From Actinomycetes bacterium (GTDB lineage: Bacteria; Actinomycetota; Actinomycetes; Nanopelagicales; Nanopelagicaceae), in assembly GCA_025363635.1 (NCBI GenBank), contig JANYDL010000056.1, forward strand, positions 1-64,000: DNA of 64,000 nucleotides, written 5' to 3'. This document shows positions 1-64,000 of this stretch, piece by piece (the first letter of the stretch is position 1; each line of letters starts with the position of its first letter). The notes beneath the pieces were generated by a model. That model was given only the letters and a program-made list of their open reading frames with translations. It was not told the origin of the DNA and searched no databases. Made by a program: the position numbers and the translations under genes.

Positions 1-762
1 CAACCATTCCCCATGGGCGTACGGGACTGTTTGATCGGACTTTCCGTGCCATATCTTTAAAGGCACTTGATTAGTCGATAAGTCCAATCCCCACGGCGAG
101 TAATAGGCAAGGAGATCATCGGCGCATCCCTCGACGCCAGGTTGGAGAGCCGCTTTCATGGAAGCGTAATGAAAGGTAAGAAAATCCAAAGTTACTCTTT
201 GCTTTGCCGGAAATTCTAGATTCCCAGCAATCATCGATGTGTCAGTAGTTGAGAGAATCTCAACTCTCTCCTTTTCGGCATAAACACGCACCGCATCGGC
301 ATCAAGGATCGACGCCTTCTCATTAGTGAATGTTGTTTCGAAATTGCCGGCGGTCGTGGCTCCCATAACCGTCTTAGGAGGGCGAATTGGACACATGGCA
401 GCGGATGCAGCGACGAGTTCAGGTAGGAGTACTGCAGCAGCGACCGCATGCGACCCTCCGCCGGAAAAACCCAGAGTAAAAATACGAGAGAGGTGGAAGT
501 GATCGGCGATTGCAACGAGGTCCGAGGCGCAATCCGCGATGACTCGTCCCGCTTTTGGTGTTGAACCACCATATCCAGGGCGGTCATAGCCGAGAACAAA
601 TAAACCTTGCTCATGTGCGTTTTTGATCATCGGAGGATAGAGGGTCCTGCCCTCATAGGTGCCACTTAAAAATATAATCGCCGGGCCGGAGACAGTACCA
701 AAAGATTCAACACAAAGGTCGCGTCCATCTGCTGTTCGTAATGTTGTTGTATCAATCGGCAC
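1..762 (-). CDS. alpha/beta hydrolase, C-terminus cut by window edge
   Basis: An open frame of 254 codons runs off the left edge. It has an alpha/beta-hydrolase plan: an oxyanion-type loop followed by GYDRPGYGGS, then the nucleophile elbow GFSGGGSHA. Near the edge, the stretch KIWHGKSDQTVPYAHGEW is the usual position of the acid residue just before the catalytic His, which lies outside or at the edge. Start taken as GTG at 762, because the reading PIDTTTLRTADGRDL matches the N-terminal strand of such hydrolases. The nearest purine-rich stretch is too close to be a good ribosome site, so the transcript may be leaderless. Substrate cannot be told; no signal peptide is seen. Confidence 0.75.
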   Translation of the reverse strand, partial: MPIDTTTLRTADGRDLCVESFGTVSGPAIIFLSGTYEGRTLYPPMIKNAHEQGLFVLGYDRPGYGGSTPKAGRVIADCASDLVAIADHFHLSRIFTLGFSGGGSHAVAAAVLLPELVAASAAMCPIRPPKTVMGATTAGNFETTFTNEKASILDADAVRVYAEKERVEILSTTDTSMIAGNLEFPAKQRVTLDFLTFHYASMKAALQPGVEGCADDLLAYYSPWGLDLSTNQVPLKIWHGKSDQTVPYAHGEWL

Positions 763-861
763 TCCCGAAACTTACACTTGTTCGACTAGTCAATTACGCA
801 TTTCCCGTGGATGTTTGGCAAAGCACTTGCCGACCAATTGCGCGTTTGTAGGGTTTGCGCC

Positions 862-1157
862 ATGAAACTCAACTTTTCCAATGCAATTTGGTACTGGCGC
901 GGACCATCGCCTTTTCACTTCGTCACCGTGCCCGAACTTCAAATTCTAAAAATTTCTAAAATGGTGACGTAAGGCTGGGGGCAATTCCAGTACCCGCGAA
1001 GATCGGCCAATCAGAATGGGAAACATCAATATTTCCTAAGGACGGACTCTATCTTCTCCCGTTGAAGATTGCAGTGAGATCCATGGAGCAAATCGAACTT
1101 GGTGACATTGTCGATGTTGAATTGTCTCTACAAACTGCCGTCGCCGCTAACTTCTGA
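862..1157 (+). pseudogene. DUF1905-family small protein, disrupted by stop/frameshift
   Basis: ATG at 862 opens a frame reading MKLNFSNAIWYWRGPSPFHF, like the start of DUF1905 proteins. It reaches TAA after KMVT near 967. From about 970, another frame continues with GAIPVPAKIGQSEWETS, FPKDGLYLLPLKIAVRSMEQ and IELGDIVDVEL to TGA at 1155-1157, which is the C-terminal half of the same family. The combined span is 296 bases, not a multiple of three, and the combined length (about 98 codons) equals the family size. The breakpoint is at acgtaaggctggggg, where intact members carry a T-Y/F-G-W-G-type motif, so both a stop and a one-base slip may be present. Either a real pseudogene or a base-calling error in the G-run. 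Function of DUF1905 is not known. Confidence 0.7.
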
Positions 1158-1250
1158 TTGGTCTCGGGCATGAAATCGCTCCACGCTCCACTCTGGCCGA
1201 AGGAAACCTATACTCTGGTGTTAGGTTTACTATCGAATAAGAGCCAAGAC

Positions 1251-2072
1251 ATGCCTCGCCATAGATACCGTGTTGTACCGATGGTAATGATTGCTCCCTA
1301 CTTCGCTCTTATGCTCTTCAATGGGTTTATCCCTCTCCTAGTCGCTATTAGAGAGGTTGCTAATCCATCCTGGGTAAACTTGAACGGAAGTTACACTACG
1401 CTTTTTAGAATATTGAAAGATTTTCGTGTTGTACCAGATCTTCGACATACGTTATTTCTCTTACTTGTCTTCGTACCACTAACGATATTTGCGGCCTTGG
1501 CACTATCACTCTTGCTGGACGCGACTGCACTTCGTGGAAATACATTCATGAGACTTGTATTCCTACTTCCGGGTGTCGCAGCTGGCGGAATCTCGGTTCT
1601 CATTTGGATGTATTTTCTTGGAAGACATATTGCATGGAATCCGGGGAACGTAAAATGGCTTATCACAGGAATCGCCTTTTCTTCCGGTGCGGGAAGTTGG
1701 GTAGTCATCCAATACGGCTCATTACGTTCGATATCTCATGAAGTCCTAGAAGCCGCCAGAGTCGACGGTTGCAATCGACTCCAGTTGGCTTTGAGGATCA
1801 AACTGCCGATGATTAGTCGATATGTGGGCTACATGTCCATCCTCTTAACTGCAGCTGCGATCCAAATATACAACGAACCCGCGCTATTGAATGCAGATGG
1901 ATTGACATCGAACTGGTGGTCACTTAATCAGGTGGCTTATAGCTACGCATTTCAAACGGCCGACTTTGCAGGAGGAACTGCGCTATCCCTCGACATGTTG
2001 ATACCAAGTATCGTAATCGGGGTCTTTTTTATTTTGAAAACAGATTTCCTCAAGCGAGATGCATATCAATGA
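1251..2072 (+). CDS. sugar-type ABC transporter permease (MalF-like)
   Basis: An inner-membrane permease of about 273 residues with six predicted membrane helices. The binding-protein-dependent signature EVLEAARVDGCNRLQ..IKLP (EAA loop, which contacts the ATPase) lies about residues 165-190. The chosen ATG gives a short basic leader before the first helix; in-frame starts at 1158 (TTG) and 1170 (ATG) would add polar residues not typical of the family. The next permease overlaps it by 4 bases (ATGA), so the two are translationally coupled and form a heterodimer. No substrate-binding protein or ATPase gene lies beside it. Such ATPases are often shared in actinobacteria (MsiK type), but a binding protein normally is not, so the substrate is open. 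Confidence 0.82.
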   Translation: MPRHRYRVVPMVMIAPYFALMLFNGFIPLLVAIREVANPSWVNLNGSYTTLFRILKDFRVVPDLRHTLFLLLVFVPLTIFAALALSLLLDATALRGNTFMRLVFLLPGVAAGGISVLIWMYFLGRHIAWNPGNVKWLITGIAFSSGAGSWVVIQYGSLRSISHEVLEAARVDGCNRLQLALRIKLPMISRYVGYMSILLTAAAIQIYNEPALLNADGLTSNWWSLNQVAYSYAFQTADFAGGTALSLDMLIPSIVIGVFFILKTDFLKRDAYQ

Positions 2073-2842
2073 TCCGAACATACGAAAGGAGGAACGCAAA
2101 TCTCATCAAATTGACGTTATGGATTCTTACCTTTCTCGTTCTTGTTCCCTTCATCTGGCTGATAAGAGAAGCAGGGCCAAATTATTTAGCATCTTTTAAA
2201 TTTCTTTTCATGAATCAAAACGGAATAGCAATTACTTGGTTAAAAAATTCCTTAGTTTTCACATTTTCCGCTCTCACAATCTCGGTCTTAACCTGTGTTG
2301 TGGCTGGCTTTGTGTTAGCTATTCTGGACATTCCGTTTCGAAAGACAATGCTATTTATAACGCTGATCACGATGTTAATACCCATCACCGCAATGGCCAT
2401 GCCGCTATATGTTTTAATTGACAAAATCCATTTAACTGACAACATATTTGGGTTGATAATCGCGAGTTCTTACTATCCATTTGGAACCTTCCTCTCGTAC
2501 CTTTACTTCGTGTCTGCTCTTCCAAGTGACCTTGTGAATATGGGCCGCATCGATGGTTTAGGAGACTGGGGACTCTTTTGGCATTTGGCAATTCCCTTGT
2601 CCAAGGCGCTCTGGTCAATCATTATCTTTTTTTCATTTCTCAGCTTGTGGAACAGTTATCAATTGCCGTCAATTCTTTTAACTGATCCAATGCATTCGAC
2701 ATTGCCAATGGGGCTGGAGTTGCTGTACGGCAACGGAACTGCGATTGTTGGTGTCCTCATGATGGTGCCGGTCATTCTGCTCTATTTGCTTTCACAGAGG
2801 AGCATAGAACGAGGCATCTTTAGTGGAGCAGTCAAGGGCTAG
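2069..2842 (+). CDS. sugar-type ABC transporter permease (MalG-like)
   Basis: Second permease of the pair, 257 residues, six hydrophobic segments. The EAA-type loop (SDLVNMGRIDGLGDWGLFWH followed by IPL) is present but with N-M-G in place of the usual E-A-A. Members end with a short basic tail, here IERGIFSGAVKG, matching the conserved G-x-x-x-G-A-x-K-G end of MalG-type proteins. It begins inside the stop of the MalF-like gene. The divergent EAA loop and lack of a nearby binding protein suggest a specialised or decaying importer. Confidence 0.82.
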   Translation: MIRTYERRNANLIKLTLWILTFLVLVPFIWLIREAGPNYLASFKFLFMNQNGIAITWLKNSLVFTFSALTISVLTCVVAGFVLAILDIPFRKTMLFITLITMLIPITAMAMPLYVLIDKIHLTDNIFGLIIASSYYPFGTFLSYLYFVSALPSDLVNMGRIDGLGDWGLFWHLAIPLSKALWSIIIFFSFLSLWNSYQLPSILLTDPMHSTLPMGLELLYGNGTAIVGVLMMVPVILLYLLSQRSIERGIFSGAVKG

Positions 2843-2889
2843 GTTAAACCGCGTTCGAATTAAAGGATAAGGCGAGTACCGTGTCGCAA

Positions 2890-3618
2890 TCAGGCGGAAG
2901 CCATCGGCCATGGCTGTCGAATTGGCTTTCCCGTTTGAAGAGCTTTTTCTAACGAACTGCACGTCAATCCCTTTTCGCGAAAATTTCCAATAATCATGCG
3001 CGCCAACTTCTCGCGATCAAAAACCGGGTCCTTCACTGGAATTGCATTGTCGATTGATTCCAATGCGCAATTATCATGGCAAAGAATGATTGCCCCTGAA
3101 TCTTGATGTGCTTTTACCTCTGCCATGTATTGCTCATAATCATCGCTGCGAGAATCTTCCCAATCGTTACATGTAAGAGTCCAGTGCACAGGTATGAGCC
3201 CCGCTTGGATTACACCCAGCCAACTTTCCGTGGATTGATTCCCGTAAGGCGGTCGAAACCAACGAACCGGTCGATCTATCAAGTCTTCTAACTCATGTTT
3301 TGCATTACGCGTCCGAGTTTCAACCTCTGATGCACTCATCGCGTGAATCGATCGATGATCCGGACCGTGTAGGGCTATCTCATGACCCTGAGCAAGTATT
3401 TCTCCAACAAGGGACGGGTTTCTTCGAGTTCGAGTGATAAGAACAAAGAAAGTTGCAGTCGATTTAGTTTCTGCTAAGGCGGTAAGAACTTCATGGGTAC
3501 CAGAGGGTTCTGGACCGTCATCGTAGGTCAAGATGACATTTCTAGAGCCATCGAGCATTTCGACACCGACCATGGTGGAGCCAACGTTCAGACTATCAAA
3601 ATCACTTTGCAATTCCAT
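2890..3618 (-). CDS. polysaccharide deacetylase (NodB/CE4 family)
   Basis: 242 residues with the CE4 motif set in order: TYDDGP near residue 33 (catalytic base and metal Asp), HGPDHRS (metal His pair), RPPYG, a Trp-containing DWED segment and LCHDN near residue 180. These residues bind a divalent metal and remove acetyl groups from N-acetyl sugars or peptidoglycan. No signal peptide or membrane helix is seen at the N-terminus, unusual for cell-wall deacetylases, so it may act on a cytoplasmic amide or sugar. It lies 43 bases after argG on the same strand and is probably co-transcribed with it. Confidence 0.85.
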   Translation of the reverse strand: MELQSDFDSLNVGSTMVGVEMLDGSRNVILTYDDGPEPSGTHEVLTALAETKSTATFFVLITRTRRNPSLVGEILAQGHEIALHGPDHRSIHAMSASEVETRTRNAKHELEDLIDRPVRWFRPPYGNQSTESWLGVIQAGLIPVHWTLTCNDWEDSRSDDYEQYMAEVKAHQDSGAIILCHDNCALESIDNAIPVKDPVFDREKLARMIIGNFREKGLTCSSLEKALQTGKPIRQPWPMASA

Positions 3619-3661
3619 CGTCGCACTCTCTGATTTGGCTGGACTCTTCTATGACAATCTG

Positions 3662-5089
<1,428 letters not shown>

Positions 5090-5100
5090 CTAACCGAGCG

Positions 5101-7002
5101 TTATGAGTCTAGGTTTGCTCGCTTTTGACGAGAGGTCAGGCGAGCGCGTTCTGATCCGTCAAGAATGACTTTGCGGATACGGACTACCGCCGGAGTGACT
5201 TCTACACACTCATCTTCGCGACAGAATTCCAGCGCACCTTCCATGTTGAGTTTCTTTGGCGGGATAAGTCGCTCTGATTCATCGGTACCCGAAGCACGCA
5301 TATTCGTAAGCTTCTTTTCACGAACACAGTTGACGTCCATGTCATCGGATCGAGAGTTCTCGCCAATAACCATGCCTTCATAGACATCATCACCTGGCTC
5401 AACGAAGATGCTTCCGCGATCTTGAATTCCATAAAGTGCATATGAAGTGACGGCCCCCATTCGGTCAGAAACAAGTGAGCCAGTTCCGCGTGTACGAATG
5501 TCTCCGTGCCAAGCTTCATAACCGTCGAAAACGTGATGGATAAGACCAGTTCCACGAGTTTCAGTCAGGAATTCAGTTCTAAATCCAATAAGGCCACGAG
5601 AAGGCACGCGGTATTCCAGACGAATCCACCCAGTTCCGTGGTTGACCATTTGCTCCATACGGGCTTTTCGAAGGGCCATTAACTGAGTAATGACACCTAG
5701 GAAATCTTCGGGAGCGTCAATAGTCAAGTGCTCCATTGGCTCATGCACTTTGCCATCAATGTGCTTGATAACTACCTGTGGTTTTCCAACTGTGAGTTCA
5801 AAACCTTCGCGCTTCATGATTTCAACAAGTACTGCGAGTTGAAGTTCTCCTCGACCTTGTACTTCCCATGTATCCGGTCGTTCGGTGGTCAGAACACGAA
5901 GCGAAACGTTTCCAACAAGTTCGGCATCAAGGCGTCCCTTTACTTGGCGCGCAGTCAGTTTTGATCCACTTTTTCCAGCCAGTGGAGATGTATTGATACC
6001 AATCGTCATAGAAATTGATGGTTCATCGACGATGATCAATGGAAGAGCAACTGGATTTTCAGTATCAGCAAGTGTCTCGCCCAAAGTAATTGTCTCAATA
6101 CCTGCAACGGCGATGATGTCACCAGGGTGAGCTTCCATCGCAGGAACTCGCTCGAGAGCTTCAGTAATGAGAAGTTCAGAAACTTTTACCTTCTCCATCG
6201 TGCCATCGGTCTTCATCCAAGTGACCACCTGGCCTTTTCGAATTACACCTTCACGCACCCGACAAAGTGCAAGACGACCAAGGAATGGAGAGGAGTCCAG
6301 GTTAGTGACATGCGCTTGGAGTGGTGCACCCTCATGATATTCAGGAGCCGGAATTGCGGAGAAAATAGTCTCGAATAAGACGTCAAGATTTTCTTCCTCT
6401 GGCATTCCCCCGTTTGGTGTACGCGTAAGAGATGCACGACCTGCTTTAGCAGAGGCATACACGATCGGAAATTCAATTTGCTTTTCGTTGGCATCAAGAT
6501 CAAGGAAGAGTTCATATGTCTCATCTACAACTTCAGCGATCCGTGAATCCGGGCGATCAACTTTATTAATCACCAAAATAACTGGAAGATTCTTCTGGAG
6601 CGCCTTACGCAGAACAAATCGCGTCTGGGGAAGTGGCCCCTCTGATGCATCCACTAACAAGATAACCCCATCAACCATTTCAAGCCCGCGCTCGACTTCG
6701 CCTCCGAAGTCCGCATGGCCTGGGGTGTCAATGATGTTCACGATTGTGTCACCCCGCTTTACGGCGGTGTTCTTGGCGAGAATGGTGATGCCTTTTTCAC
6801 GCTCAAGGTCCATCGAGTCCATCATGCGCTCTTGGCCCTCGCCCTGCTTCTTGTAGGCGGCGAACGCGCCCGACTGCCACAACATGGCGTCTACAAGAGT
6901 GGTCTTGCCGTGATCCACGTGAGCAATAATCGCCACATTTCGAAGATTTTCACGCTTTTTGATAGGCAATCCCGCTAGGTGCGCGGTGGAAGGCTTAGGC
7001 AT
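5101..7002 (-). CDS. typA: translational GTPase TypA/BipA
   Basis: 633 residues. A ribosome-associated GTPase of the EF-G/LepA superfamily, involved in large-subunit assembly and stress adaptation. G1 is AHVDHGKTT (residues 27-35), G2 lies in the EREKGITI segment, G3 is DTPGHADFGGEVERG and G4 is NKVDR. The C-terminal part carries the TypA-specific segments EPMEHLTIDAPEDF and GTGWIRLEYRVPSRGLIGFR. It appears to head a minus-strand unit with argG. A strong inverted repeat lies about 65-100 bases upstream of the start. Confidence 0.96.
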   Translation of the reverse strand: MPKPSTAHLAGLPIKKRENLRNVAIIAHVDHGKTTLVDAMLWQSGAFAAYKKQGEGQERMMDSMDLEREKGITILAKNTAVKRGDTIVNIIDTPGHADFGGEVERGLEMVDGVILLVDASEGPLPQTRFVLRKALQKNLPVILVINKVDRPDSRIAEVVDETYELFLDLDANEKQIEFPIVYASAKAGRASLTRTPNGGMPEEENLDVLFETIFSAIPAPEYHEGAPLQAHVTNLDSSPFLGRLALCRVREGVIRKGQVVTWMKTDGTMEKVKVSELLITEALERVPAMEAHPGDIIAVAGIETITLGETLADTENPVALPLIIVDEPSISMTIGINTSPLAGKSGSKLTARQVKGRLDAELVGNVSLRVLTTERPDTWEVQGRGELQLAVLVEIMKREGFELTVGKPQVVIKHIDGKVHEPMEHLTIDAPEDFLGVITQLMALRKARMEQMVNHGTGWIRLEYRVPSRGLIGFRTEFLTETRGTGLIHHVFDGYEAWHGDIRTRGTGSLVSDRMGAVTSYALYGIQDRGSIFVEPGDDVYEGMVIGENSRSDDMDVNCVREKKLTNMRASGTDESERLIPPKKLNMEGALEFCREDECVEVTPAVVRIRKVILDGSERARLTSRQKRANLDS

Positions 7003-7067
7003 TGTTCCTCAGATTCACTCGATTGTGCTCATGATCAACATCAATAGAGCGGTGCAGAATACCATCT

Positions 7068-7104
7068 CGCGTGTACAACCTTTAAATCGAAGGTTATTCA
7101 CGCG
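7068..7104. repeat. nested inverted repeat upstream of typA
   Basis: CGCGTG (7068-7073) pairs with CACGCG (7099-7104), and inside it AACCTT (7077-7082) pairs with AAGGTT (7090-7095), leaving symmetric 3-base internal loops and a 7-base apical loop. An A6 run (7106-7111) follows on the plus strand, so on the minus strand the T-run precedes the hairpin. It therefore does not look like a simple intrinsic terminator for either neighbour. It sits in the 145-base gap between mmsA and typA, and may be an operator or a 5'-UTR structure of typA. Confidence 0.5.
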
Positions 7105-7147
7105 CAAAAAACAGTGCTCTTAGCGAGTGATTTTATCGAAAAATTAG

Positions 7148-8632
7148 TTATGTATTTTGAGGAAAACCTAAATTGATCCCACCATGACTTGGGTCAAGCC
7201 AGCGACTGGTGACAACTTTTCCGCGCGTGAAGAAGTTCACGCCTTCCGTGCCATGTGCGTGCGAATCTCCGAATAAGGAATTCTTCCATCCGCCAAATGA
7301 GAAGTACGCCATTGGCACTGGAATGGGAACATTGATTCCCACCATCCCAACCTCAACTTCATTTTGATATCGCCGCGCTGCTCCGCCATCATTAGTAAAA
7401 ATTGCAGTGCCGTTTCCATACGTATGACTATTTACAAGCGTGAGCGCCTCATCGTAGCTTTTTACTCGAATGACACTTAGGACTGGTCCAAAAATCTCTT
7501 CTTTGTAAATGGACATATCGGAAGTTACATTGTCAAAAAGTGTAGGTCCGAGCCAGAATCCATCTCCAGCAACTTCAACTCCTCGACCATCAACAACAAG
7601 AGTTGCACCCTCCTTCTCACCCGCAGCTATGTACGAAGCAACTTTATCTCGGTGCACTTTGGTTACGAGAGGACCCATATCTGCACCTTGCGTTCCATCG
7701 CCAGTTTTCAGGCCGCTCATGCGTTGCTTAATCCTTGCAATGAGTTCATCGGCAACAGGTTCAACCGCAACAATAACCGAGATCGCCATGCAACGTTCTC
7801 CAGCAGAGCCAAAACCAGCATTGATTGCAGAATCAGCGGTTAGATCAAGATCAGCATCAGGAAGCACAACCATGTGATTCTTCGCCCCACCTAGCGCCTG
7901 CACCCGTTTGCCCGACTTTGTTCCATTTTCGTAAACATACTTTGCGATCGGTGTTGATCCAACAAATGAAATTGCCTTAATACCTGGGTGAACAAGGAGC
8001 GCATCAACGGCCTCTTTATCTCCATGAACCACGTTGAAGACGCCATCGGGTAATCCAGCCTCTTTCCAAAGTTTCGCCAAAAACATTGCGGCACTTGGAT
8101 CTTTTTCGGAAGGCTTCACGATGACCGAATTACCTGCGGCGATTGCGATCGGAAAGAACCACATCGGCACCATCGCAGGAAAATTGAACGGCGAAATAAT
8201 CGCGACCGGGCCAAGAGGTTGACGAATAGAATAGACATCTACTCCAGTAGAAACTTCTTCTGAAAATCCACCTTTAAGTAAATGTGGTATTCCACAAGCA
8301 AATTCCACTACTTCAAGTCCGCGTGTTACTTCACCAGCAGCATCTGACAAGACTTTCCCATGCTCAGCGGTAATGAGCGCAGCAATCTTCTCCTTGTTGA
8401 CATTTACTAGTTCGCGAAAAGCAAAGAGAACTTGAACACGTTTGGTGAGAGAACTATGCCGCCACGTGTCGAATGCAACTGTCGCAACTTTTACCGCCCC
8501 GTCAATTCTTGCTCCATCAGCGAAATCAACTTTTCCTGTTACGTGTCCAGTTGCTGGATTGTAAATATCGCCTTGACGCTCTGCCTTTTCACTTATTTCA
8601 GCGCCATTAATCCAATGTTTTACGTGATTCAT
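7148..8632 (-). CDS. mmsA: CoA-acylating methylmalonate-semialdehyde dehydrogenase
   Basis: 494 residues, aldehyde dehydrogenase superfamily. Converts (methyl)malonate semialdehyde plus CoA and NAD to propionyl- or acetyl-CoA. The segment IISPFNFPAMVPMWFFPIAI and the catalytic Cys in AGERCMAISV are the MmsA forms; the family lacks the usual general-base Glu of other aldehyde dehydrogenases. It is divergent from a class III aminotransferase with only 61 bases between start codons. The pair fits degradation of beta-alanine or 3-aminoisobutyrate: the transaminase makes the semialdehyde and MmsA completes it. Myo-inositol or valine breakdown is also possible for MmsA alone. Confidence 0.92.
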   Translation of the reverse strand: MNHVKHWINGAEISEKAERQGDIYNPATGHVTGKVDFADGARIDGAVKVATVAFDTWRHSSLTKRVQVLFAFRELVNVNKEKIAALITAEHGKVLSDAAGEVTRGLEVVEFACGIPHLLKGGFSEEVSTGVDVYSIRQPLGPVAIISPFNFPAMVPMWFFPIAIAAGNSVIVKPSEKDPSAAMFLAKLWKEAGLPDGVFNVVHGDKEAVDALLVHPGIKAISFVGSTPIAKYVYENGTKSGKRVQALGGAKNHMVVLPDADLDLTADSAINAGFGSAGERCMAISVIVAVEPVADELIARIKQRMSGLKTGDGTQGADMGPLVTKVHRDKVASYIAAGEKEGATLVVDGRGVEVAGDGFWLGPTLFDNVTSDMSIYKEEIFGPVLSVIRVKSYDEALTLVNSHTYGNGTAIFTNDGGAARRYQNEVEVGMVGINVPIPVPMAYFSFGGWKNSLFGDSHAHGTEGVNFFTRGKVVTSRWLDPSHGGINLGFPQNT

Positions 8633-8693
8633 GGTCGGAGATTACTTCATGGAGTTAGAATGGTGCTACTTCGTCTTTCGAAAGGAATGTGTC

Positions 8694-10046
8694 GTGGAAT
8701 CGCCCATTAATGATCCAGCAGCAGGGGCGGCTGTTTACGCCGCCGATCGAGAAAACGTATTTCATTCATGGTCAGCCCAAGCGCAAATCACGCCGATTCC
8801 GGTAGCAGGCGCATCCGGTTCATATTTCTGGGACTACACTGGGAAGACATACTTAGATTTTTCGTGTCAACTTGTTTTTACAAACATTGGACATCAACAC
8901 CCTAAAGTCGTAAAAGCTATTCAAGAACAAGCGGCAATTCTTACGACAATCGCACCACAGCATGCGAATGTTGCCCGAAATGAAGCAGCAAAGAGAATTA
9001 TTGGATTGGCTGGCGAACCATTTAAGAAAGTCTTCTTCACTAATGCCGGCGCAGATGCGGTTGAGAATGCGATTCGATTAGCAAGACAGCACACGCATCG
9101 CCACAAAATTCTTTCCACCTATAGGTCCTATCACGGGAATACGGGTGCGGCGATAACTTCTACTGGTGACCCTCGACGTATGCCAAATGAATTTAATTTT
9201 GGCCACGTACATTTTTGGGGACCATACCTTTATCGCACCGCATTTTGGGCCGAAAACGAGGCGCAAGAATGCCAACGTGCCTTAGAACACCTAGAGCAAA
9301 CAATTATCTTTGAAGGTCCGAAGACTATTGCTGCGGTTTTATTGGAAAGCGTGCCGGGGACTGCAGGAATCTTGGTTCCCCCAGCGGGTTACCTGGATGG
9401 AGTTCGCGCTCTCTGCGATAAATATGGAATTCTATGGATTGCTGACGAAGTTATGGCCGGCTTCGGTCGAACTGGAAAGTGGTTTGCTTTCGAACATTCG
9501 CAATCCGTGCCAGATTTAATCGTCTTCGCTAAGGGCGTTACATCTGGCTATGTCCCCTTGGGCGGAGTTGTTATACGCGAGGAAATTGCGAAATCATTTG
9601 ATGATCGAGTATTCCCAGGTGGACTCACTTATTCAGGCCACCCTCTCGCCTGCGCCACCGCTGTTGCGACCATTGACGCAATGAAGGAGGAGAAGATCGT
9701 TGAAAATGCCGCGCATATTGGTAAGACGATTTTAGGTCCAGGATTGCACGAACTGGCTAAGAAGCACAAGGTTATTGGGGATATCCGCGGAGTTGGAGTC
9801 TTCTGGGGAATGGATATTGTGACCAATCGAGAATCGCGAACTCCGATTGCACCTTACGGTGGATCAAGTCCAGAAATGAATGAACTTATCAACGCATGCA
9901 AAGCCAATGGCCTGATGCCATTCCCAAATTTCAATCGTCTACACATGACACCCCCGTGCAATATCAGTGAAGCGGAGGCAAGATTGGGTCTAGAACTTCT
10001 CGATAAATCGCTGCTTGAAATTGGTAAGCATTATCAGGGTTGGTAG
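8694..10046 (+). CDS. class III pyridoxal-phosphate aminotransferase (omega-amino acid type)
   Basis: 450 residues from GTG 8694, chosen because AAAGGA (8681-8686) sits 7 bases before it and because the ATG at 8631 would overlap the divergent mmsA start. Class III markers: TNAGADAVENAIRLAR, the Asp in WIADEVMAGFGRTG that pairs with the cofactor pyridine nitrogen, and the Schiff-base Lys in VFAKGVTSGYVPLGG. It resembles beta-alanine/taurine:pyruvate transaminases. The mmsA neighbour supports a semialdehyde-forming omega-transaminase; exact substrate is inference. Confidence 0.88.
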   Translation: MESPINDPAAGAAVYAADRENVFHSWSAQAQITPIPVAGASGSYFWDYTGKTYLDFSCQLVFTNIGHQHPKVVKAIQEQAAILTTIAPQHANVARNEAAKRIIGLAGEPFKKVFFTNAGADAVENAIRLARQHTHRHKILSTYRSYHGNTGAAITSTGDPRRMPNEFNFGHVHFWGPYLYRTAFWAENEAQECQRALEHLEQTIIFEGPKTIAAVLLESVPGTAGILVPPAGYLDGVRALCDKYGILWIADEVMAGFGRTGKWFAFEHSQSVPDLIVFAKGVTSGYVPLGGVVIREEIAKSFDDRVFPGGLTYSGHPLACATAVATIDAMKEEKIVENAAHIGKTILGPGLHELAKKHKVIGDIRGVGVFWGMDIVTNRESRTPIAPYGGSSPEMNELINACKANGLMPFPNFNRLHMTPPCNISEAEARLGLELLDKSLLEIGKHYQGW

Positions 10047-10429
10047 AGCTGTTCTGGCAAAAAATTTTGGAAAAAGCGCGAACTAAAGGGGTAATTGTGC
10101 TTGGCGCTTTCGACGAAGAAGTGCTGGTAGGAACCGTGACGCTGGTTCTCGATATGCCACCAAATCAACAACATCGTGCAGATGTTTCTAAACTCCTTGT
10201 GAGTCCCCATCATCGCCGTCGGGGAATTGCTCGTGCCCTCATGAAGGAGGTGGAGAAGCTGGCGCAGCGTGAAAAGCGAATCCTTCTAGTGCTCGACACG
10301 GGGACAGGATCGGGAGCTGAATCGCTCTATTCAGATCTCAACTGGATAAAGGTGGGAGAAATTCCTCGGTACTCGCTGGAAATAAACGGGGAACTCCTGG
10401 CGGCATCATATTTTTACAAAGAAGTGTAA
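10040..10429 (+). CDS. GNAT-family acetyltransferase, short N-terminus
   Basis: 129 residues. The acetyl-CoA pyrophosphate loop is HHRRRGIARAL (about residues 57-67), preceded by the beta4 strand KLLVSP and followed by LVLDTGTGSGAESLYSDLNW, which gives the GNAT fold. It begins at a TTG overlapping the aminotransferase stop and opens directly with VELFWQKILEKA. Family members usually have about 30 more residues (beta1-alpha1) before this helix. No other in-frame start or open frame supplies them, so it is either a short form or truncated. Co-transcription with the aminotransferase is likely. Substrate unknown. Confidence 0.72.
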   Translation: MVELFWQKILEKARTKGVIVLGAFDEEVLVGTVTLVLDMPPNQQHRADVSKLLVSPHHRRRGIARALMKEVEKLAQREKRILLVLDTGTGSGAESLYSDLNWIKVGEIPRYSLEINGELLAASYFYKEV

Positions 10430-10433
10430 AGAA

Positions 10434-11468
10434 TCAGTGAGTCAGCGTTACTTTCGATAGGCCAAGTGGGGCGTCTGGATCAAGACCCGACTTGACCGCG
10501 AATTCGAGGGAGAATCGTTGCAACGAAATTGCATCCACGATGCTTGAAGTGATTTCATCATCGCAATCGGAGCCAGGAATGACAATGTCATTTTTCTCCG
10601 GAGTGCCGCCATTACCGATCCAAAAGACCTGTGCGCCATTTTTACGTAACTTCATGAGCGCCTCATTTATAGAGCCTTTTGGCATATGTGATGGCGCGAG
10701 AATAAATACTTGAGTACTTGGCGTTAGTGCTGAGATGGGTCCGTGTAGATAATCCGCGGTAGAGAGTCCCTGAACCGAAATCTTGTTTGTCTCTTGAATC
10801 TTGAGCGCCGCTTCACGGGCATTGGGGTAAGCAAATCCCCTACCTAAAACGACAATTTCGCTTCCTCTGTCGCACTGTTGCACGGCAAAGGAAACAAGAT
10901 CTGCTCGATCGACCAAAATCTGTGCTTGATCAACGATCAGTTCTTTAGCAACTATTTTCTGCATCCAACTAGCCACGAGCAAATAGCAGACCATCAACTG
11001 TGCGGCATAACTCTTGGTTGCAGCAACAGCTAGCTCAGGGCCAGCATTGAGAGCCAAGTGGTGATCAGCCAGAAGGGCCAAAGGTGATTCTGGATCATTA
11101 GTTATTGAGATAACTGTGGCACCCGATGAGGATGCAGCGCTAGCAAAACGGACTAGATCTGGCGACCTACCACTTTGACTAATAGCAACGACAAGAGTGC
11201 CTTCGAAATGCAAAGTTGCGTTATAGATTGTGACTGAAGAAGGTGAAGTTAAGCCACAAGGAAGCCCTAGTTGGGTTTCGATTAAATACTTAAGAAAATG
11301 TGCTGCATTGTCAGAGGTTCCACGAGCAAGGATAAGAACTGTGTGAATCTTCTTTAATACGAGGATGTCTCGGACCTGAATGAAAAGAGAGTCATCGCTC
11401 AGCAATGAATTAAAAATGGCAGGAATCTCTGCGATCTCTGATGCCATAGTTTGACCCAGCCGATTCAC
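10434..11468 (-). CDS. SIS-domain sugar-phosphate deaminase/isomerase (NagB-II/GlmS-like)
   Basis: Two tandem SIS domains without the glutaminase domain of GlmS: ARGTSDNAAHFLKYL and ISQSGRSPDL (first), VVLGRGFAYPNAREAALKIQ and TADYLHGPISAL (second). This architecture is that of type II glucosamine-6-phosphate deaminase. Divergent from nagA (deacetylase), so the two give the GlcNAc-6-P to fructose-6-P route. GTG 11468 was chosen: the family normally starts close to MASEIAEIPAIF, and TAATGAT lies about 8 bases upstream as a -10 for a leaderless message. ATG at 11447 and 11534 are alternatives. Confidence 0.82.
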   Translation of the reverse strand: MNRLGQTMASEIAEIPAIFNSLLSDDSLFIQVRDILVLKKIHTVLILARGTSDNAAHFLKYLIETQLGLPCGLTSPSSVTIYNATLHFEGTLVVAISQSGRSPDLVRFASAASSSGATVISITNDPESPLALLADHHLALNAGPELAVAATKSYAAQLMVCYLLVASWMQKIVAKELIVDQAQILVDRADLVSFAVQQCDRGSEIVVLGRGFAYPNAREAALKIQETNKISVQGLSTADYLHGPISALTPSTQVFILAPSHMPKGSINEALMKLRKNGAQVFWIGNGGTPEKNDIVIPGSDCDDEITSSIVDAISLQRFSLEFAVKSGLDPDAPLGLSKVTLTH

Positions 11469-11554
11469 TTTCCAATCATTACACAACAATATGCGTCTAG
11501 CGAATTCAGGAAGGGTTAGAGTAGTGCCATGCACTCTTCTGTCCTGGAATTAGC

Positions 11555-12652
11555 ATGATTGTGCAAGCGCACCGCGCAATTATCGGTGGGCAGATTCGTG
11601 AGAATGTCTGGCTTGAAGTTAATGGCGGAAAAATAATTTCGATAAATGATGGCTCTGTCGAGAATGAGGATTACCTCGTTTCTGGTGTTCTCATCCCCGG
11701 TTTCGTTGATATGCATTGCCATGGCGGGGGAGGAAAATATTTTTCTGCTAAGAGTGCTCCGGAAATTGAAGTAGCAATTGCTACTCATAGATTTCATGGC
11801 ACAACGACGTTATGTGCCAGCCTGGTGTCGGAACCACTCGATGCTTTGGAATCCCAAATAAGAGGATTGGTGCCTTTCGCAGAACGTGGGGAAATTGTCG
11901 GCATTCATCTCGAGGGTCCATACCTTGCCAAAAGTCGTTGTGGTGCACATGATCCAACGCTTCTTCGAACCCCAAATGTTGATGAATTGATGCGCCTTAT
12001 AAAAACTGGCAAAGGATTTATAAAAATGGTGACAATTGCACCAGAGCTCGAGGGAGCGATCCAAGCGATTGAATATTTAGTTTCTGCGGGCGTGAAAGTG
12101 GCAATTGGGCATTCTGCAGCAAACTTCGATGAAGCCAAGGCAGGGGTCGATGCAGGAGCAACTATCGTTACCCATTTCCCCAATGCAGTTTCAAAACTTG
12201 ATGATGAAGGTGCCACTTTTGCCACCATGGCAATGTCAGATGATCGAATTGCCCTTGAACTCATCCTGGATGGCCATCATGTAGCAAAAAATGTGGTCGA
12301 TCGGATTTATTCTGTTGCGCAAGAACGCCTAGCACTTGTCACAGATGCCATGTGTGCTGCCGGAAGTTCCGATGGGCGGTATTTAATAGGTACTTTGCCT
12401 GTAACGGTAAGTAGTTCGGTGGCAAGGCTTGATTCAAATGGATCCCTTGCCGGTAGCACTTTAACTATGGACGGAGCCTTTTTCAATGCTATGGATATCG
12501 CAGGGCTCACTATTCCCCAAGCGGTATTTGCTTCATCAACGTTGCCCGCCAAGTTATTTGGACTCCACGACCGAGGAGAAATTGCGATTGGAAAACGAGC
12601 AGACTTACTCGAAGCAAATTTAAACACTCAGAAAGTATCGGTCGTCAGTTAG
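11555..12652 (+). CDS. nagA: N-acetylglucosamine-6-phosphate deacetylase
   Basis: 365 residues of the amidohydrolase superfamily. Metal and catalytic motifs in order: DMHCHGG (about residue 51), HLEGPYL (metal Glu), AIGHSAANFDEA (His), THFPNAVSKL and VTDAMCAAG (catalytic Asp). It removes the acetyl group of GlcNAc-6-P in amino-sugar or peptidoglycan recycling. The SIS deaminase is divergent across about 86 bases, so both could share one control region. THFPNAVS differs from the usual THLFNAMS, a conservative variation. Confidence 0.92.
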   Translation: MIVQAHRAIIGGQIRENVWLEVNGGKIISINDGSVENEDYLVSGVLIPGFVDMHCHGGGGKYFSAKSAPEIEVAIATHRFHGTTTLCASLVSEPLDALESQIRGLVPFAERGEIVGIHLEGPYLAKSRCGAHDPTLLRTPNVDELMRLIKTGKGFIKMVTIAPELEGAIQAIEYLVSAGVKVAIGHSAANFDEAKAGVDAGATIVTHFPNAVSKLDDEGATFATMAMSDDRIALELILDGHHVAKNVVDRIYSVAQERLALVTDAMCAAGSSDGRYLIGTLPVTVSSSVARLDSNGSLAGSTLTMDGAFFNAMDIAGLTIPQAVFASSTLPAKLFGLHDRGEIAIGKRADLLEANLNTQKVSVVS

Positions 12653-12666
12653 TTTGTTACGATTCC

Positions 12667-13740
12667 TTAAACGTTAAATCTAAACTCCACGACATCACCA
12701 TCGTGCATGACATATTCCTTACCTTCCATGCGCACTTTACCTTTTGCTTTTGCTTCTGCCATCGATCCGCACGTAACAAGATCTTCATAGGAGACGACTT
12801 CGGCCTTAATGAATCCTTTTTGAAAGTCGGTGTGAATAACACCAGCCGCAACAGGCGCGGTATCTCCGATATGAATTGTCCATGCGCGCGCCTCTTTTGG
12901 ACCAGCGGTGAGGTAGGTCTGCAAGCCGAGCGTTCTGAAACCAACATGCGCGAGAGTTGCTAAACCTGGTTCTTCAAGTCCAATCGACTGAAGCAATTCA
13001 AGAGCATCTTCATCGCTTAATTCAGCCAGTTCTGCTTCCGTTTTTGCATCGAGGAAAATCGCTTCCGCAGGAGCAACAAGTTCGACCAAACTTTTTCGCA
13101 GAACTGCATCATCTAATTCTGCGGCATCGACGTTGAAGACATAAATGAAAGGTTTGGCTGTCATCAGGTGAAGTTCAGCGAGAGCGCCCAAATCAACGTC
13201 GCTACCTGAGAGAGGCTTTCCTGAGTTGAGAATGACCTCGGCTTTCTTTACCTCTTCCACAATACTTTGGCGCTCCTTATTAATGCGAGCTTCTTTTTCT
13301 ATCCGTGGCAACGCCTTCTCTATTGTTTGCAGATCGGCAAGCGCAAGTTCTGTATTGATAATTTCCAAATCGCTGGCAGGATCGACGCGGCCTTCTACAT
13401 GGATAACATCCCCATCGCTAAATACACGGATGACCTGGCAAATGGCATCAGTCTCTCGGATGTTGGCAAGGAATTGATTGCCCAGACCTTCACCCACTGA
13501 TGCTCCCTTGACTATGCCGGCAATATCCACGAAGGAGACGACCGCTGGCAGGATTTTCTGGGAGCCAAAGATGCTTGCGAGTACCGCTAAGCGTGGATCG
13601 GGCACCCCGACTACGCCAATGTTGGGCTCGATCGTGGCAAAGGGATAGTTAGCAGCCAACACATTGTTTTTTGTCAGAGCGTTGAAGAGGGTGGACTTGC
13701 CAACATTGGGCATTCCGACGATTCCGATAGAGAGGCTCAC
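12667..13740 (-). CDS. ychF: redox-regulated ATPase/GTPase YchF (Obg family)
   Basis: 357 residues. P-loop [15 protein letters not shown] near the start, the switch region [24 protein letters not shown] (G3 as D-x-A-G) and the modified G4 NVDAAEL, which fits YchF's preference for ATP. A coiled-coil insertion occupies the middle, and a TGS domain ends the protein with the usual motif [11 protein letters not shown]. Divergent from rmuC by 51 bases. Confidence 0.95.
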
Positions 13741-13791
13741 AAGGAGTAGAGCCTACGGGTCTTCGTCAGTGGTTACTGCCACGATAGGACC

Positions 13792-14955
13792 ATGAGCACT
13801 TCTTTCAGCGTAATTCTTGGACTCCTTGCGGGTCTGGCCATCGGATTTCTTATTGCTCGGCTGCGCAGCGCTGAGACCGCGGCGCAACTCAAGGCTGCGA
13901 ACGGTTCCGTTGCCGCCCTCGAAAAGCAGATAATCACGATGCAAGGGGCGCAAACTGAGACAACGCGCTTGGCGACCGAACTCGAAGCCATGAAGAAATC
14001 TGTAGAAACGCTTTCGACTCAAGCTAGAGAGGCTGATCGAAGTCGAATCAAAGCAGAAGAAGATATCCGCAAAGACCTCACCTACATGTCAACCACAAAT
14101 AAGTCGCTCCTTGAGGAGACCACGAAAATTGCGGGCGCGCTCTCAAGTTCGCAAACACGTGGAAAGTTCGGTGAGGCGCAATTAGAACAACTTCTTGAGA
14201 ACGCCGGCCTGATTGAGGGAGAACATTTCACTCGTCAAAAATCGATCTCTAGCAACGGAGAGATGGTTGGGATTCCTGATATCGCAATTTCTCTTCCTGG
14301 TTCAAGTGTTCTATTCATTGACTCAAAATTTCCATTTGAAAAAATCTTGCAAGCCTTCGATACTCAAGATTCGAACGAACGGGAAATACTTGTACAAGCC
14401 CACGCAAAAGATTTACTCAAACATGTCGAAGCACTGGCCAAACGCGGCTATGCAGATAAAGAATCTTCGCCCAATTTTGTAGTTCTTTTCGCTCCATTTG
14501 AATCCATACTGACCGAGGCACTTCGCGTGGATACCAATCTGCTTGAGAAGGCATTTGCTAAGGGAGTCACAATCGCAACGCCAACGACCATGATGGCTCT
14601 ACTTCGCACAGTCGGCTATATCTTTAGTAGGAATCGACTCGCGGAGAGTGCAACTGAAATCCAAGAGTTGGCCGGAACTTTTCTCAAGAATGTTGCCTCA
14701 TTGCATGTGAAAATAGTCGCAGTTGGTGACCGACTTAAAAGTACGGTGAAGGCTTACAACGACATGATCCCAACGGCTGAAAGCACGGTTTTGAGCCCGG
14801 CAAAGAAGATTGTAAATCTGGGCGTTTCTGGAGATAGAAGTAAACTAAAGGCTTTTCCTGAAGTCTCAGAAAGCGTGCGCGCCCTCAAGGGCAACCTTGC
14901 CTTAGATGCACCGGATGACTTTATTGATGCAGAAGAGTTAGTTGATGAGGAGTAG
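13792..14955 (+). CDS. rmuC: DNA recombination protein RmuC
   Basis: 387 residues: one N-terminal membrane anchor (SVILGLLAGLAIGFLIA), a long coiled coil (about residues 30-105) and an endonuclease-like core with FGEAQLEQLLENAGL, GIPDIAISLPG and FIDSKFPFE, where the D...DSK residues form the nuclease-type site. RmuC limits inverted-repeat recombination and has been tied to phage defence in some bacteria. The downstream membrane protein starts 2 bases after its stop. Confidence 0.93.
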   Translation: MSTSFSVILGLLAGLAIGFLIARLRSAETAAQLKAANGSVAALEKQIITMQGAQTETTRLATELEAMKKSVETLSTQAREADRSRIKAEEDIRKDLTYMSTTNKSLLEETTKIAGALSSSQTRGKFGEAQLEQLLENAGLIEGEHFTRQKSISSNGEMVGIPDIAISLPGSSVLFIDSKFPFEKILQAFDTQDSNEREILVQAHAKDLLKHVEALAKRGYADKESSPNFVVLFAPFESILTEALRVDTNLLEKAFAKGVTIATPTTMMALLRTVGYIFSRNRLAESATEIQELAGTFLKNVASLHVKIVAVGDRLKSTVKAYNDMIPTAESTVLSPAKKIVNLGVSGDRSKLKAFPEVSESVRALKGNLALDAPDDFIDAEELVDEE

Positions 14956-14957
14956 AG

Positions 14958-15362
14958 ATGAGCACTCAAAAGGTAGATAGCAAACCAACTTTGAAGGTCG
15001 GACTTACCAAAGAAGGGGTCGCTATTCTCCAATGCCTCTTCATCGCATTTGTCGTGGTATCTGAAGTGCTATTGCGCCATGGGGTCGGCGTTTTTAGCGG
15101 AATCGCAATTTGTTTAGCCACTCTTGGTTCGGTGCGTTTTGGTAGAAAAGGAACAGAATACGTGGCAGCTGCCACGGCGCCTTTGGCTTTCGCTTTGGCG
15201 TCAATTATTGCTCTTCTTAATACCGACGGATTTCACCCTTCGAAAGTGGGGGTAGATATGGTCGCGGCTCTTGCCAGTGCCGCACCATATCTACTTTTCA
15301 GCGCATCCTATGGATGGTTGAATTTTCTTAAATCTCGTCGAAGTAAAGTCACGAAGAAATAA
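14958..15362 (+). CDS. small membrane protein, probable DUF6542 type
   Basis: 134 residues with about four hydrophobic segments, starting after GLTKEGVAILQCLFIAFVVV and ending in a basic tail. Length, the GLT-x-E/R-G-V opening and location next to rmuC/ychF resemble the actinobacterial DUF6542 membrane proteins encoded near ychF. It begins 2 bases after rmuC and is surely co-transcribed. No function can be assigned. Confidence 0.7.
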   Translation: MSTQKVDSKPTLKVGLTKEGVAILQCLFIAFVVVSEVLLRHGVGVFSGIAICLATLGSVRFGRKGTEYVAAATAPLAFALASIIALLNTDGFHPSKVGVDMVAALASAAPYLLFSASYGWLNFLKSRRSKVTKK

Positions 15363-15373
15363 GAACTATAAGA

Positions 15374-15550
15374 TTATTTTCCGCCCATAATGCGATGAAA
15401 AAATCCACCACTAGTGTTCACACTTTTGGCGCTCTTGTCGCATGCGCAACGATCCGCCTTTGGAATACCGCGTAACGCTTGCTCTATATGTTCACCACAA
15501 CCGCTCCAGGTCGGCTTTCCACAGGTTCTACACGTCGTTCTGCTGCACAT
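15374..15550 (-). CDS. 58-residue Cys-rich protein, probable zinc-binding
   Basis: Reads MCSRTTCRTCGKPTWSGCGE then HIEQALRGIPKADRCACDKS, with Cys at 2, 7, 10, 18, 35 and 37 and one His just after CGEH. The clustered Cys suggest a small zinc ribbon. ATG 15550 was chosen because AAAGGA lies 7-8 bases upstream; an in-frame ATG at 15592 adds 14 residues but overlaps the preceding gene's end. Similar short proteins are widespread in bacteria without a known role. It lies 38 bases after the CoA-disulfide-reductase fusion and may be the last gene of the sulfur operon. Confidence 0.75.
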   Translation of the reverse strand: MCSRTTCRTCGKPTWSGCGEHIEQALRGIPKADRCACDKSAKSVNTSGGFFHRIMGGK

Positions 15551-15588
15551 AACATGATCCTTTTCTGTTGCGCGTAATGGTTGAGATT

Positions 15589-17229
15589 TCAAACAAGAAT
15601 TGCATCCATAGCAGCGGGTGAATGGAGCCAGGTGAGGTACCCACCATCCAAGTTGAAAGAGTTGAAGCCCAGCCCATTCAAGAGCAAGCTCGCACTATGT
15701 CCACGAACTCCCACATGGCAAATGACGATAACCTCATTGCTTCTGACTTCACCAATTCGTTCACGTAATTCATCAATAGGAATATTGATAGACCCGGGAA
15801 TATGTCCTTCTGAGTACTCCTTAGCGCTGCGGACATCTACGAGTTCAAACCCACGTCCGCCAAATTCTTCAAGTTCACTCCATAGAATGACAGGAGCCAG
15901 CCCAGATAAACGATTTTCTGCAACATAACCGAGCATATTGACAGGATCTTTTGCAGAACCAAAGGGAGGGGCGTAAGCAAGTTCTAGATCAGCAAGTTCT
16001 GGGGCAGTAATTCCCCCTCGCATTGCGGTAGCGATGACATCAATTCGCTTATCTACTCCAGAGTGACCGACTCCTTGCGCTCCTAAAATTGCCCCGGTTG
16101 TGGAATCAAAAATCAGTTTGAGTGCCATTGACTCAGCCCCAGGATAGTAGCCCGCGTGAGAAGAGGGATGCGTATGGATCACACCAAATTGGCGCCCTTG
16201 TGCGCGCATCCGATGTTCATTCCAACCAGTCGCGGCAATTGTTAAAGAAAAAACTTTCACAATGGATGTTCCGATCGTGGCAACTGGGCGAACTTTTAAT
16301 CCAAAGATGTGATCGGCGGCCACGCGTCCATGGCGGTTCGCGATATTCGCCAGAGGGACCAAGGAAGCATTCCCATCCAGGGCATCTTTCTTTTCAGCCA
16401 CGTCACCTACCGCGTAAATATCCGGGTCGCTACTTCTATTGAATTCGTCGACTTGGATTCCACCTCGCTCACCGATAGTGAGACCTCCGCGCACAGCGAG
16501 ATTGATATCTGATCTTACCCCTATAGCAAGAATTACTAAATCAGCAGGAATCACCTCATCGTTATCGAGTGTCACAAAATCTTCGGTTATCTCCGTAACT
16601 GCGTGTCCGAAAAATAGTGATACCCCATTGCGAAGCATTTCCTCGGCAACAAGCGAGGCCATCTCTTCATCCAATGGCGCGAGCAGTTGGGAAGATAATT
16701 CGACGAGGGCCGTAGAAATACCACGATTTGTGAGGTTCTCCGCTATTTCGACTCCAATATATCCACCACCAATAACCACAGCGTTGCGGGGATTGACGTT
16801 GACCTGCTGAACAATTCTTTCGACATCCTCAACTGTTCTGAGAGTGAAAGCCCTTTCAGCGCCCTTAATGGCAGGCACTATCGGAGTCGCACCTGGGCTA
16901 AGAATCAACTTATCGAAGGATATTTGGCTTTCTAGTCGAGTTTTTAGATCGAGCACTTTGACTACTTTACGGAAAGCGTCGATTTCCAGAACTTCGGTAG
17001 AAACTCGGACGTCTAGTCGAAAACGTATGTGCAATGACTCGGGCGTCTGAAGAAATAGTGCACTTTCTTCTTCAATAACACCGCCAACGTAGTATGGAAG
17101 TCCGCAGTTGGCGTAAGAGACGTGCCCACTTTTCTCAAGAACGACTATTTCCGCATCGACATCTAGACGACGCGCACGAGTCGCAGCAGACATACCGCCA
17201 GCGACTCCTCCTACTATCACAATCTTCAT
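15589..17229 (-). CDS. CoA-disulfide reductase fused to rhodanese (CoADR-Rhd)
   Basis: 546 residues. FAD-binding IVIVGGVAGGMSAATRARRL opens the protein, and the active-site Cys42 sits in YANCGLPYYVGG, the CoADR/persulfide-reductase signature. NAD(P)H binding (AVVIGGGYIGVEIAE) and a dimerisation domain follow. A C-terminal rhodanese (about residues 450-546) carries Cys504 in ICHVGVRGHSAS. Such fusions reduce CoA-disulfide, CoA-persulfide and polysulfide. ATG 17229 is supported by GAGGA 5 bases upstream, and it overlaps the stop of the rhodanese lipoprotein (TAATG). Third gene of the CstR-like operon. Confidence 0.92.
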   Translation of the reverse strand: MKIVIVGGVAGGMSAATRARRLDVDAEIVVLEKSGHVSYANCGLPYYVGGVIEEESALFLQTPESLHIRFRLDVRVSTEVLEIDAFRKVVKVLDLKTRLESQISFDKLILSPGATPIVPAIKGAERAFTLRTVEDVERIVQQVNVNPRNAVVIGGGYIGVEIAENLTNRGISTALVELSSQLLAPLDEEMASLVAEEMLRNGVSLFFGHAVTEITEDFVTLDNDEVIPADLVILAIGVRSDINLAVRGGLTIGERGGIQVDEFNRSSDPDIYAVGDVAEKKDALDGNASLVPLANIANRHGRVAADHIFGLKVRPVATIGTSIVKVFSLTIAATGWNEHRMRAQGRQFGVIHTHPSSHAGYYPGAESMALKLIFDSTTGAILGAQGVGHSGVDKRIDVIATAMRGGITAPELADLELAYAPPFGSAKDPVNMLGYVAENRLSGLAPVILWSELEEFGGRGFELVDVRSAKEYSEGHIPGSINIPIDELRERIGEVRSNEVIVICHVGVRGHSASLLLNGLGFNSFNLDGGYLTWLHSPAAMDAILV

Positions 17230-17621
17230 TATGTCCTCACTAAGGGAAGGCCAGCAGACATCCATCCTTGAATGCCATTCAATAAATTAAAGACCGACAA
17301 AAACTTCGCTTTAACCATTTTGTCGGTAGCTATTCCAGATCTGCGACCACTGTGACAGTAAACCGCATACGTTGTGTTTTTATTCAACTTTGCAATATCA
17401 GAATCAAAGGTCGATGAATCAACATCTATATTGATAGCGCCGGCGATATGGCCCGTATTGAACTCATCTGGTGTTCTTACATCGATTGTTTTCACACCAT
17501 CTTCTTGGATTTTACTTTGAAACTGTGTCGGATCTAGATTTGAAACGGTGACGGAATTTGAGCTACATGCTGTGAGAGCGAGAAGGGAAAGCACACCGAT
17601 GAATAGAAGACTTTTCTTCAT
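17229..17621 (-). CDS. rhodanese-domain lipoprotein
   Basis: 130 residues. Signal peptide with lipobox LTAC (Cys19), so the protein should be lipid-anchored outside the membrane. A single rhodanese domain follows: TIDVRTPDEFNTGHIAGAIN and catalytic Cys89 in VYCHSGRRS. It would transfer or accept sulfane sulfur at the cell surface. It starts 3 bases after the CstR-like regulator and overlaps the CoADR-Rhd start. Confidence 0.9.
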   Translation of the reverse strand: MKKSLLFIGVLSLLALTACSSNSVTVSNLDPTQFQSKIQEDGVKTIDVRTPDEFNTGHIAGAINIDVDSSTFDSDIAKLNKNTTYAVYCHSGRRSGIATDKMVKAKFLSVFNLLNGIQGWMSAGLPLVRT

Positions 17622-17624
17622 GGA

Positions 17625-17921
17625 TTATGCCAAACTTAAGAACAGTTTTTGAAGTTTCTCGGTTATAGCTTCTGCATCCTTAGAAGAATCTTCAATGCAG
17701 GATTTCAAATTAGCTGCGATGAGTGTGAACGCAGCCGTATTTATCGCTTTGCCAACCGCCGCCATTTGCATAACTATCTCTTCGCACGTACGTCCTTCAT
17801 CGAGCATTCTCACAACGGCGCCCAACTGACCGTGAGCTCTCTTTAAGCGTTTGGTGAGCGCATCGAGTTGCTGTTGATCAGTGAGAACGTGAGTTGGGCC
17901 CACAACCGTTTTCGTTGACAT
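17625..17921 (-). CDS. CsoR/FrmR-family repressor, CstR-like persulfide sensor
   Basis: 98 residues, all-helical DUF156 family. Thiols Cys46 (GRTCEEI) and Cys75 (NLKSC) are 29 residues apart, as in CsoR and CstR. The residue four before the second Cys, His in copper-sensing CsoR, is Asn71 here, as in the persulfide sensor CstR. A good ribosome site (GGAGG, 4 bases before ATG) is present. Downstream genes are two rhodanese proteins and a CoADR, which fits sulfane-sulfur sensing rather than copper. A perfect palindrome lies in its promoter. Metal sensing is not excluded. Confidence 0.88.
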   Translation of the reverse strand: MSTKTVVGPTHVLTDQQQLDALTKRLKRAHGQLGAVVRMLDEGRTCEEIVMQMAAVGKAINTAAFTLIAANLKSCIEDSSKDAEAITEKLQKLFLSLA

Positions 17922-17957
17922 TGTGCCTCCAAAAGCCTCGTTATTGCTTATGGTAGA

Positions 17958-17986
17958 AGCATAGCATACCCCTAGGGGTATGGCAA
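17958..17986 (-). promoter_or_regulatory. CstR-like operator inside a sigma-A-type promoter
   Basis: CATACCCCTAGGGGTATG at 17965-17982 is a perfect 18-base palindrome of the G/C-core, ATAC-flank type known for CsoR/CstR operators. On the minus strand TTGCCA (17986-17981) and TATGCT (17963-17958) flank it with a 17-base gap, so the palindrome fills the spacer of a plausible -35/-10 promoter. It lies 44 bases before the repressor start, which predicts autorepression released by the inducing sulfur species. Confidence 0.78.
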
Positions 17987-18004
17987 AGGTGCCGTCAAAG
18001 TCTT

Positions 18005-19054
18005 CTAGATGCCGAGGGCTGCTGCTGCGCTTTGTGGCACTAATTCCAATCCATCCGGATTGTTGAGGTAACCGGGAGCGGTTCCCGCATGACCTTTATG
18101 TCCATACTCCCAAACTATTTTTTTCGTCTTGGGATTAATCACGATGATCCGATGATTGGCATCATCTGTGGCAATTATATTTCCATTGGGAAGTCCATGA
18201 GCGAGCGAAGTATGATTGAGCGCAGCACTACCCGTCGGTTTGAATTTCCATAGAAGTTTTCCTTTCGAATCAAATTCCACAATCGCCCCGGGATTACTAA
18301 AGTCAACCGTCAGGTAAACATTAGGTGAGACTTCATTTGTGTCGGACGGATATTTAATTCCTGGCGTGTGTACCGCCCACGAAACCTTTCCATCTAGTGT
18401 CATAGCATCGACCCAGTTGCCATTGATCTCAGTGACCAGCTGGCGACCATCTTTCATTGGAAAGGCGCCATTAGGGCTACCGAAAGTCTTTGGCGGATTA
18501 TGCACACAACGACCTGTCTGTCCAAGTTGGGTAGTCTTCTTGGTGGACGTATCAATAAATAGAATGCGACAATTCTTTATGTCAGCAACAATAAGTCGTC
18601 CGTCGGGAAGCAGCATTGCATCATCTGGATTATTCAGAGATCCTGGTTTTCTCGATCCATGATCAGCCACGCCATATTCAAAAGTAATCTTGCGAGTCGC
18701 AATGTCAATTATTGAAACCATTTGGTGCTCTGACTCTGTGGCAATGATTGAAGTGCCATCGGGTGAAAAAAAGACATCATCTGGAGTTCTAAAGGTTTGA
18801 CCCGGCGACAAATCACCTTTACGAGGAAATACCCACTGAACTTTTCCGTGGGGGCTAACCACGATGATTCGACTGTTGCCCTCATCAGCGATCAATACCG
18901 AGCCGGGTACTGCAGTAGCGTCTGAAATAAATGTGGCCGCGCCCGCTCCTGCTGGTGTCGTGAGAAAAAGCGCTGCTACTGCCGCAGTCGCGACAGAGAT
19001 CTTGAGTTTCGAGGAAGTATTCACGTACGTGAGGCTAGCCAACATTTCTGCCAT
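18005..19054 (-). CDS. secreted NHL/beta-propeller protein
   Basis: 349 residues. A signal-peptide-like stretch (KLKISVATAAVAALFL then PAGAGA) lies 15 residues in; GTG at 19024 (VNTSSKLK) would give a more normal signal peptide than ATG 19054. The mature part has about six repeats such as GSVLIADEGNSRIIVVSPHG, LPDGRLIVADIKNCRILFID and LPNGNIIATDDANHRIIVIN, the NHL/six-bladed propeller pattern. No catalytic motif is recognised. It follows the CstR-like operon's promoter on the same strand but has its own start region. Confidence 0.75.
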   Translation of the reverse strand: MAEMLASLTYVNTSSKLKISVATAAVAALFLTTPAGAGAATFISDATAVPGSVLIADEGNSRIIVVSPHGKVQWVFPRKGDLSPGQTFRTPDDVFFSPDGTSIIATESEHQMVSIIDIATRKITFEYGVADHGSRKPGSLNNPDDAMLLPDGRLIVADIKNCRILFIDTSTKKTTQLGQTGRCVHNPPKTFGSPNGAFPMKDGRQLVTEINGNWVDAMTLDGKVSWAVHTPGIKYPSDTNEVSPNVYLTVDFSNPGAIVEFDSKGKLLWKFKPTGSAALNHTSLAHGLPNGNIIATDDANHRIIVINPKTKKIVWEYGHKGHAGTAPGYLNNPDGLELVPQSAAAALGI

Positions 19055-19143
19055 ATGCCCAATTTGAAGCAGAAAAATAGTCCTTCGCCCTTCAAAATCC
19101 CGCCTCGGGCAGGATCGGCCGAGGGTTCATATACGCTGAGCAG

Positions 19144-20571
19144 GTGGAAGCACTCAAACTCCAACCCACCGTCATTCAAGGCGGGATGGGCGTTGCGGTC
19201 TCCTCTTGGCAACTAGCACGCGCAGTATCAAAAACCGGTCAACTTGGTGTTGTATCTGGCACTGCCATTGACGCAGTTGTCGCTAGACGATTACAAGAAG
19301 GTGACCCAACTGGAGATGTGCGACGAGCTCTAGATCATTTCCCTCTTCCTGCAATTGCAGAGCGAGTTCGTAATAAATATTTTCGTCCTGATGGAACGCA
19401 CGATGAGCCGTACATTCCAGTTCCTAAACTAAGTCTCAAGCCAACTTCCGATGCCCTAGAACTATGGGTTGTATCGAATTTTGTTGAAGTGTGGCTAGCC
19501 AAAGAGGGCCATGACGGCATAGTCGGGATTAATTTTCTTGAAAAAATCCAAATGGCCACTCCGAGCGCGGCCTATGGAGCAATGCTCGCTGGCGTTGATT
19601 ACATACTGATGGGTGCGGGAATTCCATCAGAGTTACCGCATCTACTTAACCTTCTTTCAGAACACAAAGACGTGGCGATAAAGGTGGATGTTGACGATGC
19701 AACAACTACTTATACGGCCAATTTTCATCCTCGGACTTTTACGGAAGTAGAACTTCCGCCTTTATCGCGTCCCCAATTTCTTGCGATTGTTTCGGCGCAT
19801 GTACTCGCGATCTATTTGGCGAAGGATGAATTAACAAAACCCGATGGTTTTATCATCGAAGGTTTTACCGCCGGCGGTCACAATGCCCCTCCGCGAGGGG
19901 CAATGATGTTGGATGGGGATGGTCAACCAATATTTGGTCCACGGGATGAACCAGATTTAGCAAAAGTCGCAAAGATTGGTCTTCCGTTTTGGTTAGCAGG
20001 CGGTCAATCAACCCATGAACATATACTGGCTGCGCAGGCAGTGGGTGCGCAGGGAGTACAAGTAGGCACTCTCTTTTCTTTATGCAAAGAATCTGGATTA
20101 CTACCAACTTTGCGAGATGAAATGATTGAACACCTTAAAGCGGGGGATCTGGTCGTGAGAACTGATCCATTTGCCTCTCCTACTGGCTTCCCGTTCAAAG
20201 TGGTGACGATGCCTGGGACGCTTTCGGATCCAACGCTTTACGAAGATCGGCCACGACTTTGCGATCTTGGGTACCTGCGCGTGCCATATGAGCGCTCACC
20301 TGGGGTGGTTGGATATCGCTGCGCTTCTGAGCCCAAGCACGTCTTTATTCGTAAAGGCGGCGTAGAAAGTGAATTAACAGATAGAAAATGCTTATGTAAC
20401 GGACTCATGGCCAATATTGGGTTGGGGCAACAGCGAGGAGATGGTTACGTTGAACAGCCACTCCTGACCCTCGGCGCCGATCTCACCGGGGCTCAGGATT
20501 TGTTGAAATCACACCCTGATGGATGGAGCGCTACAGAAGCGTTGGCCTACCTATTGAAAGTAGAGCAATAG
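19144..20571 (+). CDS. nitronate monooxygenase-like flavoprotein
   Basis: 475 residues, longer than the usual 320-380. An FMN-dependent TIM barrel of the 2-nitropropane dioxygenase/enoyl-reductase group: IQGGMGVAVSSWQLA at the N-terminus, IEGFTAGGHNAPP with the catalytic His position of class I enzymes, LAGGQSTHEHILAAQAVGAQ and GVQVGTLFSLC for phosphate binding. The last about 110 residues add a Cys-containing segment (YRCASEP, DRKCLCNGLMANIG). GTG start at 19144. The substrate is not clear and could be a nitronate or another flavin-reduced compound. Confidence 0.8.
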   Translation: MEALKLQPTVIQGGMGVAVSSWQLARAVSKTGQLGVVSGTAIDAVVARRLQEGDPTGDVRRALDHFPLPAIAERVRNKYFRPDGTHDEPYIPVPKLSLKPTSDALELWVVSNFVEVWLAKEGHDGIVGINFLEKIQMATPSAAYGAMLAGVDYILMGAGIPSELPHLLNLLSEHKDVAIKVDVDDATTTYTANFHPRTFTEVELPPLSRPQFLAIVSAHVLAIYLAKDELTKPDGFIIEGFTAGGHNAPPRGAMMLDGDGQPIFGPRDEPDLAKVAKIGLPFWLAGGQSTHEHILAAQAVGAQGVQVGTLFSLCKESGLLPTLRDEMIEHLKAGDLVVRTDPFASPTGFPFKVVTMPGTLSDPTLYEDRPRLCDLGYLRVPYERSPGVVGYRCASEPKHVFIRKGGVESELTDRKCLCNGLMANIGLGQQRGDGYVEQPLLTLGADLTGAQDLLKSHPDGWSATEALAYLLKVEQ

Positions 20572-20617
20572 GAGAGAAGTATGCGAGAAGGCAATCGCGT
20601 ATATGAAAGGGTGGGTC

Positions 20618-21043
20618 ATGAAGATCAATCAACTTATAGCCGGCAAAAGAGTGGAAACAATTTCGCCGAGCGCAAGTATTCATGATTTAGTCAATGCATT
20701 GAATGTGCACCAAGTCGGGGCGCTCGTAGTTTCCCCCGATGGAAGAAAAATTGAAGGGATTGTTTCAGAGCGAGATGTTGTTCGCGCAATGCCCGGAAAA
20801 CTCAATCAACTTGTCGAGATGCATGTGCGCGACATTATGACCGTTGGCGTTGTTACATGTAAGAACGACGCCACTGTCGCCGAGCTGATGCTGATCATGA
20901 CCGAGCGACGCATTCGTCATATCCCAGTGGTTGACGATTCGGGTGTATTGCTTTCGATAGTTTCTATAGGTGATGTCATCAAGGCACATGTCACTGAGTT
21001 GGATGCTGAACGAACTGCGCTTCGCGATTATGTGAGTTCCTGA
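20618..21043 (+). CDS. CBS-domain pair protein
   Basis: 141 residues made of two CBS modules: VGALVVSPDGRKIEGIVSER (first) and RRIRHIPVVDDSGVLLSIVS (second), each followed by the usual D-V/I helix (DVVRAM, DVIKAH). These pairs bind adenine nucleotides and act as sensors. ATG 20618 was preferred over ATG 20603 because AAAGGG lies before it and because MKINQLIAGK is the usual opening. It is 46 bases after the flavoprotein on the same strand. Partner unknown. Confidence 0.85.
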   Translation: MKINQLIAGKRVETISPSASIHDLVNALNVHQVGALVVSPDGRKIEGIVSERDVVRAMPGKLNQLVEMHVRDIMTVGVVTCKNDATVAELMLIMTERRIRHIPVVDDSGVLLSIVSIGDVIKAHVTELDAERTALRDYVSS

Positions 21044-22048
21044 TTAGACCAAAAAACCTGCAGGAAATGGATCGGCAGGATCCAAAAGCCATGTTGCTTC
21101 ACCCATAATCCAAGCCCTGCCTGTGATGACAGGAATTATTGCGGACATACCACCCACTTCAGTTCGCCCCACGATTCTTGCCTGAAATTGCGAACCGATC
21201 CACGATTCGTTAACTAGAACTTCACCTTCAGAAATCTCTCCAAGTGCAGCCATTTGCGCAAGCCGAGCACTGGTACCAGTGCCACAAGGTGATCTATCGA
21301 ACCAACCTGGATTAATTGCCATAGCATTGCGCCAATGCAAAGGATTTTCACCAGGTGAAATAAAGTCGATGTGATGGCATCCCGCAATCTCGAAATTTTC
21401 CGGATGTACGGGGCGATTCTGTTCATTGATGGCCAATGAGATAGCAAGTCCGGCATCAAGAATCGCTTGGCCATTGCCTCGCTCAAAGGCGATCCCAATT
21501 CGCTCAATAGGAATGATCGCGTAGAAATTTCCACCGAAAGCCATGTCATATTCAATTTCACCAAACCCGGGAACTATTACGTGTTGTTCTGCCGCCAGGA
21601 GGAAGGAGGGAACGTTAGTAATGGTTACATTTTCTGCTTTACCATTTTTGACGGCAACATCAACGACAACGAGACCCGCTGGGGTATCAAGCCTGATCGT
21701 TGTAATTGGTTCGATTACGTGAACCAACTCTTTTTCGACCAAAACAGTTGCTACTCCTATCGTTCCATGGCCACACATTGGTAAACAGCCGGACACCTCT
21801 ATATAGAGAACACCCCAATCAGCATCTGCGCGAGTAGGTGATTGAAGTATCGCTCCGCTCATGGCGCTATGTCCGCGTGGCTCATACATCAGCCTTTGGC
21901 GAATTTCATCCATGTGTTCCATGAAATATCTTCGCCGGTCAAACATAGTGTCACCCGGAATTTCACCAATTCCACCGATAACAACTCGAGTTGGCATTCC
22001 TTCTGTATGAGTCTCGACGGTCGTGACCGTCCATCTGGTACTTTGCAT
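21044..22048 (-). CDS. proline racemase family: 4-hydroxyproline 2-epimerase
   Basis: 334 residues. Two catalytic Cys as acid/base pair: Cys92 in MCGHGTIG and Cys255 in SPCGTGTSA. Both present points to a racemase or epimerase and not the trans-3-hydroxyproline dehydratase branch, where one is replaced. With the downstream-encoded dehydrogenase and DapA-like deaminase, the likely job is converting trans-4-hydroxy-L-proline to cis-4-hydroxy-D-proline. It overlaps the preceding DapA-like gene by one base (TAATG-type junction) and ends the operon. Confidence 0.88.
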   Translation of the reverse strand: MQSTRWTVTTVETHTEGMPTRVVIGGIGEIPGDTMFDRRRYFMEHMDEIRQRLMYEPRGHSAMSGAILQSPTRADADWGVLYIEVSGCLPMCGHGTIGVATVLVEKELVHVIEPITTIRLDTPAGLVVVDVAVKNGKAENVTITNVPSFLLAAEQHVIVPGFGEIEYDMAFGGNFYAIIPIERIGIAFERGNGQAILDAGLAISLAINEQNRPVHPENFEIAGCHHIDFISPGENPLHWRNAMAINPGWFDRSPCGTGTSARLAQMAALGEISEGEVLVNESWIGSQFQARIVGRTEVGGMSAIIPVITGRAWIMGEATWLLDPADPFPAGFLV

Positions 22049-22959
22049 CAGATTCGAGAATAAAATGCGAGCGCTTTGGCGACGTCTTTACGACACTTGG
22101 CTTCGTCAAGTGGAGGAAGCGGCAGGCGAGGCAATCTTGTGGGACCTCCAAATCGACCCACGATATCCATCGCTAGTTTGATTGCCTGGATGAATTCCTT
22201 ACGACTGTCCCACATGAAAAGATCATGGACTGCAGCGTAAGCGGGTGCAGCCTCGTCGAATTTACCTGCTACCGCCAATTTGTAGAGGTCAGAAGATTCC
22301 TTCGGGAGCGCATTTGGAAAACCTGCAATCCATCCAACGACTCCACCCGTTGCTAATTCCAAGAGTACATCGTCGGCGCCAACCAAAACTTCGATGCGAG
22401 GTGCCGCAGCATGAATTCTCCAAACTCGCCTGACATCGCCCGAGAATTCTTTTATCGCGACGACATTCTCGACAGCATCAGCAATCTTTCCTACCAGCTC
22501 TGGAACTACATCGATCTTGGTATCAAATGGATTGTTGTAAGCAATTATTGGAATTCCCACCTTCCCGACCTCGCGATAGTGGGCAACCACTTCATCATCA
22601 TTGGCTCGATAGGAAGTGGGAGGTAAACACATCACAGCATGTGCGCCTTTTTCTGCCGCATGCTCGGCCCATTTTCGTGATTCATCACCGCCGTATGCGC
22701 CCACGCCTGCGATGATGTGAAAACCCTTTGGTGCCGCCTCGATTGCAACTTCAATTACTTTTGAACGTTCTTGGGCGCTTAACACTTGATACTCTCCGAG
22801 GGAGCCGTTTGCGACCGCCCCTTGCGTACCATTTGCTGCAAGCCATTGAATATGTGCTGCGAAACAGTCGTAATCAACGCTCTTGTCCTCGCGAAAGGGA
22901 AGGGCCATTGCCGTCAATACGCCATGCCAGGGTTTTTCAGAAAGTGTCATGGCGGACAA
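22048..22959 (-). CDS. DapA-family lyase/deaminase of hydroxyproline breakdown
   Basis: 303 residues, class I aldolase TIM barrel. Schiff-base Lys170 in VVAIKEFSGD and Tyr141 in IAYNNP. In hydroxyproline operons this family supplies 1-pyrroline-4-hydroxy-2-carboxylate deaminase, giving 2-oxoglutarate semialdehyde. True lysine synthesis is unlikely given the neighbours. It follows the dehydrogenase alpha subunit by 22 bases. The downstream semialdehyde dehydrogenase is not in this window. Confidence 0.85.
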   Translation of the reverse strand: MSAMTLSEKPWHGVLTAMALPFREDKSVDYDCFAAHIQWLAANGTQGAVANGSLGEYQVLSAQERSKVIEVAIEAAPKGFHIIAGVGAYGGDESRKWAEHAAEKGAHAVMCLPPTSYRANDDEVVAHYREVGKVGIPIIAYNNPFDTKIDVVPELVGKIADAVENVVAIKEFSGDVRRVWRIHAAAPRIEVLVGADDVLLELATGGVVGWIAGFPNALPKESSDLYKLAVAGKFDEAAPAYAAVHDLFMWDSRKEFIQAIKLAMDIVGRFGGPTRLPRLPLPPLDEAKCRKDVAKALAFYSRI

Positions 22960-22981
22960 TTTAGTGGCTCAAGCACAGTTA

Positions 22982-24394
22982 TCAAAGAGGCTGGTAAGGC
23001 TTTGATCCTTCTGCAAGAATCCCCAATGTAATAGGCGTAAAAATAGGTCGATTTCCAGTGGAAATGAAGTCTTGTACTTCCACTTCTATATTTTGCTCTC
23101 CAGCAATTACTTCCACAACTGTGCGAGAGCAAATCCTTCCTTGGCAAGCACCCATCCCCACTCGAGTGAGTAGTTTTGCTGAACGCGCGTCCGTAACACC
23201 AAGCTCTTTTATGGAACGCTTGAGTGCTTCAAGAGAGACCTCTTCACACCTGCAAACAAGCGTCTCATCAGTGACCCATGATTTCCACCCGGACTTCACC
23301 GAGTAAATCTTTAGAAGAGTGTTCGCGAATCTTCTCTGCTTCTTTCGTATCTTGGAATTACGTTCAATTTTTCTCTTCGTGGCAGTTCGATTGATACCCA
23401 TTTCTGAGTCTGCAACAGCTTGTCCCGCAATTATTCCTTCAGTGAGGGAAAGTTCTGAACCACCAATCCCTGTGATTTCACCTGCAGCATAAACTCGTGG
23501 ATCACTTGTGCACTGATATTCATCTACAGCTACCACTGGATAAGTATCTTGGCCGGCGATGAGATTCAGTCCGAGGCTCTGCGCAATAGATAGATCTGGT
23601 GTGAATCCCCAACCAACCGCGGCGGCATCGCATGGAATCGCCGTAATACTTTCCTTTTTGATGTGAAAGCGCGAATCAATTTTTGCAACCTTAACAAACT
23701 CTAGCTCTCCGGCGGCTCCAGCATGAGCGGAGATCACCGCATAGCCCCTGCGCTGATGGAGAGCACCTAGATAACGACCCCCTTGGACAATTTTCTTATA
23801 ATTTCTCAATGCAACACCTGAATATGCAAACCACTTTCGTAACTTATTAACTTCAAAGAGGCCGACAATTTCTGCACCAGCTTTTGAAAGGTCGCTCGCT
23901 ACTGGTAAGAGAAAAGGTCCCGTTCCTGCAACAACTATCTTCTTTCCAGCCAAAACATGAGAACTCTTGAGTAGCGCTTGTGCAGCTCCCGGTGTCATCA
24001 CGCCTGGAATATCCCAACCAGGGAAGGGCAAAGTCCGATCGTATGCTCCGGTGGCGAGAATCAAGCGCTGTGTATCTACCACATGACTAACGCCATCGTG
24101 CAAGAAATTGACGAGGATTGTTTTCTCCTTTGTCACACTCCACACCTGCGCACCGCAGAGGACTTCAATTTTTGGATTGCTCATCACATGATTCCGAAGC
24201 AAAAAGCCCGCGCCGTAATCACTTTGGAGAGCGCTCTGCCCCATCCAAGAATCGAGGCCGTTTTCTGGAAGATGTCGCCAATATTGCCCACCTAGTCGAG
24301 AACTACTTTCTAAAAGCAAGACTGAAGCTCCGGCATTTGCCGCTGCCACAGCAGCGCTCATCCCTGCTGGTCCCCCGCCAATAATGGTGATCAC
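22982..24394 (-). CDS. D-hydroxyproline/opine dehydrogenase, FAD/NAD-type alpha subunit
   Basis: 470 residues. Dinucleotide fold IGGGPAGMSAAVAAANAG at the N-terminus, second Rossmann ATGAYDRTLPFPGWDIPGV region, and a C-terminal BFD-like [2Fe-2S] region with CRCEEVSLEALKRS and ACQGRIC. This is the HcnB/OoxA-type subunit. Its gene overlaps the small ferredoxin-like subunit by 4 bases. With the DadA-like subunit it forms a membrane-associated or soluble dehydrogenase that oxidises cis-4-hydroxy-D-proline. Confidence 0.85.
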   Translation of the reverse strand: MITIIGGGPAGMSAAVAAANAGASVLLLESSSRLGGQYWRHLPENGLDSWMGQSALQSDYGAGFLLRNHVMSNPKIEVLCGAQVWSVTKEKTILVNFLHDGVSHVVDTQRLILATGAYDRTLPFPGWDIPGVMTPGAAQALLKSSHVLAGKKIVVAGTGPFLLPVASDLSKAGAEIVGLFEVNKLRKWFAYSGVALRNYKKIVQGGRYLGALHQRRGYAVISAHAGAAGELEFVKVAKIDSRFHIKKESITAIPCDAAAVGWGFTPDLSIAQSLGLNLIAGQDTYPVVAVDEYQCTSDPRVYAAGEITGIGGSELSLTEGIIAGQAVADSEMGINRTATKRKIERNSKIRKKQRRFANTLLKIYSVKSGWKSWVTDETLVCRCEEVSLEALKRSIKELGVTDARSAKLLTRVGMGACQGRICSRTVVEVIAGEQNIEVEVQDFISTGNRPIFTPITLGILAEGSKPYQPL

Positions 24395-24678
24395 GGCAGG
24401 TTTCCCACCCCTCTTTGCATTTCAATAATCATGCGATCTTGAACTTCCAAAAGGCAGGCGCGCTGATTTGGTAGTCCATTAACGACTACTAAACAATCGA
24501 AGCAAACTCCGATTCCACAAAATATTCCGCGCGATTTTTCTTCACCGCGAGTTTTCCGCAAAGTTCGAATTCCATGATCAAGCAAAGCAGCGCCAACTGT
24601 TTGTCCTGCATAGGCAATGACGCTCTCGCCATCAAAAGTAAATTCAATCCGTTTCTCTGGAGGTTTGATGAAATTCAT
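24391..24678 (-). CDS. (2Fe-2S) ferredoxin-like gamma subunit of the dehydrogenase
   Basis: 95 residues, HcnA/OoxC-type. Plant-ferredoxin Cys pattern CGIGVCFDC followed by a distant Cys in RACLLEV. It passes electrons between the two flavin subunits. ATGA overlaps on both sides couple it to the alpha and beta genes. Confidence 0.88.
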   Translation of the reverse strand: MNFIKPPEKRIEFTFDGESVIAYAGQTVGAALLDHGIRTLRKTRGEEKSRGIFCGIGVCFDCLVVVNGLPNQRACLLEVQDRMIIEMQRGVGNLP

Positions 24679-25820
24679 GACTGCTCGGCAAATCTATGAG
24701 GTGAAAAAGCACTTGCGTCCATGAACGATGTCTTCCCGAGGATCTGGTCAGCGATTAATTCGGCACTCGCCGGAGCAAGTCCAATACCTGCGCCTTCGTG
24801 ACCTGCGGAATGAAATAATCCTTTGAAGCGAGAGTCTTCTCCAATCACTGGAAGATGATCTGGTGCGTACGGACGAAAGCCATGATAAACGCGCAATAGC
24901 TGAACGTTTGCAAGGACTGGAAAGAGCGCAATTGCCTGGGCGGCTAAGAGGCGCAAAATTGAAATATTGAGGGTGGAATTGAAACCGACTCGTTCACGAC
25001 TTGCGCCAATCAAAATCGTTCCGCTACGCGTGCCTTCGACTACTGCACTCGATTGAAGATCAGCATCACTACTAGCAACGTTAGCGACATAATCCGCATC
25101 GTAAACTTTATGTCGAACTAGATTCGGGGCGGGGTGCGTCACCAAAATAAATCCGCGTCTGGGGGAAATTGGTAAATGTGATCCGGCAAGCGCAGCCACC
25201 TCGCTAGCCCAGGTGCCAGTGGCGTTAATAACGATACGAGTGTAGAAAGTCTCCTTCTCGGTTCTCACTGAGGAGATGCCCTGAGAATCTGAGGTAATCG
25301 CGATAACTCGAGCACGTACCTCCACTCTGGCACCTAGTGCGCGGGCTTGTTTCAACATGTGGGCGGCTGCCAACATTGGCTGACATTGAGCATCTTGCGG
25401 ATACAGCGCTGCTCTCTCATAATCAGGTGCCACATATGGCTCAGTCATATGAAGTTGCTCGCTATCCAGCGCCTCAATCACTACCCCATTTTCCTGCTGT
25501 ATAGAAACCAACTTTTGAAGATTGGATAGTCCATGATCAGATTTCGCAATAACTATTCCACCCTTCGCTTCAAGTTCGAAGCCGCCACCTATCTCATCCG
25601 ATATCTCGAACCACTTATTTCGAGATCTCAGCGCCAGTGTAAGTTCAGGTCCCACTTCCTTATCGGATACCAAAATATTGCCTTCACCTGCTCCGGTAGT
25701 GCCGGAAGTTACCGAGCCACGTTCTAGAACCAAAACCTTCAGGCCAGCGCGGGATAGCTCCAAGGTGCAAGCAGCACCCATAACGCCCGCCCCGATAACA
25801 ATTACATCTGGAGATTTCAC
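24675..25820 (-). CDS. DadA-like FAD oxidoreductase, beta subunit of the dehydrogenase
   Basis: 381 residues. N-terminal FAD fold VIVIGAGVMGAACTLELSRA, and a C-terminal FAD-contact segment (HSAGHEGAGIGLAPASAELI) as in D-amino-acid/sarcosine oxidase types. This HcnC/OoxB-type subunit should hold the substrate site for cis-4-hydroxy-D-proline. GTG 25820 has AGGA 5 bases upstream and overlaps the CopC stop by 4 bases. Confidence 0.87.
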   Translation of the reverse strand: MKSPDVIVIGAGVMGAACTLELSRAGLKVLVLERGSVTSGTTGAGEGNILVSDKEVGPELTLALRSRNKWFEISDEIGGGFELEAKGGIVIAKSDHGLSNLQKLVSIQQENGVVIEALDSEQLHMTEPYVAPDYERAALYPQDAQCQPMLAAAHMLKQARALGARVEVRARVIAITSDSQGISSVRTEKETFYTRIVINATGTWASEVAALAGSHLPISPRRGFILVTHPAPNLVRHKVYDADYVANVASSDADLQSSAVVEGTRSGTILIGASRERVGFNSTLNISILRLLAAQAIALFPVLANVQLLRVYHGFRPYAPDHLPVIGEDSRFKGLFHSAGHEGAGIGLAPASAELIADQILGKTSFMDASAFSPHRFAEQS

Positions 25821-26350
25821 TCGCGTCCTTCATGCCGCTGCACTTTTCTCGCCACAAAAACGCCAGCCATAGATAAAGCGACAACGAGAAGGAGGATATA
25901 AAGACTCAATTGGTGCAAGAGCCCCTTCTGTTGCACTGCAGGAACAATCTGAGTAGTCGATGGGGTGGCAGTGATTGTCGGACCTACCGAGAAAATAAAT
26001 CCGCCATCAACTGGATGGCCATCCTCAGATGTGACTCTCCACCTGACTGAAATAGCACCCGAGATTTTCACCTTAAGTAAACCGACCTTTAGTTTTGCCC
26101 CTGATGTAATCGCATTCCCGTCGTCCAGCCTCGCGCCAGTGGCATCTTTAACTTCCAACAGATTCACCTCTGTTTTGCCCATGGTCAGCAAATTCCCATC
26201 AAAGACAAGTTCTACATAATGCGGTGCTTGATCCAGTCGTGCGTTCACCTTGGGGTAGGTAGTGACAAGTTCTCCGTGGGCCTGCGCTGGACAAATTCCA
26301 CTCGATAGAAAGATGGTGGTAAGCACAATTGCTAACGCCATTTTTTTCAT
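25817..26350 (-). CDS. CopC-domain exported protein with C-terminal membrane helix
   Basis: 177 residues. Signal peptide (ALAIVLTTIFLSSGICPAQA) ends just before HGELVTTYP, so His becomes the mature N-terminus as in copper-binding CopC. The second CopC motif EDGHPVDGGFIFSVG supplies the other His. One helix (ILLLVVALSMAGVFVARKV) anchors it outside the cell. Copper handling is the family role. Its stop overlaps the first hydroxyproline dehydrogenase gene, so the two are translationally coupled, which is odd for a copper protein. Confidence 0.85.
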   Translation of the reverse strand: MKKMALAIVLTTIFLSSGICPAQAHGELVTTYPKVNARLDQAPHYVELVFDGNLLTMGKTEVNLLEVKDATGARLDDGNAITSGAKLKVGLLKVKISGAISVRWRVTSEDGHPVDGGFIFSVGPTITATPSTTQIVPAVQQKGLLHQLSLYILLLVVALSMAGVFVARKVQRHEGRE

Positions 26351-26430
26351 GTGGCAATCCTACTTATGACCGCCTTCTACTACTGAGCGACTAAAGTCAT
26401 TTGCACTCCTGAAATAGCGCCTTTAACCGG

Positions 26431-27300
26431 TTAGCCTTTGGTCGAACCTAGAGTCAGACCCGCAACAAATTGGCGACGAAGGGCAAAAAAGACAATCAGC
26501 GTCGGGATAAAGGCGAGGGTGGCGCCTGCTGCCAGGAGGTTGTAATCCTTAAAAAATTCGCCTTGAAGGTTATTGAGCGCCGCCGTTATGGGCCGCTTAT
26601 TTCCGGTCTTGAGAAGCGCAACCGACCAGAAGAAGTCATTGTAAATCCATGTCGTCATCAAAACACCTAAGGAGGCCAAAGCAGGACGAAGTAGAGGCAA
26701 CATAATTCTGCTGTAGTGGACCCACACGCTGGCACCATCTACGAGTGCAGATTCACTGATCTCTTTTGGAATTGTCTTCATGTAATTACTCAAGACGAAA
26801 GTCGCAAATCCCATTTGGAATGCCACATGGATGAGTATCAAACCAAGTTGGGTGTCATAAAGCACCCCATTTTCATTAATAAAATGCGGAACAGGAATCG
26901 CTAAATACATACGATAAAGAGGAATGAATACCAATTGAGCTGGAAGCAAATTGCCCGCGGTGAAGAGCATGAGGAGTGGAATATTGAAAGCGAATGAATA
27001 ACGACTGACAACGAAGGCGACCATCGAAGCAAGGAAAAGAGTTAGAAGAACAGCTGGTAAGGCGACGACAACGGCATTAATGAAATAACGCCACATCTCT
27101 GATTGCACGAGAGCGGTGTAGTAATTCTGAAAATTGATTGTCTTAGCAATACTGAAGCTGCCATATTTCAATACTTCGCCATATGGACGTAGCGATTGAT
27201 ACATCGTCCACAAAATTGGAACCAACCACAATGCGCCAAAAATCGTTAGAAAGACCGTCGTTATGGAATGAGCGAGTGCTGTCTTCTTGCCCGTAACCAT
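26431..27300 (-). CDS. carbohydrate ABC transporter permease (MalG-like)
   Basis: 289 residues, six membrane helices. EAA loop ISESALVDGASVWVHYSRIM followed by LPLL about residues 190-215, and a C-terminal GLTLGSTKG end typical of MalG proteins. Last gene of the SBP-MalF-MalG unit; its start overlaps the stop of the MalF-like gene. No ATPase gene follows, so a shared ATPase encoded elsewhere is expected. Confidence 0.92.
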   Translation of the reverse strand: MVTGKKTALAHSITTVFLTIFGALWLVPILWTMYQSLRPYGEVLKYGSFSIAKTINFQNYYTALVQSEMWRYFINAVVVALPAVLLTLFLASMVAFVVSRYSFAFNIPLLMLFTAGNLLPAQLVFIPLYRMYLAIPVPHFINENGVLYDTQLGLILIHVAFQMGFATFVLSNYMKTIPKEISESALVDGASVWVHYSRIMLPLLRPALASLGVLMTTWIYNDFFWSVALLKTGNKRPITAALNNLQGEFFKDYNLLAAGATLAFIPTLIVFFALRRQFVAGLTLGSTKG

Positions 27301-28247
27301 TAGTCGTCCGCCCTAAAAGTTTGATAGAGATAAACCATGATCGGAATAATTGACATCAGAAAGAGCATCGTGGCCAAGGCCGCGCCCCAGCCGATTCGAC
27401 TTGACTCTCCAAAAATATTCTCATAAACGAGCACGCCGAGAAGTTCGAGTCCGTTTCGACCTCGATTAATAATAAATACCAAGTCAAACGCTCGAAGCGA
27501 GTCGATCACCGTCACGACGATGATAATGACGTTGACAGGACGCAAGGATGGAAAAACGACTCTTCTAAATGTGTACCAATCGGAAGCGCCATCGATTCCT
27601 GCGGCTTCATGAAGTGATGGGTCAACCGCTTTCATACCCGCTAAATACAGGAGCATGACGTAGCCGATGTGCCTCCAAGAAGCGATGCCGAGGACTACCC
27701 AAATATTCTTATGAGGATCTCCAAACCAAGAAATTGCGGTCTCGGAATTGGTATTTCCCAGTAATGAATTCACTAATCCGTTAGTGCGAAAAACGTAATC
27801 CCAAACAATTCCCGTAACTGCCAAGGAGAGAACCATGGGAAGATAAAAAGCAGTCTGATAAAACTTACTTCCTTTGAGATTTTTATCGATGAAGTACGCC
27901 AGGAGAATGCCAAGTGGCGTTGGTACAAATGCAAAAAAGCCTAACCAGAGAGCATTATTTCGAAGGGCTTTCGGGAATGCATCGTAGAGAGTGAAAATCT
28001 GATGATAATTCTGGAAGCCTGCCCAGTGGATATTTTTTACTCCGCCGATTCCGTCCCAGAAAGTAAATGAGAGGAAGACGGTAAGAATCGCCGGAACCCA
28101 TACAAAAAGCACATGAAGAACTGTCGGTAATCCGACAAGACCAAAAAGTACGGCGCGGTCTTTCTTTGTAAAGTTGGAACGCCGACGACGGCGTCGGGGA
28201 GCTTTCGCCCCCGCCGCCGTCGTCAGGTCTGTTCTAGTTGTAGACAT
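27300..28247 (-). CDS. sugar ABC transporter permease (MalF-like)
   Basis: 315 residues with a very basic cytoplasmic start (APRRRRRRSNFTKKDR) and six helices. EAA loop PSLHEAAGIDGASDWYTFRR then VVFPSL. It lies 23 bases after the binding-protein gene and overlaps the MalG-like gene by one base. Forms the membrane channel of a sugar importer; the substrate cannot be read from sequence. Confidence 0.92.
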   Translation of the reverse strand: MSTTRTDLTTAAGAKAPRRRRRRSNFTKKDRAVLFGLVGLPTVLHVLFVWVPAILTVFLSFTFWDGIGGVKNIHWAGFQNYHQIFTLYDAFPKALRNNALWLGFFAFVPTPLGILLAYFIDKNLKGSKFYQTAFYLPMVLSLAVTGIVWDYVFRTNGLVNSLLGNTNSETAISWFGDPHKNIWVVLGIASWRHIGYVMLLYLAGMKAVDPSLHEAAGIDGASDWYTFRRVVFPSLRPVNVIIIVVTVIDSLRAFDLVFIINRGRNGLELLGVLVYENIFGESSRIGWGAALATMLFLMSIIPIMVYLYQTFRADD

Positions 28248-28270
28248 TAATGAAGATTTGTGTCACCGCT

Positions 28271-29575
28271 TTAGGCAGGTGGCAACGCATCCCATTGCTT
28301 GGACAAGTTTGTTGCGATCTTGGCCTTGTCTCCTGGGTTCTTCAAGAAACTCTGAATTGCAGGACCAACGATTGGACCAGCGAAGTCAGGACGTGTATCG
28401 CGATCAAGGAACTGTGCAATGTACTTGGAGCTCTTAACAAGGTCAACTTGCTGACGGACAAAAGCATTGTCCGAGGCGGGCATGTTGCTGTTAGCGAAGA
28501 GCGCCGTAGGAGCAACGCTAAGAACAGCATTGGCATAGTCGGTACTTGCAATAAATGTTGCAAGAGCCTTTGCGTTTGCTAGGTTCTTTGAAGCGCCTTT
28601 TGAGAGCATGTAGCCATCAATTGGAGCATCGACTGCATCGCGTCGGTTGGCCTTATTGATTTCTGGGAATGGGAACAAGGCAAGGTCTGCCAAGTCTGCT
28701 GCGTCGGTGTAAATGGAAGCGTGGAAAGCACCCATCACCTGCATTGCAGCCTTCTTTTGTAGAACAAGTTGCGCAGCATCTGACCACTCAAGGTCGAGAG
28801 TGTTGGTGTTCTGGTAAGGGAACATAGACTCCCAGTTCTTAAATGTCTTCTGTACGCGAGCATCGCCCCATGAAGCACGACCTCCCATGAGATCAACGTG
28901 GAATTTGTACCCGTTGGTACGCATGTTTACCAAGTCGAATGTACCCATTGCTTCCCAGCCACCCTTGTCGCCAAGTGCAATTGGGGTTAGACCCTTTGAC
29001 TTGAAGACCTTACAAGCGGCGATGAAGTCAGCCCATGTGATGATTGAGGAGGGATCTACGCCGGCAGCCTTGAAGACTGACTTGCGGTACATGACAGCCC
29101 ATGGATACCACGTCGTTGGAACGAAGTATTGCTTTCCATCGAGACCCGTTGAAGCGGTTTTGTAACCTTTTGTGAAGTTCTTACCAATCTTGGACCATAC
29201 ATCTGAAATGTCAGTAGCAAGACCCTTGGATGCAAAGAACTGCATACGGTATCCAGCAAACCATGTAAAGACATCGTCAGGGGTGCCCTGAAGGTAGGAG
29301 TTGATTTGGTTTTGGAAAGTGTTGTGGTCGACTGTGTTCAACTTGACGTCGAAGCCGGCCTTTGTTGCTGCAGCAACCCAGGCAGCATCGCTCTTACGAG
29401 CGGCTGGATCGGATTGGTTTGAGCCGAGGCTTACTGCTTTTCCAGCAGCTGATGCGGCACCCGCGCCGGCACCCGCGGCGAGAAAGCCACCAGCAGCGAC
29501 GACTCCAGCGCCAGCAGCGGCGCCTTTAAGAACTGAACGACGGGATACGTCGCTTTGAAGATTCTGATCTGACAT
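28271..29575 (-). CDS. ABC transporter sugar-binding protein, Tat-exported
   Basis: 434 residues. A twin-arginine signal (SRRSVLKGAAAGAGVVAAGG, Ala-rich, ending AASAAG) precedes a family 1 extracellular binding protein, with the family pattern VFTWFAGYRMQFFASKGL, YFVPTTWYPWAVMYRKSVF and AMQVMGAFHASI. The Tat signal means it is folded before export. No lipobox is seen, so it is either free or membrane-held by the signal. Upstream are three 10-base tandem repeats that may be regulator sites. Confidence 0.92.
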   Translation of the reverse strand: MSDQNLQSDVSRRSVLKGAAAGAGVVAAGGFLAAGAGAGAASAAGKAVSLGSNQSDPAARKSDAAWVAAATKAGFDVKLNTVDHNTFQNQINSYLQGTPDDVFTWFAGYRMQFFASKGLATDISDVWSKIGKNFTKGYKTASTGLDGKQYFVPTTWYPWAVMYRKSVFKAAGVDPSSIITWADFIAACKVFKSKGLTPIALGDKGGWEAMGTFDLVNMRTNGYKFHVDLMGGRASWGDARVQKTFKNWESMFPYQNTNTLDLEWSDAAQLVLQKKAAMQVMGAFHASIYTDAADLADLALFPFPEINKANRRDAVDAPIDGYMLSKGASKNLANAKALATFIASTDYANAVLSVAPTALFANSNMPASDNAFVRQQVDLVKSSKYIAQFLDRDTRPDFAGPIVGPAIQSFLKNPGDKAKIATNLSKQWDALPPA

Positions 29576-29603
29576 TCGGTTTTCCGTTTCTCTTCAGATG
29601 AAG

Positions 29604-29636
29604 GTGGAATAACGTGGAACAACGTGGAATAACGTG
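29604..29636. repeat. three tandem 10-base repeats upstream of binding-protein gene
   Basis: GTGGAATAAC (29604-29613), GTGGAACAAC (29614-29623) and GTGGAATAAC (29624-29633), then GTG. The period of 10 puts each unit on nearly the same face of the helix. They lie 29-59 bases before the start codon of the binding-protein gene (minus strand), inside its leader or promoter. Could be operator half-sites for the sugar regulator, or simple slippage. Confidence 0.6.
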
Positions 29637-29753
29637 CATCTTGGAGCACTCCTAAATGCACGCGCGTTTAAGAAGGCATCGAGACAACGCAACCGTAATA
29701 GAGGTCTCTCTAAATAAATAGGTCAGACCACCAAAAATAGGTAACGATTGAGT

Positions 29754-29794
29754 AACGCTTAGAAGGCTCTGACCAGTCTACTTCTAGCGTTTTT
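29754..29794 (+). terminator. terminator-like hairpin upstream of DUF1761 gene
   Basis: AACGCTTAGAAG (29754-29765) pairs with CTTCTAGCGTT (29781-29791) with a one-base bulge and a 15-base loop, and T5 follows (29790-29794) on the plus strand. No plus-strand gene ends here; the next gene starts at 29852. The loop holds TCTGACC (29768-29774), the complement of GGTCAGA at 29721-29727, so an alternative fold is possible. It may be an attenuator or the end of a small RNA. Confidence 0.45.
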
Positions 29795-29851
29795 CCGCGT
29801 AAAAGTAATAGGCTCACGTAAAATTAAGGCCTTAAAACTTTGGAGGTTTAT

Positions 29852-30268
29852 ATGACACTCGCGCACATTCATTGGGCCGCCGTGGTCATTAGCGCGCTGT
29901 TTGGAATCGCCAGTGGCGCAATCTGGTTTGGTCCGAAGACTTTTTATCCCATCTGGTGGAAAGAGATGGGACATACCGAATCTGAAGCACCGGGTGCTGG
30001 AATGAATATGGGAATAGTTTTCGGTTCGACCTTTGTCGCTCAATTTGTCCAAGCCTTCGCGATGGCGCTCATCATTAGCGGAATCAGTAACCCCAATCTT
30101 GGTAAGGGCGCGATTACGGGGATGGTTGTTGGAATTGGTATCGCAGCCGCCTCCTCTCTGGGACATCGACTCTTTGGAGGCATGGGATTCAAGGTCTGGG
30201 CAATTGAAGTTTCAAACGACGTTCTGAACCTCATGATCATGGGCGCGATCCTGGGAGCGTGGAATTAG
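29852..30268 (+). CDS. DUF1761 small membrane protein
   Basis: 138 residues, four membrane segments, with the DUF1761 opening IHWAAVVISALFGIASGAIW followed by FGPKTFYPIWWKEMG. ATG 29852 follows GGAGG (29842-29846) by 5 bases, so this start is preferred over TTG 29840. Role unknown. It ends with a 4-base convergent overlap with the ParB-like gene. Confidence 0.85.
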   Translation: MTLAHIHWAAVVISALFGIASGAIWFGPKTFYPIWWKEMGHTESEAPGAGMNMGIVFGSTFVAQFVQAFAMALIISGISNPNLGKGAITGMVVGIGIAAASSLGHRLFGGMGFKVWAIEVSNDVLNLMIMGAILGAWN

Positions 30269-30645
30269 TTCGACCACTCCACCATACGGGCCTTGATATC
30301 TGCATTTTCGTTGAGAAAGTAGACAGCGCAGGCGCGATGATACCCATCAGCAATGATCAGTGGAACGCATTCTGTTGCGATTCCTCGCACAAGAAGAATT
30401 GGTGAGAGCGGGGTTTTGTCGGCTACTTTCTTGAGATCACGGGCCACATGGAAATTATTTGCAGGCAGCAGATCCAAGTCGGCCGCCCTGATCACATCTT
30501 TAGCCTTCACTTCAAAAACATCGGCGGTCGAAAACTTTATGATCAGTTTTTCGACGATTTCCGGCGTAGCAATTAACTCTAGAAATGATTTTGCTCCCTG
30601 AAAATCTTGCTCCTCTGGAGCAAGTAACCATTTTATTTTCTTCAT
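30265..30645 (-). CDS. ParB/sulfiredoxin-fold-like hypothetical protein
   Basis: 126 residues. The stretch LSPILLVRG, then PLIIADGYHRACAVYFLNEN resembles the ParB-nuclease/sulfiredoxin core (I-x-D-G-x-H-R), but no DNA-binding helix-turn-helix follows. It is encoded just after, and overlaps by 4 bases, a cation/proton antiporter. No function can be assigned with confidence; a nucleotide-dependent regulatory role is possible. Confidence 0.6.
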   Translation of the reverse strand: MKKIKWLLAPEEQDFQGAKSFLELIATPEIVEKLIIKFSTADVFEVKAKDVIRAADLDLLPANNFHVARDLKKVADKTPLSPILLVRGIATECVPLIIADGYHRACAVYFLNENADIKARMVEWSN

Positions 30646-31760
30646 GCATCACCCTTTCGAATCTTTAGTAAGCGAGATGAGATAAGAAGGGTAGCAAGGG
30701 CGCTTAACATTATGGCCCCTGACTGTCCTCTTGTCAGAGCACCATTCGCCAATCCCAGAGTCACCACTGCCGCCGGAATCCCCATTTGTGCAACTGAAGC
30801 AACCGAGTAACGAACGCTCTCCTTGAAAACCGCGGGAACAAGGTGAACTACGAATGCACCGGAAATAAGTAAGAAAAGCAAAATCGTTGACTTCGCATTC
30901 TGAAAGGTTGCGCTCACATCGATCGATGCTCCTAAAAGGACAAAGAAAATAGGGGCAAAAAAACCATCGGAAATGGCAAATAGTTGTCGAGCGAGCCTTC
31001 GAGGAACGCCAACGGCCGCCAAAACTACCCCGAGGCTAAATCCGGAGACGAGAATGGAAGAGTGCACTTTCACCGCCAGGGCCGATACCAGCAAAAGAAG
31101 TCCCAGGCTAATTCGTAACTCCAATCCAAAATTTCCGGCCTTCGAAATCGTGTGCACCCGCTTAATTAAGCCCCTTTGATTTGCATTTTTAAGCAATTTA
31201 AATAATAGGTATGAACAGATCAATATCGTCAAAGAACCAAATAATGCACTCAACCTATTCTGTTTCTCAATGAGGAAAGGCAACATCGTGAAACTCAAAA
31301 TGTCAGCCATTGTCACGTGAGCTATGAGAACAGCTATCCCTTGGTTGGCTTGGCGAGAAGTGACAAGTGGAACTATGAAGGCCGCAGAACTCGAAAAGAT
31401 TATCAGCGAAAGTAAACTCCAATTACTTATTCCACTTATCAAGCCGATGGAGCGCCCAATAACAGTTGCACATGTCCCAGTTATGAAAAGTATCTTAAGC
31501 GATCTGCGAAAAACGTTGCTGTCTCTAAACGTCCGCAGATCAATGTGACTCCCCGCCGTAAACATGACGAGTGCAAAACCGACTGAGCTAAAGAGTTGAA
31601 TTGAGGGGCCGGATGGAATAAAGGAGAACCCAGTTCTCCCAAGCAACATGCCAACAAGAATTTCACCAACGGCGACAGGAATAGCCATTTTCTTTGGAGA
31701 GGCCAACACTGGACCCAGAATCCCTGCCAGTACTAGTGTCGCTAACACCGTGAGGGTCAT
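30642..31760 (-). CDS. cation:proton antiporter (CPA2/Kef type)
   Basis: 372 residues with 10-12 hydrophobic segments. GEILVGMLLGRTGF near the N-terminus and repeated glycine-rich helices (GFALVMFTAGSHIDL) match Na+/H+ exchanger-type CPA2 transporters. The C-terminal TrkA nucleotide-binding domain of full Kef systems is missing. It heads a two-gene unit with the ParB-like protein. Confidence 0.82.
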   Translation of the reverse strand: MTLTVLATLVLAGILGPVLASPKKMAIPVAVGEILVGMLLGRTGFSFIPSGPSIQLFSSVGFALVMFTAGSHIDLRTFRDSNVFRRSLKILFITGTCATVIGRSIGLISGISNWSLLSLIIFSSSAAFIVPLVTSRQANQGIAVLIAHVTMADILSFTMLPFLIEKQNRLSALFGSLTILICSYLLFKLLKNANQRGLIKRVHTISKAGNFGLELRISLGLLLLVSALAVKVHSSILVSGFSLGVVLAAVGVPRRLARQLFAISDGFFAPIFFVLLGASIDVSATFQNAKSTILLFLLISGAFVVHLVPAVFKESVRYSVASVAQMGIPAAVVTLGLANGALTRGQSGAIMLSALATLLISSRLLKIRKGDA

Positions 31761-31782
31761 GATGGGAGAGTAATCTACTTAC

Positions 31783-32490
31783 GTGGCAAACAGCATTGTC
31801 GTTAATAATCTCTGCGTTAAGCGTGACGGGAATCCGATAATTCTGGACTTAAGTTTCGAAATTAGGAAAGGCTCAATCGCGGGAATTCTTGGCCCCAGTG
31901 GAAGCGGGAAAACTACAATATTTCGCGCTATCGTCGGGGTCCAGGAAATCACTTCGGGGAAGATCACAGTCCTTGGCAAACCGGCAGGTTCGAAAGATCT
32001 TCGCAATCGCATTGGTTATCTCACTCAAAGTGCCAGCATTTACGCAGACCTGACGGTTTCAGAAAACTTACGTTATTTTTCAAAGATTTTAGGGACGTCA
32101 GAAATCTCGGTAGACGAGATTATCGATCTCGTGGATCTTGGAAAAAATATAAAGCAATTAGCCTCCACCCTCTCTGGGGGCGAAAGAGCGCGCTTAGCGC
32201 TTGCGACCGCATTGTTAGGAAAACCTGACGTGATCATTTTGGATGAACCAACAGTTGGCCTGGATCCACTTCTTAGAATCGAACTTTGGAAAGTATTTCG
32301 ATTGCTTGGCGAACAAGGGAAAACTTTGCTTCTGAGCAGCCACTCGATGGATGAGGCGGATTTGTGCGACTCGCTCGTGCTACTGCGCGAGGGAAAAATC
32401 TTGGCACAAGGCAGTCCTGCACAATTAAAGTCTGAGACTGGCGAAACTCAGATGGAATCTGTATTTATCTCGCTGGTCAAGAAGCCATGA
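31783..32490 (+). CDS. ABC-2 type exporter ATPase
   Basis: 235 residues. Walker A GPSGSGKTT, Q-loop LTQSAS, signature LSGGERARLALATALLG, Walker B VIILDEPTVGLDP and H-loop SSHSMDEADL, the DrrA/CcmA-type set. GTG start at 31783; a GGGAG lies about 13 bases upstream, rather far. It overlaps the permease gene by 4 bases. Substrate could be a drug, lipid or other exported compound. Confidence 0.9.
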   Translation: MANSIVVNNLCVKRDGNPIILDLSFEIRKGSIAGILGPSGSGKTTIFRAIVGVQEITSGKITVLGKPAGSKDLRNRIGYLTQSASIYADLTVSENLRYFSKILGTSEISVDEIIDLVDLGKNIKQLASTLSGGERARLALATALLGKPDVIILDEPTVGLDPLLRIELWKVFRLLGEQGKTLLLSSHSMDEADLCDSLVLLREGKILAQGSPAQLKSETGETQMESVFISLVKKP

Positions 32491-33215
32491 ATATCTCACG
32501 CATCTGGGCGACAGCTCGCCGTGTGCTCTCTCAACTGCGACACGACCCACGCACGATTGCATTAATGATTGTCGCGCCAATTTTCTTGATGACCATTTTA
32601 AAGTATGTCTATTTCAATCAACCTCAAACTTTTCAAAGAGTTGCGGGATCGCTCCTAGGTGTTTTCCCTATGTTGGTGATGTTTCTCATCACAAGTGTTG
32701 CCACTTTGCGGGAACGTACTACTGGAACTCTCGAACGCCTATTGATTCTTCCACTTACAAAATTAGAATTCATTCTTGGATATGCGAAGGCATTCGGAAT
32801 TGCAGCGCTAATTCAAGCCATCATTGTTTCATCGATCGCCATGGGTCCACTTGGCTTAAAGATCGCGGGATCACAGTTTGTCTTTATTCTGGTTGCGATT
32901 TTGGATGCATTACTTGGAATGGCACTTGGATTGTTTGTTAGTTCTTTCGCAAAGACTGAATTCCAGGCTGTTCAATTTATGCCCGCAATTCTTCTCCCTC
33001 AACTTCTTCTGAGTGGATTGCTCGTTCCTAGAGCCAGCATGCCCCGTTTGCTTGAAATTATTTCGAATTTTCTTCCGTTGACATATGCCGTCGATGCAAC
33101 TCGTAAAGTGATCTCGGGCGGCGAAGGCTTTGGGCAAGATCTATTTCTCATAGCCATTTTTTTAGTGGCACTCCTCGGCTTCGGCGCGGCTTCCCTGAAG
33201 AGAAAAACTAAATAG
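32487..33215 (+). CDS. ABC-2 type exporter permease
   Basis: 242 residues, six membrane segments. ATLRERTTGTLERLLILPLT is the conserved cytoplasmic loop of ABC-2 permeases, and the last half contains MPAILLPQLLLSGLLVPRA. Partner of the preceding ATPase. The next gene starts immediately after its stop (TAG TTG). Confidence 0.9.
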   Translation: MNISRIWATARRVLSQLRHDPRTIALMIVAPIFLMTILKYVYFNQPQTFQRVAGSLLGVFPMLVMFLITSVATLRERTTGTLERLLILPLTKLEFILGYAKAFGIAALIQAIIVSSIAMGPLGLKIAGSQFVFILVAILDALLGMALGLFVSSFAKTEFQAVQFMPAILLPQLLLSGLLVPRASMPRLLEIISNFLPLTYAVDATRKVISGGEGFGQDLFLIAIFLVALLGFGAASLKRKTK

Positions 33216-33872
33216 TTGAAAGGAGAGAAGGTACGTTCATGGCTCTGCGCCAACTGCAAAAGCAAAATTGCCGAGAGCGCTTACTATTGTCGAAAGTGCG
33301 ACTCTATAGTTCGCAATGACGTTGTGCCCGGGAGTCGAATTCCAGATAAGACCTTTGTGACGCGACTTCGACACCTATGGGAAATACATCCGTTCCAAAA
33401 AATCATGTGGTTTGCCCTTCTTGTCGCTGTCGCGATTAGTGGTGGTAAAGAATTCAATAAGTATCTTCAAACTAAAACCGACAATAGTTCAAGTGCACTC
33501 TTTCAATTGGAAATCGATAGTCCTCGAACCCCTTTCACTTGTCGATTAAGAATTTGTCACATCGTTATTCACATCAAGAACAAGACTGACTCCGCGCAGC
33601 ACTTGTCAGGAATCCCTTACTTCGCTATGTCGGACGGGCGCTTGTTCGGCCCAGCTGATCCGAAAGCAGTTGCTTACCCCGCCTACTTTGGCCAGTACTA
33701 CTGCCAGCGATCTTTTAATATTACGATTCCCGCGCACAAGACCGCGGAATACATGGGGATTTGCGCACTAGATCTGCCTGTAGGAAAGACGCTAAAGGAA
33801 GTTTCTATTAAAGATAAATCCTTGAAATCGGTCGTGACGGTGCGTATCAGTGCAGTAGTGCCGCCAAGTTAA
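33216..33872 (+). CDS. zinc-ribbon protein with one membrane helix
   Basis: 218 residues. A zinc ribbon (WLCANCKSKIAESAYYCRKC; CxxC-x10-CxxC) is followed by one helix (MWFALLVAVAISGG) and an outer domain of about 145 residues with Cys in TCRLRICHIVIHIK, plus YYCQ and GICALD. The outer part may be an Ig-like (DUF4352-like) domain. The only start found is TTG 33216, directly after the exporter permease stop, suggesting re-initiation. Function unknown; the context suggests a link with the exporter. Confidence 0.68.
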   Translation: MKGEKVRSWLCANCKSKIAESAYYCRKCDSIVRNDVVPGSRIPDKTFVTRLRHLWEIHPFQKIMWFALLVAVAISGGKEFNKYLQTKTDNSSSALFQLEIDSPRTPFTCRLRICHIVIHIKNKTDSAQHLSGIPYFAMSDGRLFGPADPKAVAYPAYFGQYYCQRSFNITIPAHKTAEYMGICALDLPVGKTLKEVSIKDKSLKSVVTVRISAVVPPS

Positions 33873-33883
33873 TTTCAAAGGCG

Positions 33884-34747
33884 TCAGGTATTGAGGGCTC
33901 GAGATATTGCACTCACCGTACCTGTTAGTTCCGCTGGAATCACCCATACTTTGCTGGCAGTTCCGTTTGCAATTACCGACAACTGCTCAAGGTACTTATA
34001 AGCGAGTACCTTTTCGTCAGCATCGCCGTCATGGATAGCTTTAAATATCTTTGCTATGGCCGTCGCTTCGCCTTCGGCCCGAATCACGGCCGCTTGAGCT
34101 TCACCTTCGGCCCGCAAAATGTCTGATTGTCTAGCGCCCTCAGCGTTGAGAATTTGGCTCTGCTTTTCGCCTTCAGCTGTGAGAATGGCGGCGCGCTTGT
34201 CGCGATCTGCGCGCATCTGCTTTTCCATGGACTCTTGAACGCTTGGAGGGGGCTCAATCGCCTTAATCTCCACTCGGTTAACTCGCACTCCCCACTTGCT
34301 TGTTGCTTCATCCAGCACTCCACGCAAAATTGCGTTGATGTGATCCCGCGAGGTAAGCGCCTTTTCAAGATCAAGTCCGCCAACAGAGTTTCGAAGCGTT
34401 GTGACCACTAATTGTTCTATGCCTTGAATATAGTTCTCAATTTCGTAAGTTGCCGATTTTGCATTAGTAACCTGGAAATAAATCACCGTATCAATATTTA
34501 CTACGAGGTTATCTTCGGTGATAACTGGCTGAGGCGGGAACGAGACCACCTTTTCGCGTAAGTCTACGAGCGGCCTGAGCCGATCTATTCCTGGAACGAT
34601 TAAATTCAGACCGGGTTGCAACGTTCGGTGATATTTGCCTAGACGCTCAGTAATTCCGGCGCTTGCTTGTGGGATTATTTTAATGGCACCTACAACGATG
34701 ACAATTGCAATAAGGAGTAAGACTCCCAGTGCGATATAAGCGGTCAC
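33884..34747 (-). CDS. SPFH/band-7 membrane scaffold protein (paraslipin type)
   Basis: 287 residues. One N-terminal helix (ALGVLLLIAIVIVVGAIKII), the band-7 opening QASAGITERLGKYHRTLQPG and LREKVVSFPPQPVITEDNL, then a coiled Ala/Glu-rich part (ILNAEGARQSDILRAEGEAQ). It pairs with an NfeD gene 10 bases upstream, the standard SPFH-NfeD arrangement for membrane microdomain organisation. Confidence 0.93.
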   Translation of the reverse strand: MTAYIALGVLLLIAIVIVVGAIKIIPQASAGITERLGKYHRTLQPGLNLIVPGIDRLRPLVDLREKVVSFPPQPVITEDNLVVNIDTVIYFQVTNAKSATYEIENYIQGIEQLVVTTLRNSVGGLDLEKALTSRDHINAILRGVLDEATSKWGVRVNRVEIKAIEPPPSVQESMEKQMRADRDKRAAILTAEGEKQSQILNAEGARQSDILRAEGEAQAAVIRAEGEATAIAKIFKAIHDGDADEKVLAYKYLEQLSVIANGTASKVWVIPAELTGTVSAISRALNT

Positions 34748-34757
34748 AATTTTCTCC

Positions 34758-35204
34758 TTAAAAATTCTCGGATGGAACGACAGGAACGACTAGCGCAACC
34801 GCGCCGTCAATGCTCGTCACAATGACTTGTTGCCCAGACTCAAGGGAGCCATCTAAGGCGCGCGCAGACCACGTCTCATTTTGCAGCCGAATTCGCCCAC
34901 CCTCCGTGGTCACCTCGGAAATGCATATACCTTTTGCACCAATTAGCACATCAAAGCCCGTTTGCGATCCGGAGTTCTTGGCAAAAAGATACTTACGAGC
35001 AAACGGCCTCAAGATCGCTAACGTCAATACTGCCGCAATCGCAAATCCAAGCCATTGTGCAATTGAGTGAATCCACAGCGCAGCTGCGAGCGCTCCGATC
35101 ATGGCAGCGAAGGCAAATGAAGCAAAAATCAGACTCATTGTGAGTATTTCAAGAACTACGAATATCCCAGCTAAAGCGAGCCAAATCCAGAAGTGCATCT
35201 GCAC
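34758..35204 (-). CDS. NfeD-family membrane protein
   Basis: 148 residues: three to four helices (WIWLALAGIFVVLEILTMSL; AAMIGALAAALWIHSIAQWL) and a C-terminal OB-fold (LIGAKGICISEVTTEGGRIR, then SGQQVIVTSIDGAVALVV). No protease domain, so it is the short NfeD form. Works with the SPFH protein encoded just downstream. Confidence 0.9.
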   Translation of the reverse strand: MQMHFWIWLALAGIFVVLEILTMSLIFASFAFAAMIGALAAALWIHSIAQWLGFAIAAVLTLAILRPFARKYLFAKNSGSQTGFDVLIGAKGICISEVTTEGGRIRLQNETWSARALDGSLESGQQVIVTSIDGAVALVVPVVPSENF

Positions 35205-35279
35205 CCTCCATTAAGTTATCTCCACGCTACCACCGCATGGGATAAAGTGGCGGAAAATTTCAATGAAATGAGGGACGCC

Positions 35280-36014
35280 GTGACCATTCGCAGAGTTATG
35301 GCAACAAGTGGTGGCTTCGTTTCGACAAATCTATGGGATGTCATGAAACCCGGAAAGACACTTCTACGCATGCTCGAACTCACAGGCAAGGAGCGCCCTC
35401 GCGTTTGCTTCGTGCTCACGGCAAGCGGAGATAATGCGCAATACCTGGCACGTTCTTACTCAGCAATGAGCGAAACGAATTGCGATGTCACTCACCTTCA
35501 GCTTTTTACCCAACCGAATGCTCCTGTCATGGATCGCGTAATGGAATCCGACGTTATTTGGGTTGGCGGTGGTTCTGTAGCTAACCTTCTCGCTCTCTGG
35601 CGACTCCATAAAGTAGATATTGCCTTAAAAGCAGCATATGAAGAGGGAAAAATCATCGGAGGAGTCAGCGCTGGGTCAATTTGTTGGCACCAGGGAGGTC
35701 CGACAGATTCTTTCGGTGCCGAACTGCGCACTGTACATAATGGTTTGGGATTTCTTCCATATGGAAACGCCGTTCACTTCGACAGCGAGGCACAGCGTCG
35801 ACCACTTGCGCACAAACTCATTGCTCAGGATGTATTCGAAACAATGTATGCCACCGATGATGGCGTGGGGATACTTTATGAAAACGAGATACCAGTCGAG
35901 ATTATTGCAGATGAAAATTCTACAAACGCGTCTGAAGGGCCGGCCGCTTATCGACTCACTAAAGTGGATGGTGAAGTTCGAGAAGATAGATTGGTTCCTG
36001 GCTTAATTCGTTAG
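35280..36014 (+). CDS. peptidase E family (S51) serine hydrolase
   Basis: 244 residues. Nucleophile elbow GVSAGSICWH and the preceding strand VIWVGGGSVANLLALW match dipeptidase E/cyanophycinase-like S51 enzymes. GTG 35280 was chosen because GAGGGA lies 4-5 bases before it and the reading MTIRRVMATSGGF fits the family; the upstream in-frame start at 35193 would overlap the NfeD gene. Likely cleaves Asp-X dipeptides in the cytoplasm. Its stop overlaps the stop of the esterase gene by 4 bases. Confidence 0.85.
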   Translation: MTIRRVMATSGGFVSTNLWDVMKPGKTLLRMLELTGKERPRVCFVLTASGDNAQYLARSYSAMSETNCDVTHLQLFTQPNAPVMDRVMESDVIWVGGGSVANLLALWRLHKVDIALKAAYEEGKIIGGVSAGSICWHQGGPTDSFGAELRTVHNGLGFLPYGNAVHFDSEAQRRPLAHKLIAQDVFETMYATDDGVGILYENEIPVEIIADENSTNASEGPAAYRLTKVDGEVREDRLVPGLIR

Positions 36015-36898
36015 GCTTTTGGATGTGCTAGTAAAAAATCAACTACCTTGCTTGCAAAATTTCTCGCCAATGTTGGCACATGTACCCCTCCGTGAATCGT
36101 CCAGAGTTCAACCATTGTCTTTGCGCTGCACCCGTCAAAATAACTAACGCTGGTTTCTGCACCGGCTAATTTCGCCTCAAGATCCAATTTCGTTTTGGAA
36201 GCTTTAATTTTCGAGGAGCAGCCATCAAGTTTCGCCCAGGACGCCACTGTTTTTAAGGCACCAGGATATGTATTTCCTAAAATATCTCCGCCGTTATAAG
36301 CAATCGTGGCATCGGAAGTTCCCCAAATCTGGAGAACGCTTATCGGCGAAGTCGGTTTACAAGACTTCGGATCGTCGAAAGTTGCTCCTGCAAAACTAGC
36401 GATTGCAGCAATGCGATTGGAGTGCGTACAGCCCATGTGGTGAGTCATAAAGCCACCATTTGAATGGCCAACAACATAAATTCGCTTTTGATCCACGTTG
36501 TATCTCTTGGACACCGCATCAATGATGTTCATCAAATAAGCGTCATCATTTACTTTGCTGGAATAGAAATTGCAGCAGGCAGGGGTGGCATTCCAAAATC
36601 GATTGGCAGCGCCATCTTGAGTTCCATCGGGATGCACGTAAAGAATTCCCTTTTTTTCCGCTACTGATGCGAGCTGGAGATATTTCTCAGTCTCGTCACC
36701 ACTGGATGTGTAGCCGTGCAAAGCGAGAATGAGCGGAGCGGGTTTCGCCTTGTTGTAAGTAGTTGGGACAATCAATGAAAATGGACGAGCACCGGGAAAT
36801 GCGACGGCAGCTCCTTGAGCGGGAAGTGGGTTCATGCTCAGAGCGACCAAGGCGACCACTATCGCTGAAAAACTTCGCCTCGCATATCGCCCATTCAT
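36011..36898 (-). CDS. secreted PHB-depolymerase-like/LpqC-type esterase
   Basis: 295 residues. Signal peptide SAIVVALVALSMNPLPAQGA, no lipobox. Hydrolase core: APLILALHGYTSSGDETEKY, nucleophile elbow VVGHSNGGFMTHHMGC and a late His in WTIHGGVHVP. Extra Cys pairs (ACCNFYS, CTHSN, DGCSSK) suggest disulfides outside the cell. CE1/LpqC-type enzymes cut polyester or feruloyl ester bonds; the substrate is not known. Confidence 0.88.
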   Translation of the reverse strand: MNGRYARRSFSAIVVALVALSMNPLPAQGAAVAFPGARPFSLIVPTTYNKAKPAPLILALHGYTSSGDETEKYLQLASVAEKKGILYVHPDGTQDGAANRFWNATPACCNFYSSKVNDDAYLMNIIDAVSKRYNVDQKRIYVVGHSNGGFMTHHMGCTHSNRIAAIASFAGATFDDPKSCKPTSPISVLQIWGTSDATIAYNGGDILGNTYPGALKTVASWAKLDGCSSKIKASKTKLDLEAKLAGAETSVSYFDGCSAKTMVELWTIHGGVHVPTLARNFASKVVDFLLAHPKA

Positions 36899-37015
36899 AC
36901 AGGGGAGCCTAACGAACCCACAGAAAAATGAGCTCTGGAATTGCAGCGTAGGGTTCCTTTAGGTAACCTTTTGGTACTATAATTGGCAAACGTAAGCTGA
37001 AGGGTGGCGGCAAAT

Positions 37016-37225
37016 ATGGCTCAAAATGTGAAACTGTCAGAGGAGTTGGTCCAAGACGCGCGCAGAATCGCGGCGGTCGAACACCGTTCTGTTCCTAAGC
37101 AAATCGAGTTCTACTTCAAAATGGCGCTCATCGCAGAAGAAAACCCTGATCTTTCTTTTGCACTCATACGCGAAATTATGAAAGCAGATGCCGAAGAGGC
37201 CACTGAGGAATATTCATTCAATTAA
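37016..37225 (+). CDS. ParD-like antitoxin
   Basis: 69 residues. VKLSEELVQDARRIAAVEHR followed by SVPKQIEFYFKMALIAEENP matches the ParD-like antitoxin family, a ribbon-helix-helix DNA binder. GTG at 37004 is an alternative start. It overlaps the toxin start by one base (TAATG). A TACTAT (36975-36980) may be its -10, with the near-palindrome AGGTAACCT just before it as a candidate autoregulatory site. Confidence 0.82.
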   Translation: MAQNVKLSEELVQDARRIAAVEHRSVPKQIEFYFKMALIAEENPDLSFALIREIMKADAEEATEEYSFN

Positions 37226-37500
37226 TGCAAATCTTTGTAACGCCCACGTTCTCTAAATTTGCCAAAAAGGTTTCGCCCGCTCAAAAGAAATCCCTAGATA
37301 AGGCCGTCAAATCGATCGCCGAGAAAACAAAAATTGGTGATGAAAAAGTTGGCGATTTGGCAGGAATATTGATTTTCAAATTTCGTGTCCAAGATCAAAC
37401 ATGGCTACTCGCCTACCGAATGCTCTCGCCTGAATCGATCAAACTGATCATGGTGGGTCCTCATGAAAATTTTTATCGTGACATCAAGAGGATTTCTTAG
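37225..37500 (+). CDS. RelE/ParE-type toxin
   Basis: 91 residues, small basic protein with FVTPTFSKFAKKVSPAQKKS, LAYRM and a late PHENFYRDIKR typical of RelE/ParE toxins. With the antitoxin it makes a type II pair of normal size and spacing. Whether it cuts mRNA or blocks gyrase cannot be told. It ends with a 4-base convergent overlap with glcF. Confidence 0.82.
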   Translation: MQIFVTPTFSKFAKKVSPAQKKSLDKAVKSIAEKTKIGDEKVGDLAGILIFKFRVQDQTWLLAYRMLSPESIKLIMVGPHENFYRDIKRIS

Positions 37501-38543
37501 CGGGCAGCAAGCGCTACGAGTTCAGAGATATGCACGACTCGAGTTTTTAACCCAGATCGTTTCAAGGCTGTCGCGAGTTGACGAGTGCATCCAGGATTGA
37601 CAGTGGCTACATAATCCAAATTTAGCGACTTGATGTCATTAACCTTTTGAGCAACTACTCGACGACTATTCTTCTTTTGCAACAATGAATAACTTCCCGC
37701 CGCCCCACAACATCCAGAGGCATTGGGAATTTCAACATAATTACTAATCTGTCTCAAAAGGATTCGTGGTTCCTTGAAAATGCCCAAGCCATTTCGCAAG
37801 TGACAGGAATCTTGAAAGCCAACCCTGATAGTCGCACCCGATTGTTGAATTTTTGAAAGTAATACTTCTTTTTGCATCCACCACTCAGAAAATTCTTTAA
37901 CTCGCTCACGGCCAATATTAGCCGAAAGGTGAGCCGCGCAGCCTCCAGCAGTAGTCAAGATTGTGCCAGGTAAATCTTCGCCAAGCTTCACTGCCATCTT
38001 TCGGCCTAATTCCAACTCGCCATTATGCGCATGAAGGGCGCCGCAACAACCTTGATTCAAACTCACCGATATTTCGGGGGCGATATCTGCGACGGTCCGG
38101 CTCACGTGCGGAAAGAGAACTCTTTCAAAACATCCCAACATTAAATGTATATCTGATTTTGCGGAGCGGGGACGAGCGGTATGGGAGAAAAGGCCCAGTT
38201 TTCGAACTCGCCAGCGCGACTTAACAAGAAGAAAAAGTCCTCGAACAATAAGCGGGCGATTTTTCCCCTGCCAGAGAATCTCTCGCATTTCTTCTAACAG
38301 AACGCCGTACTCGACTCCGGCTGGGCATACTGGCTCGCAGGCCCGACAACCTAAACAAAAACCAGACTCAGCAAGGAGATTCTCTTTCTCCATTCGCCCT
38401 TCCTGCACGGCGCGCATCAAGGTAATGCGACCGCGAGGAGAGGATTCTTCGGCTCCAGTGAGTTGGTAAGTGGGGCAGGCGGGCAAGCAATAACCGCATG
38501 AAATACAACGATCCAATTTAGATTGAGTAAAATTCTCAGTCAC
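37497..38543 (-). CDS. glcF: glycolate oxidase iron-sulfur subunit
   Basis: 348 residues. Two [4Fe-4S] motifs CISCGYCLPACP and CLGCRACEPVCP at the N-terminus, then two CCG heterodisulfide-type motifs (CCGALHAHNG and CCGAAGSYSL). Passes electrons from GlcD to the quinone pool. Overlaps glcD by 4 bases. No glcE gene is present, so the complex may be a two-subunit form, or the FAD protein may serve D-lactate. Confidence 0.9.
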   Translation of the reverse strand: MTENFTQSKLDRCISCGYCLPACPTYQLTGAEESSPRGRITLMRAVQEGRMEKENLLAESGFCLGCRACEPVCPAGVEYGVLLEEMREILWQGKNRPLIVRGLFLLVKSRWRVRKLGLFSHTARPRSAKSDIHLMLGCFERVLFPHVSRTVADIAPEISVSLNQGCCGALHAHNGELELGRKMAVKLGEDLPGTILTTAGGCAAHLSANIGRERVKEFSEWWMQKEVLLSKIQQSGATIRVGFQDSCHLRNGLGIFKEPRILLRQISNYVEIPNASGCCGAAGSYSLLQKKNSRRVVAQKVNDIKSLNLDYVATVNPGCTRQLATALKRSGLKTRVVHISELVALAAR

Positions 38544-39931
38544 GATCCTAAACGTCCCGGATTCAATATTCCATGAGGATCAAAGACCGTTTTGATAGAG
38601 CGTTGCAACGACATTTGGACGGTGCCCAATCGCGCCTCTAAATATGGCAATTTTGCGCTTCCAACACCATGTTCGCCCGTGATTGTTCCACCCATCTCGA
38701 GAGCGAGCGTGAATATTTCGGCCATTGCTCTCTCTGCATTCTGTACTGCCTCACGATCATCTTTATCAAGAACAATGGTCGGATGAAGATTGCCATCTCC
38801 GGCGTGACCGAAGGTTCCAATCAGGAGCGCATATTTTTCTGCAATTTTTTCGATACCTGTAACAGTTGCCGCCATTAATGGGCGTGGCACCGAAATATCT
38901 TCGAGAATAGAAAGCGTTCCCAGCCGCGCCAACGCTGGCAACGAACATCGACGTGCGTACAGAAGCGCTTCCGCTGCAGCGATATCTGGAGCAAGGGTTA
39001 CTTCGCGACAGCCATCTACTCCACTCGCAATCTCTGCCATCTTTTGGACGATGGAATCAACGAAAGGCGAGTCTCCATGATCCCCGAAGAGCAAAAGAGC
39101 TCCCGCTTTAACATCTAGACCTAGGTGGGCAAAATCTTCGACGGCGGCGATGCACGTGTTATCCAGAAATTCAAGGGTTGATGGGAGTATGCCGCTTCCC
39201 ATGATTCGCTCGACCGCGATCGAGGCCGAAGTAAGGTCATCAAAATATCCCACTCCATACTTTGATGCATGAGGTCGCGCTACAAGTGCGGCGGTAATCT
39301 CGGTAAAAATTCCAAGCGTTCCTTCGCTACCGACAAGTAGTCGCGTGAGGTCATAGCCTGCAACATCCTTCACAAGTCGACCACCAGTTCGGATTACTTC
39401 TCCAGTGCCAAGCACAACTTCAAGACCCAAAATGTAATTCTTTGTAGTCCCGTATTTGAGTCCGCGCAACCCACCGGCGCTCGTGGCCACATTTCCGCCC
39501 ACTGTTGAGACGCTTCGTGAGCCAGGGTCTGGGACGAACATAAGTCCCTCCTTTCCAACCTCAGTATCGAGGTGGAGGTTTGTAACGCCAGGTTGAACCA
39601 CAGCGATCATCTCAGATTTTGATATCTCAAGAATCGAGTTCATGTTGACCATGCTCAGCACAATTCCACCGTTGAGAGGAACCGTTGCAGCGCAGAGATT
39701 GCTTCCCGCTCCTCGAGCAATGATGGGCGTCTTTGTCCTGCCGGCGAAGCGAACTACTTCTGCAACTTCAGCTGTCGTGCGGGGAGAGACAACGACCTCC
39801 GCCAGACCTCGAAAGAGTGGAGTGGCATCGTGGCTGTACGCCTCTAGTGAGACAGCGTCCCCTTTGACAATTTCTGGACCCAGCAGAGATGTGAGTTGAG
39901 TCAATAGCAACTGTGAATCGACTCTAGACAT
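38540..39931 (-). CDS. glcD: FAD-linked glycolate (or D-lactate) oxidase subunit
   Basis: 463 residues. FAD-binding PIIARGAGSNLCAATVPLNG and NVATSAGGLRGLKYGTTKNY, and a C-terminal TITGEHGVGSAKLPYLEA with the conserved His region of the VAO family. ATG 39931 gives the usual length; a longer in-frame frame to 40012 adds a hydrophobic stretch and would nearly meet the divergent korA start. Oxidises 2-hydroxy acids, typically glycolate excreted by algae. Confidence 0.9.
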   Translation of the reverse strand: MSRVDSQLLLTQLTSLLGPEIVKGDAVSLEAYSHDATPLFRGLAEVVVSPRTTAEVAEVVRFAGRTKTPIIARGAGSNLCAATVPLNGGIVLSMVNMNSILEISKSEMIAVVQPGVTNLHLDTEVGKEGLMFVPDPGSRSVSTVGGNVATSAGGLRGLKYGTTKNYILGLEVVLGTGEVIRTGGRLVKDVAGYDLTRLLVGSEGTLGIFTEITAALVARPHASKYGVGYFDDLTSASIAVERIMGSGILPSTLEFLDNTCIAAVEDFAHLGLDVKAGALLLFGDHGDSPFVDSIVQKMAEIASGVDGCREVTLAPDIAAAEALLYARRCSLPALARLGTLSILEDISVPRPLMAATVTGIEKIAEKYALLIGTFGHAGDGNLHPTIVLDKDDREAVQNAERAMAEIFTLALEMGGTITGEHGVGSAKLPYLEARLGTVQMSLQRSIKTVFDPHGILNPGRLGS

Positions 39932-40029
39932 AGTCGCTATTAAACCACCTGCCAAAAAAGTGATGTACAACAAAGTCAGCAAGGCCATTTTGGTCTTTTC
40001 TTTTCGACCCAAAGTGGCAAGATGAGCGC

Positions 40030-41859
40030 GTGGCTAAGCCCGTAGTATCACTCAATCAGGTAACAATTCGCTTCGCTGGTGACAGTGGAGATGGCATGCA
40101 ACTCACTGGTGACCGATTCACAATGGATACGGCCAGTTTAGGAAATGACCTCTCTACCTTGCCGAACTATCCGGCCGAAATTCGCGCCCCTCAGGGAACC
40201 CTCCCAGGAGTTTCTTCCTTCCAACTCCACTTCGCCGATCACCACGTTCAGACGCCAGGAGATGCTCCAGATATTTTGGTGGCAATGAATCCAGCAGCGT
40301 TAAAAGCGAACATCAAAGATCTCAAGCGGGGTGCGACGATCATCGTCGACAAAGATGAATTCACCAATCGGAATCTGACAAAAGTCGGGTACCCAGGAAA
40401 TCCACTCGATGATGGTTCACTTGATAGTTACAAAGTGCATGCTGTTCCGTTGACATCGCTAACTGTTGCTGCATTATCGCAACTAACGCTTAGCCGAAAA
40501 GAGGCAGAGCGTTCCAAGAATATGTTCGCCCTGGGCCTTCTCACATGGATGTATCACCGTCCAACTGAGTCAACAGAGAACTTCCTTAAAACAAAGTTTG
40601 CTAAGAAGCCGGACATTCTGGAAGCAAATTTGCTCGCGTATCGCACCGGTTGGAACTACGGAGAAACAACAGAAGATTTCTCAGTTTCCTACGAGATTGC
40701 GCCTGCAAAAATGCCTGCAGGACAATATCGAAATATCAGTGGCAACACTGCTATGGCCTACGGATTAATTGCGGCCTCACAGAGAAGTGGCTTGCAATTA
40801 TTTCTTGGTTCCTACCCCATCACACCAGCGTCTGACATTCTGCATGAACTCTCAAAGCATAAAAAGTTTGGGGTAATTACCTTCCAAGCCGAAGATGAAA
40901 TTGCCGCCATAGGCTCGGCTCTTGGAGCGGCTTACGGTGGCGCACTTGGAATCACAACTACCTCCGGCCCCGGCGTCGCTCTCAAGAGCGAAATGATTGG
41001 TCTCGGCGTTATGTTGGAACTGCCGCTAATCATTATTGACGTGCAACGTGGTGGCCCTTCAACGGGTCTCCCGACTAAAACAGAGCAGGCAGATCTTCTG
41101 CAAGCTATGTTTGGCCGAAATGGTGAATCTCCCGTTGCGGTTATTGCGCCATCGTCTCCAAGTGATTGCTTTGCAATTGCGGTGGAGGCGGCGCGCATTG
41201 CAACTACATATCGCGTCCCCGTCTTCATTCTTTCAGATGGCTATGTCGCGAATGGTTCAGAGCCATGGAAGATTCCAGAAGTAGATTCTCTTCCAGACCT
41301 GCATGTTGAATTTGCTAAATCTCAAGAGGATTTCAAACCGTACCTTCGCGATACAAAGACACTTGCACGCCCGTGGGCAATTCCAGGAACAAAGGGAATT
41401 GAACATCGCATCGGAGGCCTGGAAAAAGCAGATGTCACGGGAGATATTTCCTACGACGCGGCCAACCATGACCTCATGGTCCGTGCACGTGCTGCAAAGG
41501 TCGCTGGTATCGAAGTTCCAAATTTAGTCGTGGATGACCCCACCGGTGAGGCCGATGTCCTGCTCCTTGGATGGGGCTCAACCTACGGTCCTATTGCGTC
41601 GGCGGTAGAACTTCTTCGTGCAAATGGCGAACATATTGCGCAAGCCCACCTGCGTTACATCAATCCATTCCCTAAGAATCTGGGGGATGTACTCAAAAAG
41701 TACTCGAAAGTCATAGTTCCCGAAATGAACCTAGGTCAATTGTCAATGTTGCTTCGCGCGCAGTACCTTAAGGATGTAATTGGATACAACATGGTTCGAG
41801 GTTTACCTTTCACAACAACTGAAATAGTAGAAGCAACAATGGAGGTGCTCCATGGCTGA
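40030..41859 (+). CDS. korA: 2-oxoacid:ferredoxin oxidoreductase alpha (gamma-alpha fusion)
   Basis: 609 residues. The first about 190 residues are the gamma domain (GDSGDGMQLTGDRFT, PAEIRAPQGTLPGVSSFQLH), followed by the alpha part with the 2-oxoacid/CoA motif SYPITPASDILHEL and the IIDVQRGGPSTGLPTKTEQ segment. Catalyses reversible CoA-dependent oxidation of 2-oxoglutarate (or similar) with ferredoxin. GTG start at 40030. Overlaps korB by 8 bases. Confidence 0.94.
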   Translation: MAKPVVSLNQVTIRFAGDSGDGMQLTGDRFTMDTASLGNDLSTLPNYPAEIRAPQGTLPGVSSFQLHFADHHVQTPGDAPDILVAMNPAALKANIKDLKRGATIIVDKDEFTNRNLTKVGYPGNPLDDGSLDSYKVHAVPLTSLTVAALSQLTLSRKEAERSKNMFALGLLTWMYHRPTESTENFLKTKFAKKPDILEANLLAYRTGWNYGETTEDFSVSYEIAPAKMPAGQYRNISGNTAMAYGLIAASQRSGLQLFLGSYPITPASDILHELSKHKKFGVITFQAEDEIAAIGSALGAAYGGALGITTTSGPGVALKSEMIGLGVMLELPLIIIDVQRGGPSTGLPTKTEQADLLQAMFGRNGESPVAVIAPSSPSDCFAIAVEAARIATTYRVPVFILSDGYVANGSEPWKIPEVDSLPDLHVEFAKSQEDFKPYLRDTKTLARPWAIPGTKGIEHRIGGLEKADVTGDISYDAANHDLMVRARAAKVAGIEVPNLVVDDPTGEADVLLLGWGSTYGPIASAVELLRANGEHIAQAHLRYINPFPKNLGDVLKKYSKVIVPEMNLGQLSMLLRAQYLKDVIGYNMVRGLPFTTTEIVEATMEVLHG

Positions 41860-42853
41860 CCTGACTCTTACAAAGAAGGACTTCACATCTGATCAAGAAG
41901 TTAAGTGGTGCCCTGGTTGCGGTGATTACTCAATTCTTTCCACGATGCAGTCCTATCTGCCTGAGTTAGGCATCGAGCGCGAGAACATTGTTTTCATCTC
42001 TGGTATCGGTTGCTCTTCTCGCTTTCCATACTATTTGGACACTTTTGGAATGCACTCGATCCATGGGCGAGCACCAACAATTGCTACGGGCCTGGCAATA
42101 TCTCGCCCAGACTTAACAGTTTTTGTAATTACTGGTGACGGTGACTCACTCTCTATTGGAGGAAACCACCTCATTCATTCACTTCGCAGAAATATTGAAA
42201 TCAAGATCTTGTTATTCAATAACCGAATTTACGGATTAACAAAGGGTCAATATTCACCAACAAGTGAGCAAGGAAAGGTCACTAAATCAACGCCACTTGG
42301 ATCATTGGATACGCCATTTAATCCCATCTCATTAGCACTTGGCGCCGAAGCATCATTTGTTGCACGTACCGTTGATAGCGATCGTAAACATCTGACCGAG
42401 ACACTTCGCGCTGCCACAGCACATAAAGGTTCGGCACTGATTGAGATCTATCAAAACTGCCCTATTTTCAACGATGGAGCATTTGATATCGTCAAAGATA
42501 GCGAAACAAAAGGCGGCGCTCTCCTGCAACTCATTCATGGTCAACCGATAAAATCCGACACTCATGGGCTAGTCCATGCTGGTGCTTCTCTCAAGGTTGT
42601 CGAACTTAACTCGGTCCCAGAAAGTGATCTCGTTGTTCATGACGCGCATAATCCCGACCCTGCCTACGCTTTCGCACTTTCACGACTCTCTGCCTCTGAA
42701 TTGGACCATGTCCCAATCGGGGTCTTCCGAGATGTAGAGCGCAGTGGATATGGCTCTTTGGTTAACAATCAAGTTGCTGACATCATTGCCAAGCAAGGTG
42801 CCGGAGACCTGCACACATTGCTAACCAGCGGTGATACCTGGAAAGTGGATTAG
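41852..42853 (+). CDS. korB: 2-oxoacid:ferredoxin oxidoreductase beta
   Basis: 333 residues. Thiamine-diphosphate binding GDGDSLSIGGNHLIHSLRRN with Asn-Asn after it, and [4Fe-4S] Cys from WCPGCGDYS and the later YQNCPIFND. Completes the KorAB enzyme. The pair is widespread in actinobacteria and replaces or supplements the 2-oxoglutarate dehydrogenase complex. Confidence 0.94.
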   Translation: MADLTLTKKDFTSDQEVKWCPGCGDYSILSTMQSYLPELGIERENIVFISGIGCSSRFPYYLDTFGMHSIHGRAPTIATGLAISRPDLTVFVITGDGDSLSIGGNHLIHSLRRNIEIKILLFNNRIYGLTKGQYSPTSEQGKVTKSTPLGSLDTPFNPISLALGAEASFVARTVDSDRKHLTETLRAATAHKGSALIEIYQNCPIFNDGAFDIVKDSETKGGALLQLIHGQPIKSDTHGLVHAGASLKVVELNSVPESDLVVHDAHNPDPAYAFALSRLSASELDHVPIGVFRDVERSGYGSLVNNQVADIIAKQGAGDLHTLLTSGDTWKVD

Positions 42854-42859
42854 TCCAAA

Positions 42860-44047
42860 CTAATGTGAGTCGAGGAAGCGGCGGATTTGGATTGCCACCG
42901 CTGCTCCTTCTCCTACTGCCGATGCGAGTTGCTTCGTGGATCCCGCGCGGACATCACCGGCGGCAAATATTCGAGGCATCGATGTCATGAAAGCGGAATC
43001 GGTCAAAGCAAACCCCCTCACATCCCTCTTGATTTCCGTTGGGAGCCAAGAGGTATTGGGATCAAGCCCGATAAAGACGAATACTCCATCAGTCAGATAC
43101 ACAATTTCCTTATCTGAGTTGCCCTGAACCAAAATTATTGATGCGAGCTTTCCTTTATTTGCGACAAATTTTTTCACTCCTACTTCATACATAACGCTCA
43201 TCTTGGGATGGGCTAATACTTTCTCTTGCAAAAGTCGTGACCCCTTCAGTTCCGTCCCCTTCGCCAAGACAGTCACATGTTGAGCAAATTGCGTAAGAAA
43301 CAGCCCCTCCTCTAAGCCTGAGTTGCCAGCACCTATCACTGTGACTTCTGCGGCGCCTTTATAGAAAGGCCCATCGCAAGTCGCACAAAAATGTATACCA
43401 GCACCAATTAAATCTTCTTCGCCTTCGGCTTCAGTTCGTCGGTACGTCGAACCTGTTGCAATCACAAGAGCACGAGCATTGAGCAATTGCCCAGTCGAGG
43501 TGGTAACCACAACTCCGTCAGAAAGAGATTCAAACGAATCAACAGCCACTGCTTCTAACATCTCCACGTCATATCTTTGCGCTTGCAAGGTAAAACGGTG
43601 TGCTAAATCAGCACCACCAATTCCCTCTGGAAAGCCGGGATAGTTATCTAATCTCTCCGTAACACCTGCTTGACCACCCAACGCAGAACGCTCAATGATC
43701 AAGGTTTTTAGATTCTCTCTTGCAGTATAGATAGCGGTCGTCAGGGCCGCCGGCCCTCCACCCGCTATCACAACGTCATACGAGTGTGACATCGCATCTC
43801 GAGTAATCCCGAGCTTGGCAGCCAATTCGTCATTGGTGGGTTCGACTAAAAAAGATCCATCTGGAAAAAGAATGGTCGGAATTATTCGTTTGCCACCATT
43901 AATCTTTTCTACCTGTGATTGCGCTTCAGGAGAGAGTTCCATATTTACATATTCGTATGGAATTCTCTGTTGCGAGAGAAAAGTTTTTGAGCGGCGGCAA
44001 TCTGGACACCAATCAGCACCAATCAGCTTTATATCGCTCTGCATCAT
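42860..44047 (-). CDS. glutaredoxin-thioredoxin reductase fusion
   Basis: 395 residues. The first about 80 are a glutaredoxin-like domain with CPDC (Cys14, Cys17) and VEKINGGKRIIPTILFPDGS. The rest is a full thioredoxin-reductase-type flavoprotein: VIAGGGPAALTTAIYTA, IGAGNSGLEEGLFL, redox pair CATC and GDVRAGSTKQLASAVGEGAA. The fused redox domain may be its own substrate. GGGAG sits close to ATG 44047 and better spaced to ATG 44044. Last gene of the SQR-led run. Confidence 0.9.
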   Translation of the reverse strand: MMQSDIKLIGADWCPDCRRSKTFLSQQRIPYEYVNMELSPEAQSQVEKINGGKRIIPTILFPDGSFLVEPTNDELAAKLGITRDAMSHSYDVVIAGGGPAALTTAIYTARENLKTLIIERSALGGQAGVTERLDNYPGFPEGIGGADLAHRFTLQAQRYDVEMLEAVAVDSFESLSDGVVVTTSTGQLLNARALVIATGSTYRRTEAEGEEDLIGAGIHFCATCDGPFYKGAAEVTVIGAGNSGLEEGLFLTQFAQHVTVLAKGTELKGSRLLQEKVLAHPKMSVMYEVGVKKFVANKGKLASIILVQGNSDKEIVYLTDGVFVFIGLDPNTSWLPTEIKRDVRGFALTDSAFMTSMPRIFAAGDVRAGSTKQLASAVGEGAAVAIQIRRFLDSH

Positions 44048-44063
44048 TCTCCCTGTATTTAGA

Positions 44064-44705
44064 TTAAGACTTTACTAACTTTTTCGACCACTCTCGATAT
44101 GACTCTGAGAGTTCAGCGACGTTGGAGATTTCTAGGATGCGTGAACGTTCCCCGCTTTTGGCAGCATATAAATCCGCAATTGTTATGCCGTGTCTTGGCC
44201 GATAAATAATTTTGACTTCATCGCCCCTGCCAATTTCACCCTCTTGCGCGATTCGCAAATAACTGCCTGGGCGACCCGCGTTTGTGAACTCCTTGATCAA
44301 TGTTGGTCGCTCCCAAAAACCAGCAAACACTCGACACGGGATACGCGGTTGAGAGACTTCAAGGATTGCACTTCCAATTGCCCAACGCTCACCAATAACG
44401 GCGTTAGTAACGTCTACTCCTTGCGTGGTGAGGTTTTCACCGAACCGACCATGCGCGATGCTGAGTCCAATTTCGTTCTCCCACCATCGCAAATCTTCCT
44501 CTGCATATGCATAAACTGCTGCGTCATATCCTCCGTGACCCTTTCGATCCGCGATGACATCGCCTTCGACTGCATTATTTTTCAGAATCACCCGGCCATC
44601 GACAGATCGTTTATCTATTCCTGTTCGGCCTTCACTTCCCGTCCATGCGCCTTCATGCACTACGGAAGTAATGTTGACCGATAAAACGCTCCCGTTGCTT
44701 CCCAT
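44064..44705 (-). CDS. MOSC-domain protein (YiiM-like)
   Basis: About 213 residues from ATG 44705 (ATG 44726 also possible). MOSC features: DRKGHGGYDAAVYAYAEED, GRFGENLTTQGVDV and a conserved Cys in SQPRIPCRVFAGFW, where molybdenum-cofactor sulfurases and YiiM/YuaD proteins carry their reactive Cys. Likely handles molybdenum cofactor or N-hydroxylated compounds. Its place in a sulfur operon hints at a sulfur-carrier role; inference only. Confidence 0.86.
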   Translation of the reverse strand: MGSNGSVLSVNITSVVHEGAWTGSEGRTGIDKRSVDGRVILKNNAVEGDVIADRKGHGGYDAAVYAYAEEDLRWWENEIGLSIAHGRFGENLTTQGVDVTNAVIGERWAIGSAILEVSQPRIPCRVFAGFWERPTLIKEFTNAGRPGSYLRIAQEGEIGRGDEVKIIYRPRHGITIADLYAAKSGERSRILEISNVAELSESYREWSKKLVKS

Positions 44706-44731
44706 AGTTGGCGAGCGTACGCACAACTGGG

Positions 44732-45268
44732 TTAAATGAAAAGGAGTTGCGCGCCTTCAGTCATTTCAATGAAGTCCGAAGCACTAATGATGCCTTCGAC
44801 ATCATCGCGCAAATCAGCCATTGTGTATTTGTTCATGTCAGCTGACATGCGGCATGCCCACAAATGTCCGCCGGCCGCAACGATTTGGTCTAGAAAATCG
44901 GGCACCTCTGGCACGTCAAGATCAGCAATCTGCTTCTTGAGCATTTTCGTCGCCATTGCTGTCATACCGGGAGCTGGCATCATCGCCTGAGGAATATGTG
45001 CGTTGGTGCCAGGTAGATGCATGGCCGTATTACCTGCAGGACTAAATTGAAGATCATTCATCCGTGCTTTCGAAATCATGTCAAAGCCCCAGAAAGTAAA
45101 GAAGATCATCGTCTCAACTCCCTCACCTAATGCAGCATTAGCCAAAATAAGTCCTGGATAAGCCATGTCAAGATTTCCTTTTGAGCAGATAATCGCAAGC
45201 TTTCGTCCGGAATCTTCGTTGCTGGCAAAATTCGGAACTATAGATGGTGCAACTTCAGTGATTGACAT
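44732..45268 (-). CDS. DsrE/DsrF-like sulfur-relay protein (DsrE2 type)
   Basis: 178 residues. KLAIICSKGNLDMAYPGLIL, with Cys in the first loop, and HLWACRMSADMNKY, with a second conserved Cys, fit the DsrE2 group that moves sulfane sulfur. Lies 11 bases after the DsrC/TusE-like gene. In sulfur oxidisers DsrE2 works with rhodanese and TusA; here the partner is the DsrC-like protein. Confidence 0.9.
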   Translation of the reverse strand: MSITEVAPSIVPNFASNEDSGRKLAIICSKGNLDMAYPGLILANAALGEGVETMIFFTFWGFDMISKARMNDLQFSPAGNTAMHLPGTNAHIPQAMMPAPGMTAMATKMLKKQIADLDVPEVPDFLDQIVAAGGHLWACRMSADMNKYTMADLRDDVEGIISASDFIEMTEGAQLLFI

Positions 45269-45279
45269 TTCATACTCCT

Positions 45280-45594
45280 TTAGACGCAGCCCTTGGGCTT
45301 TGGTAATCCAGCGATGTAAGCCATCTTTTTGGCGGGTTTCTTAGGAAAGAGGGCGAACTGCTCTTTAACCGGCACTCCGCCCACCGTTTGGACTCGACGA
45401 GAAGTTGCCGTCTCGCCTTGAACCTTGAAGTCTTCACGCAAGAAATTAATGATTTTCCAATGTTCATCCGTGAGGTCGACTTCGATCTGTTTTGCCAGCA
45501 CCTTCGCTATATCCGTATCCCACTCACCATATTCTGTGAGGAAGCCTTCTTCATTTACGTGGATTGGCTTTCCCGCAATTTCAACGACTGGCAT
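45280..45594 (-). CDS. DsrC/TusE-family sulfur carrier with a single C-terminal Cys
   Basis: 104 residues. ITEYGEW-type opening (EEGFLTEYGEWDTDIAKVLA), LTDEHWKIINFLREDF, and a C-terminal arm ending AGLPKPKGCV with Cys103. Two-Cys DsrC proteins have a second Cys about 11 residues earlier (ACKIAGLPKP); here that position is not Cys (MAYIAGLPKP). It is therefore a one-Cys, TusE-like carrier. Its start lies within the end of the SQR gene (14-base overlap) and uses a GGAG inside it. Confidence 0.92.
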   Translation of the reverse strand: MPVVEIAGKPIHVNEEGFLTEYGEWDTDIAKVLAKQIEVDLTDEHWKIINFLREDFKVQGETATSRRVQTVGGVPVKEQFALFPKKPAKKMAYIAGLPKPKGCV

Positions 45595-46852
45595 TTACTT
45601 TTACTCCTTCCGTAAGGACTGGCTGTTTCTTCCCTTTCATTGACATCAGGGCGGGGATTGGTATCCAGCGACCCTTCAACAATAAATTCCAATAGATCCA
45701 TCGGAAAGCTAATTTGCCTAAGTGATTGATACGACTTTCCTTGAGTAAAGGCATAGGACCCAAGACTGGGATCGGGAACATTCCGGGTAGGGGCTCTGTT
45801 GTGTAATTAAAATCAATCAGCAATCCCTTGCCGTTTCCCGACTCAATGAAACAGTTTGCATGTCCATCAAAGTTATGTTTCATTTCACGGCCTTGGATAT
45901 ATTCCACAAAATTCTCTGCAAAGAGATCAATGGCAAAGTGAGCAACTGAGCCTGCCTTCGAAGCAGGAATATCAGAGGCATCTCCAAGGGCAAAGATGTT
46001 TCCGTACTTCTTGGACAGAAAGTTTTGCTTATCTACGGGAACATAGTTGAGATCATCGCCTAATCCAGATCTGCCTATGAAATCAGCACCCATATTGAGT
46101 GGCACAGTGACAAGTAGATCAAATGGAATTTCTCTTTCATCCATTGAGATGATTGTTTTAGATTCAGGATCTACCCTCTCAATCATAAAATCAGGTTCGA
46201 GAGCAATCTTCCTATCCACCAACATTTTGCCTAGAGCACGAGAGCAAGCCGGCTTCGTGAACGCTCCTTCCAGTGGAGTCACGTAGGTAATTTCAACTTT
46301 GTCACGCATCTTCTTTTCAGTGAAATAGGCGTCTGCCAAAAATGCAAACTCAAGCGGTGCAACAGGACATTTAATCGGCATTTCGGTGATGTGCACCACC
46401 ATACGACCGCCGGGCCAATCTTCTAAAGCATCCTTAAGTGCGATGGAGCCATTTAAGGTGTAGAAATCAAATGCGCTTTTATGCCAAATCAGTTCGTCAT
46501 TTAGTCCCGGTGTCTGGTCAGGACGCGGCGTCGTACCAGTAGCAATGACAAGTTGGTCGTAAGCAAAAATCCGCCCATCTACTAATACAACGCGATTAGC
46601 TTTAGCGTCCACGATGTCAATATCCCCTGAGATGTATTCGATGCCGCTCGGGAAAAAATGATCCCGTTCTTTGACGAGTTCCTCTGACGTATAGACCCCA
46701 AAGGGCATAAGCAGCAACCCTGGTTGGTAAATGTGGTGATTATCTTTATCAACAATGGTGATCTGCCATTCATCTTTTCTGAGTTTCTTCCGTAATTTAT
46801 TGACCACCATGGTGCCGGCAGTACCACCGCCAAGTACAAGTAACTTCTTCAT
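45581..46852 (-). CDS. sulfide:quinone oxidoreductase-like flavoprotein
   Basis: 423 residues. Dinucleotide fold LVLGGGTAGTMVVNKLRKKL, VIATGTTPRPDQTPGL, Cys in EMPIKCPVAPLEFAFL and KPACSRAL, and a membrane-associated C-terminal amphipathic part (FRWIYWNLLLKGRWIPIP) as in SQR. It should oxidise sulfide and pass electrons to quinone. Ribosome site TAGGAG lies 6 bases before ATG 46852. An ATACC-N6-GGTAT site in the leader region suggests CstR-like control. First gene of a run of five. Confidence 0.88.
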   Translation of the reverse strand: MKKLLVLGGGTAGTMVVNKLRKKLRKDEWQITIVDKDNHHIYQPGLLLMPFGVYTSEELVKERDHFFPSGIEYISGDIDIVDAKANRVVLVDGRIFAYDQLVIATGTTPRPDQTPGLNDELIWHKSAFDFYTLNGSIALKDALEDWPGGRMVVHITEMPIKCPVAPLEFAFLADAYFTEKKMRDKVEITYVTPLEGAFTKPACSRALGKMLVDRKIALEPDFMIERVDPESKTIISMDEREIPFDLLVTVPLNMGADFIGRSGLGDDLNYVPVDKQNFLSKKYGNIFALGDASDIPASKAGSVAHFAIDLFAENFVEYIQGREMKHNFDGHANCFIESGNGKGLLIDFNYTTEPLPGMFPIPVLGPMPLLKESRINHLGKLAFRWIYWNLLLKGRWIPIPALMSMKGKKQPVLTEGVKVNASR

Positions 46853-46882
46853 TTCTTGCTCCTATCCACCTAATGGTGGCAC

Positions 46883-46902
46883 ATATACCCCGCACGGTAT
46901 AT
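46883..46902 (-). promoter_or_regulatory. second CstR-like operator, upstream of SQR operon
   Basis: ATATACCCCGCACGGTATAT (46883-46902) has half-sites ATATACC/GGTATAT separated by six bases. The core ATACC-N6-GGTAT matches, half-site for half-site and with the same spacing, the perfect palindrome at 17965-17982. The site is 31-50 bases before the SQR start. A separate hairpin CCACC-TAAT-GGTGG (46866-46879) lies between it and the ribosome site. Confidence 0.72.
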
Positions 46903-46931
46903 ACAAAAAGATGTGAGATAGGAGTCAGTTG

Positions 46932-48239
46932 TTACTTGTAACCCATTCTTACCACTGCAGAGTATCCAGCGAGATTTGCGCTGACGTTAATGGTTGCGCT
47001 TCCGTTGGGATCTGTATAGCCACCGTATTCATAAGTGTTCTTGCCTTTTTTCGTAGCAATTACTGTGTAGCGAGAATTTGGCGTTCCGTTCCGGATTTGC
47101 AACTGATAAATCTTTGATGTGATCTTCTTAATACCAATGCTTGCTTTTTTTCCATTTGTAGAAGTTGTGGAACTTGGTTGAGGGGTTGTGGTAGCAATCG
47201 AAGTCGGAGTTGCCGGAGCAGTCGGTTTTGAACTCGCTGTCGGAGTTGGCTTCGCAAGAGTAGCTGTCGTATATAGATATGCACCTAGAGTTCCAACTAC
47301 ATAGAATACATTTCCATCGGTAGATGTCGCCACAGCAGATCCATTTTGAATTGTATTTCCCGACACCCAACTTGCGCCAAAATCATCAGATGTATAAACA
47401 GTTCCTTGGTAACTTGAAGCGACGAGTTTGGATCCGTTTCCGGACATTCCCACACTCTGCCAGTATCGAGATGTGTCATTGGCTCGAGGTACCCATGTTG
47501 CGCCCGAATCAGAGGAAAGGTATATCCAACTATCGTTTGAACTTGAGTACACAGCTGCAGCCAACCTCGTTCCATCGGAAGATGAGGAAACAGAACGCCA
47601 AAGTCTTGCTGAATCACGGGCAACCCAAGTAGCGCCCGAGTCCTTTGACGTAAAAATCTGATCCGCTCTTGCTACGGCTACTAATTTCGTGCCATCACTC
47701 GATGAAGCAACCGAAGTCCAATTTCTTGCACTTTCACGCTGTGTCCATGTCATTCCCGAATCAGATGAGGTAAATAACGTACCCCCCTCAATTCCCGCAA
47801 CTAATTTTGTTCCATCACTTGAGGAAGCCACAGAATCCCATCGACGATTTGACGCTCTCTCAGTCCAGTTGGCTCCAGAATCAGTTGAGGTAAATATCGG
47901 ACCTTCTTTGATCGTTGCAACCAGTTTTGTTCCGTCACTTGAAGAAGCCAAGCCGCTCCACAACCGATTCGTCGCGCGCGAAGTCCAGGCAGCACCGTAA
48001 TTCGCGGAGGTATAGATACGTCCACCGAGGGAACCTGAATCATCCGCAACAACGACTTTAGATCCATCGCTAGACGTGGCAATGGAAGTACAGTTGCAAA
48101 CAAATTCCATTTTTGTCCACGTTACCGGACTACTGGCATGTGCTGGCTGCATAGTTGCCAAAAGTGAAATGAGAAAACCGAGCGATATAATTCTGAACGT
48201 AAGATCGCGACGGTCGGATTGTGAGATTGAGATCCGCAT
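46932..48239 (-). CDS. secreted repeat (BNR/propeller) protein with Pro/Thr linker
   Basis: 435 residues. Signal peptide SLGFLISLLATMQPAHA, then about seven repeats of about 41 residues (SVASSSDGTKLVA then IFTSKDSGATWVAR) with the S-x-D-x-G-x-x-W Asp-box pattern of sialidase-type propellers. A Pro/Thr/Ser-rich linker (about residues 330-365) leads to a small C-terminal beta domain. Likely binds a surface glycan or partner; no catalytic residues are recognised. Confidence 0.85.
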   Translation of the reverse strand: MRISISQSDRRDLTFRIISLGFLISLLATMQPAHASSPVTWTKMEFVCNCTSIATSSDGSKVVVADDSGSLGGRIYTSANYGAAWTSRATNRLWSGLASSSDGTKLVATIKEGPIFTSTDSGANWTERASNRRWDSVASSSDGTKLVAGIEGGTLFTSSDSGMTWTQRESARNWTSVASSSDGTKLVAVARADQIFTSKDSGATWVARDSARLWRSVSSSSDGTRLAAAVYSSSNDSWIYLSSDSGATWVPRANDTSRYWQSVGMSGNGSKLVASSYQGTVYTSDDFGASWVSGNTIQNGSAVATSTDGNVFYVVGTLGAYLYTTATLAKPTPTASSKPTAPATPTSIATTTPQPSSTTSTNGKKASIGIKKITSKIYQLQIRNGTPNSRYTVIATKKGKNTYEYGGYTDPNGSATINVSANLAGYSAVVRMGYK

Positions 48240-48359
48240 AATGTGCGTGCCCTTCTTGGACGTGCCCGTAATTCAGATGTTAGGTCTGTCGAAGGCATAG
48301 GGCAAGCAATACGAGTGCTACCCCACGCAGATTACGGAAGGCGATGAGTTAAAGCGAAT

Positions 48360-49808
48360 TTAATGAACGACCGCTTCAACTTCAATCTCCACCAAATATT
48401 GGTCGCCAATTAATTTTGCTTCCACCATAGTGTTGGCCGGACGTATCTCGGCAAATCTCTCTCCATGGACTCGCGCGATGGACTCCCAATTTTTCATCTC
48501 ACTTACATAGATTCGAGATCGAATGACGTCGCTGAGTTTTGCGCCGAGAGATTCGAGAGAAGCCTCTATTTTGTCAATGACAAAATCTGTCTGTGCTATC
48601 GGGTCGCCGATGCCAATGCTGAGCGCTCCATGTGTTGCAGTAGTCCCAGATACTAAAACCCGTTCGCCGTGACGGACTGCCCGTGAGTAACCCGCCAGAG
48701 CTTCCCATGAGGTTCCCGAATCAATACGTGATTTCCCGGCAGATTTGATAACTTCATAGACTGGTGGAAAGTCAGCAACGTGATGGCTCAAATCACCAGA
48801 GGCCGTTAAGTAAGGAGGTTTTCGGTATTCGTCACCACAGTCACCCGGAATGGGCAGCAACTCTGCAATTGCCGTAGCAATATCGCTTCGCTGGGAAGAA
48901 GTAAGTTCGAAATCAAAAAGTGAAACAGCATCTTCGATGTGGGCATTTTCACCCAGACGAGCTCCAATAATGACTGCGCCGACGGCTTTTTGACCGAGTT
49001 GATATTTACTTGCGATGGTCGAGATAGATTTATCAACTGATTCACTGATGCGATCTAAAACCCCCAAAAGATTCTGGAATCGGTCCCAGCCACCAGCGGC
49101 GTCGATAAACCGCTTATATTTCATGAGCGACCAATTCGCTAAACCATCAGAGGATGGCTCCGGTTTGCCAAGCCATTTCTGAGAAAGAAACCCACCACAC
49201 AGGGTTCCATAAGCCAGAATCGCAATCCCGTTTTCAGCGCAGTAGTCGGCCATCTTCCCACCTCCGCGTTGGTCGACGAGAGAATACGAAATCTGATTTG
49301 AAACTAATTCGATTCCCACCGACTTCGCAATTCTCAAATGTGCTGTATCAAAATTTGTCGTTCCGAGGGCGCCTATCACTCCTTCTTGCTTCAATTCTTG
49401 TAAATAAATAAGTGAGTCAAGCCAAAAAGGATTTGCGAAACTCCACGCGTGATATTGCAAGAGATCAATCTTCTTAGTTTGTAGTCGATCACACCGTTCT
49501 TTGATTGCCGCCCGAACTTGTTCTCGAGTGACTGGTCCAGGTTTTGGAACCCATTTCGTGAACATTTTGGCGGGTTCTCTATGAGAGTTATTTCTTTGAA
49601 AATACCCGGCAATGATTTCTGCAGATCCGTAATGATCTGCCATATCGAAGGTGTTTAGTCCTGCGTCGGCGTAAGGCTCCATAAATATCGAAGTTGCGAC
49701 AGGATCTAGTGTCTTCCCATCCTTCTCCATATCAGCGATCTGCCAGAGTCCCGTAACCACACGAGATATTTCTAAGCCAGGTGCGAGTGAGTATTTTTCG
49801 ATCGACAT
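48360..49808 (-). CDS. aldo/keto reductase-RidA fusion protein
   Basis: 482 residues. Residues 1-320 are an aldo/keto reductase barrel with the catalytic set Asp and Tyr in FDMADHYGS, Lys in FTKWVPK and His in LLQYHAW. Residues 355-482 are a RidA/YjgF domain: GTSWEALAGYSRAVRHGERV, LVSGTTATHG, SRIYVSEMKNWESIARVHGE and the substrate Glu in LVEIEVEAVV. The reductase side may act on a carbonyl while RidA clears an imine or enamine. Coupled use of both is inference. Confidence 0.9.
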   Translation of the reverse strand: MSIEKYSLAPGLEISRVVTGLWQIADMEKDGKTLDPVATSIFMEPYADAGLNTFDMADHYGSAEIIAGYFQRNNSHREPAKMFTKWVPKPGPVTREQVRAAIKERCDRLQTKKIDLLQYHAWSFANPFWLDSLIYLQELKQEGVIGALGTTNFDTAHLRIAKSVGIELVSNQISYSLVDQRGGGKMADYCAENGIAILAYGTLCGGFLSQKWLGKPEPSSDGLANWSLMKYKRFIDAAGGWDRFQNLLGVLDRISESVDKSISTIASKYQLGQKAVGAVIIGARLGENAHIEDAVSLFDFELTSSQRSDIATAIAELLPIPGDCGDEYRKPPYLTASGDLSHHVADFPPVYEVIKSAGKSRIDSGTSWEALAGYSRAVRHGERVLVSGTTATHGALSIGIGDPIAQTDFVIDKIEASLESLGAKLSDVIRSRIYVSEMKNWESIARVHGERFAEIRPANTMVEAKLIGDQYLVEIEVEAVVH

Positions 49809-49898
49809 ATTGTTGAGCGTACCTCAAAGCCACTGCGCCCATTTGACTCAGGCAAGAAGCGATCGTGGCTCGGGGATGAACGGATAGAACCCAACTCC

Positions 49899-49983
49899 TG
49901 GTGGCGGGTGAAGGATTTGAACCTTCGAAGGCAGAGCCGGGGGATTTACAGTCCCCTCCCATTGGCCGCTCGGGCAACCCGCC
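49899..49983 (-). tRNA. tRNA-Tyr (anticodon GTA)
   Basis: Acceptor GGCGGGT at the 5' end (49983) pairs with ACCCGCC near the 3' end. The anticodon loop CTGTAAA sits between GGGGA and TCCCC, giving anticodon GUA. A long variable arm as in bacterial tRNA-Tyr, T arm GAAGG-TTCAAAT-CCTTC, and an encoded CCA (49899-49901) complete the fold. It is transcribed opposite to the yajQ gene that follows. Confidence 0.95.
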
Positions 49984-50089
49984 AGGGTCGTACACATGTT
50001 GCGGCAATTATGGATTCAACGAGGTGAAAGGATACCTTAGGCAAGTAGGCGCTCAAACCGCCATTTAGAGCAAGAAAGAGGATCAAATC

Positions 50090-50581
50090 ATGGCATCTGA
50101 TAGTAGTTTTGACGTCGTTTCCAAAATTGACCGTATGGAACTCGATAACGCAGTGAACCAAGCCGCTCGAGAAATTGATACTCGCTTCGACTTTAAAAAC
50201 ACCGGTGCCAAAATTGAACTTGAGGGAGAAAAGATTTCTATAGAGGCGGGCACGGAAGAGCGCGCCAAGGCGACACTCGAAGTGTTGCGCGATAAATTGG
50301 TAAAGCGAGGTGTCTCACTCAAGCACATTGATCCAGGCGAACCAGCGCTAAGCGGAAAAATCTACAAAATTAACTGCCCTCTCAAAGAAGGCATCACAAC
50401 GGAGAACGCGAAGAAAGTTGCCAAGCTTTTGCGCGACGAGGGGCCAAAATCTATCAAGACTCAGATTCAAGGCGACGAGCTTCGGGTAACGAGTAAAAGT
50501 CGTGACGATCTACAAACTGCGATAGCCATGATCAAAGAAGCAAAGTGGGATTTCGCAGTTCAATTCACGAATTATCGGTGA
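50090..50581 (+). CDS. YajQ-family nucleotide-binding protein
   Basis: 163 residues. [20 protein letters not shown], then [15 protein letters not shown] and the closing [20 protein letters not shown] are the full YajQ pattern of two ferredoxin-like folds. Members bind cyclic di-GMP or tRNA/nucleic acids in some species. ATG 50090 follows AGAGGATC; the next gene starts 6 bases after its stop. Confidence 0.94.
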
Positions 50582-50587
50582 TCCTGA

Positions 50588-51508
50588 ATTAGCAAAGTTG
50601 AACATAAAGCAACTGGTCTCTTCTTTGGGATAGCTGCTTACACCATTTGGGGCCTTCTTCCACTTTTCTGGAAGTACCTCCACAAAGCAAGTGCATTTGA
50701 AATTCTTTCGCACCGTGGCGTGTGGTCACTCGTATTTTGCGTTCTCTTATTGACAATCACCAAACAACTTAAGAAAACAATCGGGATTTTACGTCAGCCC
50801 GGGACCCTTGCTCTACTGGCTCTCACTTCATTGCTACTCACGATCAACTGGGGTGTTTACATTTGGTCGGTAAGCGTAAATCGAATTGTTGAGGCTTCTC
50901 TGGGATATTACATAACTCCTTTGGCAAGTGTGGGCTTTGGGGTTTTTATTCTCCATGAAAACATGCGGAGGTTCCAAAAAGTAGCAGTGGGTTTAGCTTC
51001 TGTCGGCGTACTTGTACTCACCATTGAATATGGAACGCTTCCGTGGATTGCTATTGCACTAGCAATATCTTGGAGCTCATATACGCTGGTTAAAAAGACC
51101 TTGAAATTAGGGGCCCTTGAGGGTCTTTCTATAGAGACGCTCGTCGCACTCTTTCCTAATCTCATTTATCTCACGTATATCGAGAGTCAAGGAAAAGCAG
51201 AGTTCGGGCAACACTTTGGCTTCTCGTTACTTCTGATGTGTGCAGGACTTGTTACGGTGGTTCCGCTCTTGCTTTTCAACGGTGCAACTACGCGCTTGCC
51301 GCTTACGCTCACCGGATTGCTGCAGTACATCACTCCAACAATCATGTTCACTCTTGGAGTCGTTGTTAATCACGAATCAATGCCAGCAGGCCGCGTGATT
51401 GGCTTTAGTCTTATTTGGGTTGCGCTGGTTTTCCTTGGCGTCGACCTAGTGCGATCAAACAGAACTCCCAGTGGCACTCTTCAAGACCAGAGCCCGACCA
51501 GCCTCTAA
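50588..51508 (+). CDS. rarD: RarD-type EamA transporter without a canonical start codon
   Basis: 306 residues if read from the first codon after a stop. The family N-terminus is clearly encoded: GLFFGIAAYTIWGLLPLFWK, then LHKASAFEILSHRGVWSLVF, but that frame contains no ATG, GTG or TTG between 50588 and 50719. The first codon is ATT (50588), and the nearest standard start, GTG 50720, would delete about 44 residues including the first helix. About 10 membrane helices in two EamA repeats. Either a rare ATT start, translational coupling to yajQ, or an indel near 50600. Overlaps ppdK by 54 bases at its 3' end. Confidence 0.85.
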   Translation: MSKVEHKATGLFFGIAAYTIWGLLPLFWKYLHKASAFEILSHRGVWSLVFCVLLLTITKQLKKTIGILRQPGTLALLALTSLLLTINWGVYIWSVSVNRIVEASLGYYITPLASVGFGVFILHENMRRFQKVAVGLASVGVLVLTIEYGTLPWIAIALAISWSSYTLVKKTLKLGALEGLSIETLVALFPNLIYLTYIESQGKAEFGQHFGFSLLLMCAGLVTVVPLLLFNGATTRLPLTLTGLLQYITPTIMFTLGVVVNHESMPAGRVIGFSLIWVALVFLGVDLVRSNRTPSGTLQDQSPTSL

Positions 51509-54157
51509 CCTCGCAACTGGAACTCGGTAAGGCGAACAAGAGACGTAATTCAAACCAAGTTCGTGAAAAAAGTGAATACTTCGAGGGTCTCCGCCGTGTT
51601 CACCGCAAATACCAAGTTTAAAGTCCGGGCGCAATGCGCGAGCTTGTTCAACCGCGGTTCGAACCAGGATTCCCACTCCCGCCTGATCTAGTGATTCAAA
51701 TGGATTAAATGGCAACAATTCCAAGTCGAGGTACCGTGGCAAGAATGTTGACTCCACATCATCACGACTAAACGCCCAAGTCAATTGCGTGAGATCGTTA
51801 GTGCCGAATGAAAAGAAGTCGGCATAATTACCAAGTCGACTCGCTGTAATCGCGGCGCGAGGAGTTTCAATCATCGTTCCAATAGGAATATCCAATAACT
51901 GTCCTGTACCAACAAATGTCTTGGCAATCTCTGCTTCAAGAGTTTCGCGCAAGTAGAGAAGTTCACGTTGAGATGCGACAAGGGGAACCATGACCTCTGG
52001 CATTGGATTGTGCCCTAACTTGCGAACCTCAAGATAAGCGTGGACCAGCGCTCTAACCTGCATTTTGTAAAGCTCTGGAATGAGAATTCCCAATCGAACT
52101 CCTCGCAAGCCCAGCATGGGATTTGCCTCGTGAAGCCGCTTCACAGCAGCAAATATTGCTAGATCGCGAGCGGAGACCTCTTCGCCAAGCGCCTCTGAAC
52201 GGGAAATTTGAGCAGTGAGATCGGCCAAAGGTGGCAAGAACTCGTGCAATGGTGGATCCAATAAACGCACCGTGACAGGAAGACCTGACATCGCCATCAT
52301 AATTCCAACGAAGTCGGCTCGCTGGAGGGGCTCCATCTCCGCTATGACACCACGTTGAATTTCTTCATTCTCAGCAAGCACAAGTCTCTCAACATACGAA
52401 CGTCGTGGGCCAAGGAACATATGTTCCGTGCGACAAAGCCCGACACCCTCAGCGCCAAGAATTCTCGCGCGGATTGCATCCTCAGGAGTATCGGCATTCG
52501 TGCGCACCTGCATCGTACGAATCTCATCGGCATAACAGAGAATTCGATCGACAGCCTTTACAACAGGCGAAGCTTGATCACTCGAGGCATCCAAGCGCCC
52601 TTCTAAATACGAAGTGACAGGAGATGCGATAACGGGAACTATTCCCAGATACACACTTCCAGTTGTTCCGTCGATCGAAATAGTTTCACCTTCGTAAACC
52701 GTGAGGCCACTAACGGTGAAGAGATTGGCGCGCTCATCGACTGCAATTGATTCAGTTCCGCATACAGCGGTCTTGCCCATTCCTCGGGCCACGACGGCAG
52801 CATGTGATGTTTTTCCGCCCCTACTCGTCAGAATTCCTTCTGAGGCAACCATTCCTACTAGATCATCTGGACTCGTTTCGCGACGAACAAGAATGACCTT
52901 CCTACCGGAATGCGCTAAATCAAATGCACGTCGAGAATCGAATACAACTTCACCAACTGCCGCACCTGGTGAGGCGGGTATACCTCGCGCAATTTCCTTG
53001 ACAGAGGTGGATAAATCGAACTGCGGGAACATCAATTGAGCCAGTTGGTCACCTGAGGTTCGGACCAACGCCTCATCCATCGTGATTTTGCCTTCATCAA
53101 CTAGTTGAGTGGCAATCCGAAATGCCGCCTCCGCTGTTCGCTTACCAACACGAGTCTGTAGAATCCAAAGCTTCGCCTTTTCAACTGTGAACTCAATATC
53201 GCACAAATCGCGGTAATGCTCTTCAAGGACGCCCATGACCCGTTCTAATTCCGCGTGAACAACCGGAGTTCTCTCGCCAAATTCAGCGAGAGACATGGTA
53301 TTTCGGATTCCTGCTACGACATCTTCACCCTGAGCACGTTCAAGGTAATCGCCATAACTTCCTTTTTCGCCCGTCGCGGGGTCACGGGTGAAGGCGACTC
53401 CAGTGCCAGAATCTTCACTGAGATTTCCAAATACCATCGATTGAATATTTACGGCAGTTCCCAAATCAGACGGAATCCGCTCTCTGCGTCGATAAATTTG
53501 CGCTCTTTCAGAGTTCCAAGAAAGAAATACAGCTTCAACAGATTGTATGAGTAGGTCGCGTGGATCGGTTGGAAACGGCCTGCCAGTAATGGATTCAATT
53601 TCTCGGATATAACCTTCTGTCAAAGCTTGCAGACCCGCCACATCAAGATCCTGAATACTTTGAGCCGAAAATGTTGCAAGAACGCGGGCTTCGATGCGGT
53701 GAAGTTCTTCGGGTGCAATGTTGCACACTGTGCGACCAAACATATCGATAAAGCGGCGATAGGAATCCCAGGCGAATTTAGGATTGCCCGTTTGTGTAGC
53801 CAGGCCATGTGCGACCTCGGGGGTCATACCGACATTGAGAACCGTTTCCATCATGCCCGGCATTGAAAATTTCGCACCGGACCTCACCGAAACTAAGAGC
53901 GGTTTTTCTGGGTTTCCAAATTCCTTACCGGTGCTAATCTCTAGGTCTCGAAGAGAGTCTTTTATCTCTTGAGCAAGACCAGCAGGGACTTTGCCGGTTG
54001 CGAGAAACTCACGGCAGGCCTGTGTTGTTATGGTGAATCCTGGAGGTACCGGTAGTCCTATACGTACCATTTCAGCAAGATTGGCGCCTTTGCCGCCCAA
54101 TAAATCAGATTGGCTTCGATCCCCAAAAGTGAAGGGATAGATAAATCTTTCGGTCAT
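51455..54157 (-). CDS. ppdK: pyruvate, phosphate dikinase
   Basis: 900 residues. N-terminal ATP-grasp part with LLGGKGANLAEMVRIGLPVP, swivelling phosphohistidine domain GGKTSHAAVVARGMGKTAVC, and a C-terminal PEP/pyruvate barrel with SFGTNDLTQLTW and active-site Cys in GICGEHGGDP. Interconverts pyruvate and PEP using ATP and phosphate. Its last 18 codons lie inside the opposing rarD gene. Confidence 0.96.
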   Translation of the reverse strand: MTERFIYPFTFGDRSQSDLLGGKGANLAEMVRIGLPVPPGFTITTQACREFLATGKVPAGLAQEIKDSLRDLEISTGKEFGNPEKPLLVSVRSGAKFSMPGMMETVLNVGMTPEVAHGLATQTGNPKFAWDSYRRFIDMFGRTVCNIAPEELHRIEARVLATFSAQSIQDLDVAGLQALTEGYIREIESITGRPFPTDPRDLLIQSVEAVFLSWNSERAQIYRRRERIPSDLGTAVNIQSMVFGNLSEDSGTGVAFTRDPATGEKGSYGDYLERAQGEDVVAGIRNTMSLAEFGERTPVVHAELERVMGVLEEHYRDLCDIEFTVEKAKLWILQTRVGKRTAEAAFRIATQLVDEGKITMDEALVRTSGDQLAQLMFPQFDLSTSVKEIARGIPASPGAAVGEVVFDSRRAFDLAHSGRKVILVRRETSPDDLVGMVASEGILTSRGGKTSHAAVVARGMGKTAVCGTESIAVDERANLFTVSGLTVYEGETISIDGTTGSVYLGIVPVIASPVTSYLEGRLDASSDQASPVVKAVDRILCYADEIRTMQVRTNADTPEDAIRARILGAEGVGLCRTEHMFLGPRRSYVERLVLAENEEIQRGVIAEMEPLQRADFVGIMMAMSGLPVTVRLLDPPLHEFLPPLADLTAQISRSEALGEEVSARDLAIFAAVKRLHEANPMLGLRGVRLGILIPELYKMQVRALVHAYLEVRKLGHNPMPEVMVPLVASQRELLYLRETLEAEIAKTFVGTGQLLDIPIGTMIETPRAAITASRLGNYADFFSFGTNDLTQLTWAFSRDDVESTFLPRYLDLELLPFNPFESLDQAGVGILVRTAVEQARALRPDFKLGICGEHGGDPRSIHFFHELGLNYVSCSPYRVPVARLEAGRALVLKSATGSSV

Positions 54158-54224
54158 CTACATTCCAATCCCCAGCGCTGACTTCGAATTATCCTATACG
54201 ATTTTTAACATCCCGTGCCCAGCA

Positions 54225-55214
54225 TTAGTAGGACCTCGCGATTACAGCATCGCAAAGAGATAATAACGCTGAGGTCGCGTCGCAAATTGGAAGAGGCCCA
54301 AGTGCGCTACGTGCCTCTCTAGCGATGGTGAGCAATTGCGTACGTGATTGCTCAAGGGCAGGGTGATTTCGCAACTCAGAAAGAACTTGTGTGACGATCT
54401 CCTCAGACTCGATCGGAGAGCGCAAAAGAGATTGTAATTCGCGATCGGCTGGATTTGTCGAAGCGAGAACGCGCAAAGTAACCAAGGTCGGCACTCCTTC
54501 GCGCAAATCGGTCCCAGGTGTCTTACCAGAATCCTTGGAGTCACTTGCAATATCAATAACATCATCAGCGAGTTGGAAAGCAACTCCAATCTTTTCGCCA
54601 AATGCTGCAACAGTTTCAGTCACCGCAGAAGTCGCGCCAGAAAAAAGCGCACCATATCTAGCACTCGTCGCAATGAGCGAACCAGTTTTGTCGGAAACTA
54701 CGCGGAGGTAGTGCTCTAAAGAATCTTCTGAAGGAGACGGTCCCTGCGTCTCCATGATCTGACCAATCACGAGTCGTTCAAAAGTCTCGGCTTGCAAACG
54801 AACCGCCTCAGGGCCTAATTCCGCCAGTAGGGCCGAGCACTTCGCAAATAGATAATCCCCCGTGAGAATTGCGATCGTATTCCCCCATCGTGCATTCGCA
54901 CTATCAACTCCGCGACGCATCGTCGCTTCATCCATGACATCATCATGGTAAAGAGTTGCAAGGTGAGTCAGCTCGGCAGCCACAGCGCCTTTAATAACTT
55001 CATAACGTGTTGGATCGCCATATTGTGCCGAGAGCAAAGTAAGGAGGGGGCGTAATCGCTTCCCTCCAGCGGCCACCAGATGTCGGGAAGTCTCTTCAAC
55101 GAGAGGAAATTTGCCTTTGATGTGACTCGCTAATAGTTCTTCAACTTGCAGAAGTCCCGCACTCAGATCGCGTTCTAGGGTCGGAGAAATATCTGAAATG
55201 CCAAAGATAGCCAT
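54225..55214 (-). CDS. polyprenyl diphosphate synthase (menaquinone side-chain type)
   Basis: 329 residues. First aspartate-rich motif LYHDDVMDEATMRRG and second QLADDVIDIASDSKD bind magnesium and the allylic substrate; GGKRLRPLLTLL binds isopentenyl diphosphate. Makes a long-chain polyprenyl tail, probably for menaquinone, which complex I would reduce. Its start overlaps the nuoN stop (TAATG), as in other actinobacteria. Confidence 0.92.
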   Translation of the reverse strand: MAIFGISDISPTLERDLSAGLLQVEELLASHIKGKFPLVEETSRHLVAAGGKRLRPLLTLLSAQYGDPTRYEVIKGAVAAELTHLATLYHDDVMDEATMRRGVDSANARWGNTIAILTGDYLFAKCSALLAELGPEAVRLQAETFERLVIGQIMETQGPSPSEDSLEHYLRVVSDKTGSLIATSARYGALFSGATSAVTETVAAFGEKIGVAFQLADDVIDIASDSKDSGKTPGTDLREGVPTLVTLRVLASTNPADRELQSLLRSPIESEEIVTQVLSELRNHPALEQSRTQLLTIAREARSALGPLPICDATSALLSLCDAVIARSY

Positions 55215-56734
55215 TAGCGAATGAAAGTCGCCGTCGAAGAAATGAAATTAAGAAATGGAGCTGGAAACACTCCGAGGAAAATTGTGATTGCAAAAGTCGA
55301 AATTATTGTGGCACGAGTCAAAATCGAAGGAATGATCACGGAGGTACCATCATCAGCGGGATCGGTAAAGAACATGAGCACTATGACTCGAACATAGAAA
55401 TAAGCAGCGATAGCGCTAGAAAGTACACCAACAACAACAATCAACTTGTTTCCACTTTCGTAGGCGGCGGAAAAGATCGAGAATTTCCCAATAAAGCCAC
55501 TGGTAAGCGGAATACCTGCAAAAGCAAGGAGCAGCGTGGCAAAAATCGTAGCCACGAACGGAGAACGTTTACCTAGTCCAGCCCATCGATTCAGATCTGT
55601 AACCTCACCTGCAGAGTCCCGAACCAGCGTGACCACTGCGAATGCACCGAGAGTAGCCACCCCATAGGCAAATAGGTAAAAGATGCTGGCATCAAGGCCT
55701 GCCTTGTTAAGGGCGATTACACCGGCAAGCAAGAAGCCAGCGTGAGCGATGGACGAGTAAGCCAACATTCTCTTGATATCTCGCTGCGAAATAGCGACGA
55801 CGGATCCGAACACCATTGTGATTATTGCGATCACTGTCAGAATCGGTCGCCAATCCCAGTATGCATTTGAGAATGAAGTGTAGAAAATACGCAGAATTGC
55901 TCCAAAGGCTGCAACTTTCGTTGCCGCCGCCATAAAGGCCGTAATCGGAGTGGGTGCTCCTTGATAGACATCTGGGGTCCAAGCATGGAACGGCACGGCC
56001 CCTACTTTGAAGAGAAGCCCCACAGAGAGAAAAACAATTCCAATCATCAAGAATACGTTGTTGCCTGTTCCCCCAGATATTGCATCATAGATACCGGCTA
56101 ATGAAACCGAACCGGAATATCCGTACAGGAATGCTGCGCCGAATAAAAAGAATGCGGATGAGAAGGCTCCAAGTAGGAAATATTTCAGAGCTGCTTCTTG
56201 AGACATGAGTCGGCGACGACGAGACAATCCTGCCATGAGGTAAAGAGGCAGAGAAAGCACTTCCAAAGCGACAAAAAGTGTTATCAAATCTGTCGCGATG
56301 GGAAAGAGCATCATTCCAGCCACCGCAAAGAGCGTGAGTGGATAAACTTCGGTGAGCTTCTCACCACTTTGAATCGAAGCTCTTTCTTCCTCTGAACCTG
56401 GAAGAGTTGCCGCAACGACGGTGAAATGTTCGTTGTCTGCAATGAGAAATACTCCAAGCACCGCAAGGATAAGAACAGTTGCTTGAAGTAAGATCGCAGG
56501 ACCATCTATTGCGACAGAGCCCATTGCAGCAGTGAGCGAACTTTCATGCCGAATTCGCCAAACTTGTACAAGGGCCAGTACTAAAGTCCCGAGGGTTACG
56601 CTGAGTTGTGCAACTGGCCTTATCGCCTTAGACAAGAAAGCTTCAAAAACAACTGTAATAACGGCCCCACCAAGCACGATCAAAATCGGTGCAAGGAGTG
56701 AATAAGAAAGCGATGGCGCTACAAAAACAGTCAC
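55214..56734 (-). CDS. nuoN: NADH-quinone oxidoreductase subunit N
   Basis: 506 residues, about 14 membrane helices, antiporter-like subunit. LYLMAGLSRRRRLMSQEAAL followed by KYFLLGAFSSAFFLFG and the proton-channel Lys in FKVGAVPFHAWTPDVYQGAP, where the H-x-W-x-P-D motif is diagnostic. GTG start overlaps the nuoM stop by 4 bases. Confidence 0.95.
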   Translation of the reverse strand: MTVFVAPSLSYSLLAPILIVLGGAVITVVFEAFLSKAIRPVAQLSVTLGTLVLALVQVWRIRHESSLTAAMGSVAIDGPAILLQATVLILAVLGVFLIADNEHFTVVAATLPGSEEERASIQSGEKLTEVYPLTLFAVAGMMLFPIATDLITLFVALEVLSLPLYLMAGLSRRRRLMSQEAALKYFLLGAFSSAFFLFGAAFLYGYSGSVSLAGIYDAISGGTGNNVFLMIGIVFLSVGLLFKVGAVPFHAWTPDVYQGAPTPITAFMAAATKVAAFGAILRIFYTSFSNAYWDWRPILTVIAIITMVFGSVVAISQRDIKRMLAYSSIAHAGFLLAGVIALNKAGLDASIFYLFAYGVATLGAFAVVTLVRDSAGEVTDLNRWAGLGKRSPFVATIFATLLLAFAGIPLTSGFIGKFSIFSAAYESGNKLIVVVGVLSSAIAAYFYVRVIVLMFFTDPADDGTSVIIPSILTRATIISTFAITIFLGVFPAPFLNFISSTATFIR

Positions 56735-58251
56735 TTCGTTGCCCCTTTAGAATCAATCGCGGAGAGTGGGTCAGAAAAACCAGCCTTGGCAATGGAGTGC
56801 GCAGCGGCTGGATTAATGACATTCAACAGAGGCGCTGGATAGAAACCTAAGACCAAAATAACCGCTAATACGGGTGCGATGGCGATTTTTTCTCGCAGAT
56901 TAAGGTCAGTGAGGGACTCATTTCCATCAGTGGTCGGACCGTGAAGTGCGCGCTGAATCGGAAGCAAAATGTAAAGCGCAGCTAAAACAATTCCAAAGGC
57001 AGAGATAACCGCCGCCACTGGGTATCGTGTATAAGTGCCAACAAGAACTAAGAATTCACTCACGAAGCTAGAAAGTCCCGGTAAAGCGAGCGAAGACATT
57101 CCTGCAAAGAAGAAGGCCCAAGCCATTATCGGAGTAATTCTTTGAAGTCCTCCGAAATCTGCAATTTTGGAAGATCCACGTCGCGAAGCCATCCACCCAG
57201 CGACAAGAAATAGAGCTGCCGTTGAGAATCCGTGATTAAACATGTAGAGAGTTGCACCTGAATGGCCCTGACTCGTCATAGCAAATATTCCAAGAGTGAT
57301 AAAGCCAAAGTGGGAGATCGACGTAAATGCAATCAATCGCTTAAAGTCTTTCTGACCGATAGCCAGGAATGCTCCATAGATAATGGAAATGACAGCAAGA
57401 ACAATGATCACAGGTGTAAAAGTCTTCGATGCATGAGGAAAGAGAGTGAGGCAGTAACGAATCATTCCAAAGGTGCCAACTTTATCTAGGACACCAAGAA
57501 GCAGAACTGAGGTACCCGGAGTTGCCGAATCCGCCGCATCAGGCAACCAAGTATGGAATGGCCATAGAGGCGCTTTAATGGCGAAAGCTATAAAGAAGCC
57601 GAGAAACAATAGATTCTCTGTCGTGGAACTCAGGCGCAGTTGCGAAAGTGCATTGATATCAAAGGTATGTCCACCTTGTTCTCCAGAGATCACATAGATC
57701 GCGATAATGGATGCCAGCATCAGCAAGCCGCCAAAAAGGCTGTAGAGCAAGAACTTAACCGCGGCCGCTGCACGAGCTCCAGTTCCGTAACCACCAATGA
57801 GGAAATAAACAGGTATGAGCATCGCTTCAAAGAAAACATAAAAGAGGAATACATCGCTTGCTGCAAATACTCCGATCATCATCGTCTCAAGAATCAGAAT
57901 GAGAACGTAGAAGCCTTTAACACTCCAACGACCACCGACCGCCTCATTCCAACCAGCCAATACAACAATCGGGGCCAGCAGTACTGAAAGAAGTATGAGT
58001 ACGAGAGCAATTCCATCAATTCCCACCGCATAATTGATTCCGAAGGTAGGGATCCATGAGTGAGATTCAGCAAACTGCAGATCTACATTATCTCGTTGGA
58101 ATTGCGTCGCCATCGCAATGCCTGCAACCGCGACAACAAGGGTTGTTCCGAACGCCAGTTGTTTTGCTAGCAACTCTTTTGCTTTAGGCAAAGTAGCTAC
58201 AAGTACCGCCCCAAGTAGTGGGAGCAACATCAAACTCGTTAACCATTTCAC
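56731..58251 (-). CDS. nuoM: NADH-quinone oxidoreductase subunit M
   Basis: 506 residues from GTG 58251, which overlaps the nuoL stop (GTGA); a longer frame to 58305 lies inside nuoL. Antiporter-like subunit with [19 protein letters not shown] (transmembrane Glu), [20 protein letters not shown] (Lys and H-x-W-L-P-D) and [20 protein letters not shown]. Carries one proton channel of complex I. Confidence 0.95.
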
Positions 58252-60137
58252 AGCGTGACCACCCAAATCGTGGCCAAGAGGCCGATAGCACCGAGAAGAA
58301 TCCACATTGCATAACTGCGGACAAAACCAGTTTGTGTCATTCCTAAGGTTCGACCAGTGCTCTGCGTTATATGAGCGACACCACGAACTGCTCCATCCAC
58401 AAGAAGCTCATCGGTTGCGACAAGGACTTCGGTAAGTTTTTGACCTGGTCGCATGAAGACTGCTTCATTGAAGTCGTCTTGAAGTAGATCGCGACGGGCG
58501 ATTCGTGTGAAAATTGAAACATCTGTCGGCGCCTCAGATGGAACTGGTTTACGCAAGTACTTCATGATGGCTAAACCAACGCCCGCAAGAACAAGTACCA
58601 AGGCGAGTATCGAAACCACAGCGGGTTTTAATAATTCGCCTTCGTGTGCTGGGGAAGTTGCCACAACTGGCGCCAGCCAGTTCTGTAATGAATTTCCGTG
58701 AGTAAATATAATTCCAGAAGTTACGGATCCGACAGCTAATAGAACCATTGGTAACCACATCAGCGCTGGCGATTCATGTGGATGAGCCTTGTCGTCCCAC
58801 CTTTTACTGCCGGCAAATGTAAGGATGACGACTCTTGTCATATAAAAAGCGGTAATCGCCGCGCCCAAGAGCGCAGCTCCACCAAGAGTTATTCCCTTAA
58901 TACCACCAGCATTGAACGCAACTTCAATGATTTTATCTTTCGAATAGAAGCCCGCAAATGGCGGGACACCAATGATTGCTAAATACCCAAGTCCAAAGGT
59001 CGCGAACGTAATCGGCATAAATTTGCGAAGTCCACCATATCGACGCATATTCACTTCATCATCCATACCATGCATGACAGACCCTGCGCCGAGGAACATC
59101 CCTGCCTTAAAAAAGCCATGAGTGAGTAAATGCATGATTGCAAAGGCATATCCTGCAGGTCCAAGTCCCGCGCCTAAAACCATGTAACCGATCTGAGACA
59201 TGGTCGAAGCTGCGAGCGCTTTCTTTATGTCGTCCTTCGCAGTACCGATAATCGCACCGAAAAGGAGTGTGATCGCCCCAATAATCGCCACTAAGAGTTG
59301 GGCGGTTGGAGCGGCATCAAAAATAAAATTCGAGCGAGTGATGAGATATACGCCAGCGGTCACCATGGTCGCCGCGTGAATCAACGCAGATACTGGGGTT
59401 GGACCTGCCATTGCGTCACCCAGCCAGGCCTGCAATGGGAACTGCGCGGATTTACCAGTCGCGGCTATCAGCAACATGATTCCGATAGCGGTCAGCGCCC
59501 CGGTTGAAGCATGGCCGGCTTGCTCCTTCACTCCAGCAAAGGAAACTGTTCCCATCGTCGCGAAAGAAATCATGATCGCAAGTGAGAGGCCAAGATCTCC
59601 AACACGATTGGCAACAAAGGCTTTCTTCGCTGCTGTTGCATAAGCCGGCTTTTGATTCCAAAAACCAATCAATAAGTAGGAAGCAAGTCCTACGCCTTCC
59701 CAACCAACGTATAAGTTGAGATATGAATCGCCAAGAACTAGAAGCAACATCGCAGCGATGAAGAGGTTGAGGTAGGCAAAGAATCGTCGACGATCCAAGT
59801 CGTGTGACATGTATGCGATCGAGTAGATATGAATGAGGGTTCCGACTCCCGTGATCAGCAGAACAAAACAGATCGAGAGTTGATCAAGCATTAAAGATGC
59901 ATCAACTTTGAATGTCCCAACTGAAATCCAACTAAACAATTTCTGCGTTACAGCTCTCTGGTCATTGCTCCGACCCAGCATTTGCGCGAACTGTACAAGC
60001 CCTACAACAAATGCACTCCCCGAAAGTACCGTCGCGAGAATATGTCCCCAGCGATCGCTCCTGCGTCCTGCCAAAAGAAGTACCGCTGATCCAAAAAGCG
60101 GAAGAGCAATCAAATAAACGAGCGAGTTACTAGTCAT
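58248..60137 (-). CDS. nuoL: NADH-quinone oxidoreductase subunit L
   Basis: 629 residues, the distal proton-pumping subunit. [40 protein letters not shown] and [20 protein letters not shown] are typical. The C-terminal part holds the long lateral helix that runs along the membrane arm. The proton-pump motif has L-Q-A-W-L rather than the H-x-W-L-P-D form of nuoM, as expected for NuoL. Four bases from nuoK. Confidence 0.95.
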
Positions 60138-60141
60138 AAGT

Positions 60142-60441
60142 TCACCGCTTCAACAAACTAGCATCATCAACGGATGCCGATCGACGAGATCTATAAATAG
60201 TGACGATGATGGCAAGGCCCACCACCACTTCGCAGGCAGCAACGACCATTGTGAAGAAAGCAATTACCTGACCATCGAGGTTTCCGTTTATCCTCGCAAA
60301 AGTTACGAAGGCTAAGTTCGAAGCGTTGAGCATGAGTTCAATGCACATAAAAACAACAATCGCGTTACGTCGGACTACCACGCCAATTGCACCAATACTG
60401 AAAAGGAGGGCAGATACGTACAAATAATTTGCCGCGTTCAT
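60142..60441 (-). CDS. nuoK: NADH-quinone oxidoreductase subunit K
   Basis: 99 residues, three helices. [20 protein letters not shown] holds the conserved membrane Glu (E-L-M-L-N), and [18 protein letters not shown] supplies the second. The start overlaps the nuoJ stop. Confidence 0.95.
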
Positions 60442-61220
60442 TACTCATCACCTCCCTTTGCAGGTAATTGGAAGGGCAGAGATTCCAATACATCCCCACG
60501 AGCTACCAACATTGCAGAAATCGAGGCATCCGATGGTGTCCCGTCGGGAAGCAAAGCAGGCACATCCACCGCATTGTGCAAAGCGTAAACACCAGGGTTG
60601 GGTAGCCCCGCCGCTGTTGCCAGCGAACCAGTGCGGAAACGGGCGATCGATAAGTCTCGTTGTGTTGGACGTGCAACAAGGCGGTGATTGTGAGCCAAAA
60701 CCATAGCGCCCAGTGCGGCAGTGACGAGCAACGCCGAGACTACTTCAAATGCCCACACATATTTAGAGAAAAGCAATTGGGAAAGCGCAGGAACATTTCC
60801 CTCTATGTTTACTTCGGTCAGTCCAACCATCGGATGACCAAGAGTTGCACGACCGATTAAAGTGATGAGAAGTCCACCGAAACCGAGAGCGGAGAGAATC
60901 GCAATTGGACGCAGGAATGGAATCGTTTCGGTGAGCGAGTCTGAAGTATCTACACCGACCAGCATCAATATAAAAAGGAACAACATCATGACGGCACCGG
61001 TGTAAACAACCACTTGAACTATGCCGAGAAAAAGTGCATCTTGGGCAATATAAAAAATCGCCAAAATAATCATGACTGAGGCAAGAAGAATTGCTGAGTG
61101 AACGGCTTTCTTTGCCAAGACCATTCCAAGTGCTGCGAGAACGCACGCGGGACCAAGAATCCAAAAGAGAACCGATTCGGGCGTTGAGGTCTTACTGACT
61201 TCAATTGCCAGATTCATCAT
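60441..61220 (-). CDS. nuoJ: NADH-quinone oxidoreductase subunit J
   Basis: 259 residues; five helices in the first about 170, with [20 protein letters not shown] as the conserved third helix. The last 80 residues are a polar, actinobacterial-style tail that is not conserved. The ATG at 61220 overlaps the nuoI stop (ATGA). Confidence 0.94.
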
Positions 61221-61843
61221 GTTTGCACCTCTTGCGAAGGATGAAAGCCGAGGACATCGCCTTTGTAATAGTTGGTGTCATTCATATCTGGGTACATTGG
61301 ATGCGGTGGCATCAACATACCGTCTCTCAGTGGCGCTAGTAGATCCGCTTTTTCATAAATCAAACTTGATCGTGAATTGTCCGCCAATTCATATTCATTC
61401 GTCATCGTCAAAGCTCTCGTTGGACATGCCTCGATACATAGTCCACAAAAAATGCAGCGGAGATAATTGATCTGATATACCTTGCCATAACGTTCGCCCG
61501 GCGACATACGGTTCTCTTCAGTATTAGATGCGCCTTCAACATAGATAGCGTCTGCCGGGCATGCCCAAGCACACAATTCGCATCCAATGCATTTTTCCAA
61601 TCCATCTGGATGGCGATTTAATTGATGACGTCCGTGAAAACGTGGCGCCGTTGGCTCTTTCACTTCTGGATACTGAACCGTATTAACCTTCTTGAACATC
61701 GCTTTGAAGGTTACCCAAAAACCAAGGAGCTGTTTTCCAAAACTGCTTGCGCCATTTTTACTTACTGGGACGCTTTCCACTGAAGATATTTGAATCGGTT
61801 CTAGGCCTAGATCGCGACGAGTTGGTTCAATCTGATCAGACAC
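61217..61843 (-). CDS. nuoI: NADH-quinone oxidoreductase subunit I
   Basis: 208 residues. Two [4Fe-4S] motifs [15 protein letters not shown] and [15 protein letters not shown] (clusters N6a and N6b), joining the peripheral arm to quinone. GTG 61843 has GGAGG 6 bases upstream and starts one base after the nuoH stop; a longer frame to 61885 would overlap nuoH. Confidence 0.95.
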
Positions 61844-61844
61844 G

Positions 61845-63059
61845 TTAAACCTCCTCACGTGAATTAGGCAGAGCAGGAACTGCAAAAGGTGCTGGTATTT
61901 CAGGACCGCGTTGTGAAGCCTTTGAAATCTTCTTTTTAGAAGATTCGTAGGCCATGTTCACCAATAGAACTATCGCGACAACCGCGCTGGCACAGATCAA
62001 AACTGTCACTCGAGAAGCTCCGCGAAGTGAAAGTACCCTCATGGTCGCTACAACCATGATCCAGAAGAGACTTACCGGAATTAGAACTTTCCAACCAAAC
62101 TTCATGAACTGGTCATAACGCAATCGTGGCAACGTTCCTCGTAACCAAACAAATATAAAGAAGAAGAAGAGGACTTTTGCAAAGAACCAGAACAAGGTGA
62201 ACCAACCGCCCAACCAAGTCTCAGTAAAGGTCAGGCCGGGGAGAGCGTGATATCCGCCAAGGAACAGAGTCGTTGCTAGAGCGGATACAGCAACGATATT
62301 TACGTACTCTGCAAGGAAGAAAAGTGCGAACTTCAAGGATGAATATTCCGTGTGGAATCCCCCAACGAGTTCACCTTCGGCTTCCGCTAAATCGAATGGG
62401 GCTCGGTTGGTCTCACCAACCATTGAGATGGAATAAATAACGAAGGACGGAAAGAGGACGACTGCAAACCACCACTTACTTTGTGCAGCGACAATATCTG
62501 AAGTGGACATCGATCCGGAATAAATAAAGACGGCGACGAGTGAAAGTCCCATTGCCACTTCATAGGAAATTACTTGAGCGCTGGAGCGCAATCCGCCAAG
62601 TAGAGGGTATGTCGATCCAGAGGACCAACCTGCGAGAACGATTCCGTAAACGCCAACTGAGGCAATGGCGAGAACATATAAAACTCCAACAGGCAAGTCT
62701 GTCATTTGCATAACGGTCTCATGTCCAAAGAGACTTACTTTCCCAGTTACGGGAATTACAGCGAAAGACATGAAACAGGTTGTCGCACTAATAATAGGAG
62801 CGATGATGAAAACAATTTTGTCGGCTGCTGCAGGGATGAGATCTTCTTTGAGTGCCAACTTCACACCATCGGCCAGTGCCTGCACTAATCCAAATGGACC
62901 AACACGGTTAGGTCCAAGTCGCATCTGCATGCGAGCCACAATTCTTCGCTCGCCCCAAACGGCCATCAACGTCAGTAGTACGCAGACTGCAAAGACAAGA
63001 AGTCCCTTGACTGCGATGATCCATCCAGGATCTTGACCAATGAGTTGTGCTGTTGTCAT
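61845..63059 (-). CDS. nuoH: NADH-quinone oxidoreductase subunit H
   Basis: 404 residues from ATG 63059, which overlaps the nuoG stop (ATGA). Eight helices, [20 protein letters not shown] and [20 protein letters not shown] are the quinone-site loops, and [20 protein letters not shown] is the typical late segment. The extra 50-residue C-terminal tail is charged. Confidence 0.96.
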
Positions 63060-64000
63060 TCCTTCACCACCGTTACAACGGAGCCACTGGCAACGCCCAA
63101 GGTGGCGAGTAAATGTGAACCACGTGAATTGCGTGGCAACCAAACTGCATCGTCATGAATACTTTCTACGAGAACTGGAAGCACTACTGATCCGTGAGCA
63201 TTGGAAACGGATACTTGGTCACCATCAACCACACCAATTGCCTGTGCCCGTGTAGGTGAGATCACTACAACTGTCTTTCGTGCGGTTCCGGCAAGATTTT
63301 CTTCCCCAGCTTGTAAAGAACCTTCATCCAAAAGCCGTCTCCATGAGGTGAGAATCGCCTCGTTATTTCCAAGGGAGATTGGTCCCGAAGGTGGCGCGGA
63401 GGTAAATTCAGCGCCTGCTCCGTCCCACATACCAAGTGAGTCAAATTCCTTAGCCGCCGATTTCACCGTTGGAAGATTTATGGGTGCATTGAGTGCGTCA
63501 GCGAGCATGGAAAGGATTCGAAGATCAGATCTTTGAAAAGATTCCACTGCGAGATCAAACGAACGCGACCTCCCTTCCCAATTCATAAAGGAACCTGATT
63601 TTTCAACTACTGCGGCGACGGGAAATACAACATCTGCAAGTTGAGTCACATCACTATGTGAGATTTCAAGACTGATCACAAATGCCTTCTTTAAGGCGTT
63701 CAACATTTGTTGACTGTTTGCGCTATCGAGTGGATCGACCCCACCAACAATGAGTGCTTCAATCTGGCCCTCGTTTGCTGCATTTACAATTTCATCGGAA
63801 CTTAATCCAGACTGCGATGGAAGTGAATCAACACCCCAAGCGGCAGCAAGATCTACTCGAGCCTCTGTGTCATTCACTGGTCGTGCACCAGGAAGAAGAT
63901 TTCCGATCGCTCCCGCGCTTAAGGCGCCGCGTTCTCCTGCACGACGTGGAATCCAAGCAATTTTCGCGCCGCTCTCTTTTGCTAATGAAACAACAGCGGA
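63056..64000 (-). CDS. nuoG: NADH-quinone oxidoreductase subunit G, N-terminus outside window
   Basis: 315 residues of the C-terminal part remain, open to the right edge. Molybdopterin-oxidoreductase-like region: WIPRRAGERGALSAGAIGN, IVGGVDPLDS and VVFPVAAVVEKSGSFMNWEG, and the final domain VVVISPTRAQAIGVVDGDQV. The iron-sulfur clusters lie outside the window. The GTG at 63877 is not a real start because the frame continues upstream with family sequence. Confidence 0.95.
   Translation of the reverse strand, partial: SAVVSLAKESGAKIAWIPRRAGERGALSAGAIGNLLPGARPVNDTEARVDLAAAWGVDSLPSQSGLSSDEIVNAANEGQIEALIVGGVDPLDSANSQQMLNALKKAFVISLEISHSDVTQLADVVFPVAAVVEKSGSFMNWEGRSRSFDLAVESFQRSDLRILSMLADALNAPINLPTVKSAAKEFDSLGMWDGAGAEFTSAPPSGPISLGNNEAILTSWRRLLDEGSLQAGEENLAGTARKTVVVISPTRAQAIGVVDGDQVSVSNAHGSVVLPVLVESIHDDAVWLPRNSRGSHLLATLGVASGSVVTVVKE

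Follow-up and report, generated by a model that had tools for sequence, protein, structure and literature searches.

Two operons and a putative persulfide sensor

The window, i.e. the whole stretch of 64 000 nucleotides analysed here (contig JANYDL010000056.1 of a Nanopelagicaceae genome), carries two operons with genes of sulfide and persulfide handling, each preceded by a palindromic site of the same kind (table 1). The first operon (15374–17921) starts with the gene for a repressor that is placed in the CsoR/RcnR (DUF156) fold family by its PF02583 score (73 bits versus a cut-off of 22.8) and that is the sole PF02583 protein encoded in the genome. Its two cysteines, C46 and C75, are 29 residues apart and the copper-binding histidine of CsoR is missing; among 30 homologues, C46 is kept in all and C75 in 29, and the position of the copper histidine is occupied by Asn, Ser or Gly throughout. 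Sharing an operon with rhodanese and persulfide-handling genes is likewise what is expected of a CstR. The closest solved relative, 7mq1, was deposited as CsoR, and we take it to be the pneumococcal persulfide sensor CstR. Tandem cstR paralogues, two each, occur in G012 and G015 (L128, L135), where they are preceded by CstR-type sites.

Table 1. Features of the two operons and their predicted operators in the window.
Feature	Position	Strand	Family match or remark
p72, small cysteine-rich protein	15374..15592	-	without family match; recurrent stand-alone motif target in relatives
CoA-disulfide/CoA-persulfide reductase fused to rhodanese domain	15589..17265	-	best PDB match 8a56
Single-domain rhodanese	17229..17621	-	PF00581
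cstR, CsoR/RcnR-family repressor	17625..17921	-	PF02583; CstR-type two-cysteine, no-histidine signature
CstR-type operator (predicted) before cstR	17966..17981	.	perfect 16-base palindrome ATACCCCTAGGGGTAT; conserved before cstR in relatives
Glutaredoxin/mycoredoxin–thioredoxin reductase fusion (Grx-TrxR)	42860..44047	-	same strand, 16-bp gap; linkage not conserved
MOSC-domain protein	44064..44726	-	same transcription unit by spacing; otherwise in nearest relative only
DsrE2-like sulfur carrier	44732..45268	-	PF13686
DsrC/TusE-like sulfur carrier	45280..45594	-	only the penultimate C-terminal Cys; 14-bp overlap with SQR stop
Sulfide:quinone reductase (SQR), type III	45581..46852	-	NCBIfam NF049943
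CstR-type operator (predicted) before SQR	46883..46902	.	perfect 20-base inverted repeat ATATACC-N6-GGTATAT

The fusion protein encoded downstream has the make-up of a CoA-persulfide reductase (CoAPR), with a CDR domain and a C-terminal rhodanese domain, and is nearest to the Enterococcus faecalis enzyme (8a56), which it matches over its full length (E=8e-154); against TIGR03385 it reaches 444 bits, which is under the 579-bit equivalog cut-off of that model. The small protein p72 is encoded in four relatives (G003, G009, G012 and G020) by a stand-alone gene directly behind its own CstR-type site; by its sequence context, it is a candidate for a new persulfide-response protein.

In the second operon (42860–46852), all genes are joined by overlaps or gaps of 5–16 bp. 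With 627 bits against the NF049943 cut-off of 525, SQR is assigned to type III, and having no in-frame TGA it is not itself a selenoprotein. The DsrC-like carrier has Ala in place of the second C-terminal cysteine (CysB) of DsrC proper, and is thus the TusE-like single-Cys form. Family matches confirm all gene identities that had been named in an earlier note on this DNA. The unity of the second operon assumed there, however, stands in part only: SQR–DsrC–DsrE2 is the core that is conserved in relatives and recurs widely, but MOSC follows this core in the nearest relative only and Grx-TrxR in none of the relatives examined, i.e. these two are not conserved members. A search of the genome for a CstB-type persulfide dioxygenase (PDO) or a PDO–rhodanese fusion found none, with a query that does match in G015, where the persulfide dioxygenase–rhodanese gene stands behind the same kind of CstR-type site.

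Operator-like sites upstream of cstR and SQR

The site upstream of cstR, with the core ATACC-CCTAGG-GGTAT, lies 44 bp 5' of the gene, fills the spacer of a TTGCCA-17-TATGCT promoter-like element and is a complete type 2 operator of the CsoR family, i.e. a TAC/GTA inverted repeat with G/C tracts. The site upstream of SQR (ATATACC-CCGCAC-GGTATAT, with its core ATACC-N6-GGTAT at 46885–46900 and CCGCAC as the core spacer) lies 32 bp 5' of the start codon at 46852, within the 79-bp gap behind the preceding same-strand gene. The two sites, 29 kb apart, indeed have the same 5-bp arms and 6-bp spacing, as had been claimed. What the earlier note missed is that the right arm before SQR is without the G-tract of the cstR-side site (CACGGTAT versus GGGGTAT); the TAC/GTA repeat of a type 2 operator is retained here with one G-tract broken, and the site does not fit the stricter 12-base form ATACCC-N4-GGGTAT. 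A search for a consensus sigma-70 promoter ahead of SQR gave none, and an RNA element at this position was rejected, as there is no Rfam match within the window. Just 5' of the SQR ribosome-binding site there is a CCACC-ATTA-GGTGG hairpin (46861–46880), which is nearly conserved in the relative G003 and folds only slightly better than shuffled sequences (z −2.1).

A scan of the whole 1.85-Mb genome (98.45% complete) for exact ATACC-N6-GGTAT yields two matches, one before SQR and one before cstR. Such a number would arise by chance: at 4^-10, about 1.8 matches should turn up in the genome, and the reversed control is found once. That there are two sites had been put forward as support for a common regulon; the count as such was rejected as evidence, and the argument rests on placement and conservation instead. 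As to placement, a weight matrix trained on the cstR promoters of 24 relatives, with our genome and the site common to cstR and SQR (see below) left out, gives its best window score to 17966 (31.3 bits) and the next best to 46885 (15.6 bits), the lower score of the latter being due to its broken right-hand G-tract. A score of 15.6 bits has a probability of about 1e-4 in a random 250-bp promoter. With a minimum length of 150 aa, which cstR itself does not reach, the window has 51 ORFs, and SQR is the sole gene among them with a positive upstream score. Other window sites with one or two mismatches, namely the next-best ones at 12512 and 21672 and one at 46693, are all intragenic and were rejected as operators.

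Conservation of the motif in relatives

Across 201 genomes of the family, the stricter form ATACCC-N4-GGGTAT occurs 102 times, compared with about 14 occurrences of the reversed control (hand-summed). Among the 61 family genomes searched for both, it is present in all 29 that have CstR and in none of the 32 that do not, a co-occurrence that in part is the autoregulatory site itself. The site before cstR is conserved in relatives with fixed spacing. Genes directly behind 77 of 78 distinct sites (the remaining one is intragenic) are cstR, thioredoxin, p72, a 485-aa SQR-like flavoprotein, the persulfide dioxygenase–rhodanese, SQR or divergent partners of these, a proportion that is partly circular, because some of these reference genes were picked for their adjoining sites; the reference families PDO, SQR-like, thioredoxin and rhodanese are, however, sulfur-related on independent grounds. 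Together with the two exact sites in the genome itself, this is the concentration at sulfur genes that the earlier note had predicted for a genome-wide scan.

The 485-aa flavoprotein, which has a CTCEGA motif (L125:3212–4669; homologues in L131, L144 and L150), recurs throughout the family downstream of CstR-type sites; its score is far under the type III SQR cut-off, and a search of our own genome did not find it. Thioredoxin sites in the family abut the start codon, and in three genomes of another family (L186, L187 and L188) an exact site overlaps the start codon of SQR, positions that suggest leaderless transcripts.

Promoters of SQR were compared in a set of 46 upstream regions (−250 to +20), not all of which are independent. 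The exact motif occurs in eight of these 46 and a version with at most one mismatch in 14, whereas in the same regions the eight palindromes used as controls, which are of like composition, have no exact match and 0–1 matches with at most one mismatch. Sites with at most one mismatch are found in our own genus and in five or more further genera of the class (g22, g41, g46, g95 and g110). Their position relative to the SQR start is alike, −40 to −54, in our genome, G003, G005, G039 and G089; in G003, the nearest relative, one half-site base is changed (ATACG), and in G005, cstR and sqr diverge from a single exact site. A recognisable site was missing from the SQR promoters of many relatives (e.g. 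G009, G013, G015, G017, G020 and G050), which indicates that membership of SQR in the CstR regulon is patchy, having been gained and lost. By eye, a TCTCACAC-like block recurs about 30–35 bp before a TANNNT box in SQR promoters of the genus (L006–L017), siteless ones included; it is possibly an element of a second regulator.

A probable CstR regulon for sulfide and persulfide

Overall, the identity of the repressor as CstR, one common motif and two operons, all claimed before, hold up at the level of sequence, and a CstR regulon in these bacteria appears well supported. For the palindrome at 46883–46902 itself, these data make it very probable that it serves as an operator for the CstR-type repressor, which would govern both its own operon and sqr-dsrC-dsrE2. 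Reduced CstR would bind ATACC-N6-GGTAT before cstR–rhodanese–CoA-persulfide reductase–p72 as well as before sqr-dsrC-dsrE2 and block both; rising levels of persulfides or polysulfides would react with C46 and C75, CstR would be released and both operons would be expressed. SQR would then convert sulfide to sulfane sulfur that could be carried by DsrE2 and DsrC, with rhodanese and CoA-persulfide reductase transferring or reducing it. We infer CstR binding, its release by persulfide and the direction of control from studied relatives; the order of sulfur hand-over between the proteins is conjecture.

One question is whether the site upstream of SQR could be a chance palindrome, with SQR being controlled otherwise. 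About two 10-base matches are expected per genome, which is the number found, the SQR promoters of many relatives are siteless and the right arm before SQR has no G-tract. Nevertheless, a site as good as this one within 250 bp, the enrichment over control palindromes in SQR promoters, the similar position in five genomes and the site common to cstR and sqr in G005 all argue against coincidence, which we consider improbable. Somewhat different is the idea that CstR controls the first operon and merely modulates SQR, the main regulator of which would act at the TCACAC-like upstream element. In line with this, the TCTCACAC-like block recurs before SQR in the genus irrespective of the CstR-type site, and sqr of Bacillus licheniformis requires a two-component system in addition to a CstR-like repressor (PMC9918477). 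This element has been recognized by eye only, however, and would be compatible with CstR control, and we regard such a minor role of CstR at SQR as unlikely. Finally, the protein might be a copper-sensing CsoR and the sites copper operators, as the Pfam family bears the name of metal-sensitive repressors and as the consensus of Streptomyces lividans CsoR, ATATACCCCTNAGGGGTATAT, is nearly the same word (PMC3902906). Yet the copper histidine is replaced in 30 of 30 homologues, and the genes targeted belong to sulfur handling; none of the classified motif sites stands before a copper gene. The best solved relative, presumably pneumococcal CstR, points in the same direction, and a copper sensor, which was rejected for the missing histidine and the sulfur targets, is hardly credible.

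The predicted CstR operator at SQR has a precedent in Streptomyces coelicolor, where ScCsoR (SCO0620), a two-Cys, sulfane-sulfur-sensing CstR-like repressor, binds ATACCn6GGTAT, leaves it on exposure to polysulfide and has PDO, tauE, rhodanese and itself as targets (PMC7533328). Both are two-Cys CstR-like repressors of actinomycetes with an identical operator word and spacing and with control, here predicted, over themselves and a rhodanese, but ScCsoR controls a persulfide dioxygenase and TauE and no SQR (PMC7533328), whereas SQR–DsrC–DsrE2 and CoA-persulfide reductase are found here and a PDO–rhodanese of the ScCsoR type was not found in the genome. Direct repression of sqr, along with sulfurtransferase genes, by CstR is known from Staphylococcus aureus, in a single cluster with CstA and CstB (PMC5480029); similar control over sqr is predicted here, but with two operons 29 kb apart and no CstB-type enzyme found. 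The first operon resembles that of E. faecalis, whose CstR represses CoAPR (the enzyme solved as 8a56) and is accompanied by rhodaneses, a cst-like operon in which SQR is not named in the consulted passages of that report (PMC9405070). YrkD of B. licheniformis is a CstR-like repressor over DsrE, TusA, rhodanese, thioredoxin and SQR, but these lie in a single cluster of 11 genes that also includes PDO, with NreBC as an additional sulfide sensor, and YrkD does not directly bind before sqr (PMC9918477). TTHA1953 of Thermus thermophilus is a CsoR-family repressor with sulfur targets similarly scattered over the genome, but with another operator (TACNNTACNNNNGTANNGTA) and with Sox targets (PMC10318464).

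No paper on sulfide regulation or a CstR regulon in these bacteria was found in the literature searched, with subscription papers mostly outside it. To this extent, the view that the regulon is undescribed in the lineage stands, but motif and sensor type have been published in an actinomycete (PMC7533328). Both the kind of sensor and its DNA word have precedents in Streptomyces and Staphylococcus; the host group is new, and so, in part, is the apparent cargo of SQR–DsrC–DsrE2 and CoA-persulfide reductase, with no PDO–rhodanese found. A family of small-genome actinobacteria, known here from genome assemblies only, would gain a defined sulfide/persulfide response, of which the sensor, the DNA word and the target list can be read from the sequence, and the ScCsoR operator is extended from Streptomyces to Nanopelagicaceae and to SQR. 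Furthermore, ATACCC-N4-GGGTAT becomes a marker for placing uncharacterised genes, such as that of the cysteine-rich p72, in sulfur handling. More tentatively, one may even envisage a CstR-controlled sulfide route that does without persulfide dioxygenase: SQR would produce sulfane sulfur, DsrE2 and single-Cys DsrC would deliver it to biosynthetic or other acceptors, CoA-persulfide reductase would recycle the excess and the SQR module would enter or leave the regulon by lineage via gain or loss of one 16-bp site.

Some further proteins came to our attention. An SQR relative at L024:1501–2646 has an in-frame TGA near its C-terminus (GRF-U-P), possibly encoding selenocysteine; in G023, a weaker SQR-like gene that also contains a TGA is transcribed divergently from cstR. 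Within the window, the gene at 48360–49808 appears, judged from its sequence, to encode an aldo-keto reductase that carries a RidA/YjgF-like domain as a C-terminal fusion.
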